In this document: in pieces, positions 1 to 64,000 of the stretch | Layout of the letters: each line of letters opens with the position of its first letter | How positions within the stretch are numbered: position 1 is the first letter of the stretch | Assembly (NCBI GenBank): GCA_003024175.1 | Contig: MDYQ01000176.1 | Coordinates: 23,960 to 87,959 of the forward strand | Reading direction: 5' to 3' | DNA length: 64,000 bases | Source: Planoprotostelium fungivorum | Lineage: Eukaryota; Evosea; Variosea; Cavosteliida; Cavosteliaceae | Made by a program: the position numbers and the translations under genes | Notes under the pieces: generated by a model | Database searches by the model: none | Told to the model about the DNA's origin: nothing | What the model saw: the letters and a program-made list of their open reading frames with translations, nothing else

Positions 1-3000
1 GTTACAGCTCGCCTCCTCCGCCTTCACCAACGCTGCATAGTCCTGCGCCGTACCACAGTAACACTCCGCACCGTATTCCATACCGGCCACGCCGTATCCC
101 GCCCTCTCGCACAGCAGAGTGCAAGCGGCGGCGTCGTTCGTGTTGCCTCCCGGGGCCGTGTAAGACAGAGCTCTCCTTCCGTTGGCCTCGTTGTAACATG
201 CATCGTAAACCCATCTACCAACGGTGGGTGTCTGCTTGCCGTAACGTTCGGCGTTGTAGAAGACAGATCCAACGGCTGAAGGGGTGAGAAGGGTGGTAGA
301 GAAAATCGAGTGAAATCTCACCGGGTGCTCCACAGATCTGCCCACCGTTCCCAGCGCAGGCTTGGTTGCAGCGCGCCTCCGGTATGTTACCGGTAGGTAA
401 CACTTGACCACACCAGCACTCTCTGCCGTACTGTGTGGCCGCCACAGAATAAAACTGATTAAAACACGTGTTCAGACAGACACCGTCGTCCATCGTGTCG
501 GCGGAGTAGACGTTCTGCAGTTTCCAGCCCGGAGAATTTCCCGCCGAAAAACACCCGATGTAACGGTATCGGGGGGTTACGCCGTCGCTTCCCAGGGGGC
601 CCACGGTGGGAGATACGATGGTACCGTTGGCAACGAAGACTGTTCCTCTGAACGTGTCGGAGTTTCCGTTGAACGTCCAAGTCATTTGAGACGAGTAAGA
701 TGGTACGTTGACCTGAGATATCGGTGCGGTGAAGTAGATGAGGCTAGTGACAGCCTGCCCGTACGTAACTTGCGTACCCTCCCCGATATCCCCGATATTC
801 TGAGGGTAGACGATGCTGGTGGGAAAAGATTTCGAGCGGGAGATGATGAGAGTCGAGGGACCGTAATTACGTATGGAGAAAGTACGGCTGATGGAGGTAC
901 CACAGGTCACGTGACCAAAGTCCATGAAGGTAGAATTGATGAAAGTACCGTCTGATATCTGCACTTGCAATACTTCCCTGGGCGGTTGGGCTGATGTACC
1001 GGTGAGGAGTAAGGTGGCAATGTTTCCGTTGGTGTAGATCGTTACGTAACAAGCGTAACTACCGTCTCGTTGGGGGTTGAAATTGAATTGGACTCCCTGG
1101 GAAGCTCCACCGGGAAGCGTGGAGTAGATTGGGGGGAGGTAGAGAGTGAAGGGAGAGCAATCGTTAGTGGATGGGCCGTTGAAAGAGGCATTCGACATGG
1201 TGTAGCCGGTGATGTTGAGCGTCTGATGATCTTCATCAGTTTATGTGATGATGATCGAGGGACGAACGATCGTTGTGATGAGATGAAGTGGATGAAGTGA
1301 TGATGATTCTGGTCGTGATGATGCCGATCGCGATGATGCTGATCGCGATGATGATCGTGAAACACTTCACCTGCAGTCCCAAATTCTTAAAGGTAGAAGA
1401 AGAAGTCACTCCATTCATCGTATCAACCGATCCCGTGATCAACCCTCCAAAGTTGATACCGGCAGGCAAAAGCTGCAGGAGAGGTTTCCTTGAAATTCCG
1501 TTTCCCCTTACGTTGATCATGACGGTGGAAGAAAAAGTCTGAGGCTGCCCGGACAGTGTAAGAGTGATGGCTGATGCCGTAGAACCAATCTTGGAAGGAT
1601 GCCACGTCACGTTGAAGCGGAAGGATGGAGAATCAGCCGTGAGGGGTACGGTGGGTACGTACGTACCGTCCACGGAGAAATCGGAATTACCCGACGTAAC
1701 CGAGGTGATGGTAACGGGCACGATGGCGGAGCACGTGACTTGTAGGATGGAGAGAGACTCAGAAGAGATTTGGTTACCAAAGTCGTTGGAGGTAGGATCA
1801 CAGTTGAGCGCCAAGTTAGTCGGGGAGCCGTAAGCTACGATGCGGCCGTCTGAACCGGCGGTGTAGACCTTTTGAACCGTCAGCATCTTCCTTCCGATCA
1901 TGATGATGATCGTGACAATCATGATGATGATCGTGATCGCGATGTGTGATCGAGATCATCAAGAGATCTCACCCTTCCATCACCGAACGCCGGCCTCTGA
2001 AACTTTCCATTTCCGATCGCCGAGAAGAAGAGCGGCGTCATGACACCATCCCCGTTCGGTACCGCATTGTACGCTCTCAGAGCTGGACCCTCCACATCCG
2101 TCAGCCACAAAATGGCCGTTCCCGGCTTCCCCCCCAAGCTAGTGATGACTGGAGCCCCGGTACCCTGCCGACCGGCCGCAGCTTCCGGCGTCATACCGGC
2201 CTGGGAAAATACCGCCTGGCCGGTATTTCCCACGGAAAACGAATAAGCCGTCGTCTTCTGTCCCACGGGAGTGAGGTAGACGTAACCTCCTTCGTTGGGG
2301 TACGCAGCGATGGAGCCGAACATGGAGCCAGAGGGTACGATGGTGGTGATGACGTCATCACTCTTCCCTGGACCGTTGAGGAACCCGCCCAAATTGTCGG
2401 CGTTCACGACGTACACGATGGGGTTTTTCCCGCCCAAAATTCCCAGCCGCCGAGCCGTGGGAGTGTGAAAGGTGGAGGGAGGTAAGAGGTGCAAGTGACT
2501 GCTGCCGAGATCACGATCACCGGCGTCTAATGACGCCTGATCGTGGACCGTGAAGAAGTCTTGCAGCTCTGCCGTACCGTTCGGATGGGTCAACCAATTG
2601 AGACAAGACTCTCCCAGGGCTGATGGAGGGGTTTTCCCGGGAATCGGGACCGTTCCCAGGTTTCCGTTATTACCGTTACCCGTCACGGCGAAGATGCGAA
2701 CACCATCATCGGTTACGATGGCGTTGCCTGAGCCCCACAGACCAGCACCAAAGGGAGAGGATTGACCGGGTGGAGTGTCTCTGTCTGAATCGGTCGACAG
2801 ACGAGATGCGATGCGACCGGAATGCATGTCGATGCCGATGAGCCATCCGGTGTAATTATCGGCGGAGCTGCGATGAGATCAGATGATTGGACATTGATTG
2901 ATGATTAGAGATGGAGGTACCAATGAGAGGCGAAACCGGCGTAGATGACATCGTTGTTCATGCGAAGGAGTCCGGGTCGTTGGTGATGTTTGCCCGACTC

Positions 3001-3711
3001 GAAGTAATAGCTGTGATGATGTATGAGATGTGTGATTCAGACAGGTGGCATTACGATGTGATGTCTTCTCACTTTGAATTCTCTGCTTTTCCTCTGTCGG
3101 GTGCTTCTGTTCCATCGATGGCCACGGGAAATCCAGTTACCTCGGCCAGATCGCTCTGATTGATTCGAATCGCATGGAAGTAGTACCTTCCATTCGATTT
3201 TCCACTGGTGGTGCCGGCCGCGTATGTCTTTGCATAAAAGTACATGATGGAGGTGTCTGGATCGATCACTGGGGTGCCGCTGACACCGATCCAAGGAGAG
3301 AGATCATTACAGTCACTGTCCTTCGCTGCAAACGGAAGGTGAACCTGTCGGGAGGCGATCTGTGTCCCATTGACGGCGTCTAAGAGGTAGATGGTGTTGG
3401 ATTCGGAGATCACAATGACCATCTGTCGCTGACCCGGCGGAGTGTAGACCTACGACAAAAGTGAGAAGGAGATGGAGGAGAGGAGAGCTCACGAGAGGAT
3501 GAGCATAGAATTGTTCGTCTTGACCGAGATAAGAGAAGTGTTTCTGCCAGATGCTGCCAAATGTATCACCACCCACGATGGATGGATCCATGTTGTGACC
3601 TTCCACATAGTTCGCGCCGGTTCTGTCACTGCCTCCGTCGTTGATCCAATCGGTTGGATCCAAAGAGGAAGCCACCGCGATGAAAGCGATGAAGATCAGC
3701 TTCAGTTGCAT
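1..3711 (-). CDS. secreted PQQ-propeller and WSC-domain protein, C-terminus beyond window
   Basis: The start at 3711 opens a hydrophobic signal peptide (MQLKLIFIAFIAVASS), so the protein is probably secreted. The first half is a quinoprotein-like beta-propeller: 'RPGLLRMNNDVIYAGFASHC' followed by DNYTGW matches the SHC-D motif of PQQ-repeat proteins, although no cofactor can be inferred. Then come Ig-like, all-beta segments of the type found in choice-of-anchor modules (about 1000-1900). The end carries two Cys-rich WSC modules: the first at about 350-590 (YIGCF...CWCG...C...CGAPG), the second at about 1-270 (YNEANGRRAL...ECYCG). WSC modules usually bind carbohydrate. Several introns are visible, for example 276-321 and 1223-1370. 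The longer ones are filled with GATGATC repeats. The reading frame is still open at the left edge. Confidence 0.75.
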
Positions 3712-4115
3712 GCCGCCTGATCAATAAAGAAGGTGAAGAGGAATGCTTCGGACCGATCGGAACGTCTTCTGAGGGTCTTCTCAATGTTAGAAATCGATAG
3801 AGGTAACGTCTGTGTCAAAAAGTTGTCACTGTCTCCATTATGCGATTTATGTGCAACAGGCGTGGTGCCTGAGCTTGACGGACATATCGTAGGTTCTCAT
3901 TATGAACAAGCTTTGAAAAGAGTCGAGGCTGGTGGTATAGAGCTACAGGGTTGTATCATCATGAAGAAGGATCATGATCTTCATCTTATCGAGATGAAGG
4001 TGATTCTAAAATGCAGTAAAAAATTAGATTTTGTAGATAGAACACTTTCAGAGAATTCACGTTCCGGAACACAGACAGCAATGATGTGTGATGCACAGAA
4101 ACCAGAAGACACAAC
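3712..4115. other. intergenic, divergent promoters
   Basis: This stretch lies between the secreted PQQ/WSC gene and the PB1 gene, which diverge. An open frame of 128 codons on the plus strand runs through it into the PB1 start, but it has no recognisable domain and unconvincing composition, so it is not called as a gene. Confidence 0.4.
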
Positions 4116-4703
4116 ATGAGCGACAGTCAAGCAACACACATAGACATCAAAGCATACTGGGGTGCGGATATTCGTAGAGATAGACCACCCAGAGATCTTC
4201 CATTTTCTGCCCTGGCCACACGTATCTCTTCCCTCTTCCACAGAACCGCAGGGGAAGGAGAAGAGCTTCGTTTCAGATACATGGACGATGAAGGAGATTG
4301 GATCGACATCAGCACCGAGAGAGAATGGAGGACAGCAGTGGATCAGATCAACAAGATCTTACGTCTCGTCATCTCTCCCCAGCCCATCCAAACAATCGTA
4401 CAATTCGCAGACGAACATGAAGGAAATCACATTGCACTCGATTCCAATCCAACCGAGATCGAGAAGACGCAGGACGATGTCACATCGAAAGAAGAGAAGA
4501 CGGAGACACGAATTGGAGGATCCAGCCGACACCGATGTCTCACTGCGGATTACTGCGGAAGAATGCCCGGTGCATGGGAGGAGAGAGACGATCACTCCTT
4601 CATTGACGGCGGTTGTGACGGGAGGTGGAGGGGTGGACTTAAGAACCTCCAATGCAAGAAGTCCCACGCTCATTATCGAGCATTCAAGACACCGTGCCTG
4701 TAG
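4116..4703 (+). CDS. PB1-domain protein, 3' structure uncertain
   Basis: Residues 10-90 read as a PB1 domain: a basic first strand (IKAYWGADIRRDRPP) leads to the acidic OPCA-type stretch with YMDDEGDWIDISTEREW. PB1 domains join scaffold, kinase and autophagy-receptor proteins head to tail. After about residue 130 the frame shown may not be right. The frame one base on reads ELEDPADTDVSLRITAEECP, which looks more protein-like, so one or two short introns probably change the frame around 4480-4660, and the true end may lie a little further downstream. No ZZ, UBA or kinase domain could be attached with confidence. Confidence 0.5.
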   Translation: MSDSQATHIDIKAYWGADIRRDRPPRDLPFSALATRISSLFHRTAGEGEELRFRYMDDEGDWIDISTEREWRTAVDQINKILRLVISPQPIQTIVQFADEHEGNHIALDSNPTEIEKTQDDVTSKEEKTETRIGGSSRHRCLTADYCGRMPGAWEERDDHSFIDGGCDGRWRGGLKNLQCKKSHAHYRAFKTPCL

Positions 4704-5095
4704 ATAAAGAAGAGAATTGTTTATTACCATTGTTCATCTCGTTTACAATCATTACGGCAGCATCGTGACAATCGATCACCATGGCAAGCGCTAACGTAAA
4801 CGACGCACGTTTCATTCAGACGGAGAACGATAGACAGAAGAACGATATAGAGGGTAGAGATACTTCCGTGACGACACAAGATCATATCGATAGAACGAAG
4901 ACAGAAAGGGCTGAGCTAGAAGCTCCGACGAATTATCTCGTGGAGAGGTTGCAATTATTTCCTCCTCCATCGAGACCACCTTCCATACTGCTCGCATACC
5001 TGTCCCCTTGGACTCGAGATCGCGTAGGTGATTAGACGTCACCTCTTCTTTCCATCTGCAATCACATTATCCTCTGGAGTAGACGTTCGATTGAC

Positions 5096-5732
5096 ATGAT
5101 AACAGGTCTACTTAGTTTGGGGAGAGGAGTCAATTGGGCAGGTGCTATCTCTTGGCAAGACGTTTTAGACGGTGGTAATGACATTGCACTGCTATTGCAA
5201 TCCACTCCGTTCGAGGTGTTGTGGCCACTATCGATTGATGACATTGACACGAGCGAGGTGGCTTTGAAAGATATCCAGTGGCTTGGATTCAACAAATTTG
5301 ATGAGGAGATGATGATGGCCTGTGCACAGCTACCAAACCTAAAGAAGATGCAATTTTGGTTCGTGTGGATCGATCGCGATGATGAAATCGGTGAGCCATC
5401 GTATCATCACGATCGTCATGATGAACTGTCGTGCAGGTTTTGGAGGTTGGAAGTTGCACGACATACGATTGTTGAGCGATGAAGAGAGAAAACAGATGAG
5501 ATGGTACGCCTCCATCTCTGATGCAGAACGAGATCAACACGAGGGGATCGACAACACATCATCCGATGAGACGACGAGAGATGAAGGAGGACAGGACGAG
5601 AGAGAGAAGAGGGACACAGGAGGGAGAGAGGCCATCATTAGACACATACAGAGGACGGTGGAAGAGTTGAGAGGCCTCGCGAGCTCCTTTGGCATCGGAG
5701 AGAAAGAATTTGTAGAGATATTGAAACGATGA
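5096..5732 (+). CDS. hypothetical acidic protein, start uncertain
   Basis: Two open frames join through a clear intron (donor after GATGAAATCG near 5390, acceptor GTGCAG near 5433), giving DEIGFGGWKLHDIRLLSDEE across the junction. The first part (LKDIQWLGFN...MACAQLPNLKKMQFWF) resembles the leucine-rich segments that follow F-boxes in amoebozoan proteins, but no F-box is visible. The second part is highly charged and ends in a helix (RTVEELRGLASSFGIGEKEF). The upstream frame 4781-5035 may be an earlier exon, but no phase-correct splice was found. The family is unrecognised. Confidence 0.4.
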
Positions 5733-5880
5733 ATGAGATCGTGTCTTCATTTTCGTCACATCATCTCAATCGACAGTCATCAGACGCAGAAACAACATGA
5801 ATCATCACCCACATCAGACACAAACATCCAACATCACATGGGACACCCAACACCGTCATCGATACCATTTATAGACATCC

Positions 5881-8076
5881 TTAGACTCGTCCGACAGCAG
5901 CGGGGGTGGTGTCCTTGGTGTTGGACAGAGTGGCAGAGTTGCCCTCCACGCCGACGTGTGCGTCGGTCTTGGGCTGGGGCTTGTGGCGAACGGCGCGGTT
6001 CATTCTGTCGCTGAGAGAGTTTCCAACGTTCGAGAGTCCGTCGGCAACGGCAGACTCGATGCGGCTCCTACCCTGGGTCAGCCTCCATCTACAACGTTGT
6101 AGACTCACCTCATCTGGCCGGCGAACAGCTTCGTGGCGATCTTGTCGAGAATGGAGTGCTTGGCGCGGACTACGTGGACGTTGAGGTTTCCAATGTCGCA
6201 CGTTGCCTTTCTAAAGTTGACAGTGAGGGGACGCTTGTTCGAGGTGGACAGCTCCCAGACGATCTTGATGGAGGCACCGGGGGCCAAGACGGCGACGTCT
6301 ACAACGCCCTCGTCTTCGATCTTGGGCAGCTTCTTTCTGAGGTAGTAGAAGTTTACGTTCTTCATGGTGGCGGTGATGTTGGTGAGCTTCAGCTTCAGGC
6401 GGGTGACCATCTGGTCTGGGGCTTCGGAGCTGAGTCCAACCTTGGCCTTGGTGTGGACGTCGAGGAAGAAGCGGTCGGGAACGAGATCAGAGGCAGATAA
6501 GACGATGTTGGACAATTCAAAGTCGTACTACAACGAGTCAGGGGGGGCGGGGGAGGGGATGACTCACCTTGGGTGTGGTGCCGTAGACACGGTTGATGGG
6601 AATGTAGTTGAATTGCTCGATGAGAATGGGTGCGAGGAGGTTCTTCAGGTGAGGGAGGGAGTTGGTCAACTGGTGGATGGAGACGTTTCCGCTCTGGTCC
6701 TGGGCGAGATCACGGAAGAGCTGAGTGAAAGAGTCCTGGACCTGAAACGTGTCATGACGATGATGAAGATGAGGATCATGAGACACTCACCTCGGTGAGA
6801 GAGGAGTCGTCGCGGACGGCGTTGAAGATGTCGCGGACTTCGTCAGCGATGGCGCGGCTCTGGTTTCTAAAGTAGGGGACGTTCATCCAGTAGACCGTTC
6901 TGTCTACGAGCTGATCCATCCTGTCGACGTATCTCTGCTCGTTCAGGAGCTGAGGGTTGATCATGGTCTCGGAGGTGAAGGCGGACCAGTCCTGGCCGAA
7001 CTGTCTGACCTCGGGGTGCTCGGTGGCGAAGCGGTAGTACTCGCGGACCAATTGAGTGAGACGGTCCAGGGTGCGGCCGCCCATGAATCTCTCGACGAGC
7101 TCGCGGACGCCGGACATGGCGTCGGAAGAGTGGTCTCCTGCCTTCTGGAGTTGGGGATCGTTCACGGCGGCCTCCTTCAGGTCGGACATGTGATCGAACA
7201 TGGTGAAGATGTTGTTCATGGCGTTTCCGTAGTTGGGCTTGGCACCGAAGCGGGTGATGAGCTGTCTCCACGAGTTGATGAGCTCTCTCTTCTCCTCGGC
7301 AGTGAGAGTGATGGTCTTGAAGTTGGGGTCGACGGCTCCGGCGGCGACGGAGGGGGCGGTGGAGGGGGCAGACATCATGGTGGTGGGGTTCAGAAGTCCC
7401 TCACCTGTCGTCCATGTTAGAATGAGATGCATCGTGTCGATTCGAACTCACCCTGTCTGGCGGTGGAAACGGCACCGTTGTTGTAGACGTTGTAAGCGGC
7501 GACGGGCTCACGAGTGAATCCGGTGTCGTATGAGTAGTACTGTCCTCCACCGAGGGCGGAGCTGACCTGGTGTCCACCGGTGTAGCCAGAGGAGACGGGG
7601 GCAGACTGGTCGTTGTTCATGCGCTGCCAGAAGAGCTTCTGGAAGGTCTGGATCTGATCGAGGAGGAGTCCTCTCATCTCTCTCGACTGAGCGAGGAGCG
7701 TGGCGAGCTCGCGGGCGACGTTGGCGAGATCGTTGCCGACCATCTTGGCCTGGCTGCGGGGGCGGATCTGAGTGTCAGCTCCGGTCTTGGCGGCATTTCT
7801 TGAAGAGAGGAGGACCTCCTGGAGCTTCTGATCGGAGTTCTTCTCGACCAAGAGGTTCTTCGTGGCCTCGAGGACTCTCTCAGTGTCTTTGGCGAGGGTC
7901 TGTCCGTGGGAATCCAAGTTGGATCCGGATTGGGATACGGACTGCTGAGCGGAGGAGAGGGTGTCCAGCATGACGGCATTGGAGGGGATGGTGCCTGAGG
8001 CGATGTTACGGGCGGTCTCCAGACCTCCAGATCCCTTGCCGAGTTCGACGGTGACCTTCGATTCTTGAGATGACAT
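5881..8076 (-). CDS. HAM1-like (DUF5923/DUF4449) TULIP-type protein
   Basis: The gene starts at 8076 (MSSQESKVTVELGKGSGG) and has five exons of about 650 residues in total. The middle exon carries a long helical region (TLTAEEKRELINSWRQLITR ... FRNQSRAIADEVRDIFNAVR) and the next a beta-rich region (INRVYGTTPK, YDFELSNIVLSASDLVPDRF, LKLTNITATMKNVNFYYLRK). This order matches fungal HAM1-like N-terminal and C-terminal domains, whose C-terminal part relates to the lipid-binding TULIP/BPI fold. A lipid-binding or membrane-contact role is therefore inferred. The last exon is short and basic. Two introns end in or contain CGTTGTAG (6084-6100 and 6529-6536). The fungal-like family assignment is from recalled pattern and was not checked by search. 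Confidence 0.6.
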
Positions 8077-8822
8077 GTTGTGTGTGTTGTGTGGGCTGTG
8101 TTAGAGGTAAAGGCGCGTGTGCGTGTGTTGGCTGTTGGTTTCGGTTTTGTTGAATCTGTTTGTGACGTTGAAGGTGGCTACGAATAACCTGTGAATAACA
8201 CGTGTGGAACTGGTGGAAATTTGCAAATCGGTGAGAAACGGCGACAGAGCTGTCGACAAAGAATGGTTTGTAATGATATTTGGGATAGAAGACACAGAAA
8301 AGACGGGAGAGAAGTTCCAATCACATGGGCAATGTGTCCTCTACCTCTGAGATGGACACATTCTGAAGAGCGAATGGATGGAGGTGAGAAGATGTTGGAT
8401 GGACGGAGATGTTTGAAATGATTGGATGATTGGGAGAGATGGGCGGAACAGAGTGGACGTAGTATGGTTTCGTACGTATCGCGACGACTTTTCTGTCGTT
8501 TTTTTTAAACGCAGTTTGGGTCGAACGATTTCCAATCACATCGATTACATTGAACACGGTATACTCAAGTCAGTATACAGCTGAATCTACGAATAAGATC
8601 AAAAGAGGGAAAATGTAGCTGGATGATCGTCCAATGAAGTCCCATCAATAGGAGTCATCAATAAATTGTCAAGCTACCCTGAATCATATAGTATTGTCTC
8701 TGATCGTCCCCTTCTCGATCGTGATCGTTTAAATCGTATCATGTTGGTGTTTGTAGACAAGTGAACCAAAGGCGGGAAAATTCAAATTTGAGGATCAGCA
8801 TCATCTGAGAGGAGGGCAAAGG
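8077..8822. other. intergenic between divergent HAM1-like and MCM7 genes
   Basis: There is no supported gene in this 746-bp stretch. It holds two nearby GTATAC hexamers (about 8560 and 8574), a T-tract near 8500, and GGCGGGAAAA at 8771-8780, 43 bp before the MCM7 start codon. The last motif resembles an E2F site but also resembles a motif found inside many introns of this window. Confidence 0.5.
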
Positions 8823-11881
<3,059 letters not shown>

Positions 11882-12168
11882 TCTATAAAAGAGGCTGTTG
11901 TGTTCATCATTCAATAGGCAACATCACCGGCGGGAATGCAATCACTAATGATTACATTACATGTTCTGTAATCATCCTAGATGAGATCCACAATACCTGG
12001 AGATACGATTCGTTATAGACGTCGTAGAATGAAGAGCAGCTGTTGAGAAGGATTTATGAGGGACACACACGTGAATGAGGACCTGTCAAGGGGAGACGTA
12101 TATGAAAACTCCACCAAGAAACAGTCACACCCGATCATCACGAAACCACGAAACCAGCACCACCACAA

Positions 12169-13109
12169 ATGTCTAAGGAAGAGATTCCCCTGTTAGAGAA
12201 GGTGCGATCCACTTATAGGTTCGATAGCTCAACTCGAATGGACAGAATGATGTCGAGAGGGAAGAAGAATTTGGATGGATCTATTCACGTACAGAATTGA
12301 CGGACGCACGACTGTGGAGAGCCACTCTGGCCGAGCTCATGGGCACATTTCTGCTCGTGGTCGTCAGTATCATCTCCAATCTGCTTCATCACGACGATAT
12401 AATGACGAGAGCTGCTATGATGGGATTGATCAACATCTGTGTGGTGAGTTCGAATCCGCATCATACGGCATCTCATGATGATCCTTTATCAGGTGTTCAC
12501 CTTCGAAGAGATCTCTGGAGCCCAACTCAGCCCTCCCGTCTCCTGGGGAACGTTTTTGGCGGGAAAACAGAGTCTACTCCGTGCAGTCGTCTTCACATTG
12601 ACTCAGATGCTGGCTGCCGTCTTAGCCGTCCCCGCAGTCATGGCTCTCGTCACCCCAGATCTTCGGCACGATGACGAATACAAATTGGGAGCCACGATGC
12701 TACAGGGCATCTCTCCGGCGAGAGGTCTTCTGGTCGAGAGTGCCATCACCTTCTTCTTCATCTTTGTGGATTTCTCCCTCACATTGAACCCCGTCCAACC
12801 GATCATCGTGACGAAACTGGCGGCACCTTTTGTCATCAGCAGCGTCATGTCCATCAATACCTTCTACGCTCTGAATCTCACCGGAGGTGCAATGATTGTT
12901 CGATGATAATCATCTGACATCAGACAGCATGCAGTAATCCTGCGAGATCGTTTGGGTCTGCAGTTTGGTCTGGGTATTGGAAGGACCACTGGGTCTATTG
13001 GCTGGCTGGCTTCCTGGGCTCTTCTGTAGCAACTCTTCTCTTTCGAGCGTTCGTCCATGGGAATGATAACAAGACCAGTTCGAGCCAAGGGAGCATCAAC
13101 AATAAATGA
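12169..13109 (+). CDS. aquaporin/MIP-family channel with altered first NPA box
   Basis: The start ATG at 12169 gives MSKEEIPLLEK. A 44-bp intron leads to NDVEREEEFGWIYSRTELTD and then the first membrane helix (RATLAELMGTFLLVVV). Two further introns lie near 12444-12493 and 12886-12929. The spliced protein has six hydrophobic segments. The second pore motif is normal (CSNPARSFGSAVWSG, with the selectivity-filter Arg). The first is GAQLSPPVSWG, so Asn-Pro-Ala is replaced by Ser-Pro-Pro. The C-terminus is short and polar (NKTSSSQGSINNK). It is probably a water or small-solute channel in the plasma or contractile-vacuole membrane. Substrate is uncertain because of the first box. Confidence 0.85.
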
Positions 13110-13449
13110 ACAGATATCAAATAATTGCTGAAGAGATTCGATGTAGAATGACGACTTGATGTGGGAGACAATGTATGTATGACAAAGATCTACTTCGGAT
13201 GAAACGATCGATGTTCTTTCGTGACGGAGAAAATATATATCTACAACGTCTATTTATCAAATATATATATAATTGGCTGTTGTAGAACGGACACCCACAC
13301 GGGAAGGGAACGATGTACTTCCCAAATACGCATTACAAGACGGACTTGGAGTACGTACACGGTGCACCCACGCGTTGGCTATGTGACGTCACACTACGCG
13401 GAGAGTCTTTAACCCTGTCCTTCGTTTGCGAATACGTCGGGTAGAATGA
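13110..13449. other. AT-rich intergenic stretch
   Basis: No gene was recognised. It contains TA-dinucleotide runs (about 13232-13272) downstream of the aquaporin. Missing 5' coding sequence of the following broken gene could lie here, because that frame starts after an in-frame TAG. Confidence 0.4.
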
Positions 13450-14298
13450 AATCCTCGCTTGGAATCATTCTCACAGAGGGAATTCGATCAGAGGAGGATA
13501 CGACAGAGAGAACGACAGACTCATATATGATGATCCATCCAAGAGACTACCCCAGGGACACGATGATCAGGTCATTGCACACTGCCGCGAAATTACCTTG
13601 GGATATCACACGACTGTAGATCGTGGGGACGATGCGATGCAGAACGGGTGAGTGATCTTCCTCCGTGCGATGCTCACAATGGGAACAGGGTACCGAAGGC
13701 GTTGTACGAGTTCAGTGGCGATCAACCCACGACCGCCGATCTGATGACATCGGCCTCTTACCAGAGTTATATTGCCTTGAAGCTCATGCACCCGGAAGCT
13801 ACTGAGACAACGATGGGCTCGTACCTCTACTTAGGACCTCACAGAGTGGGCGAACTGTTCGAACTTGCATCGTTGATTGTTCTAGGAAGGAAAGCCATAC
13901 GGCAGGGAGTGCTCTACAACCTCTTGTACAACACTCCTTGTACGGTGAAAGATGGCAAGATCGATCCCGTCGTCCGTAGAACGCAGCACCAAGTCTTTTA
14001 TAAGATGCAGCCACGATCCTTGTCTTGTATAAGAACGACAAAGTCGACGGCTGGATGATCACGAGAGGGTTCAAGGCTACGGGAGGATATATTCACGGTT
14101 CAGATGATGGTGTTGTCTCTGCGATAGGCAGATTCACATATCACTCGGATCTGGTCTTGATACCAGAGTTGAGAGGGTGGCTGATGACAGTCGGGTTCGG
14201 CATGACGCTCAAGAGGGATGACCCTTCCACCCTTGATAGAATTGGTTTACGACATCAAATACGAAGTGATTCTCATACCAGACGCCAAGCACGAATAA
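13450..14298 (+). pseudogene. broken unknown gene, two frameshifts
   Basis: One protein can be followed through three frames. It begins as EILAWNHSHRGNSIRGGYD, passes a 41-bp intron (about 13649-13689) and continues as VPKALYEFSGDQPTTAD to TQHQVFYK near 14002. There the frame breaks by one missing base in an A run and resumes as ATILVLYKNDKVDGWMITRG. At the GGG of 14215-14217 one extra base shifts it again, after which MTLPPLIELVYDIKYEVILI runs to a stop at 14296-14298. No splice sites explain either shift. No start codon is visible in the first frame. The family is not recognised. It may be a decaying gene or carry sequencing errors. Confidence 0.55.
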
Positions 14299-14503
14299 AT
14301 CTGTCGTACTGTTGGAATCCATTTGTCCTCTGCAGCTGTCACAGTGACTCCGAAGATGAAAGCATCATCCATCAGCAGTGGATGAACACAAGAGGGAATA
14401 TGAGGTGGTAGCAGGATGGTGAACCATCCTTGAATGGGATACATCATTCTCCTATATAAACTACATGATGATGCACACGTTGCAATATTTGAAAGTTTAT
14501 GCG

Positions 14504-17069
14504 TTACAACTTGGCCTTGGGTGTCTCGAGGGGCAATAACTTCTCCATCAGCTCTCTCATGTCCTTCGCTGCCTCTTCCAAGTGTGACTTCATGACTTCA
14601 GATCGGTTCTTGTTGCCCATCTGCTTGTCTCCTCCCCTCAATGTGGTGATCATCCAGAACAAGTTGTTGTCCGAAACAGAGTACGACAGACCAAATCCGT
14701 CAGTCACGACCTCTCCGTAGCCCCAACCCGAAATGTGTTTTCTAATGAACGTTAGCTCGTCTACAACGATGTAGATGGACATCTCACGAGTTGAGAGAAG
14801 ATGTGGAGAGTACCCAGTGAGAAGAGAGGGAGAAGGAAGGATCTTGATAAATGGCCGGTACTTCTTCACCGCTCTTCAGGCAGCGCTTCAGACCTGGGGG
14901 ACGAGTCAGGGGAGGCCGGTTGGCGGGAAGAAAATTCACCGAAAAGGTGTCTGTCTACACCCTGACCATCGGCTGCCTCTCCCATGTATGCCGAGTGGCT
15001 GGCAACAGCCTTTCTCAGAAGAGATGCCTTCTGCTCGTCTGATACGCTCACGTCGTCGAACGATCTGCAGGCGGGTCACTCCCGTCTACAACGTTGTAGA
15101 TCGGACAAATCACCTGACAAATTCGGCCGCCTCGATGGATACGGACCGGGTGACTTCAGTTCTTCCCTGTTGGAATTTTCTGACTTGGGTGGATTCATAG
15201 CAGGGGCCCAATTTATTGTGCATCCTGAAGTACGCCAGCTGCATGAGCATCTGCACGTACGAGTCGGGGCTGACCTGTACACCCTCAACATTTTGGCGGG
15301 AACCCGCGAAATTTCACCTTGAATTTCTTGATGAGCTCCTTTCCGTAGCCATCAAAGGAAAGAGTGGCGAGGTCGTGACCCTGAACCAATTTGTCGAAAT
15401 TGTCCTCCGCCTTCTTGATGCAATCTTTCACTCGATCGTTCAACTTGAAAACGATCTCCCTCGGCTCGGGCACGGCACCGGTCCATCTACAACGAGTCAG
15501 CTCGAATCGTGTGAGAGGTCAGTCACTTGGCTCCGTTATCCTGCTTGCCGGCGGCTATGATATCTCCGATCGTGTCGTTGAGACGGAAGGTGGGGGTACC
15601 ATCCATAACCGAATGCTCTCCGTTGTAAGATGCCTTTCCGTTCTCGTAAACAATAAATTCTTGTTTGTCGAAAAATCGGTTTCTGCCGTCACCTTTTATA
15701 GTCAATCTACAACGAGACGAAATTTCTCTCACCGGTCCACGAGCTCCAGGCGAACTGGTCGCGTGTCTCAGGTGTCGTATCGTCTAAAGCGAATACGATG
15801 ATGCTGCTCTCGATTCTCTCGAGTGACTTTGCATTCTGTGGATCAGCTGCAAGGAGGATTTCTCTCGCTTCGGTGTAGGCGTCACGATTTTCCGAAGTGA
15901 GGGCACCGACGGGCTCGGCCTGGTTTTAGGGTTTAGCGCGAGTTTTCGGTGAGTTTTCGATGGAATACCTTCGAGTCGCCGGCCATTTGGATGACCTTGG
16001 CAATCGCGGCCTCCAATTGCGCAGTGTTGAGCGATTCACCCTCGCGAGCCACCTGAAGGGAGTCGGTTGGAACCCGTTCCGGCCTTTTTTTCTCACCTCC
16101 AACTCGTAAAACTTGTTCTTGCGAATGAACACGACGTGATTGTTGGTTTTAGGGTTGTACTTTTTCGCCTGGTCTGAACCTTTGACGGGGAAACGGGAAG
16201 AGTTGAACATCATACGGTAGGATGACATGGCGAGGGGGGCACTTCTCGCGTACTCGGGCTCGAGGCGACCGCTAGGGTGGGTGAGGCCGTTCCCGCCAAA
16301 ATTTTGTCCCACCTTTCGAGTTCTTCTCTGAATTGGATGACACCACGGATGAGGGCGGCGGCGCGGGAAGGAATGTTCCTGGAAATTTCAGGGGGCAGAA
16401 ATAGGGAGGGTGTACCTTCTCTTGCGGTCGTCTTTCAGCATGTACGCGTAGTTTACGTAGACGACGACGGGGTCACGGTAAGACATGTAGGCAGCATCGT
16501 CCCACCATTCAGCGATCCAGTTCTTAACGGAAGGCTGGGCGGCCTTCTCTTCCAGCCTCTTCTGTAATTCGGCACCTGCAATGTGTGAGTAGATGATGCA
16601 GATGTGATAATCGAATGATATGATATGCAGATGGAGAGAGAAAGGATGGTGAATGAAATATAGATTGTGAGAGGATGTGTCTGTTGTTTCGAATGAGATC
16701 ACCTTTGCCCTTGACAAAATCGTTGACGACCATGGTTGTTCTCTGGAAGGCAGCATCGTCCACGAGGGGCTTGACGGACTTGAGATACTTGGCAGCAGTC
16801 GCCTCTAATTTGGGGACGGGGAGTCTTGGGAGATTCTCTTCGAATCGGAGCATGGGTGGGGCGTTGGGATCAGCCTACCGATGGATCAATCATGTTGTTT
16901 AGAGGATGAAATTGAGGGCTTAACATGCCAATCTGAAACGATGAAGATAGACTGCTCAACTCACAGGTACAGGGTTCTGACCTTTCACTCCTGCAGTGGA
17001 AAACATCCGCCTGCGCATTCCGCTGTCGTTTCTCATCATCACGTGTCCCTTCTTAACGGCCGATAGCAT
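14504..17069 (-). CDS. carnitine O-acetyltransferase, mitochondrial
   Basis: The enzyme moves acyl groups between CoA and carnitine. The start at 17069 gives a basic, Arg-rich presequence (MLSAVKKGHVMMRNDSGMRR...FSTAG) typical of mitochondrial import. The body follows the choline/carnitine acyltransferase order: PRLPVPKLEATAAKYL, WWDDAAYMSYRDPVVVYVNY, the catalytic-His motif EHSVMDGTP (about 15620), then SPDSYVQMLMQLAYFRM, YESTQVRKFQQGRTEVTRSV and the C-terminal GWGYGEVVTDGFGLSYSV. The short chain length and this motif set favour acetyl- over palmitoyltransferase. About ten introns are present, two of which end in CTCGTTGTAG (near 15488 and 15707). Confidence 0.9.
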
Positions 17070-17357
17070 ACTGCAGCAGCAAGATGATCCTGCGCGATAC
17101 CTTCAGCCTATATGACACGATGGAGGAGCCGATCTCACCTACCGATGAGGTTTGGAATCTGTAGGTCAGTCGGACTTTGACCCGCTCAGTCGGGATGAAC
17201 TCAGTTCCCTTCCTCCGATTTTCCGTGACATCTACAAACCAATGCTAAATGTCAATGACCACACGATGGATGGAGGGCCTCTATGGATACAACATGTCTT
17301 ATTTATTGAGGAATATTACCGTCTGAATTATAGAGCTCTCCAGCATCTGTCAGGGTG

Positions 17358-20300
17358 TCAATGTGCATCATCATTCACGTAGTGTTCACCGTTATAGAAT
17401 GCTTGGGCAGAAGCTTCCTCTTCTTCTGCAGGCATCTCTGGTGACAAGACGTCGTACAATTCTGTCATCTTCTTGTGGATATCTCTGAATGTGGGTCTGT
17501 ACTTTGCATCGTAGCTCCAGCACCTGCGATGCGTTGGCTCTCCACTCGTCACATTTCCTCTCACCCTTCTACAGTGACGAAGAACTCTTCAGGACATCTG
17601 ATCGGACGACTCAACGTCTTTCCCTCCTTCACGACGTAATGAATCACGTCCTGGTTGGTAGACAACTCCCAATATGGATCTGTGGAATCATCAACCTGCA
17701 TCATGACGTTTCTGATGATGAAAGACGATCGATGATGGTGATGATGCGATCGAGATGATTGTGATGACGACACTCACTCTGCCCGAACGAAAATATCTCC
17801 CTGAAAACTCTTTAGAAACTCTTCCTTCACCACAATCTCACCAAGCCAGAACACCGAAACTCCACACGTCACTCAGTCGAGTCGTGATACCATCCGTGAT
17901 GCACTCCGGTGCACACCAACGGTATGGAAGCACTTTTGTATCTGCAGAATACTGACTGTTCTCACGGCTCATGCCAAAGTCTGAGATCTGATGATGATGT
18001 CAGGGGAGGAGAGAAGGTGAGGTTTCACTTTGACGCTCTTCGATCGGTCAACGAGGACGTTCCTGGCGGCTAAGTCTCTGTGGAGGATACCTGTTGAAAT
18101 GAGAAGATGCGATGATATCGATGGAAATGGAGGATGTAGAGATGGTCCATGTGATGAGCAGACGATGATACGTGGATGTGTGGAATGGTCATCACCCTTC
18201 GCTTGCAGATAGATCATTCCCTTCACGACGTCGAAAGACATCTTGATGAGATCGTTGTCGTTCAATTCCCTCTTGTGGGTTCGGAGGTAACTGTAAACTT
18301 TTAATTTTCGATTTTCACTCCATCTCACTGGTCCAAGCTGCCCTCGTCTACGAATTCGAGTACCATCAGGAAGCGGTCGTTGTGCATTGTAACTCCTTCC
18401 ATTCGTCATCACCAGGATCATGGCCACGAAGAGATAGATCCTCACCGAGTAAGCGTACGATATTGGGATGATTGAGACGCCTGAGGAGAGATATCTCCTC
18501 TTTCCACTTGGTATCCTCTCCGTTTGGGCTATCGTTCTACAACACCGTGTGAACATTCATTCTGCATTTTACACTACCTTGACACCCTTCAGGGCCACAA
18601 CGGTCTCCTGCCACAGTCCCTTGTATACTTCACCGAAATTCCCCGAGCCAATGATGCCCTTGACCTAATCTTTGTCGACCGAAGCTCCGTCGACACCGCT
18701 CACCTGTACGTCGTCCAGCATGAGGTCGGATATGTCCAATCTCTGCATCTCGTATTCTGATTCTCTCTTCAACTTTCTCCTGTACTCGTTTCTCTTGATG
18801 ACTACCACGATGACGGCCGTGAGGATGATGAGCGATAGCAGACCGATCACGACTCCGATGATGATCTTGTTCTTCGAATTCGCATTGTCTTCTGGTAGGA
18901 TGGGAATGCATGCGATGCTTCCGTCTGTGAGGGGTACGTCAGAAGTCGTCCGCCTCGATCGATCTCACTCAAGGTCTGGGATCGGTACTGATCATTACAG
19001 TGAACGAGAGAGAGAGAAGAGACGTCGGTAGATAACGTTGCGTTCAGGGAGAGGTAGATGTTGTCCACTGGAGAGAAACTAGAGCGATTGAGTCTGAATG
19101 AGAAAGAAAAGTTGAATGTGATCACCTCGTGCGCTCGACGTTCAACGATCCAGATTTCACGTAGATGGCTGATCCAGTCTGACTGGCAGCGTCATCTAAA
19201 AACGTGCTGTCTGACAGGGACAGACCTGTGACATCGATGTCATCCTCTCTATTTTCATGGGAGATGTTCACCTCCCGAGGCAGTTATGGCACCACCGGTA
19301 CCTGCTGAATTCTGCTGGAAGTTACCATTGCGTATAGAAGGTGGATTCATCGTTGCCCTTGCAGCAGAGGGATACCACTCGCTGTACAACGCTCCTCCGT
19401 CCAATGCATTGTTGTATGAGAACGTACAACTATCGATGATGACGTCATCACCATCGGCTAGTTTTCGTGAATAGGAAAACGGAAGATATTTCACCGACAT
19501 TCTATATATAGACCGCCTCCCATCTTGCCGGCAGAATTGCCATTCAGGATGTTGTTACGTAAGATTACGCCTCTACGTGACGCCGACCTTGTGATGTAGA
19601 TGGACCCCCCAGATTGTTTCGCAGAATTTCTAAAGAATCAGAGACGTATGGGACAGACGATTATCACCTCAAGAACGAACTGTACTGTATGTAGCTTGCT
19701 TCCATGGAAATACCACCGAGGTGAATGATCGTTCCGTTGTCGTTTCCAATGTTGTCATTCGCCGTGATGGCATACACCATCAATCGGAACTGTCCAGTAG
19801 TCGACACGGCCGACGATATCTGTAGACAATCATCTCAAAGACTACATACCTGTTTCACACTCACGTTGTTGTTTGAGAAATTCTCTCTGGCGATCGAGAT
19901 GTCGAAAAGTCCCGCGAATCTCACGAGCGGTCCTCCACATACATTGTTCTCGAAAACGTTATCTTGAGAAGAGACGGAACTCATTCCACTCGAATTGTAG
20001 ACGATCATTCCCAGAGGAAGATGATGATTACGGAACGAACTGTTGGTCAAGTCCAGCGTGTACTGTCCCATGATCAATCGATATCTCGGCTGAATGGACG
20101 TCTCACGGGAAGGTCAGAGGCGAGACTGATCAGACCTCCATCGTATATCGCGCTGTTATCCGTGCAATCGATTCCACTGATGATGACGTTCTCTGCTTTT
20201 GAAGCGGTCAATACAGCTCCAATACCAGCTGTGTGACCGTGAAACTCGGTCTCTGTCTCCACATCAGCACGGAGCGTCGGATGTTGCCATCACCCGTCAG

Positions 20301-23247
20301 TGTCAAATTTGTCCCTTGGAATGAGATGGCGCCTCCTTGCTGAGCGGCAGAATTTCCGTGAAATCTCGATCCATTGATCGTGACGCTCAATTTTGCTGAA
20401 GGAGACTCTAATCCGATGCGACTTTCTGTCGAGGCATAAATGGCCCCTCCCTTTGTAAATGCAAAATTTGAGATGAACGTGCAGTCGTTGATGGTGGCTA
20501 CAACCATCGTTGGATCTGTATCACCCTTTGTAGTGGGAGATAGCAGACGTATCGCTCCTCCGTTACCGCCAGAATTTCCTTGGAAGAGACAGTTATCCAC
20601 CGTAACATTACCACTTGCGGTAGACAGACTACCTGTCTCTGTTAGATGTTTCACATCATGTGTCTTCACCTCCGTTTCCGTGTATGTTATCAGAGAAAGA
20701 AGAAGAAGATATGTGGAACGAGGCTGCCGATTTGATGTAGACAGTCCCACTCCCATCAGCATAAGAGGAGGAGAAGTGACTATCGGTAACGAACACGTCT
20801 GCATCTGATGCCGAAATGTATACGGCGGAGCCTATCATGTCGTGAGATCAAGTCTACTGCACCGGGAAAGTACCTGTCGTAGAATAACAATTGGTGACGT
20901 TGACTCTGTGCATCGATATGGAACGACCGGTGGACAGAGAGAGACCTGCAGATTTTAGTTTTCGATCAAACGAGACGTCATCGACTCCACCTGAACTTCC
21001 CACCGAGGAATCCACCAGCGCATCTTCTATGGTGATGTCACTGATTTCACTTGCCTCCTGTCAAGATTCAGTATACTTTCTGTTCTTGCCATGTATACGT
21101 ACGTCCAAATAGATACCTCCGTTGACTGTGTGGTACATACGAATAGACGTGATGGTCAGATAGGCCGCTTGCCCATAAGCTTCGATACCATACCCTGTCG
21201 AGGAATTGACGGCGAAATCTTCGATGTAGATGGATTCCCACGTCCCAAACAGAGACAGGCCGGATGATACGTTGGTACAGCTGATGTTCTGTATAATCAA
21301 CTGATACGTGTCATCGAGATTTCATTCAGATTCCTCACCGAATTAGCAGTCACTTGCTCCATCAAGAGGACGGGTATGTCGTACTGGGACGAACCGTACG
21401 CTTCTACGTGACGTATGATGACATCACTGTGTTTACCACGTATGGCCACGACGCCGTCTGTGGTCAACGTGGAGTTGTGTAGATCCGCTCGCAGGTTTTC
21501 GATCAAGATATGGCTGACCTGACTGTTCGGATCAAAGACGATGGCGACTGTGTTGAATCAACGATCGATATGTCTCATCGTACTCATTGTCTTGGAATAC
21601 GTTGTTTTGTAGCCAAATATTGTGGACGTACATGTTCGATATGGTGACGTACTCCGCTCTACCCACGACATTTAACATGTTACCAGTGGTTTGTGTTTCA
21701 TAAATCGTTACGTTCGTCACGTTGATGTAATTCAAGTTTCCCGTGATATACAGAAACAGACTGGGAAGATCGAGGGGGTCGATCGTTGTGAAGGCACTCG
21801 CCGTGACATCTGAATCAATTCATCAGGTCATCATCGTAAAATGTTCAGATGACATAGACTCGATGATCAAAACTTCACTTGAAACGGTTAGATTGCCAGA
21901 CCCTACGATGACAAAGAGGGCCTCTCCACGTGTAGCCGTTACATTTGAAATTTGAATGTCCGAACCGATCTCGGTGTAGAGGAAGGTACCGTTCCATCCA
22001 TCGGCCGTTATACCTTCGAATACGATGCTGGTGTGCGGTGCAGCATTTTTAACCTTCTTGATGTGGATGACTGAAGGGTAAACTGATGTGAAGATGAGAC
22101 GATGGAGGTGCGCAGATTATGGATGAATGAAAACGCTCGCCTTCGTTGATATTAGACAGAAGCAGGTTATCAGTGAAAGTGGTGTTATAGAGGTTGATGA
22201 GGGTGATACTTGGGTCCGAGATGAGAAATAGTGGGGTTTGTGCTGTGAAATTTTTCACAATGCAGTCTACCATGGATAGACGTTTCGCAGAAGGCAGAGT
22301 CGTTGGGAGTGGTTCGACGGATAACGCCTGACTGTTTCCAGTGAAATTACAGCGCGAGATATCGATGTCGCCAGATCTTCCCCCGAATTGTATGGCGTAC
22401 GATCCTTCCTTGATCACGTCAGAGATCTCACATGATGGACTGGATCACCTGGTCGGAGAACGTGAATTGAGAATCTCTCATCGCCACGTTTCCATTGCTC
22501 CATACGGATAAAAAGTCACCCGCGGTTACATTCCAAGAGTTGATGTGGATGTCGATCTATCATTCGATTAGATCATCACTATGATGGAAGGAAGATGTAC
22601 TGTTCCATAGGTTTGTATGACAGGCACATTCGGGATTGTGGTGTTGACGTTGACTTCTACATCATCTCCCCAAAATGAGCACGGGGTTTTGCAGGTCAAA
22701 TTGAAAGCTGTGAATGAGGGACCTGATAGAGTGACGCTGGTGAAGAGGATCAGTGTGAGGTCGAACGACGAGACGAGTTACTTTCGAAGGTATAGGGAGG
22801 TGTTGGTGAAGCGGAAGAATGTCGTTGCGTCTTCTGACGGTTGGAGGGTAACGGATGATAGATTGAAAGAGTCCAAGGGGGGGAAAGACAAACCTTCCAT
22901 CTGTCATTATGCAATCTTCCGATTTCGATTACCTCCTCCTTTCATGATGGTCGTTGAAGAGTCTTGACCTTCAAAAGTGATAGAGCGAGTCAATCCGTTG
23001 GACGGTATAATGAAGTCGAGTTGATACGTTCCACTTTCCAGGAGAAACACGAGATTGTCTTCGAAACCGAACGTCTGATTGAAGACTGAAGCCAGTTACG
23101 CGAGAAGACACTACACCTCCCACCTTGTGCGATGTTCGTTGAATTCACCGAGTATGAGTCAGCCTCCACTGGGATGAGAGGAACCAATAAGAGGATACAC
23201 AAGATCCCAATGAAGGGACCAGCTGGACCCTCCTTGTCCGGACCCAT
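17358..23247 (-). CDS. receptor tyrosine kinase with parallel beta-helix ectodomain
   Basis: The N-terminus has a signal peptide (IGILCILLLVPLIPVEADS). A very long ectodomain (about 19130-23200) consists of repeated NNxFxxNxAxxGGAI-like turns (NDCTFISNFAFTKGGAIYA, GSRFHGNSAAQQGGAISF), the pattern of right-handed parallel beta-helix/Pmp-type repeats, with many N-glycosylation sites. One transmembrane helix (IIIGVVIGLLSLIILTAVIV) and a basic stop-transfer follow near 18800. The cytoplasmic kinase is complete: IGSGNFGEVYKG, VVALKG, HRDLAARNVLV, DFGMS, YSADTKVLPYRWCAPE and SDVWSFGVLAWEIFS. HRDLAARN and the P+1 segment are tyrosine-kinase signatures. Roughly 30 introns are read. Ligand and adaptors are unknown. 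Confidence 0.85.
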
Positions 23248-23491
23248 CCGATGATTCTAAAAACCAGCGATCGACAACGTTTACACCAGAGAAAATTTTT
23301 CCCGCTCCTCCCTATCGCTGCCCGTCACTATGTCTCATTTACACTGTCCATATCTGAGCGGCCGTTCATCTCATCAGCAAGGAAGCCACTCAACATCGTC
23401 CTCTCATCCACCAACTTGGAAGGTCGAGTTTATATAAACGACACCGTCATCGAAGCAAACATCACAGGAAAGGTCATGAGAATTCTGTGCT

Positions 23492-24513
23492 TTAAACGGA
23501 AGAGGAGTTGGTCTTGGCGATCTCATATTCTTTGCGATATATGTGGATGCCTTCAGAGAAGAGAGCCTTCTCATCTTTCCACCCCGTCAGATTTCTCAAC
23601 TTGTCGCTGCTGACCCTATTCAACGGTCAGCCATCACGTAATCAACACGATCATCTTCTCACCACTGAGAAAATCCAGTTAATATGGTATACTTATCGTA
23701 GCTTGTGGTGATCAATGGCTTCGGCTCATATTTCGTCTCTCTCGTGATACCATACTCTCTCTGGACAGCTGCGGCCACCTCATCGAGGGTCTCATAGCGG
23801 TGACCGGAGATGTTAAAACACTGACCCATCACATCACGACGCTGAGCGTGTTGGGCGATGGACACGTAGGCTTCTCCACAATCGTCCAAGTGAAGTCCGT
23901 GCATCATTGTCTTTGGATGGGAATGGAAGATGAGCCCATCTTGAGATCGCTCTGCAATCTCGAAGAGAGGTCCGTAAAGACTTCCTCCAAGACCAAATAC
24001 AGTGGTGGGACGTAAGATGACCACATCCAATGTGGATTCAGACAGGAGAGATCGGGCGGCTTTCGTTCGAGGCGCCAGAACGGGAGGAGGATTGAGAGGA
24101 CTCTCTTCTGTGTGGGGTTTGGAATTCTCATTCTCAATGTCCATCTGTCCGTAATCTTTGCAACCCGATGTGAACATGAGGAGGGGCCGGATGCCATGTT
24201 CGGTACTCTTCTCTGCCAGCTGACGAACCATTCGGAGGATCTCTTGAAAGTGGGTATCATAATCGTCCAGTTGTTCCGTGTTGCTGACGATCACATCGAA
24301 TGTGACGGATTGAGAATAGAGGGTGTTCAGAAATGAGAGATCTGAGGGAGATCCTGAGATGGGAATGATACCTTGAGTGGATAGCAAGGAGATGGCGGAG
24401 GCATTTCTAATCAGACCGAAGGTCTTCCAGCCAGCTCTGACAAAAGCACGTGCCACTGCATTACCGATGGAACCGTTGGCGCCTGTGACCAATGCAACTC
24501 TGTGAGAACTCAT
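23492..24513 (-). CDS. NAD-dependent epimerase/dehydratase-like extended SDR
   Basis: The start at 24513 leads straight into the Rossmann nucleotide-binding motif (ALVTGANGSIGNAVARAF). Later come LRPTTVFGLGGSLYG and HGLHLDDCGEAYV, positions typical of atypical/extended short-chain dehydrogenases acting on nucleotide sugars or similar substrates. The usual YxxxK is represented only loosely (APRTKAARS), so catalysis is uncertain. An intron at 23607-23662 removes the apparent stop after FSQ and adds a terminal exon (DKLRNLTGWKDEKALFSEGI) ending at 23492. The substrate cannot be assigned. Confidence 0.75.
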
Positions 24514-25274
24514 TGAGATCGTTTTGTGGATTCGCTGACGATGTCAATTGATGACGCGATCGATGCGAATCATTTGTTTGAATGATTTGAAGAAGATTTT
24601 GTGGCAGGTAGAAAGAGATAGATGCGTTGTCTCATGATCGATGTAAAAAGGTTTCTGTCCAAGTGATTCGTGGTGCAACATCAAATACCGTTGCATTTCC
24701 TTCGCAATATGATATCCATGTTTCTATACGTATAGATATGATCAAATACGATGCTCAGTTGTGGTGGCAAGAAATGATGCGTCTGATTACTTATTGTTTT
24801 GTGGTTGTAGAGCTCAAAGCGCGCGCAAAAATTTTCATTTTTCAAAAAGGTAGCGAGCGCGCGCATCACGCTCCCTCAGCCGTCTGGTCCCTCTTCCTTG
24901 CACCTCGAATCGCCTCGGACCAAGGTATGAGTAAGAGGTATGCCTATATATGTCCTTATATTCTCCCACCTTCGATCCTCTTCTTCCATTTTTCATCGAC
25001 TGTCCCTCTTTAGACTCCTGTCCATATCCTATCGATAGGTAAGACCCTTTGGTTCCTTCTCTTCTCTCCTTATTTCGAATTAAATGCATCTATCATATCG
25101 ATTATCATGGGTTACCATGTGGTCACACTGACCTTTCAAAGTGTCTATGACCTCTTTCTAACGATACCGCAGGTGTTTCCAAGCCGTTTTAAAGGCGGAG
25201 GGTTGTTATTCGGAGCCCACAATTTTTCGCGGTCAACTTAACGGTCACCTGACACCGCAGGCACCCCAGGAAGC
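24514..25274. other. intergenic region upstream of the U2 snRNA gene
   Basis: No protein gene was recognised. It contains a GCGCGC-flanked AT core (about 24820-24864) and, closer to U2, an ACCGCAGG octamer twice (25166-25173 and 25254-25261, the second ending 14 bp before U2). These are candidate snRNA promoter elements by position only. Confidence 0.4.
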
Positions 25275-25538
25275 ATCTTCTCGGCTTTTTAAAGCTTAGA
25301 TCAAGGTAGGGTCGCGATTTCTCTTCACCACATCACATCATCATCACCCATCAGCATTTCTGACTCGAAAACAGTGTAGTATCTGTTCTTATCAGTTTAG
25401 TCGACTGATAGCCCTGGGTACTCCAGGGCATCCGACTAAATTAATTTTTCTCACGGGTGAGAGGATCAACACCGGAGCTTGCGAAGGTGCCTCTTACACG
25501 GATGAATTCAGCATTGCACTGAAGCTGACTTTCGTCCA
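25275..25538 (+). ncRNA. U2 spliceosomal snRNA, interrupted by an intron
   Basis: U2 pairs with the intron branch site in the spliceosome. The first 31 nt (25275-25305) match the U2 5' end: ATCTTCTCGG, stem-loop I, then GATCAAG. The match resumes at 25375 with TGTAGTATCTGTTCTTATCAG, exactly the next conserved block, with GTAGTA (25376-25381) as branch-site recognition. Stem IIa (25390-25396 with 25404-25410) and stem IIb (25411-25417 with 25423-25429) are perfect 7-bp helices. An Sm site AATTTTTC lies at 25443-25450. Stem III (GAGG..CCTC) and stem IV with loop CATTGCA (about 25508-25524) follow. Without the insert the RNA is about 195 nt, the normal U2 size. The 3' end is approximate. Confidence 0.92.
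25306..25374 (+). other. 69-bp mRNA-type intron inside the U2 snRNA gene
   Basis: The insert starts GTAGGG and ends AAAACAG. A perfect CTGAC branch site lies at 25360-25364, 10 nt before the 3' AG. It looks just like this genome's pre-mRNA introns. Removing it joins GATCAAG to TGTAGTA and restores an uninterrupted U2. The position corresponds to between human U2 nucleotides 31 and 32. Splicing is inferred, not shown. Confidence 0.85.
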
Positions 25539-26651
25539 CCGTTCAAATAATCAAAAGACACGAAAAAGTTCGATAATCGTAGAAAAACGATATAACGCAC
25601 AAACAACGATGAAAAATACTCGTGGCAGCAGAGGGTGAGTGATGATCGAGATGAAGTGATCGGTGACAGATGAGCTCATTAGAAGAGGTGAGAGATGGAC
25701 AGTCTGATCTATGAAGATTGTGAGAGTCATGATGGGTGGATTTGCATGATCGGATGCTTTCATCTGTGATCGATGAACATCCGAGAGAATCTGATGTTGG
25801 GTTCAATACACGACGAGGAAATGATTACAATAAATTCTCGTGTATCGATCTTTGCTCTGTCTGCACATCACGTTGTGTGACTCTTGCCGATCGTGAGATG
25901 ATCATCCATCTGTTCGAGACTGCACTGGTCGTCACGTCGATGTTTGATGTGGAGTGATGAATCAAATCTCGACTGGATGCATGAATTGGGGAGGGTCGAC
26001 GAGCACATCTTTGTCGTCGTCTCCATCTCCTTTAGATGTGCGAGACGCGATCGCGATAGTGACGATGATGACAAACGAGACATTCACGTGGTCGCTGGAG
26101 TTTGACAGGATTAGACACCAATGTCGATCAACACTGATGACAAACATTCATCACATGTGATTTCTAAACGGTGATCGGGGATAAGATGAAGGATGATGAT
26201 TTCCGTCTTTCAGAGAATGAAGCTTCATCCATGTAGTCAAGCTATCGTATGAGTGATTCTCCCACTCATGCGGGTCAATGTAAACCTCTCTGTCCACTCT
26301 CCATATGTCGTCGATCACTTCATCTCGATCGTTCAATCGCTTAAGACGAATATGGAGTGAGGAGCAATGACGCACGATGGCGGCGGTCGTAGCTGGTGAA
26401 CTTTCTCTTCTTCACCTCACGATCGTCAACCGCCTCTCATCTGGATCAGCTCGGCAAACAGCTAGCAACGCAAGAGAAGAGACGTGATCGTGAGCACTCA
26501 CCACCACGACGAGAAACCAAGAATCAAATTAGATTCTAAAGCATTATTACTCAGTCCCTCGGATAGATATCTAGGCTCAACGGAATGCTTGTGCCTGTTC
26601 CTGGGAATCTTCCAAAGCGTAAATCAGGTAAGAGATTAAGTTAAAAGGTGA
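25539..26651. other. gene-poor stretch downstream of U2
   Basis: Only weak short frames occur here, rich in GATGATGATC-type sequence, and none has a recognisable domain. A TAGATATCTA palindrome lies near 26563. Other non-coding RNA genes could be present but none was recognised. Confidence 0.35.
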
Positions 26652-26712
26652 CGTGTGATGCCTCCGCGGGATCAGAGACTCTGGAGCAGTGATCCCGCGG
26701 AGGCATCACACG
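26652..26712. repeat. perfect 23-bp inverted repeat with 15-nt loop
   Basis: The arms 26652-26674 (CGTGTGATGCCTCCGCGGGA plus TCA) and 26690-26712 are exact reverse complements around the loop GAGACTCTGGAGCAG. The arms contain CCGCGG. As RNA this is an uninterrupted, very stable hairpin in otherwise non-coding sequence, about 175 bp beyond the 3' end of the homeodomain gene. Candidate roles are a small-RNA precursor or a 3' processing/termination structure. Confidence 0.85.
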
Positions 26713-26885
26713 AGAGAATGGTCCTCATCTCATGGTCGTTCCTGACAGAAACAGACGATGACCATCATTAACAAGACTCTTTATGTACATTTTCTTCTAT
26801 GGTGATGGTTTGTTCCGTTTCAACTTTCGTACTAGCAGTGACCGAGGACGTTGACCTGTCCTGCGAGATGCATCAGTTCACCATT

Positions 26886-27652
26886 TCATGATGTTCCATC
26901 GTCTACCTTATTTTCTGTCCCTTTCCATTTGGCTCTGCGATTCTGGAACCATATCTGCACCTTTCTCGGTGTCGTCTGTAGCGTCTCCGCCAATTGTTTT
27001 CTCGCCTTGACCGATGGATACGGACATGATTGGAAGACGATCTCCAGGCTTTCCTTCTGCAATTTGGGGATGTTCTGTCGTTTCCTCAAGTTACACGTAG
27101 AAACGGGTATGTCTATGGTCAGTTGCCGGTAGGAAGAGTTATCATCTGATACGAATGTGAGGCGACGAAAAAAGAGGAGAGATGGAGATTACCTGAGGGA
27201 CTGCGGGTGTCGCTATCGTCTTCCGGAGAGAGAGGCGGCGATGGAGTCTGATCTGCTCCATCATTCAACATGACGGGGAGTACTTGGGAGTCTCCGCCCA
27301 TCCAGTGATTAGTCTGTTCTAAAACCGAAACGAGCGGTGGCAGCTGTTGTGCTTGTGGCGAGGTCCTACGAAAATTTACGTTGTCTTCTAAAGAGGTCGG
27401 ATGATACTCCAATTGACTCCTGACAGTCTCTAAGAGGACGTGAAGGTCAGCCATCTGGTGAAAGTTAAAAGATATAAGAGTGGTCAAAGAACCTACCGAT
27501 TGAAGGAGAGTCCTCTTCAGTCCCTCATGTTCAACGTACGAGATGTTTCCTGCTGCGCAAGAGATAACGTGGAATGCCTGCAGCCATCCTTTAGCATCCA
27601 TCTTATATCTTAGGACGTCACCCTCTGAAAACAAGAATCGATATTCATCCAC
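26886..27652 (-). CDS. homeodomain transcription factor, N-terminus uncertain
   Basis: The last exon encodes a homeodomain: LRKRQNIPKLQKESLEIVFQ, then YPSVKARKQLAETLQTTPRK, then VQIWFQNRRAKWK with Gln at position 50. This is a nuclear DNA-binding regulator of the typical, non-TALE, 60-residue class. Upstream exons (EYRFLFSEGDVLRYKMDAKG, a Ser/Pro-rich linker SPPLSPEDDSDTRSPS) join through introns near 27119-27194 and 27450-27497. The position 27652 is a GTG, not ATG, in this frame, and an in-frame stop lies just upstream, so a further 5' exon with the true start probably exists within about 60 bp. Confidence 0.8.
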
Positions 27653-28073
27653 TGGGCCGGGGACCTTACTCCAAGATGATCACTCGACCCTTGCATCATC
27701 TTCTCTCGGTGCTTTTATGGCTCTGCCCTTTTTTGCAACTTGGATTGCTATCGCTATTGCAGTGAGACGATGCACTTCAAACCCTGACGCTAAGGAGTAT
27801 TAAGTGCGGGTTTATTTTCAATCCTCCAGCCACTTTAAGCAAGTAACGAGTACTCGGGATTTATCTGAGGATGCCATCAACCCTTCAAAGACGTACTACT
27901 TTGCGTGATGTTGTGCTTGTTTGATAGAGGGTGGAACGTGAGACGGGAAGTAGAACCGAGCGCTCATTTCGGCGTACACACGAGTTTTATCTCATCCGTA
28001 GCCACGGTGTCGCCACGACGACCAAATCGATCTGCCGGCCCACGAGAGGTGATATCTAGAGAGTTGCCCACGC
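27653..28073. other. intergenic between homeodomain and RasGEF genes
   Basis: No gene is supported. This stretch must hold the homeodomain start codon or first exon (an ATGATG occurs on the minus strand near 27700) and the promoter, plus the RasGEF 3' end. Confidence 0.4.
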
Positions 28074-31000
28074 TCATGTGCCAGATGAGAGGAAGCCGGT
28101 AGCCTTCTTGAAGAGACGCAGGCGACTGTGGGTGAGGGTCAGCCTTCCATCGTCTCTCTCTTCTCTTGCTTCGTAACGCAGGCTGAGCTTGTAAAGCTCC
28201 TTCTCAGAACAAGCCGGAAGATCGATGAGAAAGCTGTATAGGGGTTCTACTCTTGGGAAATCGTACGGAATCTGTTTTTACAACTCAGATGAGATATGAA
28301 TATGAATTAGAACGTGGAATATGAATTAGAACGTGGAACACGAATGTGAATAGGAAAGAGGGATAGGAACAAGAATTAATAAGCGAAAAGGAGAATGGAA
28401 ATTGTGCGAAGATCTCTACCTGCTGATAACTCGTCAATTCAGCTATAGATTGGTGGAGTAATTCCAACTTCTGATAGTTGATGGAACCTTCTTTCGTCTT
28501 GTCTGGATTACCCTCGTCGATGAAAGTTAGATCAGACAGGTACGTCCCACTACATCAATCAGCGTGACGTACGATGACGTCATCCAATCACATGTAGGGC
28601 AGAATGGGTCCAGAAGATCTCTTCAGCTGGGTGCGGTAGGCGCTGTACGACTTGCTCGGTGACATCAATTTCTCCAGGGACTTGAACAGCTGGAAGGTTC
28701 AACGGATGTTGATTCGTCGACACTTCACCTCCTTCTCTGCGGTCGAGACTTCTTCGAACGTTTTCTTCAGCCTCAATATGGCCGACATATTTAAACCAGC
28801 GACGAAACCCATCAGTGTGTTGTAATTGTTCAAGTTTTTCAATATCTACGTAGCGTCAGATGTCTCACGTTCTGTACAGAATATTGACGTCACCTCCGCA
28901 ATAGCGATGAGCTTTGTCACGACTTTGACTCTGTCGTGAACGTTTTCGTTCTCCAGAATGATCGTGGCGATCCAAAACGAAATCTTGTTCGCTCGGTTGA
29001 TCATTCTCAATACGTTCGGTGACTTGTACCTGCTCACGTCACTCTCTCGTTCACATTTCTATTTCACCTCAGGCGTGAACGATTCCACGACTGATTGATG
29101 AGCTCTGCCGGTTCTACGGAGAAGAAGATCTGTTGATCGATGATGGTCAATTGACGGGCGATCTCTGTCTCTGATAAAGCCAAGAAGAAGGTGCACATGT
29201 TGTGACCCTCTAGATCGTGAACGAAGATCTGCAAAAGTGAGATCTAGATCTGCGCGGGAGATTTGGATTTCAAATTCACCTGCGGTGGCGGGAAGCTCTC
29301 CCGATACGATTGGTACCTCTGTTGGACCTACCCGCGTCAGATGGAAATCTCGCGTAGATCTCCCACCCTCTTCTCGATCAGATCCTCCAACGCCTTACCC
29401 CAAGCTCCGTATTCAGGGATAACGTGCTGGTGAATGAATTGGATCGTAAACTGCAGTTGCTGCTCGCCAAAATCGTTGAATCTGTTTTCCAGCCAATATT
29501 TGAGAACGATGCTGACCCGATGCTGAATGGTCCTCAGTCTCTTTGACGAATTCTGATTCGTCAATTTCTCCGGTCCTTGGAACCTGTGACGTCATCACGA
29601 TGTCGTCCTCCGCGGCGGTGCGTATCGTACTCACCTCTGTGATAGTTTGTGCAGGAGTTGAGTGGAGGTGGTGAAGGACTCGTAGGTGGAGAGGAAGATT
29701 TTCATGAAGCTCTCGTCGATCGTTTCGTCTGTCGTCAAGTGTTCTACCATCTTGTTCAGCGTTCCCGATTTGAAGCAGAGGGGGCTGGCTGGGCCGTGTC
29801 AGATTTCCCGCCCAATTTGAATTTCGAACGTCACCTTCGAGAGTGACGGACAGCCTCCGCATCCGTGGAGAGTGTGTCGTGGGTTCTCCAGTTTCCAGTG
29901 AAATTTCGTCCCAAAACGGAACGTCTTCTTCTTCTCCCACCTCTTGGTCCTTCAAGATGTCGACCTGGAATTTTAATCTATTTACGATCCATCTACAACG
30001 CTCACCTCTACGTCGATGACGTCCTTGTCTTTGCTGTGGCCCGACGTACTGATTACGTAACGTGAAGATTCGACGAGATCCATGATATTCTCTTTCGATA
30101 CAATGGCCGATTGGATCATTCCCATCATCAGCACGATGGTCGTACGTACCTTACGTCAGAAAATTCCCGGAAGATTCTCACCTTGGTCGGTGCGTCGAGC
30201 GATCCCAGCACGGCGCTCAAGAGCGACATCATCTGCGAAAATATGGCGCAGAATTCAGTCGAGGTGTGGGCCATGTTACCCTTCAAGAAATTCGTCACTG
30301 CCACGGAAGAATTATCCGTCGTTGTAGTGGCTGCAGCGATGACGTAATCGATCAATCTACCACGATTGGGACTGTTGGCAAGAGCTTGTTCTTCCGATTG
30401 CGTGCACGAATTACCGTAAGGGCATTTGCTGACGCTGGCGATCTGTGAAATTTCAGTGAAATGTACGGTGATGACGTCATCATCACCTCGGTGCAGATGT
30501 CGATGCTCTTCTTGATCTCGTGGGACAATTGCTGTGACGATTGAATTTCCAGGAAATTTCGATCTACAATCACCTTTCCGCTGTCGACGAGATTCTTGAT
30601 GTCGATGGAGACGTCGAAAAAACTCTCGAAGGCGATCCGGATAAATTGGCTGGCCGTTCGCTCTGTCTACAATCAGCCAGAAATTTAATTTTCCGGACTC
30701 ACCCAGGTCTTTCACGTTGCTGACGATGTCATCGGATAATTTCGAAAACTCCTTCGCCATTTCGCGGGGGCTCTTGGGAAACGCCTGGGACAGACGTACG
30801 AACGGTCGGTGGTTACGTATGACACGGTGGTGATGGTTGTCCACGGCATCGCTGTCGATCGAATTGTTGTCTTCGTCTGTGTCCGTGACATTGTTCCTGT
30901 TGCCACAGTGAGACGATCATCAAGAGATTTCTCTCACTTTTCCGTGACTTCTCGGATGGCATCACGGATCTCCCCCTGGATCATCTACAACGATGAATAT

Positions 31001-33479
31001 TAGAGAAAGAATAAAATGGAATAAGTGATGAGAAGACGAAGAGACGAACAAATATCTCACTTCGATCAAAATCTTTGACGTTCTACCCCTTCCTTCCTCT
31101 TCGAGAGATTTGTAGATGCGAGTCGCAGCCGTTCTCACCATGGCCTCGAAATCGGTGGTGATAGCGTTCGAATTCATCGTTGTAGATTGGTTCAAGGGAG
31201 AAGACGTAGTCGAATGACCGGGTGAGGTCACGTGATCCAAGTGGACCGACTCCAAGACGGAGACCTGCGATCAGTCAGTTCTACCAGAAAATCGGATGAA
31301 ATTTCGTATTACGTCACGAGGTGAAGGAGATTTCTGCATGGGAGAGAAATCGTCTTCTTTCAAGTGAGGTAGAGTCTTTGATGTCATAGAGCCTTTCCTT
31401 CCTTCTTTCTTTGCCACCTTTGTGGGTCAGCTCGGAGGTGAGAAATGGCAATCACCTTCTTCGCCTTCTTCTCGGCCTCTTTGGCATTTTTTTCCGCCTC
31501 ACGGGCGGCCTTCTTCTCTGCCTCTCTCGACGCCTTTTTCTCTGCTTCTTTCGATGCCTTTTTCTCTGCCTTCTCCTTCTTCAGATCATCCTTGTCACTC
31601 GATCTCGTCTGTACCACCTCAGCTCAAAATTTCCAAGAAATTTCTCAGAAATCTCACGTGAACGGGAGGCGAAAACTCCGGTGAAAGTGCGTTGACCGCC
31701 GACATATTGAGCATGGGTATACCTTTCGTCTGAAACGATTCAATCTACAACTCTGTAGATCGACTCACATTCGTATTCTTGTCCATGATTTCTTTCCTCT
31801 TTTCGGACAATCTCTTCTCGATCTTGTCTCTCTCTTGGATCCTCGAAGTGCTACCTCTCAATAGAAGATCCTTCGCTACGCTGCTGTCCACCGTTTGAAT
31901 CCGTGGGCTGCCCGGCTCCATCTGTCATGATTCAGACATTTTTCCTCATGTGAAACTTCGAGGAGATTTACCATGGAATCGTCACGCAGGGCGATGGACC
32001 TTCTGTTTCCTACGGGGAGTCCGGTCATCTTGCCGTAGGTCTGTTCGATCATGGGTTTGTTACTCGGGCTCACTACAACGAGTCATTTCTCCATCCACAA
32101 CGAGCCACTCACGGATGACCGGCGGAGTCGTCGGAGTTTCTTCGAGGAGCTCTTGCTCTTCGTTGGCCTGAGATTTCGTCGGGATTTCACTTACACTACC
32201 ACATCTCACCTCGATGACGGACTGCTTGAGGTTTCGCAGCGAGTGAACTGCTCCATTGATAGCAGCAGCGAATTTTTCTGCCGCAATGTGGAGGTGCTGC
32301 TGAAACAGTTCATCACCTGGTGTCTTGTACAAAATTTTCGACGAAGATATAACACCGATGGTCGCCTCTCTCAACCTATCGGTGAAAATTCAGTCGAAAT
32401 TCCATCTACAACGTTGTAGACTCACGTGAAAGCGGCTTCGTTGAGACGGAAGGACCTGACGGTGATGAGCAGATCGGTCGCGTGTTTCGTGCAGGTTCGT
32501 ATGGAGGAGACGAATTCGTTGGCCTCCTTCTTTTCGTATTGCAGGGCACACTCTTTCAATCGGTCGAGAGCCATCAAGGCCATCTTTGCATTGTTGAACG
32601 CTTGTGTGACCTGTGACGAACATTAAAATCGAGGAAAAGATGAGTGTTGACATTTTATTTCGTATTTCACTGTGAATGGATGATGATGCAGGATGACAGA
32701 GACACTCACCTCTTCTTCGGGTATGATGTCTTCGACGATGGCAGGTGATTGTAGAATGTCTCTCGAGCTGTCATCTTGTTGCATGAGTAAGGCAGGTGCG
32801 GCGATGGTGAAGGCTGATGAAAGTCTTCAGACGAGATCAGATCGATGTTCATCTCACTCGATGAACTGTTCTTTGTGGAGGAACCTCCGCTCCTGGGTGT
32901 TCGCATGGACCTGGGTGTCTCGTTGTGGGAGATGATACTCTCCGAGATGAAAATGAGCTGACGAAGACATTCTGCCACAGAAACGCAAGAGTTGCTGAGT
33001 TTCTGTTTGGTCAAGAAATCGAATGGGTTGGCCAAACTGTTCTGCAAAGCTGCATCAGTGAATGTATTAACGGTGATGCGTTTGACAGAGAATTTCGAAC
33101 GAAATGGACGTTAGAAACAGTCGTAGAATTATATCAAGTGTTCATGTATCTCTACGATCTAATGACTACGAACCTCTCCAGCGGCAACCAGATCGGCAAC
33201 TGCAGTTCGTGTCGTCTGGACGGAATTGTGTAGGAATTGGTAATCGTTCGCTCCCAATGAATTTACAAACGATTGAAGATGGTCGATGCTGTCTATGACT
33301 CGCCTAAAATTGGCGTCTAACGTCTCTAATGTGAAAGGCGCCTCGTCGGTAGAGATAAGGAAAATGAGGCCACGTGCGTCTAGCAGTACTCGCTTGCAAT
33401 GATCTCTCAACTGATCGTTCTCCCTGACCATAGGAGAAGACTCAATTGCGGGTGACAGCGTCACCGCCGCATCTTGCAT
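28074..33479 (-). CDS. RasGEF with N-terminal REM and long helical region
   Basis: The protein exchanges GDP for GTP on a Ras-family GTPase. The REM domain lies at about 29640-29790 (TLNKMVEHLTTDETIDESFM, KIFLSTYESFTTS), followed by the Cdc25 catalytic domain to the stop at 28074. Key pieces are IARQLTIIDQQIFFSVEPAE, the helical-hairpin region (ILENENVHDRVKVVTKLIAI), NYNTLMGFVAGLNMSAILRL and PYMGLYLSDLTFIDEGNPD with INYQKLELLHQSIAEL. The N-terminal 900 or so residues are helical with an Ala/Lys/Glu-rich coiled stretch (KEAEKKASREAEKKAAREAE, about 31470-31570) and no known domain. The start at 33479 (MQDAAVTLSP) is the first suitable ATG. More than 20 introns are present, many containing CGTTGTAG. 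Confidence 0.87.
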
Positions 33480-33608
33480 GTTGCTCTTTGTCTGAAAAGA
33501 TATTCTTCCGTGGGACCATGCGTGGGGCAGGAAATAATAATAATACGAGGCTTCTACAACGCTGTAGATCTGATCATCAATCACAATGAAAGATCCCAGT
33601 CAGGGAGC

Positions 33609-34154
33609 TCATTCTTTACTAGTCACCACGCCTTTCTTCAATATCAAGTTTGCGTATACAGCTCGTTCACTCGTGGCGACGACGGCAAATGCCTTCTTTG
33701 CTCTCTCGTAAAATGCATCGCGGCTGATCGGAGTCAACTTCACGTAGCACTCGTCCGTTTTGAGAGACTGCATCACGATCAGATCAGATGTCCAGGGCGA
33801 TGTATAGATCTCCACCTCATCGAACGATGTCCAAATGTCGGGTCGTCCGTCCTTGAATTTTGCTTTGTCTCCCGGTGTAGGATCCATAACCACTGCGTGA
33901 TCGTCCACGTATGGATCGATGGGAAAGAACCGAATGATGGAGTTCAACAAGGAGGTGACGCCGTCACCGTCTGCACGGATTAAGAGGCGCGTCGCACAAC
34001 TGGCTGAAGGGAAGTTTCCATCAGCGAGAACGATCTCGTCCCCGTGACCCATACCTGACGAAATCAACGACGATTCGATTGGACGTGGCTTACTCATCAA
34101 GGCGTGAAAGAGCTCTGGAGACAGATTGGATGGAATTCCTTTCAACATTACCAT
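33609..34154 (-). CDS. L-fucose mutarotase-like protein (RbsD/FucU family)
   Basis: This is a single exon of 181 codons. It begins MVMLKGIPSNLSPELFHALM and has the family signature GMGHGDEIVLADGNFPS, with the catalytic-type His. It ends with AFAVVATSERAVYANLILKK, whose Tyr/Asn pair is conserved in fucose mutarotases. Family members interconvert the alpha and beta anomers of fucose or ribose and form cytosolic rings. The length is slightly above the usual 140-155 residues. It is the only intronless gene of clear function among its neighbours, and the family is common in bacteria and animals. Confidence 0.88.
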   Translation of the reverse strand: MVMLKGIPSNLSPELFHALMSKPRPIESSLISSGMGHGDEIVLADGNFPSASCATRLLIRADGDGVTSLLNSIIRFFPIDPYVDDHAVVMDPTPGDKAKFKDGRPDIWTSFDEVEIYTSPWTSDLIVMQSLKTDECYVKLTPISRDAFYERAKKAFAVVATSERAVYANLILKKGVVTSKE

Positions 34155-34264
34155 GATGATGTACTTCTACTCGTTGTGTTCGTGAAATGATGAACAGATC
34201 GTTTCGGCATCATTTTACAAACACGTCTGTCATTTCCAACAACATCACACATCACATTCTTCAT

Positions 34265-35848
34265 TCACATCTGTTTCTCTCTCTCAGCCCAGAAGGTGCC
34301 AGCGGTAGATCCTTGCGAAACATATCCACTGAACCGCTGATACAACTCGTGGCCCTCTACCTCATCCACTTGTCCGATGATGGAGTACTGTCCCCTCTCT
34401 TCCTCTCGATTCGGATCGCTGAACGCCATGGCGATCATGTCATCCCAGATCACTCCGACGGCCGTCTGATCGAACGATGATCCCACCACCAGCCTACCCA
34501 TGAACCCTGATGACGTCATCCAATGTACGTACCGTACGTTTCATGTCCCACCGGAAGAATTGGGGTAAGGTGTGATCTTGAGTCGATAGCTGGTCGGCTC
34601 GTCTCCCAAAGTGTGTACGTTCAGAATCCACTGACCAGCGAATCTGTGCATGTCCCTCACTGTACAGATGAACGGACGAATGATGTCGACATCTCACTCG
34701 TGTCGACAATGTTCGTCTGTCGAATGACTTGTAAGATGCTCTCGTCGCTCATGCTATATTTAGAACACACACCGGTGCCTGAGCTTGTCTGCCATTCTGA
34801 CATCCAAACCTGTGGGATGAAATAAGGATGGTACGTACGTACGTCTATCCACTCACGACGGATGCGTAACCGTGTCTCGTCTGGTTGTAGATGGATACCG
34901 TGCGGGTGGGTATGGCGGTGTAACTGATCTGTGGATACGAAATGCACATGAAATTTCCCATTACGGGGCAGTGCACTTGAAACATGCCTCCCAAGCCTGA
35001 TCAGTAGGTCAGTAACTACGCAGTGAATTTTCATCGAGAATTCACCGGTTCCGCGGCACTTCATGACTTTGACTTGAGAGTAAGAATCTTCCTCTTCGAG
35101 AGATAGAGTTCCGTTCAGTATTCCACCGATTGGTGCTGACAGGGGATCTTCGGCAACAGCACCTCTCATGAGCCAGTAGACACAGTCACCGTCCAGTTTG
35201 ATCTCTTTGGAAGATGAGTTGACGTCAGAGTGGATGTTCACCGGACAGCTGTCTGAAGGTTTCCCGCCAACCCTTCTGTACGCTCACGTCTTCCATCTGT
35301 GATCCCGGAGGAAGTTCGGCCTTTACGATGCGTCAGAATGATGGAAGTGATGATGGTGATTGGACTGACTGGATCACCCATTCGTAAAGCTCATCGTCAC
35401 TGGAATCCTCCAACAAGTTGGTGAGTCTCACTTGGCTCAGTCTACCGGGGAGATCGTTCACTGGCGTCTTGTCCACCTTTCTATGCACAGGTGAGGTGAC
35501 ATGAGGGTCAACGTATTCACATTTCATCCGTGTCTTTCGCAGATGGATACCAATTCGATCGTCGAGTGTAATATTTCCTGCATAACTTCTCCCACAGAGT
35601 CTCAGAAGTTGCCCACTCGTGAAACGCTTGACAAGAACTCTGTAGAATGTGAGACGTAAATCATACGATGCATCATTGTGCCATCTGAATACAAACCTGA
35701 CACTGGTGAAGCGAGAGGGGGTCTAGGTATTCGAAAATATTGAACCACACTTCGGGTGCTGCATTATCACATCAACATGGAGGTGTGTCGAGACAAATTC
35801 ACCCAATTCAAGCCAATTGAATTCTTCAATGTGTTGCTCTTGTTGCAT
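34265..35848 (-). CDS. F-box protein with unknown beta-rich C-terminal domains
   Basis: The start at 35848 gives MQQEQHIEEFNWLELAPEVW, and after a 47-bp intron the F-box continues (FNIFEYLDPLSLHQCQ, then ATSETLWEKLCRKYY). F-box proteins recruit targets to SCF ubiquitin ligases through Skp1. A link with the typical WRETFRQL follows. The remainder, about 300 residues, is beta-rich: CVYWLMRGAVAEDPLSAPIG, VHCPVMGNFMCISYPQISYT, FAGQWILNVHTLGDEPTSY and FMGRLVVGSSFDQTAVGVIW. It reads as two sandwich-like repeats and was not recognised. Eight short introns, each about 40-60 bp, keep the frame consistent to the TGA at 34265-34267. Confidence 0.75.
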
Positions 35849-35957
35849 CATGATGTGATGTTAGTCGGGGAGAAATGTGGTGACGTGAAATTCCGTCTCA
35901 AACAACGAATTTATTTACAAATTGTTCTCGTTTTTCTGCATCACGAGACAAGGCACG

Positions 35958-37332
35958 TCATTCTATATGAATCTTGGAGTTGTCCCTCGTCACAACTCCA
36001 CTAGCTCTACACTGACCTCCAAAGACAACGTTTGGGCTCCCGTTCTTCAACCAGCAACTGCCACAGGTATCGAATGCCCACTGTCAACATCATTCCAATT
36101 CATTCTACGCCTATGTCTCACCGCGTTGTATTTTGTCTCTACCACACACATCTTCTGACAATCTTCCGTACTATTCGCTTGCACTGGCTGATCAGGTAGA
36201 TCGTAACCCGGTCTGTCGCTCAACTCGATCCCGTCTCTTGTTTCAGTCAAGACGGGCCAGCCGTATATGAAATTGAGATAGTTCCACCCAAAGTGGATCA
36301 TAGATTCTCCGTAGCCGATGTCGGTGTTCATGTACTGATAGTAGAGGACTGCGCCGTGGACATCGTCCTCCAAGACGGACGCTCCTCCTTCCATGATGTC
36401 AGTTGACCCATCACATGTGATGGTGATGAGATGACGATCACCTGGTGCGTAGATGTTGTCGAAACTGGCTAATACCATCTTCCCTGGATGTTCCATACAC
36501 GTCTGCCCCTCTTCGTTGTAATAAGGTCCTATCGCAGATTCCGCCCTGCAGACTTGAACTCTGTACTCTTCCTTGAGTTCACTGGGTACCCTGGAAAGCA
36601 GTCACCGCTGCTGTAGAAGAGATAGTAATATCCCCCCCGGTTGTATAGGAAGGGACCCTCGGTGCGATTCGGATGTTGATGATCTGATGTAAATGGAATG
36701 TCAATGGTCAACTGCACGGCTTGAGCTTTCGGGGCGACGGATAATGGAGGATTGGCCATCTTGATGCTGAAGATGCCGCAACCGTATGAGCCCTAGGTAA
36801 GATAGTAGTCACCGCCATCGACGAGGAGATTAGGATCGATGCGGTTCCAGGTGGGATAGTTCTCGATCACTCCGATGGATCCGCGATCGATGAAATCAGT
36901 TCCGTCTAAACCAGTGTTCGATGAGGCCACACCCATGTTCGATCGGTACCACGTTCGTTTCTGATCGTCCGTGTAGATGACAAAGACGGTGTAGTAATAA
37001 TATTAAGTGCCTCCGATGAGATGGACTTCAGGTGTCCACAATTTGACCTGTCCATAGCTGGGGAGACCAGCTGACGGGCACTTCCCATCAAACATGGCGC
37101 CGTGAGCGGTCCAGGGGCCATCGAGGGTGGGTGATGTTGCAATTTGACATCCGTATAGATCTTTACCAGTCGTATCTATGGGATGAGTGTAGCGATAATA
37201 GGTGCCGTTGTTGGATTTCAAGATGTTGGTATCTTGAACATTCGAACAGCTGCCGGTGCATGATCTTGGTTTGGGGTATCCTTGTGCGAGGACAAAGGTG
37301 GTGAGAAAGAGAAGAAGGAGCTTCCCTGGCAT
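35958..37332 (-). pseudogene. decayed secreted GH43 arabinanase-like gene with PAN-type tail
   Basis: It starts with a signal peptide (MPGKLLLLFLTTFVLAQGYP) and a GH43 five-bladed propeller: VQDTNILKSNNGTYYRY has the catalytic-base Asp, and RTEGPFLYNRGGYYYLFYS the catalytic Glu. The reading frame is broken three times: TAA after HLIGGT (37014-37016), TAG after YYLT (36793-36795), and a one-base shift near 36590 between CFPGYP and SELKEEYRVQVCRAE. No GT-AG intron removes these. The tail (EDCQKMCVVETKYNAW, CGSCWLKNG) resembles a PAN/apple module after a short intron. An intact version would cleave alpha-1,5-arabinan. It is now probably non-functional. Confidence 0.75.
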
Positions 37333-37919
37333 GTTGTGTCTTGTCGGCCGATCGGTTTTGTGTCGAATCTACAAATTCACGTTTATAAAAGTTTCATGAG
37401 CAGCGGACCACTTTCTTTCCAATCTATCCAATTACGCCGATCTCGGTCCTCATCTGAGTGTGGTGTGGTCATCGTCGCACCATCATAGGACGCTGCTTAT
37501 AGGCCGCCGTCAGCGTGGTTGAGAACACGATATCGATAAGTTCGTGGAGCCGAGTAGTGTCCTTCTGCGTACAATCTCCAATCTATTTTCGATATTGATC
37601 GAATTCTCTGCGTGGGGACCATTCATTGCTGTCAAAATGAAGCGAGATTTCGTCATAATCTCAAATATTGAGCTGGAGATGTCCGAAACTTTCCCTTTCA
37701 CGAAAACTGTGCCTCTATACCATGCAGGCTTGACTCATCAGTTGTTGTTGACCTCACAGAATGTCTATAATAGTTGGTGGATGCTCTTCATTTGGGCAGA
37801 GAACGTGGTCGCGGATAATTAACTCCGATACGCGCGTTTTTTCAAGTTCACAAAAGCTCCGGTTATTAGGGAGAAATTCCAGATACGAACCTACAAGTCA
37901 CGCACAGTCTCTCACCCGT
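37333..37919. other. intergenic, divergent promoters of GH43 pseudogene and histidine kinase
   Basis: No supported gene. On the minus strand a TATA-like CTTTTATAAA (37382-37391) lies about 50 bp before the GH43 start. Open frames on both strands at 37510-37822 show no recognisable protein features. Confidence 0.45.
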
Positions 37920-40900
37920 ATGGGCAGCATGAACATACCCATATGTCTACAACATGAATATCACGGTATAGAAGGTCTACAGCTCCGGTTGGAGACAGAC
38001 CGAGCCAGGAATGGTGGCGATGAACCCATCGTCTACCGCGGTGTGGATTCAGAAGGCACACGATACATAGGGCATTTATACACCAATAAGAAGATAGCCC
38101 GACGGTTTTACAAAGAATTAGAGGTGTGCAAGATGTTAGACGGGCCATATATCGCTCGAATGGTCAGTGTCAAAGAAAATCCATTCGGTTTGATCTCTGT
38201 CAAACGTGATGAAGATCTACCAACGCTAGAGGAGTCAATACATCATCACGTATGTTCCTCTCAATTTGATGTTCAGCATTGACATTGTAAAGGGACCACT
38301 CTCTCTGGATCATATATACAACTTTGCCATCAACAGCTGTCGAGCTCTTGGAAGGATTCACGACGCTGGGATCATTCTTCGATCTCTGAGTCCAGCCAAC
38401 ATCTTATTCTGCAGAAACACGGGACGTCTATTACTGACGGGCTTGGGAGAGGCAGCTCTATTACAGAAACAACACCGTTCAACCGTATCACCTCAAGCAG
38501 GAACGAAGCATTGTCTTTGGTCTTCACCCGAACAAACCGGTCGAATGGTGATAGACGTTCTTCCCATTCGATCTCTGACGTTCTCATTGCAGAATCGCGA
38601 TGTCGATTATCGAACTGATTACTATTCTTTGGGCGCCGTCTTATACTGGCTCCTGTGTGGGAGACCACCCTTCACAATCTCAGAGTGTGGTGATGCACTC
38701 AAAGTCATGTACAATCACACGTCGATACCCCCAATACCACCGAGGTGAGAGAAAATTCACGAGAAAATTCACGAGAGATTCCACGAAAGATTCTGACCCG
38801 AGCAGCGCTCGTGACGTACGAGTACCCCAACCCATCTCGCAGATCGTCTTAAAACTGCTCCAAAAATCTGCGGACGATCGGTATCAGAGCACTCACGGCA
38901 TCATCCAAGACATACTGTACGTACAGGGTCACCCCAACGAGATCGATTTCACGCCGGGAGGGCAGGATGTAGACAGCATTTTTCGCATCCATCAGAAATT
39001 ATACGGAAGAGAAGAACAGACGGAAAGATTGATGAAAGCATACGATGACGTAGCCGAGGGCCGTCTGGCCTGTCAGCTCCTCTTCGTTCGAGGTGAGATT
39101 TGGCGGGAGATTCAAATTTTGAATTTCGACAGGCTACTCGGGCATCGGAAAGACGTCACTCATCCGCGAGCTGCACCGACCGATCATACGTAACCACGGG
39201 CTGTTTACGTCGGGTAAAATCGATCAATTTACCCGGGGTATTCCCTATGGTTCCATCGTACAGTGTTTCCAACGGCTAGTCAAATCCATTCTAACCGAGC
39301 CGGAACATCGAGTCGAAAAATGGCGGGAAACTCTGCAGAAGGCCGTGGGCGAGCGAGGGCAGGTGGTCATCGATGTCATACCCGAAGGTGAGATGTCTCA
39401 CGTCATTTTTTCTGAAATTTCTCAGTCAGTCTGATCATCGGACCTCAACCAGCCGTTCCAGTCATGGGTTCTCAGGAAACAGAAGAAAGATTCAAGCAGG
39501 TGAAACTTTCGACGGAAATCATTTTAATCTTCTCAGGTCATGCTCGAATTCGTGGGAGCATTCGCGACAGCGGAGCATCCTCTCGTCATCTTCTTAGACG
39601 ACCTCCAGGTGATTTTATTTCGTTTTATTCTGCGAGCTGACGCGTTGTAGTGGGCTGATCTACCCACCATGGGTCTGCTCAAGGCCCTGTGTTCCTCTTC
39701 GATCACTCACTTGCTCCTCATCGGTGAGAAATCTCGAGGAAATTTTGCGTGTTATGCTGCCACTCGAAATCCCGCGTGGATTTGAATTGAACGATTTAGG
39801 TGCCTATCGTGATAACGAAGTGGATAATGCTCATCCTCTATCTATGATGCTGAAGACACTGACTAACGTTCGAATCGAAAACATTATACTATCTCCACTA
39901 TCCATCCACCACACCTGTCAGTTGATCGCAGACTCGACGAAATCTAGCGTAGAATCCGTTCGAGGCCTGGGAGACATCGTGCAGAAGAAGACGATGGTGA
40001 GTCGGAAGATCGTTTTGGCTCGTTGTAATACTCCAACAGGGCAACCCTTTTTTCGTCGGAATGTTCCTGACGAATCTATATTTAGACAATCTGCTCTACT
40101 TCAAATCGGACGACGGTCGATGGCTGTGGAATCTACCCAAGATTCAAGAGGTAAATCAGTGAAATTTCATCGAGATCTCACTGTGACGACAGGTTACCGT
40201 TACGGACAACGTGGGTGACGTGATGTCGAGGAGAATTCGAGATTTGAAAGGAAAAACGCGCGCGGTTCTCTCACTGGCTGCCATCATTGGAAACCGTTTC
40301 GATCTTAATTTATTGTCGAATTTATTCGGCGAGGACATCTACAACACGGCCAAGGCCCTGTGGCCCACCCTGCAGGGTGAGAATATTCTGTGAAAATTGT
40401 CGGGGGTTGACATTGTACAGAGGGGCTCATTCTATTGTACGGAGAGGAGATTTCGATGGTATCTACAACACCACAATTACAAGGAGACGTGAAAAATCTT
40501 CATTTTTCGTTCCTACACGATCAGGTGAGAACAGAGCGTTCATTTCGTTATGTTCTACATATAAATTGATCCCTTCCGTTCAGGTTCAGAAAGCCGCCTC
40601 GTTGATCACAGAAGCTGAACAGAGGAAGGCTGTGCATCTAAAAATAGGAATCTTACTGATGAGCCAAGGGAATGACCAATTATTTGAGACTCTGGGACAT
40701 TTTTTGGCTGCAGAAGAATTATTGTACAAGTGAGTATCGTTTCAACGAGATTTCACGACCATCCCTTCTATCGACCATTGAGACATCATACTGATCGTTA
40801 TAGATACCGAGATATCACCATGGTAGCCAGAATTTTCTTGGAAGGTTCCACTCGCGCCAAATCATCGTCTGCATATGGTTCCGCTGTACAATACTCTGAA

Positions 40901-43900
40901 ACAGCACTCAACATGTTGGGAGAGAATTCCTGGAACGATCAATACCGGTTGATGCTGGACCTCAGCTTACTCCTCGTCGAGTCCCAATATTGCATCGGAA
41001 ATTTCGCAGAAGCGGAAAAACATTATGCACCCCTACTGGAGCGTTGTAGAACGGTGGCGGATAAATCATCCGTGCTGTCCATACAGGTCCAACAGTTTGA
41101 GACGCAGGCCAGGTGGGTCGCCATACAATGAAACTCGACTGAAATTTCACTCAGATTTCTCGACGTGTTACGTGTCATCCGCAGCTGCTTGCAGTTGCAT
41201 TCGATTGAAATCCCCGATCCCATGGATTCTCCACAGATTCTCCATGATGGTATGATGGCAGAGAGGAAGAGGACCGTCGAACTTTTCCCAGAGTATTCCA
41301 CGAAAAAGGAGAGAAAAGAGATGATCGACGAGAGTCTCTTGGCTTGCGCTCGGTTGCTCTCCTGTGCGTGGTCTCCCGCCTACTGTTGGGGTGAGAAATT
41401 TCCCCCCGATCTTTCGCAGAAATATCGACGAAATTTCAGGTAACGAGGCCTTCATGGCCATGCTGTGTGCCCTCGCCGCTAATTTTTGTATGACACACGG
41501 TGACAGCGAGCACACTGGTCTCATCTTTGCAAATCTCTCCTTCGCTTGGCCAGACTTCCGTCTCGGTTACCGGTTCGGTTGCTACGCACACGAAATTTCG
41601 GCGAGATATCCCAACAAGGCCACGAAGGCCAGAATCGATTACGCCATCGACTGTGGGGCGAGGAATTGGTACCATCCTCTGTCTACAACGATACCGGAAT
41701 TCGAGAGGCTATTTATGGAGTTGGTACAGTTGGGTGACATACCCTTTGCATGTTACGACGCACACATCATCGTGTCCCATCGCTTCATAGGTGAAACGAA
41801 ATCTCATCGGAATTTCACTCAATTTCTACCAGCTGGCATAAACATAGAAGAATGCATGAAGGCGTGGAAGAGGGTAGAACCCTTTCTAAGAGCCAGAAAT
41901 GATTTTGCAACCATGTACACCATCGGTGAGAATATGAAATCCATTTTATTTCGATTTATTCTATCAGGTACATCTTGGACCGCCTTCTGGCACGCCAAAG
42001 CCGAACCCATCACCGAAATCGAAATCGAACGAAATTTCGCCCAGATTCGCAACGCCCGCGGAGCTTACTATTGCGGCCACTTGCAGACCCTCTTCTGGTC
42101 ACACGATCACCAGTGGGAGAGAGTCATCCCCCTCTTAGAGAGAGCCATCGACCATCGATTCTCTTGTCACGGCCACTGGAATTCACAAGAATTCGTCTTC
42201 GTCGTCGCCATGCTTCACATGGCCTCGATACGAGAGGGAGCTCTCACTGGAAAATTGGGACAAGCATTGAGAGCCAGTGAGAGGGAGAAAGTGTGGAGGG
42301 AGAGAATACGGGAGGCATTCGACAACTTTACCGTTCTGTCCGAAACGTGTCCGGCCAACGCAGAGCACAAGATGATGCTGTTGAGGGCTGAGAAGAGTCG
42401 AATGGATGGAAATGACATGGAAGCTTTACAGTATTACGAGAAGGCAAAGGTGAGGAGTTCTCGTGCATTCTAAGTTGAAAAGAAAAAGTCGTCGGCACAC
42501 AAGTATGGGTTCACGCAGTACGAGTGCATCAGCAACGAATTGGCCGGAAGGATGATGATGGAGAAGGGAATCAATTACGTGGGAGATCTGTACATAAGGG
42601 AGGCTTACGTTCGGTGGAAGGAATACGGGTCTCTGACGAAGGTGATGGCTCGTTGTAGTTTGACGTCTCATCGTTGTAGACGCAACAATTGATGTCCCAA
42701 TTCGGAAAATCACTCATCGGAGTCAATCACCTCTTGCCCAGACACCTGTCAGAATTGTCCGACGAAGATTCTTCCATGGGCATACGCTCGCAAGAGGATC
42801 TCAATCTGATTCTGACGGCATGCGAGACCGTTTCGACCGACAGAGGTGACTCTCGTCTCATGCAAAAGTTGAGAGGAAATAGGTCTAGAGCATTATCTAG
42901 AAGAGTTGATGAAACTGACGTTGGAGGGATGCAACGCACAGTACGGTTCTCTTCTGCTGGTGAACCCTCAAGATTCAACGGAGTTGCTCATCGCCGCCTA
43001 CGGTACCACACAAGAGATGAAGGTGAGCGCGAAATTTCATCCGATTTTCTCACTGTACGTACAGGTGTACGCATCGGGCGGTGAACCGTTGAGAGAGGAT
43101 GTCATTCACGGAACAAACATCGTGCGTTACGTTGCCAGAGCAGCAGAGACGGTCTTTATAGAAGACGTAGTCGCCCACGACGACCCTCTCATCGATAACC
43201 AATTCAGGTGGGAGGTCCCAATTCGAATTTCCCGCCTAAATTTCGACAGGGCTACGGGCGTCCGGTCCGTCTTGTGCATGCCCATCTTACGTAGTTCCGA
43301 TTGCGTCGGCGTGTTTTACCTGGAGAATTCGATGATTTCTCACGCTTTCACGGGCTCTCGAAAGAGATCGGCCGTTGTCATCGCAACGCAGATGATCAGC
43401 CGCATAGATGACAGTCGATTCAGTCTCTTGGTGGAATCAGAGAAAAGACACCGCGAGGTGAAATTTCGCGTCGACGTTGAAATTTCGCTGAAATTTTGTA
43501 GCTGTCGAGCGAGCTGAGCATCGTGAAGAGGAGGCTGGAGAGCTTCATTTCGACTCTGTGTCACGAGTTACGTAACCCTCTGAATGGTATTTTTGGATGC
43601 AAACAGCTGATGAGCAGCCTCATCGATCACATGAGGGACCAAGCTCAGAACGCAGAGGTGCGTTGTAGATCGTCACGAAACATTGAGACGGTGGTAGGTC
43701 ACTGGAGAGGAGGTCCACAGGAACATTGTTGATTTAGAGGACATGGTTAACACTCTGTCTATATCGGCCGACCACCTGAAAGACATCGTCGATACCGTTC
43801 TGAACGTCTCGAAACTGAACGAAGACAAGGTCGAGCTGCAGCAACAGAGCTACGAGGTGAATTTCCCGCGCGATCCACTCTTTAACTTCCATATACAGGT

Positions 43901-45085
43901 CCGTGAAGTCATGCACCGCGTCAGAGTCATGTTCAAGTCCCAAATTCCGACACGAGTCAAGCTCGTTGTAGAATCACCCGATCTGAGCCGAAAACTCATC
44001 GGAGATCCGCATCGCCTGGCACAGATCCTCATCAACTTTCTATCGAACGCCTGCAAGTTTACGTCTGATGGCACCATCACCCTGTGTTACCGCCACGAGA
44101 GCATGGGAAACAACATGACGAGGGTAGTCATAGAGGTGACGTGTGATGACGTCAAAGTGTGAGACTGAGAGATCAAAGGTGAAAGATACCGGTATGGGCA
44201 TGACGGAAGAAGAGACGAGTAAGGTGGGACAAACATTTGAATTCGAAAATGGGCGGGAACTGACCCCGGGGTAGATCTTTTCGAATTTCGTTCAGGCGAA
44301 CAAGACGATATTTGGGAGGTTTGGAGGGTCAGGATTGGGACTGTCTATATCGAAACAATTGATCGAGTTGATGGGAGGAAAGGTGAGATGATCTCATCGC
44401 GACACCATCAGCATCATCCATCGTGACATCATCATCAACACGATGATGAACACCAACTCATGGATCTCAGGTCACTGTGACGTCTAAACCCGGCGTCGGC
44501 ACGACCTTCCACTTTTACATCATTTGCAGGAACTATGAAGAAGAGACACCCAAAGACGACGTCTCTTCAGAGGTGAACTCGTATGAAGCACTCTTCTCCT
44601 AACCATGATAGCCGAGCAGCAAGAGAAGAAAGATCGACTCACAGCAGCACGTTCGGTTGCTCATCGTGGAAGATGATGTCATCAACCAGAAGATCCTGAC
44701 TAAGATGCTGTCGTCTCATCACTATTACGACGTAGAAGTCGTCAACAACGGAGCTAAGGCAGTCGATCGATTCATCGCCACCCACAAGGCCGGCTCGACT
44801 TACCATGCGATCATCATGGTGATTCGACGATCTCGGATGGAGGATGATGACACGCGGCAGGATTCAGAGATGCCCGTGATGGGAGGACAAGAGGCCACGC
44901 GGAGGATCAGAGACTTTGAAGAATCGACCGGGAGTGAGAAGAGAACGCGCATCATCGGGGTGTCTGCAAACTCTCTGCCAGTGCACAGACAGCAAGCCAT
45001 GGACAATGGAATGGATCAGTACATCACGAAGCCTTATCAGTGGGCGGACCTGCTCACGGCGATAGAGCCTGTACATATCATGTAG
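37920..45085 (+). CDS. hybrid histidine kinase, pseudokinase-ATPase-GAF-HisKA-HATPase-REC
   Basis: This is a very long two-component sensor of about 1,850 residues with the order of fungal group X kinases such as Mak2/Chk1. First is a Ser/Thr-kinase fold (to about 38760) whose catalytic loop reads LRSLSPANI where HRDxKxxN is expected and whose DFG is GLG, so it is a pseudokinase. Next is an AAA/NACHT-like ATPase: Walker [15 protein letters not shown] (about 39134), Walker [12 protein letters not shown] (about 39590). A helical TPR-like region and a GAF domain (about 42900-43440) follow. HisKA has the phospho-His motif [10 protein letters not shown] (about 43561). HATPase has [12 protein letters not shown] and [12 protein letters not shown]. 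The receiver has acceptor Asp in [10 protein letters not shown] (about 44865). It is cytosolic, with no TM segments. The downstream partner would be an HPt protein. Confidence 0.9.
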
Positions 45086-45599
45086 AGAATAAATGCGATC
45101 GGTATCTGTAATTTACACATCGTCAAGATGATCGTGATGTGAAGGTGGCGATGCATCATCTGTGAGAGTTTCTGACTTATGGAAGTTGAGAGGGTATGAA
45201 TAGAGCAGGGCGAGTTCTAAGGTTCTGGTCACGTTCTTGCGAATATTTCCCAACAGCCGCGCGGTATGCCCCGCACTCGCCTCAACTCTTCGATTCACCC
45301 ACTTTTACGAACACGAGACTTGTTCTAGAACCGTGACTGCAGCAGCAATTAATATGCAGATAATACGGGGTTCTGGTTGGTGTCCATGCATTTGGATCAC
45401 TAATTTTTTTGTCGTGCATATTCCAGTAGTCGGGAGAGAAGTGATCCATTCTCAATGCACCCTAAACCGGAAAAACCGAATTATCGTCCTGGTAACAAGG
45501 GTGTGAAATCCACTTCAGTTCTAAGACAGAAATGAGCGACTTAAGTTCCTGTCACCTTCGTACTATACTTTATTGCTGCTATACTTTATTTACACAAGC
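45086..45599. other. intergenic between the two sensor genes
   Basis: No gene was recognised. A CTATACTTTATT duplicate (about 45562 and 45578) sits just before the next start codon at 45600 and may serve as a TATA-type promoter element. Confidence 0.4.
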
Positions 45600-46885
45600 A
45601 TGCCTGCATCCGTGGTCAGGTCTTCAGCCACAATCCTCATCAAGCCCCCTAAACCCGATAACGAACTCGGGAGATTAGAAGCACTTCACAACTTGAAGGT
45701 GAGATAATCGAAATACATACGTCAGCTCATACTGTTCTTTAGATTCTCGATACTGAGCCTGAAGGTGAGAAGATGGGGCGACTACTGACATTAAATTCGA
45801 ACAGCCGTATTCGATGCCATCACTCAGATGGTGCAGAGACACCTGGATGTACCCATAGACCTCATTTCTTTAGTGGATTCTGAACGTCAGTGGTTTAAAT
45901 CATGCAATGGTTTGAGTGTGCCAGGCACTTCGAGAGATGTTGCCTTCTGTGCCTATTCTATACTCAGCGCTGATGTATTTATTGTTCCAAATGCCGAGGA
46001 GGTAAGTACTGTGAGACCGCTTTGCATTCTGATAATGGGCAAGGATGACCGTTTTAAACACAACCCCTTGGTCACTGGAGGTCGGTATCTTCATCTCTAT
46101 TTCCACAAAAAATTCCATGATTGATCTGGAATGCAGATCCACACATTCGATTCTATGCGGGAGCACCACTTATAACCTCTGATGGTTGGTTTGGATTTGA
46201 ATCACCTCTTTTTCTGATCACAAGCAGGTTTTGCCATTGGAACATTGTGTGTCATCGATCGAAAGCCCAGAATACTACCAAAAGAATCGATCGCTTTTTT
46301 AAAGGATTGTGCCTCCATCGTCGTCCAGGTGACAACTCCATCTCACACCATCTTCTAATGTGAAGCCAGGCCATGGAATTACGAGAGAAGAATCTAAAAA
46401 CGGAGATGCAGTTGTTGGGAGAAAAAACCAACTTAGCCATCGCACTTCGAGACAGAGAACGGCTGAGACACATCATCGACGCCTTCAATGAAGGTTTCAT
46501 CATGTGGAACACATCACATGAAGTTGTGATGGTCAACAAAGCCTTCTCAGACATCACTGGAATCACAGCGGAGAGAGCTCGCACTTACCACGGGATAGAC
46601 GTCTTCTCATGCATACAGACAGAACAGAAGACACTGCGGTATGTCATCTCTCCATCATCTTCATCTCAAGCGACGCACAGGCAGCTGCGACGATGTCTCA
46701 TCGATGGAACCTCTGATACCTTCGAATTAGTCAGCCAGAGAATGGATGGCTCTTTCTATTGGAATCGACTCTGTGTGCAGCCAGTGCTGAATGAGAAGGG
46801 GAGCGTGGTCAACTACTTTGGAACATTTTTAGACCAATCGATGCAGAAGGCAACACAGATCCAACTGTCCAGAATCAAAGAATAA
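45600..46885 (+). CDS. GAF-PAS sensor-like protein
   Basis: The start gives MPASVVRSSATILIKPPKPD. The GAF domain is of the bacterial-looking type: ILDTEPE, AVFDAITQMVQRHLDVPIDL, SLVDSERQWFKSCNGL, RDVAFCAYSIL and HIRFYAGAPL, then IGTLCVIDRKPRIL. A coiled linker leads to a PAS domain (IIDAFNEGFIMWNTSHEVVM to FYWNRLCVQPVLNEKGSVVN). The PAS tail looks LOV-like, but the flavin-binding GRNCRF motif is absent, so blue-light sensing is unlikely. There is no kinase or receiver domain, hence perhaps a partner or a stand-alone ligand sensor. It lies in the same direction as the upstream hybrid histidine kinase. Six or so short introns are present. Confidence 0.78.
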
Positions 46886-47039
46886 ACGTGTATTTAGTTT
46901 TAGATCGTCTTTTATTCAGCATGGAGGACTGAGCAGATCGATGTCTTTCGGTCCTCTATTGAGATGCTCATGGGTTTGGTGTCCTGTTATTCGAGGCTGA
47001 ACTGTGTAGTCGAATTGAAAACATTTTATTTCGGATCAG

Positions 47040-48516
47040 ATGAACGATGGAACCATCCATTGGTACGATTTACTGCATCAATTTGATGACGTACCGTCTG
47101 ATCATATCGATTGGAATGTACACATGACTGTTCAGTGCCAGGTGCAAATGTGGGCTGACCAGATGTTGATACGGACAGATCCTCACGAAAAGAGATATGG
47201 GAAGACACTTGGCATTCTTGAGGATCTTTTCGGACGGACATGAGGTGTATAATCATCATCGTGTGATCATCACAACAGTCAGCTGATGTGCACAGGCACA
47301 AGCAGCGATTGGAAGATTCAACAAAGACGAAGAACGTTTCATTGAAGAAGATGGCATCCATCTCCTGCGACCAGGTGACAAGGTGGAGGTGTGCAACCAA
47401 TCATCATCATCCTTCCATTGACTCTTCAGTTAAAAGGCTGTCCGGGAAAATCACAAAAGGGAACAGTGACTCTCTTCGTGACCAGTTTCATCATCATCCA
47501 AAAGGTCAGTGTTACGGATCAAATGCGATCTGCTGTTGAAGCATCCTCAGTATACCGGTCCCAATTTCGAGCCACCAAGAGAAGAACTGAAATTACAAGA
47601 GGCTGGCACCATTCCTCTATGTCGCTCGGTGAAACACCAGAGGGAGAGATCATCGTGCATCGGTGAGATCGGCATCGATCGCGTTCGTATCTTCCTCTAA
47701 CGAAAATAGGAATCGAATGTCCATACCGTCACGAGATGACACGCGATGAAGAACAGAGGTGAGACATCACCATGCACTGTGGCTCATCTTCCGATCAGAT
47801 ATCATATCAAGTTGAAAGAGAAGAGACGAGAAGACATACGCAACAACCAACACGAAGACGATCCATATGAAGATTCAGGCAAAGAAGACAAGAAGTTTCG
47901 AGCGGTACAATTCTCTCAGTGGATATCTGATTGGATGGGAGAACAACGGGGATCCATCATCGAAGTGACGAGACGATTTGAAATTCGAAATTCAAACGAC
48001 ATCAGGTGGCGGGAGGAAAGGGTGAATTGTCTCACCAATTGTCCACCGTGCATGTGAGGGTGATGATGAATGCCTCATCGTGACGTCATGATAGAAATTA
48101 CCTTGCACTCTGATAGAGCCACGTGACATCAAGCCGAGCAAGAGAGAAAAATCGGAGAAAATCTTCCACCACATTCAAGGATTTTTCGACAGATCTTTCT
48201 TGGAAAATCCTCGCCACGCCCTCCTCGCCCACGAATGCTCCGCAGGTGCGGCACCCGTCGTTTCACTCGAATGAAATCTTCAGTCATCGGTCTGCACCCG
48301 GACCAAGCGACAGAGCCCATCGTTGACATGGCCATATCGATAGACAAGCCATTCGCAGTCGTACCCTGTTGTGTCTTCCCTCGAGAGAATCCAAATCGAG
48401 AATACGTAGACGAGAAGGGAGAGAGGAAGAAGGTGGTGACTTACAACGACTTTGTAGAGTACTTGCAGCAGAAGGCACCGGGTATCGTGAGTGAAGAACG
48501 TGTGGAATGGAGCTGA
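47040..48516 (+). CDS. methyltransferase-like protein with OB-fold-type and CCCH-type segments
   Basis: After splicing the N-terminal part reads CQILTKRDMGRHLAFLRIFS, resembling the OB-fold start of anticodon-binding domains, followed by FNKDEERFIEEDGIHLLRPG. A possible CCCH zinc finger follows (CIGIECPYRHEMTRDEEQR, about 47650-47757). After a charged Lys/Glu linker comes a SAM-binding motif I (IIEVAGGKGELSHQLSTVH, about 47960-48048). The C-terminus (AVIGLHPDQATEPIVDMAIS, KPFAVVPCCVFPRENP) fits a poorly described methyltransferase family seen in protists and fungi. An RNA substrate is inferred from the N-terminal domains. The start codon choice is uncertain. The gene lies 155 bp after the GAF-PAS gene on the same strand. 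Confidence 0.6.
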
Positions 48517-48742
48517 TGTGAGATAGAGGAAGGCTCATTTGAACATGAGAGGGAGGAACATCATCGTCTACAGAGGTTTTGACAAGAACGAAAATAATAA
48601 TAATAATAAACCGTGATTTCCCAACGTCATTTATTTCTCTTCGCCAAATGGCGTCAGATCATTCCATTCTACGCTTATCTGTCACACTTGCACTCTCCCT
48701 CTTATCACTACGACACGTTCACTCCTTCATATATAAAGACCC

Positions 48743-49533
48743 TCACCTCTCTCTCATGATGTCGGTGGAGAGATACAACACGTACACCCCGATGAATAAA
48801 AAGTTTAAGACGAGAAATAAATCTCTGGCGAAATCGGTGTGTTTCTGGGAGTGCTCATACCAATCGTAGTGGACATAGACTGTCTTTGGAGGCTCTCTCA
48901 GTTCTTGTGGTCGGCTGTCTGCATGATTCATTCAGTGATCGAAAGTTAGATGATGTGGACATGATACGTACAGTGTGTCGTCCAGTCGACTTCGACGACC
49001 TGTAAAGATGTGTGAATGATCATGAATTGAGATGATGCTGTGTTGTCATGTCATCTCACCTTGTCTTCTGAAAAACTGAATTTAAACTCGATGGATTCTA
49101 GATAGACTCCCTCCTTCGACGACACGCTCAGATAAGGCACCAATAATTGTCTGTCGTCAAATGCAAATGACCTTTGAGCGATCAGCATGGATATGATCGA
49201 TGTTGTCTCACATCTTGACCTCTTTGCTGAGGTCGCTGTTGGCAAATTCGGTTTCTGAATCGATCAAGAGATTGACTGTACTTCTCATCCTGAACTTTGG
49301 ACAATATTGTGCTGTAATGTCGATCCAATCTGAACCTCCCTGCATTTTTCAGACATACTCAATCAATTCGAACCAAACCTGTTTCGTCTGACTTCTTCTA
49401 GACATACGTACGACGTCTCCGTAGCGAAAAGCATCGCAGAGACACCATATATAACAGACCAATAGGAGTACAGATGTCTGTAGTTTGATCGGTTTCTGGA
49501 TTCTAAACAGACATGGAATCCTCTCACCCGCAT
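48743..49533 (-). CDS. two-transmembrane-helix protein of unknown family
   Basis: After a tiny first exon the protein begins KPIKLQTSVLLLVCYIWCLC, a first membrane helix, then a beta-rich loop (DITAQYCPKFRMRSTVNLLI, SFAFDDRQLLVPYLSVSSKE, YLESIEFKFSFSEDK) and a second helix (LFLVLNFLFIGVYVLYLS) near the C-terminus. This N-in/loop/C-in layout recalls seipin and TMEM231, but no diagnostic motif was seen. Exons between about 48930 and 49050 are tentative. It ends at 48743 or slightly beyond, tail to tail with the methyltransferase gene. Confidence 0.5.
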
Positions 49534-49624
49534 GGCGATCGTTGCGTGATGTGATGTGTCGTCAAAAAGATGCGAATGCGTAACATCAGATGATCATATC
49601 GCATCACATCGCATCTCGACAACC

Positions 49625-51289
49625 ATGAGCGGACCACTTGTGAGGTTGCTCAACAAGAGCTCTATCCACCGACCTCATTCTGTCTTTCACAGAAGGATGT
49701 CCTCCATCGCCCAATCAGCCGAGGATGATTTAGCTCCAAAGACGGTGCATGACCTATGTTCATCGGATCATATCTAATTATCGTCAGGCCAAAATTGGCA
49801 GAGTCTTCTCCGGCATCCAACCCACAGGAGCCGTCCATTTAGGTAATTACTTCGGCGCGATAGATAATTGGGTCAAGCTACAAGAAGAGGTTGGACAAAA
49901 AGACAAGGTGATACATACATTGGAAAGACGTCAACGATCTCACTCCACAACAGCTCTATTTCTCCGCTGTGGATCTGCACACGATGACCGCTCTGAAAGA
50001 GTATCAATTAGAGGAAGCAGGTTCAGGTATGTCGAACACCCACCATCCAATCATCTCAATCGACCAGGTATCAAGAAGAGGACCATCAAAGACGATTCTA
50101 TCGAGCTCACTGCCAATCTCTTGGCTTGCGGTATTGATCCAAAGAAGTGCGTTCTCTTCAGACAGTCACAGGTAAGCTCATCGTCATCGTGCCACCGCAT
50201 TGAACGTGATAAGGTACCCCAGCACAGCGAATTGTACTGGATATTGGGCTGTTTGGCCAGCACAGCCATTTTAGACGGAATGCATCAATTCAGAGACAAA
50301 TCGGCCGGTGGTAACTTCAAATCACAAGGTGTCTCTCGCACATCATCACATCTCGATGACTTGAACCCAGGTCTATACACTTATCCCACTCTCATGGCGG
50401 CCGATATTCTATTATACGGGTGATCCGATAATTTATTTCATTTTATTCCTCGCGAGCTCACTCGAGCCAGGACGACACACGTTCCCGTAGGAGAGGATCA
50501 AAGACAACACATTCGGCTGGCCAGAAGGTTAGCCCTCAACTTCAATCGATATTACATGACCGACCTGATGGTTGTTCCATGGTCCATGGAGAGTGAGTCA
50601 CCATCATCAACATCATCCACATCATCAACATCATCCACATCATCAACATCATCAACATCTCTAAACCATTTTATGTGTTACTTCGCCCAATGCATCATCG
50701 TCATCCACATCTCGCATGATCGATCATCGGCCCGAACAAACTCACCTTCTCTCAGCCAGTCTCGCTCGTGTCATGAGTCTCAGCGATCCCACATCTAAGA
50801 TGTCCAAATCCGCTCCCTCTCCAGAATCGAGGATCGAACTGAGAGACACGAAAGAGATGCTGAGAAAGAAGGTCAGGCGGGCCGTCACAGACTCCACAAT
50901 GGGCGTCACGTTAGACCGTGAGACCCGCCCCGGCGTGTACAATCTCGTTCGCCTCTTGGCTCACACCACGGGAAGGAGCGACGAAGAAGTGGCAGCCGAA
51001 TTGAAGGTGAGGCGTTGTCTCTTTAGAGGGAGAGCTGAAGGAGGTGAAAGGATGCCGGCCACGCGGTATTGAAGTCGGCCGTGGGGGATGCTCTGGAAAT
51101 CAAATTGGCGCCCATAAGAGAGAAGGTGGAGTATTACATGGCGAATACGAAGATCGTGGAAGAGGTGGGGATGGAGGACGATGGAGATGATGATGGATGT
51201 CGTAGATACTGAACGAAGGAGCGAGAGAGGCGGAGAAAGAAGCTCACAAGAGATTGGAGAAGATCAAATCTCGAATTGGATTAAACTGA
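49625..51289 (+). CDS. tryptophanyl-tRNA synthetase, mitochondrial type
   Basis: It charges tRNA-Trp. The first exon is basic and Ser/Arg-rich (NKSSIHRPHSVFHRRMSS), fitting a mitochondrial presequence. The class I signature HLGN is in GIQPTGAVHLGNYFGA (about 49820), and KMSKS is in SDPTSKMSKSAPSPES (about 50790). Other family blocks are AVDLHTM, LLACGIDPKKCVLFRQSQ, LYTYPTLMAADILLYG and VPVGEDQRQHIRLARRLA, with EKVEYYMANTKIVEEIL near the end. The size and bacterial-type GEDQ block fit WARS2 rather than the cytosolic enzyme. One intron (50593-50755) is unusually long because of a microsatellite. Confidence 0.93.
50602..50660 (+). repeat. CATCAT/CAAC microsatellite within an intron
   Basis: Units of ATCATCAAC and ATCATCCAC alternate about six times inside the tryptophanyl-tRNA synthetase intron at 50593-50755. 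The repeat is in non-coding sequence and explains the length of this intron compared with the usual 40-60 bp. Confidence 0.85.
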
Positions 51290-51573
51290 TCAACATGAGA
51301 ACATTCGTCACTACTATATCTTTGCGATTCGAGAATCCTGGTGAATCTGATCGACCACAGAGTCAAATCAGAGAGTGTTCACCTGATTACACGCAAAATT
51401 AGAGGATGATCTGTTTTGAAGATCATGTGGAGTGATCTGGCTCCTCCGTAATCAGCGCGGATTATTTGAAAATAAGACTTTTTATGCCGTCTTTTTTGAG
51501 CTGTAACGCCATCACGCCAGCGTGAAAACATGATACCTCCGCTTGGAATCCATAATCTATCGGTACGATATAC

Positions 51574-53367
51574 ATGGATCTTCTATTGATCAAGGCCTTT
51601 CTCGAACAGCTCGACAACCATTGTAGTCACGAGAATGGACATCCACCAGAGGATGAAATCATCAGCGGAGAGAGTTATTGGTGTCTAATCACAGGACACG
51701 CCAAAACAACAAGATGCGGCGCAAAACACATCAAGAAGTGTGGTGGTAAAACACCACAAGAGGTAGAGGAGGTAGGATTGGACAAGCACTACGTCAACAA
51801 CAACAACGAGCGCCTGAAGAAAGCGGGCATCCGGATCGAGGGCTACAGTCTGAAAGATAATGAGACCAAGCTCTTCCTCTATTTACGTGATGGTGCGGTA
51901 ACAGATGGTCAACAGGAGAAGAAGAGGAAGAAGAGAGAAGAAAGTCCGACTCCATCGAGACCACAGACCTTCCAGACACCTCCGCGTTCACTCCCTTCTC
52001 CCATCCTGGGCTCATCCAGTCACTCTCCACAACGTTCACCGTGGGGAGATGACGGGCTATCATCGAGCTCACCTAGCGAATAGGGTCATCTTAGCCGGTA
52101 GTTGCGTTCCATTCGACACCATCACATTGAATGATTATCTCAAGCCAGAATACGACGAGAAAAATCGAATCACAGAGTTCTCCCTCCTAATGCGTGAGGG
52201 TCCAGCACCTGATGACATCTCACATGATTCAGCCATCAGAGACATCAAGCGATTCGTGTGGTCGAGCGAGGACGGTCTATGGTCTGGCAGCATCCCCGTC
52301 TCACCGCTTGGCAAAATACCCGTCAACGAGCTACCCCCCGGCTCTTACTTTGGAAGGCTCATCACCGGAGACACCACCAAAGAATACATCTGCAAGTTCA
52401 TCATACCCGAAAGATTCCAATCCTGGTCCAACCTGCGTGGTGATCGATCGAAAGAAGTAGATGGGGTAGATGATGCTGCCGAGACCACCCACGAAGATCT
52501 CGATCTGTTTCAAGATCGCTCCTGGCATCTTTCATCACCCAGTCGGTCTCCCGGAATTCAAAACGGAGTCCACAGTGGCTCTGGATACTCTCACTTGATT
52601 ACGAACCAACACGGCTCTCACATGAGGTGCACATCTTTCCATCGAGATGTCTTCTCACCGATGCGTAGGCGACAGAATCAGGGCCAGAAGATGATCACTC
52701 ATGCGAGATCAGACAAGGAGACCGATGATGATAGCGACGACGATGCTGAGGTCAGACGCCCTTTTTCATCTATAGAGCGCGAAATGGTAGCGTATCGCGC
52801 GATGCGATCTGCTCATGCGCAGAACTACCAGCCGCGCGACACTTCGATCCTCCAAAAGAAACCTTCACACGCGATACAATATCCTACGCAGCCAATGGCC
52901 CACAGACCCTTTGGAATGATAGAAGACGACGTGTCCATCACCTCTCTTCGTTCGAAGAGGTCGAACGAATCGAAAGACAGCAAGTGAGTGCCATCCCTCT
53001 TGTGTCGCTGAATGTCCGCAGCGAGAAGGCCGCCGCCGGCTCTGACGATGAAGACGCGGAAGAGAGGATGAAGGAGGTGGAAGATCATCCAGGAAAGAGC
53101 AAGTTGATCAGGGATTGCATCATCGAACTCGTCGCAGCAAAGCAACGGTTCGGCGTTGACACTGACATGGTGAAGGAGAAATATCGCACGAACTGATGTA
53201 CGACAGCTCTTTCAACACGCGCAACGTCGTTATCCCTGGGCGGAAAAGAAATACGTGAAGATGGTGTTGCAGACTCGATTGAAGAAGAAGGTGGAGATTG
53301 TGGTGATGGTCATCACTGATCGATCCAGGTGTACAAAGATGAAGATTATTGGTTTATCACCCTCTAA
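51574..53367 (+). CDS. hypothetical protein with charged linker, function unknown
   Basis: The N-terminus (MDLLLIKAFLEQLDNHCSHE ... YWCLITGHAKTTRCGAKHIK) is globular, with Cys/His residues, and is followed by a basic Ser/Pro-rich stretch (KKRKKREESPTPSRPQ) that looks like a nuclear signal. A 42-bp intron near 52039-52080 leads to a second globular part (VILAGSCVPFDTITLNDYLK, SYFGRLITGDTTKEYICKFI), a long disordered acidic/basic linker with DDDSDDDAE, and a final helical module (LIRDCIIELVAAKQRFGVDT, LFQHAQRRYPWAEKKYVKMV, KDEDYWFITL). The last part could be a small winged-helix-like fold. Introns near 52986-53028 and 53168-53204 are inferred. The family is not recognised. Confidence 0.6.
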
Positions 53368-54274
53368 TACGCTGACGGATCACGAAATGAGCTGTTCGAG
53401 GCAGAATACATGAGGGAACGTATACCACATTATCAGTCTCATATCTATTGGTGATAACACAAGTGTTGTCGTTAAGCTCCTGTAGAAGATTGCATATGTT
53501 ATTTTATGTGTGTCTTCTATGAATTGGAACTTCGAACAAGTTGAAAGGCTCGTGGACCATGCTGGAGGACTTGACAGACAGGCTCGTACATACCCTAAAT
53601 TAAATCCATATTCTTTCATCTTCTTTTGATTATTTGGCGGCCGGACAGAAGTCATCTTCTCCGCCGAGAAGACAACCTCCGTCCAGCCTAATATTAGATG
53701 TCACCATTAAAAACCGAAGTAACACCTCGCCCTTGCATCTACACAAGAGGTGAAGATGACTGCGTGCAGGTGTGAATGAATGGTGCACGATCCTCATCCT
53801 CTTGGTTATTTCACTGAAATGACTTCAGCGAAGAGCATCACGAAATGAATTCCCGAATCAGAAATTGCGTTGTAGATGGGAATCACAAATCCATAGTTCG
53901 CCGTCTCAGCTTCCACAGCGGAAGACGAAGAGGTTGGGCATCTTCTGAAGCATCTCCATCACGTGTTTCAGCCTTCCAGCCTATTTCCAGTGACCAGATC
54001 TTGCTGTGAAACGCGTCTCTTGAGTCAAAATCGAAGATCTTTACGAAATCCACACACAACGTTATCATCCCTGTGCAAATCAGAAATCCACACGTGAAGA
54101 TGTGATAGACTCTATCGAAGCCTCTAGGGTACAATTACCGAAGTCTTCACATCAGGACGTTGCATTTCGAAGATGAAGTTTGGTTATCACAGACAACAGA
54201 AGTCATTATACAGAGTCTGTGTAATCAATCAAACACTGGAACAAAGAGTCATCGTAACACATGGTTTATCGAGT
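53368..54274. other. about 900 bp without a supported gene
   Basis: A minus-strand open frame at 53883-54134 (GFDRVYHIFTCGFLICTGMI) is hydrophobic and another frame there reads MLQKMPNLFVFRCG, similar in flavour to the LRR-like protein at 5096-5732. No start codon, splice pattern or domain supports a gene. It may be a gene remnant. Confidence 0.35.
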
Positions 54275-56062
54275 CTACAGCTTGCCGAGGTAAGCGTTCA
54301 ACTGCTCAAACTTGGGTGATCCGAGTCCAGTCAGAGGATCCCATCCAGTCGTGGCGGTGAAACCCTCGTCACAGCAGACCTGCGATCCCTCCTGTCCGGC
54401 AGCACAGTTGTTTCTTCCGGAAGTGATGTCAGTCCACAGCGAGGCGGGGGCCTTGTAGAGGGCGGGGTTGACAAACCCAAGGGTCGTCTTTCCGTTGAGA
54501 AGTCTCTGGTCGTTGACGAGAGTCAAGATGGCGGCGAAAACGGGGGCAGAAGCGGAAGTTCCGGAGACGACGGTCTGCGATCCACCATCGATGATGACAT
54601 AGTTGTGACCGAGGGCGGCGACGTCGGGGTAGGCACGACCGTTGACGGCAAAGTGGGATTGGTCTGGGAGGTTGGGAGCGTTGGCGAGGTAGTTCTGAAC
54701 GGCCTTGTCTTGGTAAGAGGGGCGGTTGAAGGTCACGGAGAAACCTCCTCCGGTGGTGATGAGACCTCCGGCGTCGGATGTGCAGGCGATTTCGGGGTTA
54801 CCGGCCTCAGGGCCCATGGTGGCTCCAACGGCGAGGACGTAAGGAGAAGTGGCGGGGAAAGAGGGAACGAAGCCACACTGGCTGGGGTCCTGTCTGGCGG
54901 GGAAGTTGGCAACTCCATCATCTGCATGCGATCAGATGGAGTCCATGTGGGATGACGATCGTGATGGGTTCACCTCCGGAAGCGACGACGATGGTGACTC
55001 CACGGAGTCCAAGCTTGCAGACCTCAGTGTTGAATCTCTGCATGTCTGTCTTGGGGTCCTCGGGTGCGAGAGATCCGTAAGAAACAGAGTGGACGTGGGC
55101 GGTGTCGGTGGCCTGAGACAGCTCGATGATCCAATCGTAGAAGGGATCTTGAGAGCCCTGATCGATCACACGGTAGTGGGTCTCGGTGGACTGAGCGACG
55201 GCGAGCATGTACTGCACGTCGAGGTTGGCCTCTCCACAAGCATCTGGGTTGTCTGAGCACTGTAGAGAGTCAGATGAGGAGAAGATGAGATGTGATACGT
55301 ACAGAGCTACCGTCGTTGTTACCGGTGACCTTGGAGATGGGGATGTTGGGGAGCTGGTACTGCTGCTGGAAGGCAGACAGATCGTCTGGGGAGAAGTTCT
55401 GTCCGAGAGCCTCGAAGAGAGATTGGGTGGCGGAGGTGACGGTGTTGTTGGTGATACCGTACTGGGTGTTGATGACCGAGGGGGTGGTGTTTCCATCGGC
55501 ATCGACGAGGGCAGACTTGGAGCGAGTGAAAGAGTGGGGGATGACTCTGGGGAGATCGACGTTGAGGACAAACTCGACGTCGTTGGCGATCTGAGAAAAT
55601 GTGAGACGTTGTGATCCAGAATGATTGGATACACACCTCGATGGGGACGGTGTGGGCGTCGGTCTTGTAGAAGATCTTGTTGGCAATGTTGAAGTGTCTG
55701 TAGGCGTGGAACTTGGCGCTCAGGAGGGTCTCGAGGTTGGAGATAGAGGAGGTGACCTTGATGTAATCTCCAATGGTCTCGAACTGGTGTCCTTGAGTGG
55801 CCAACCAGGACTCTACACGTCTGACGGCCTCTCTGTTCAAGAAGATGGCGTTGACCTGAGAGAGAGACTTGTGTTGTCCGTAATGGCGAGAGCTGGGCTC
55901 AGAAGTCTTGCGAATCAGAGAATCACAGGTAGCAGCTGCATTGTTGATCTGTCTAACAGCGAAGGTGACAGTGTGGGTGGACTGTGGCTGAGCACGTCCA
56001 GTGTTATGCCAGAAGGCAACCGTTGTGGCCAGAAGGGCAAGGAGTACGAGCGTGGTTCTCAT
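54275..56062 (-). CDS. tripeptidyl-peptidase I-like serine-carboxyl protease (sedolisin, S53)
   Basis: The signal peptide MRTTLVLLALLATTVAFWHN is followed by an S53 prodomain (ETIGDYIKVTSSISNLETLL, FHAYRHF). The mature enzyme has the catalytic Glu and Asp in CGEANLDVQY (about 55200) and the nucleophile Ser in VVSGTSASAPVFAAI (about 54560). The calcium-site end is TTGWDPLTGLGSPKF. Such enzymes remove tripeptides from protein N-termini in acidic lysosomes/phagosomes, which fits a phagotroph. Only three short introns are present, fewer than neighbouring genes. A 9-bp inverted repeat lies about 55-70 bp before the start codon. Confidence 0.93.
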
Positions 56063-56657
56063 GATCGTGCTTTCTTATAATGATATCCAACGAAGAGGAA
56101 TTGAACACTTGTAATTTGCGGTAGTTACCGCAAACAAGCACGCTAGGGTAATCGGAATGTAACGTCATCAGCCACTTCTTGTCGACTTCTAAAACACATT
56201 TTTATCCTGAGCCACGTGACTCCTTTCTGAACTTATGTCACCGTTCAGGGCTCTTCGGGGGTACCATCAACGTCATCTTGAAGGCAACACGAGTAGTTGC
56301 GTGTGCGTGATTCATTCTTTAGAGGTAGGGATGGCACTGACCTGAGTGGTTGCCTTTGGCTCGTTTGAAACAGATTGGATTGCAGAAGGCAACACGATCA
56401 CAATCTCTAGCGGTAGGAGGGATTTCGCTGGTTGCAGGCTACACATTCGGCTGGTGGTATCGCTCTCTCGTTTCCATCCTTGTCCACCTGTATGGATGAA
56501 ATCAGAATGGTGGATTCGTTCGTATGGATCACTAACCGAACCATTGGCCCATCTCCGTCATTCCCATCAATATAGCAATCTCATTCCGTACACCCGAGAG
56601 GGGCACTGTTCGATACACCTGTGTCTGTGATCGTTTCGGACGTGATACGATGGACCA
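56063..56657. other. intergenic, upstream of TPP1-like gene
   Basis: No gene was recognised apart from the promoter-like palindrome listed separately. A 94-codon plus-strand frame at 56346-56630 has no recognisable features. Confidence 0.4.
56115..56134. promoter_or_regulatory. operator-like 9-bp inverted repeat before TPP1-like gene
   Basis: TTTGCGGTA (56115-56123) and TACCGCAAA (56126-56134) are perfect inverted arms separated by two bases, 53-72 bp upstream of the start codon at 56062. The compact symmetry fits a dimeric regulator site. The factor is unknown. Confidence 0.45.
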
Positions 56658-56939
56658 TCAGAAGCGCACCTTTCCGTTGACCACTCGGTCCATCTTGAAA
56701 GCTCCTCCCTTTGTCTTCATCTTGGGTGCTCGCTTGCTGGTGCCCTCATTGTGATTGATGTCTCGGGTCGTGGGCCTGAGTACACCCTCCATTCGATCCC
56801 ACTTGTCGTTGAGAGTCTGTTCGTGCTCGCGTGTATCATTCTCCTCGATCACTTCTCTTCCAGGCCTCACGAATTCCACGAAAAGCGTCTCATTCGATTG
56901 ATCCCATTTTCGCGCCAGAATTCCTGGTTCGTCCATCAT
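56658..56939 (-). CDS. small basic protein of unknown function
   Basis: This 93-codon, intronless frame starts MMDEPGILARKWDQSNETLF and ends KTKGGAFKMDRVVNGKVRF, with a charged middle (REHEQTLNDKWDRMEGVLRP). It lies head to head with POLD2, the start codons only 16 bp apart, which suggests a shared promoter. The composition (balanced charges, aromatic residues in a periodic pattern) looks like real coding sequence, but no family was recognised. Confidence 0.5.
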   Translation of the reverse strand: MMDEPGILARKWDQSNETLFVEFVRPGREVIEENDTREHEQTLNDKWDRMEGVLRPTTRDINHNEGTSKRAPKMKTKGGAFKMDRVVNGKVRF

Positions 56940-56955
56940 CGCATGTTAGTTCAAA

Positions 56956-58850
56956 ATGGGAAAGAGAGCTGCCAGTGACAATAAGGGGGGACTGTTAGCC
57001 CTACCGACAGTAGCTGAATTAGAGGATACATTGACTGTAAAGAAGCATCAGCGACACGCAGCGGAGGCAGAGGTTTCCAAACAGTTCGTCATAGAGAAGA
57101 GAACGTTCGACAATCAATATGCTGAGATCTACTCACACCGATTGAAGGTATGAACACTCATGTTGTAGGTCAGCTCTAATATGGACAGATACTCCGTCCT
57201 GTCGTAGCCCAAGCCGCTGAACGTAAATGGGGTGAGTCTCAAAACAATATCGATATTCTGTAACCATCCAATCAGGTAAAGATAAGATTCCAGTTTGCGA
57301 GAAGCTACTTCAAATCAAAGATCAACAAGAATGTGTCGTGATCGGTACCCTCTACAAACACATGCCGCTCATTCGACGAGTGCTCGATGATTTCAAAGAG
57401 GTGATGGAGTGACGTCTGCGATGATTGACTCGACATGATAGAAATCGATTCCAGTTCCACCACCACAGAATTACACCTCAGACAAAGACTCTTTGGTTTT
57501 AGAGGATGAATCGGGTCGCACGACACTCGTCGGTGGCGATCATCTCGGGATCTCTTCTCTCGTCACAGGTATTGTCGTTGCTGTTCGAGGTACCTCTACG
57601 ACAGGTGGCGAGGTGTGTTCCATCATCATCATGGAATCACCTCATCCACGCTCTTCATCATCCGACTCCATCGTTCATCTTCTTCAATGTCTCACCTCGT
57701 CATCTCATCAACGAATCACCTCCCGTCATCCGACTGATCGAGTCGACCAGTTTGAAGCGAAAGAGATCCTCTTCCCCGGCGTGGCCGATGTTCCAGAGCC
57801 TCCCTCTTCGAAAGGAGAAGACAAGTACGTCGCCATTCTATCAGGCGCCAACGTCGGTGGTATAGACAACGACACCCTCTCCCTACAGGTTCGTCTACAA
57901 CTCATCATCGTGACGTCTCACCCTCTTCAGCTTGCCATCGATTTTCTCTCCGGACAATTAGGCACGGAGGAACAGCAGAGGATGATGTCCAATCTACAAC
58001 GCGTCATCGTGGCGGGAAATTCCCTCTCAAAGCTAGAAGATTCCACCGAATTCGCAGCCATCCAGACGAACGGGGTGGGTCCATCGTTTGATTCTTTTTC
58101 TCATCACGATGGACTCACGGGCGTTGTAGAAGGTCAGCTTGAGGCAGCAGAGACACATCGTCACACCTCTCAGAGAATTAGACGGTCTCTTCACTCAACT
58201 CTCATCTTCCGTAGAGGTGAGAGATACATCCAGAGTGAAACGTGAGACGTAACAGGTGGACGTCATGCCTGGCAGTGGTGACCCATCCAACTACACTTAC
58301 CCGCAACAAGCTCTCAACGGCTGTCTCTTACCCATGTCTACGAGCAACAAGTCTCTTAACTTATCCACGAATCCTTACTCTTGTGTGATCAACGGAGTTC
58401 ACTTTCTGGGCACATCAGGCCAGAACGTAGAGAACATACAGAGGTAAGGAAAGAGAGAGGAGAAGATCTGACGATAGAACAGATACGTCGCGGGGGATGA
58501 TGCCATGGACATTGCAAAGAACACGCTGATGTGGAGACACTTGGCTCCCACTGCACCCGACCAACTGGCCTGTTATCCTTTTCACTCGAACGATCCGTTC
58601 GTGATGACGTCATCACCAAACGTTTACTTCATCGGTAACGCCGACAAGTTTGAAACGACGACGGTGGAAGGTGAGAGAAGGTGCAGAGATGAAAGCAGAT
58701 GTCTGAGTCGAGACAGATGGAAGAGGAGGAAAAGTGACGGTGGTGATGGTGCCCAGCTTCACGAAGGAGAAGAAGATTGTCTTAGTCAACTGCAATACTA
58801 TGGAGGTCACCACCATGTCCTTCCAATCTTCGTATAAAGGATTGAATTGA
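56956..58850 (+). CDS. pold2: DNA polymerase delta small subunit (POLD2)
   Basis: This is the regulatory B-subunit of replicative polymerase delta. Family blocks run in order: [35 protein letters not shown], then [35 protein letters not shown] (OB fold), then the inactivated phosphoesterase domain with [48 protein letters not shown] and [20 protein letters not shown]. The metal-binding residues of active phosphoesterases are not conserved, as usual for B subunits. At least eight short introns are present, and the last exon ends SYKGLN at 58850. It would work with MCM7 in replication, although the two genes are 45 kb apart here. Confidence 0.92.
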
Positions 58851-59241
58851 TTTATTTCGTTTTAATCTTTGTAATAATTCAAGACCCATTTTCCACGAGT
58901 TCTCGTGGCAGGAAGCGTAACACCTTTCCACACAAAAAGATGAAAGTACAGAGCTGGGACCACGTGACTTGAAAGAGGTGCGAAGATATAGAAGATACAG
59001 CGATGCCTCTCCTCTTCCTGTGCGTTCATGAGGCCACACAGCCTCTTAGTAGAAGTGTTGGGCAAGTGTCAAAAGATACCGAGGCATCACGAACAAAAGC
59101 TTGCGAAACTTCGCGCAATCTGCCAATCCGTGTGCTTCGAAAACTTGAGCTCAGCATCAAACAGAACACAACACAATCACCACACGAACGCACGAATAGT
59201 GAGGCTTATCGATGGGACGTATCGCTGATCTCGTATAGAAC
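58851..59241. other. intergenic between POLD2 and the repeat-protein gene
   Basis: No gene is supported. Short frames on either strand lack recognisable features. The stretch probably holds the POLD2 3' UTR and the promoter/5' UTR of the next gene, which ends in an A/C-rich leader. Confidence 0.4.
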
Positions 59242-61028
59242 ATGGACTACCTCAGAAGCGGACTCAACACTGCCACAGAATACCTCGGTCTCACCAAGGA
59301 GGACAACGGACAACCTCTCGCGACTGCCGCACCTTCTGAAGCCGTCCCAGCATCTCAATTGGAGACCAGAAAGGATCTCAATGACGAGATCTTGAGAAAG
59401 GGACCCAACGTCCTCAACTCGAACCAACCTGACCTCTCAGCCAAGAGCGACCTCCACAGAGAGCTTCTCGACAGCGACAGAGATGGTCTTCTGCAACACC
59501 ATTCCTCCCTGCCCGATAGCTCTGCTAAGGACCCCCTCCACAGAGAGCTTCTCAACAGCAACAAGGACGATCTGCTGCACCACCAGTCCTCCCTGCCCGA
59601 CAGCTCTGCCAAGAATGCCCTTCACAACGAGCTCCTCCACGCCGACAAAGATCAGCTGCTGAACCACAACAATGACTACAACTCCGAGTTGAGAACGAGA
59701 GAGGCAGAGTACCAGCCCGTAGCCCTCGAGTCTAAGCCCGAGATGGACTTTGACAAGGTCCAACGTAACCCCCTCGACAGAAACATGGACGGAAAGGTCG
59801 ACTCTCGTGACTTCCAGGAGACTTCATCTCGCGGTGCACTCCAAGGACAGAGACTCTCTCGCGGTTATGAGACTGCCAACTTGGTCAGAGCCGAGCCAAC
59901 CAGACTCGAGACCATTCAGAAGGACGTTGTCGTCCATGAGAGGATCCACCCCATGCAGAAGGAGGAGATCCAGGTGAGATGATTGTCGATGTTTTAGACA
60001 AGTCACTCATGATTCACAGCCCATCATCTACCGAGAGAGAGAACAATTGGACGTCAAGCAAGTCACTCAGATGATGCACGAAACTCAGATCCAGCCCACC
60101 ATCGTCCAACACATGGAACTCCCCGCCGAGAGAAGAGAGGCCATCATCGAGAGAAGGTCAGAATTCCATCACCGACTCATCCATCGCTCACCTCTTTACA
60201 GCGCTCCCATCGCCGAGAACTACGTCGAGTCATCTCGAGTCATTGACGCCACCGCCCGCACCCAGGTAGTGCATGCCCCCATCGTGGAAGAAGTCATCAA
60301 GAAGACGATCGTCCAAGAGGTCCAACCCGTCCTCGAGAGAGACGTGAGAGATCTCATGCACACGTGATGTGATGGACTCATGTCTTTAGGTCATCGTCCC
60401 CTCCGTCGTTCAAACGACCGTCCCCATCTACGAGAAGATCATCGAGGCACCTCATGTCTATCGCGAGGAGGTCATCGGCAACCGCAGAACCAGCCAGACC
60501 TACAGCCAAGAGTACCTACAGGGACAGAGAATGTCTCAAGGCTACGACGCTTCTCTCCTCCAAAACATCTCCCAGGGTTACACTCAAGAGACCCTGCAGG
60601 GTCGCAGATTGTCGCAGAACTTCGAGCCCACCCTGGGCCAGAAGCAGATCTACAACGAGCCACTCCCCCTCCCCCTCGGTCTCTTGCCCACCGACCAGAA
60701 GCAGTACCCCGTTCAGATGCAAGGCATGAACACACAAGCGAGAAGCTCTCAGATCTACAACCAGCCACAGCAGGTCCTCGCCACCGGACAAGTCCTTCCG
60801 TCCGTTCAGTCATCGAGACCCGCATGGAGTCACCTGCCCGAGGGCTACGTAGAGCAGAGACCTGTCTTCATGGGAAGCTCTTCTCAGTATGCCTCTCACG
60901 CCAACACGAACGGACTCCCCTCCATTCAGAACGCCATGTATAACCCTTACGTCGCCAACAAGAGTCTCGCCATGAACAACGTCCAGTTGAACCAGGCTCA
61001 GGCTCCTCAGACTCTGAACAGACAATAA
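59242..61028 (+). CDS. polar tandem-repeat protein with a lone EF-hand-like loop
   Basis: The start MDYLRSGLNTATEYLGLTKE precedes three 28-residue repeats (pattern DSSAKxxLHxELLxxxKDxL). A calcium-loop-like DRNMDGKVDSRD follows. The middle (VVHERIHPMQKEEIQ, PIIYREREQLDVKQV, VLERD then VIVPSVVQTTVPIYEKI) resembles the helical-rod region of abundant stress/cortical proteins of fungi. The C-terminus is Gln/Asn/Tyr-rich (SQEYLQGQRMSQGYDASLLQ). There is no signal peptide or TM segment. Codon use is highly uniform with C-ending codons, suggesting strong expression. The function is not known. Confidence 0.7.
59431..59673 (+). repeat. three 84-bp coding tandem repeats
   Basis: The units start at 59431, 59515 and 59599. 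Each encodes 28 residues (the last shortened), reading D-L/S-S-A-K, LHRELL, then HHxSSLP. The copies remain similar at DNA level. A more degenerate unit may precede them. Confidence 0.85.
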
Positions 61029-61199
61029 ATAGATACGAAACGAATGGAAGATTAGCAATTGAACTGTTCACTATGTTAAATTTAACTGTTCGCTATGTTT
61101 CACTGTGTTCACTTGTTAAATTTAACGAAGTAAGATGGAAGAGATAAGAATCACAAAATCATTCATGAGAGAGGCGTGTTTTAATACAAGTGAGAAGAT

Positions 61200-62847
61200 T
61201 TATGTAGAAGAGATGGTGGGTGGCTTCTGCGTGTGGAGGGTCTCCCAGTTGATACCCACGAAGAAGGGATGCGTCTTCAACTTGTCGTAGCCGTTCGCTC
61301 CCAATCTCTCGCTGTCGTCCTTCACCTTTCCTCTATTCAGTCGCACTCTCTACCACAGACTCACCAGCAGCTTGCTGACTAGGTCCCTCGCGTGCTTCGG
61401 AAAGTCCTCGGGAAATTCGAGGTTTCCCGCCTTGATGAGCTCGAACGTGAAGTAGTTCTGACCATTATGAGAAGAATAAAATGAAATAAATCACCGTCTC
61501 CCCGCGGAATGGTGTCTTTCCCGTCAGCAGCTGGAAGATGATGCAACCTAAAGCCCACAGATCTGAAGATTTTACACAGTAGTCCTCGGTCAGCAGCTCG
61601 GGTGCGACGTACTCTGCCGTTCCACAGAAGGAATCTGAGCGAGCTGCACGAGTGAGATAAACCTTAAAACCCGTGTACCGTACCTCTCTCGTCGTTACCC
61701 AGTTCCTTCGAGGTACCAAAGTCGGTCAACTTGGCGTGGAAGTTGTCACCCAAGAGGACGTTATCTGGCTGCCAGAACATGAGAAGACGAATCGATAGAG
61801 GATAAAATTAAATTAAGATCACTATCATAAGAGTAAAATAACAATCTATGTTCAAAGGATAGAATGGCGTGAGATGAAGAGAGAAGAGACACACCTTGAG
61901 GTCTCTGTGCACGACACCCTTCGAATGCATGTGCTCTAATGCACTGACGATCTCTGCCGCGTAGAATTGAGTGCAATCGAGGCTGAACGTGTTGACCCTC
62001 TTCAGAGCCGATCCAATGTCACCGTTGGGGCACAATTCTAAGACGTAATCTGAGGGTGAGTCGAGGAGAACGAAACGAAATTCGAACGAGATTTCGATGG
62101 AGGAAGGATACAGAGTGTCTTGGCATCTTGAAAGGTGTAGAACAGCTTGACGACGTTGGGGTGATTGAGAAGGTTGAAGATGTTCCTCTCCGTGTGAACG
62201 TACTTTTTTTTACCCGAAGAGATGATGTGGTTCTTGTCCAACATCTTGATGGCATATTCCACACCACTTCTGATCTCCTTCACGTGTTTCACCTGCATTT
62301 CCATTCATTCCAACTCCTCTCCACGTTATTTCAGTAGATCACGTGACGTTCGTAGATGGAAGATCATCTGACGTCGATGGACAGACATCTCACCTCTCCG
62401 AATGCACCTTGACCCAGTGTAGACATGAACTCGAAATCAGCCGGCGTCACCTTCCTCTTCTGTCCAGTCGTCGGGGAAGTCACCACACTCTCTGATGAGT
62501 TCGAAGGTGTCGGTACTAATCCTGCTCTCCTTCAGTTCTCTCTTTGTCTCCGTTATAGAGTGGGAATCATCTTAGAGTGATCTGTGGCAATGACATCGCG
62601 GCTCACCTTGTGCTGCGAGTAATGCAGTTCGCTTATCCACGATGGGGGCCGTTACATCCGTTATGACTGGACTATCCTGCTCACGTTCAGCCTCATCCCG
62701 TGATCTCTCTTTCCATGTGTAGGTCAACTCACCACCACCGGCGTCAATTGAATGGATGGAATATCATTCTTCTCTTCTCTCTTCTCTTCTCTCTTCTCCT
62801 CCTTCTCTTCTTCTTTTCCTTCTCCTCGACTGTGTCCCGCGATCCAT
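61200..62847 (-). CDS. PDK1-like AGC protein kinase, N-terminus uncertain
   Basis: Kinase blocks are DFEFMSTLGQGAFGE, EYAIKMLDKNHIISSGKKKY, HRDLK with PDNVLLGDNFHAKLTDFGTS, SFCGTAEYVAPELLTEDY, SDLWALGCIIFQLLTGKTPF, then FELIKAGNLEFPEDFP and THPFFVGINWETL. The FGT-S start of the activation loop, Thr/Ala-rich GTAEYVAPELL and SDLWALGCI are characteristic of 3-phosphoinositide-dependent kinase 1, which phosphorylates activation loops of other AGC kinases. The stop at 61200 follows at once, so no C-terminal PH domain is present. The N-terminal exon has a Glu/Lys/Arg-rich purine tract (about 62760-62820). No ATG in frame with it was found, so the start is open. Confidence 0.8.
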
Positions 62848-62881
62848 CTGAACGATTCAGCGTGTCTTCCTTTTCTCTCCC

Positions 62882-64000
62882 TCACTTTTGAATGATCTTC
62901 TGTGCTTCTTCTCTCTCTGGCTCGTGAAGGATATCGTGAAAACATTCCGGAATGGACTTGAACGTCTTGTCTACACTTCCCATCTGTTTTACGTCAGCCG
63001 TATTTTCTCTCACATCTTCACCTTTTCGAAAATATCTTGGTTGTTCGAGGCCGTAACGATGCGGTCTTTCTCTCCCACCAGCATGAGCAAGGGGAGGGTG
63101 ATCTTCTGAACTAAATTGTCCGCCTTGCTGCCCTGCTCCGTGATCTGCATGACGGTAGCGATAGGAATATAAGTCGTGTTCCTGCATCACCATCAGTTGG
63201 ATTTTCCTCTCGACTTACTTTGTCTTCCTGTACTCTTCCAAGGCGTTGTTGTCCCTCGTCAGGTATCTCTCGCTGATGCCGGTGGGGCAGTGGGTCTTCG
63301 GTGTCAATTTGGCTCTGAAGCCTGTTCGTATTAAATGGCGCGTTGTAGATCGAACGGGCGGCTCACCTTCCCAGGAGCGTTTGACGTTGGATTTCATCGC
63401 GGGGGGGATGAAGAGGGGAGAGACTAAGATGAGGCCGTCCAGCCGGGTGGGTTTCCTCTGAACGGTTGAGATGAGGTAGCTGAGTATGATGGCTCCTCCC
63501 AGAGAATAAGCGAAGAGGAAATTGGGGACCTGAGAGAGTCTGTTATATTGGGTGGAACGAGTGGATGTGGTTGATGCGTGGATGCGTAATGTGATGATGT
63601 GATGATGGTATGATATGCGACGATGATGTCGTACCGACTGATCTGCCTTTCGGATGAGAAAGTAGAGATCTTCCACGTGATCTTCCAGAGTGGGCATGGA
63701 CTTGGGTTTCGTAGATCTGATTCCAACATCAACACCGTAACATCGCGAAATAACCTCGTCGACTCACCTTCCGTGTCCTCTGTGATCTAAGACGTTCACA
63801 GTGATGCCGCTCTTTGCATAATCTTCGAATGTCTGCTCGAATCGAGAGAGTTGTTCTCCTATTTCCTTCCGTCAGAGGATCCATTGAGAATGTGTGAGTG
63901 TCACCGATTCCCTGCACGAAGCTGATGGTCGCCGTGCTCTCTCCCTCTGCGGGCTGATATACGGTGAATGATTGTCGGTGGGACGTAAGGGACGACGAAT
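62882..64000 (-). CDS. monoglyceride-lipase-like alpha/beta hydrolase, N-terminus beyond window
   Basis: The reading frame enters from the right edge (SFTVYQPAEGESTATISFVQ). It shows LDHRGHG, the nucleophile elbow NFLFAYSLGGAIILSYL (Ser within a YSLGG version of GxSxG, about 63510), LDGLILVSPLFIPPAM, the acid residue in PLLMLVGEKDRIV (about 63060) and the catalytic His in ECFHDILHEPE (about 62930). These are the serine aminopeptidase/monoacylglycerol lipase blocks. The likely role is hydrolysis of monoacylglycerols or lysophospholipids. Four or more short introns are present. The stop is at 62882-62884, with PDK1-like following on the same strand. Confidence 0.82.

Follow-up and report, generated by a model that had tools for sequence, protein, structure and literature searches.

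The window, a 64-kb stretch of DNA from an amoeba of the Amoebozoa (Variosea), contains a U2 snRNA gene on contig C120 that is split by a short intron-like insert. According to PMC10639083, the NCBI genome labelled Planoprotostelium fungivorum is mislabelled and is really that of Protostelium aurantium. A covariance-model search bore out the U2 identity proposed in the initial annotation: RF00004 (U2) was the sole Rfam family above its gathering score in the entire window, with 84.1 bits against a cut-off of 46 and an E value of 4e-15. The true 5' exon is upstream of the insert, which is why the match starts within it. The gene and its immediate surroundings comprise the following features, in window coordinates.

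23659-24510, minus strand: neighbouring protein gene, 100% identical over its length to PROFUN_10550
25216-25223, plus strand: putative snRNA promoter element CCCACAAT, with CCACAAT at -58
25275-25540, plus strand: U2 snRNA gene, intron-split
25275-25305, plus strand: U2 5' exon, with stem I and GATCAAG, the U6-pairing segment
25306-25374, plus strand: putative U2 intron of 69 nt, GTAGGG...AACAG, from sequence and paralog comparison
25343-25544, plus strand: RF00004 match
25360-25364, plus strand: putative branch site of the U2 intron, CTGAC, its A 11 nt before the intron end
25375-25540, plus strand: U2 3' exon, to CCACC, from RF00004, with an approximate 3' limit (~25540)
25376-25381, plus strand: branch-site recognition sequence GTAGTA
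25443-25450, plus strand: AATTTTTC, which from its motif we take to be an Sm-like site
25550-25558, plus strand: 3' box ATCAAAAGA

Removal of the insert joins the exons as GATCAAG|TGTAGTA, the sequence found in the six U2 genes of this genome that lack an intron, and makes stem I, the U6-pairing GATC, GTAGTA and the Sm-like site contiguous; all the motifs that we take to be the landmarks of U2 are then present. The join is ambiguous by one G, and GT-AG is one of two registers. The initial annotation had described a 69-nt GT...AG insert with CTGAC, placed in an amoebozoan U2 gene directly before the branch-site recognition sequence and parting two blocks that should otherwise be contiguous. That description holds in each respect, the six intronless paralogs providing the uninterrupted form.

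The genome holds 15 U2 copies, of which six are intronless and the other nine are interrupted by an insert at one and the same site. They were recovered by a covariance search in which 46 of 645 first-look candidates were scored; 14 of the 15 matches exceeded the cut-off, the exception being a copy cut off at an N. The word GTGTAGTATCTGTTCT, sought with up to 1 mismatch, occurs 15 times in the genome, always exactly and at the same 15 loci. The 16-base context of GTAGTA is identical in 15/15 copies, and ATTTTTC of the Sm-like site is found in all three of the classes into which the copies fall.

Class A, intronless: five copies, on C27 (three) and C123 (two)
Class B, insert-bearing: nine copies, on C90, C94, C387 (four), C120 (the window copy), C451 and C23
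Class C, intronless and divergent: one copy, L020 on C234, with the promoter element at -57 and the 3'-box pattern unmatched

An insert at the same site in nine paralogs, with six others uninterrupted, is more than chance should produce; the eight insert-bearing copies outside the window had not been noted in the initial annotation. Class B is 80-83% identical to class A 3' of the intron (blastn). Its U2 model scores (77-88 bits) are lower than those of class A (94-101 bits), as is expected from an unspliced 5' end. One locus, L019 (C387:110500-112100), is a tandem pair of class B U2 in which the first copy breaks off at a lone N, 68 nt past the recognition word; this N may be an assembly gap.

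All nine class B introns are 65-69 nt long, start with GT (eight copies) or GC (one, in C451), have a purine at +3 and G at +5, carry CTGAC or CTAAT, in which the A is always 11 nt from the intron end, and finish in CAG or TAG; these signals were read by eye in nine copies and measured by script in five. The joint pattern of GTNNG, YAG and a YTRAY whose A stands 11 nt from the end arose 0, 0, 0, 0 and 1 times per 200,000 mononucleotide shuffles of the five introns. Four of the five real inserts tested match it, while C451, with its GC start, fails. The insert thus has the anatomy of a major-class (U2-type) spliceosomal intron, namely GT(GC)...AG, G at +5 and a CTRAY branch, from which its excision is predicted. 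A minor-class assignment was also considered and rejected on reading the inserts, from which the ATCC-type donor and TTCCTTRAC-type branch of minor-class introns are absent.

We compared the U2 introns with 26 introns of the same genome, 23 taken from spliced alignment of ten Ras-family stretches and three, of about five, read by eye in Prp8. The comparison introns are 38-87 nt long, have G at +5 in 17/26, and use GTGAG as their commonest donor (9/26); a branch motif was detected in 13/26, its nearest A lying 9-13 nt from the intron end. The U2 introns fall within this range in both length and branch spacing. Their donors GTAGG and GTGGG occur in none of the 26, and GTACG occurs once. These unusual donors, together with the one GC start, count against the reading of the insert as a spliceosomal intron.

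We consider it highly probable that class B is a functional second class of U2 genes carrying a spliceosomal intron, and we infer from the sequence that it is transcribed, spliced and assembled into snRNPs. RNA polymerase II would probably start class B U2 at 25275 from the snRNA element at -58, and the spliceosome would then remove the 69-nt major-class intron from the precursor, yielding a U2 of about 197 nt with its landmarks in place. Intronless U2 of classes A and C could supply active spliceosomes for this step, which would remove the chicken-and-egg problem of a U2 RNA needed for its own splicing. The intron was probably gained once, before the amplification of class B, and its splice signals kept since. 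In the initial annotation it was held that, if the insert is spliced, the spliceosome must excise an intron from its own U2 RNA. Intron anatomy is indeed present within U2, but since intronless U2 makes up 6 of the 15 copies, the spliceosome need not rely on the intron-bearing kind, and class B could be dispensable.

The expected expression signals surround the class B genes. CCAYAAT lies -57 to -59 from the RNA start in 29/30 copies of U1, U2, U4 and U5, the motif having been picked by eye from the same 30 genes in which it was counted, and it is kept at -58/-59 in 9/9 class B copies. The sole copy among the 30 Pol II snRNA genes to lack it is a U4 copy, L040 (C372), perhaps a pseudogene. The 3'-box pattern (CAAAAGA box) was matched in 8/9 class B copies, the remaining one being the copy cut off at N, and in 3/5 class A copies, 0/1 class C copies, 4/6 U1, 3/3 U4 (L040 included) and 5/6 U5; two class A copies without a match have ACAAAAGA near the expected place, as judged by eye. 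In class B the box lies at +271 to +275, which becomes +206 in each case after subtraction of the intron, close to the +204 of class A.

Helices IIa, IIb, IIc, III and outer IV show full pairing in classes A and B, with helix arms set by hand for one sequence per class, as automatic alignment was off by one in stem IIa. Relative to class A, class B carries a single two-sided change in each of helices IIb and III and one additional pair in IIc. When spliced class B RNA is folded without constraints, the minimum-energy structure lacks stem III, although the arms of this stem can pair.

The insert-bearing copies have more in common than the gene itself. They share a unit of about 850 nt that includes a leader with an intron of its own, a feature absent from the intronless copies and additional to what the initial annotation had reported.

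24816-25674, plus strand: class B U2 unit, approximate limits, from blastn among 14 loci of 9.9 kb and alignment of nine copies
24828-24848, plus strand: conserved block AAAATTTTCATTTTTCAAAAA, promoter-like by position, from a genome word search
24980-25038, plus strand: 3' part of a putative leader exon, from the class B alignment and the donor that follows
25039-25172, plus strand: putative leader intron of 134 nt, GTAAGA...CGCAG, from the class B alignment
25158-25162, plus strand: putative branch site of the leader intron, CTAAC, its A 11 nt before the intron end

The block AAAATTTTCATTTTTCAAAAA has seven genome matches at up to 1 mismatch (six exact), all at class B U2, and its reversed control has 0. 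A 453-base leader query from the window likewise found 10 genome matches, in class B places only, and blastn detected no resemblance between the class A and class B sequences upstream of U2. All nine class B copies contain CTAAY, its A 11 nt ahead of a CAG|GT (motif scripted, spacing read). The leader intron measures 132-135 nt in the seven copies with a scripted donor, and its acceptor lies 92-103 nt before the U2 start. Donor variants are GTAGA in C387a (scripted) and GTAACA in C90, the latter taken from the alignment where the script found none. A donor giving 189 nt in the second C387c copy was dropped as spurious, the upstream part of that copy being cut. No known RNA scored above the Rfam gathering threshold in the leader or downstream, and three weak non-U2 matches near these regions (E 0.21-0.43) look like chance.

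Conservation of the leader intron suggests that class B units may also be transcribed from further upstream and spliced twice. Taken further, most class B U2 might be trimmed out of a longer Pol II transcript that begins in the leader and has both introns removed first. Such a route would fit the leader intron signals, which are kept in all copies having the region, and the restriction of the upstream block to class B genes. However, the -58 element would be needless if U2 were merely trimmed from a longer RNA, yet it is retained in every class B copy, and we regard this route as the main source of class B U2 as rather unlikely. It concerns the transcription start only and is compatible with class B being a functional, intron-bearing U2 class.

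A different view is that class B consists of amplified dead U2 copies with an old insertion, so that only the intronless genes make U2. The initial annotation had allowed for this, naming an intronless U2 elsewhere as part of what would reduce the locus to a dead copy. Intronless U2 is indeed present, and one class B copy is cut off beside N in the assembly. The pattern of conservation points the other way. Among the eight complete class B copies (the N-cut copy was dropped), the 31-nt 5' exon is identical and identity over the first 160 nt of the 3' exon is 98.1-100%, while the introns between them are 37.7-100% identical, with a mean of 64.1%. Upstream stretches average 60-76% identity, the leader stretch being compared in seven copies, as the second C387c copy is truncated in that part, and the downstream flank averages 65%. 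The near-identity of the exons comes partly via common descent or gene conversion. Gene conversion should, however, also level an intron lying between levelled exons, and purifying selection on the exons is therefore the simpler reading of their identity. Because the promoter element, 3' box, exons, paired helix changes relative to class A in IIb and III, and splice signals of both introns are all conserved, with a U4 copy as the only snRNA gene to lack the element, the class B genes are unlikely to be dead. We still allow a small probability for dead copies because the two commonest donors of the U2 introns are missing from the comparison introns.

It is also conceivable that class B is transcribed with the insert retained, as a U2 variant whose long extra segment serves another role. 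The nearly constant length of the insert might be taken in this sense. However, the insert diverges to 38% identity except at its splice signals, and if it were kept, 69 nt would separate the U6-pairing segment from the branch-site recognition sequence within the catalytic core, so that we find this reading very improbable. Removal of the insert by something other than the major spliceosome, for instance the minor (U12-type) one, deserves almost no weight, since the donor, CTRAY branch and spacing of the insert match the major class, even though PMC10639083 reports 265 minor introns for this genome.

If class B is, as we favor, a functional U2 class with a spliceosomal intron, the origin of that intron becomes of interest. 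A genome search with the insert (query 25307-25375, one base downstream of the intron) found six places, all class B U2, and no source. Because the diverged introns of C94, C451 and C23 escaped this search, a source of equal divergence would escape it as well. A mobile-element origin, including a U2-targeting retrotransposon, was rejected, as the insert was found only at those six U2 places. An exact gapped pattern, used to look for relatives elsewhere, was unmatched in one scan each of prokaryotic and viral contigs, a negative that carries little weight for a eukaryotic gene. The insert lies between two parts of U2, the U6-pairing segment and the branch-site recognition sequence, that are located at the active site during splicing, a position compatible with an origin by reverse splicing. 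A more tentative proposal, which we think possible but doubtful, is that class B forms a splicing-gated U2 pool that needs spliceosomes built on intronless U2 and two splicings (leader and body), and that could be self-amplifying or stage-specific; on this view the intron would be a natural trace, outside fungi, of an intron that reverse-spliced into an RNA of the spliceosome itself.

Few snRNA genes contain introns, and such cases have served as an argument that introns can reverse-splice into core RNAs of the splicing machinery. The U2 intron of Rhodotorula hasegawae is reportedly short and placed just downstream of the branch-site recognition region, and this yeast is also said to have introns in U6, U1 and U5. 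The amoeba gene resembles that reported case in having a short mRNA-type intron in U2 near the branch-site recognition region. It differs, if the yeast details are as reported, in that its intron lies just upstream, between GATCAAG and TGTAGTA, that intronless U2 coexists with it, and that the other spliceosomal snRNAs are uninterrupted: the matches to U1 (6), U4 (3) and U5 (6) span their models end to end at about model length, and U6 gave two full, uninterrupted matches and one partial match. The mRNA-type intron in the R. hasegawae U2 gene was described by Takahashi et al. in 1993, as cited in PMC2586383.

Spliceosomal introns in small structured RNA genes are otherwise known from U6 snRNA of fission yeast and other fungi and from fungal U3 snoRNA, as described in PMC5832005, which in 2017 stated that, among small structured RNAs, frequent interruption by an intron was known for U3 and U6 only. 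The U2 genes described here would be a further instance, in another RNA and another lineage. In PMC5832005, fungal U3 paralogs are presented without diverged families, whereas the amoeba has two diverged U2 classes that differ in the intron. Insertion into U2 genes is also known from Utopia retrotransposons, which according to PMC4640811 include an example from the amoebozoan Acanthamoeba castellanii. Unlike Utopia elements, described there as non-LTR retrotransposons, the insert is 65-69 nt, has splice signals and was found only at U2.

No intron in an amoebozoan snRNA gene was found among the open-access matches listed, as judged by titles and abstract openings, which does not in itself establish absence from print. 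Within the open-access literature searched, novelty appears to lie in the lineage, the position, the leader intron and the presence of intronless U2 alongside. An amoebozoan U2 intron that occupies a new position and has intronless paralogs in the same genome would add an independent case. Since the two U2 classes differ in sequence, they could be measured apart, which makes the question of self-dependence testable, and the leader intron offers a handle on whether splicing gates the supply of U2.

Several further observations concern the class B units and the other snRNA genes. A possible hairpin, AATCGT...ACGATT, shared among class B copies, follows the 3' box at 25575-25595 of the window and is changed or lost in some of them (by eye). 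In the leader of the C387 class B copies, CTTAGATCAAGG followed by TA or CA matches the U2 exon/intron boundary exactly over 12-14 bases; this stretch, decayed in other copies, may descend from an old duplication of the U2 5' exon or may be there by chance. On C74, a U6 gene is directly followed by a second, diverged U6 copy (L023/L024), and the partial third match (L025) lies on C448. The six U1 copies (L026-L031), two of which (L030 and L031) score slightly below the U1 cut-off, have 5' ends of two kinds, ATACTTACCTG in 2/6 and ATACTCACCTG in 4/6, and ATACTCACCTG pairs with the GTGAG donors that are commonest in the comparison introns.
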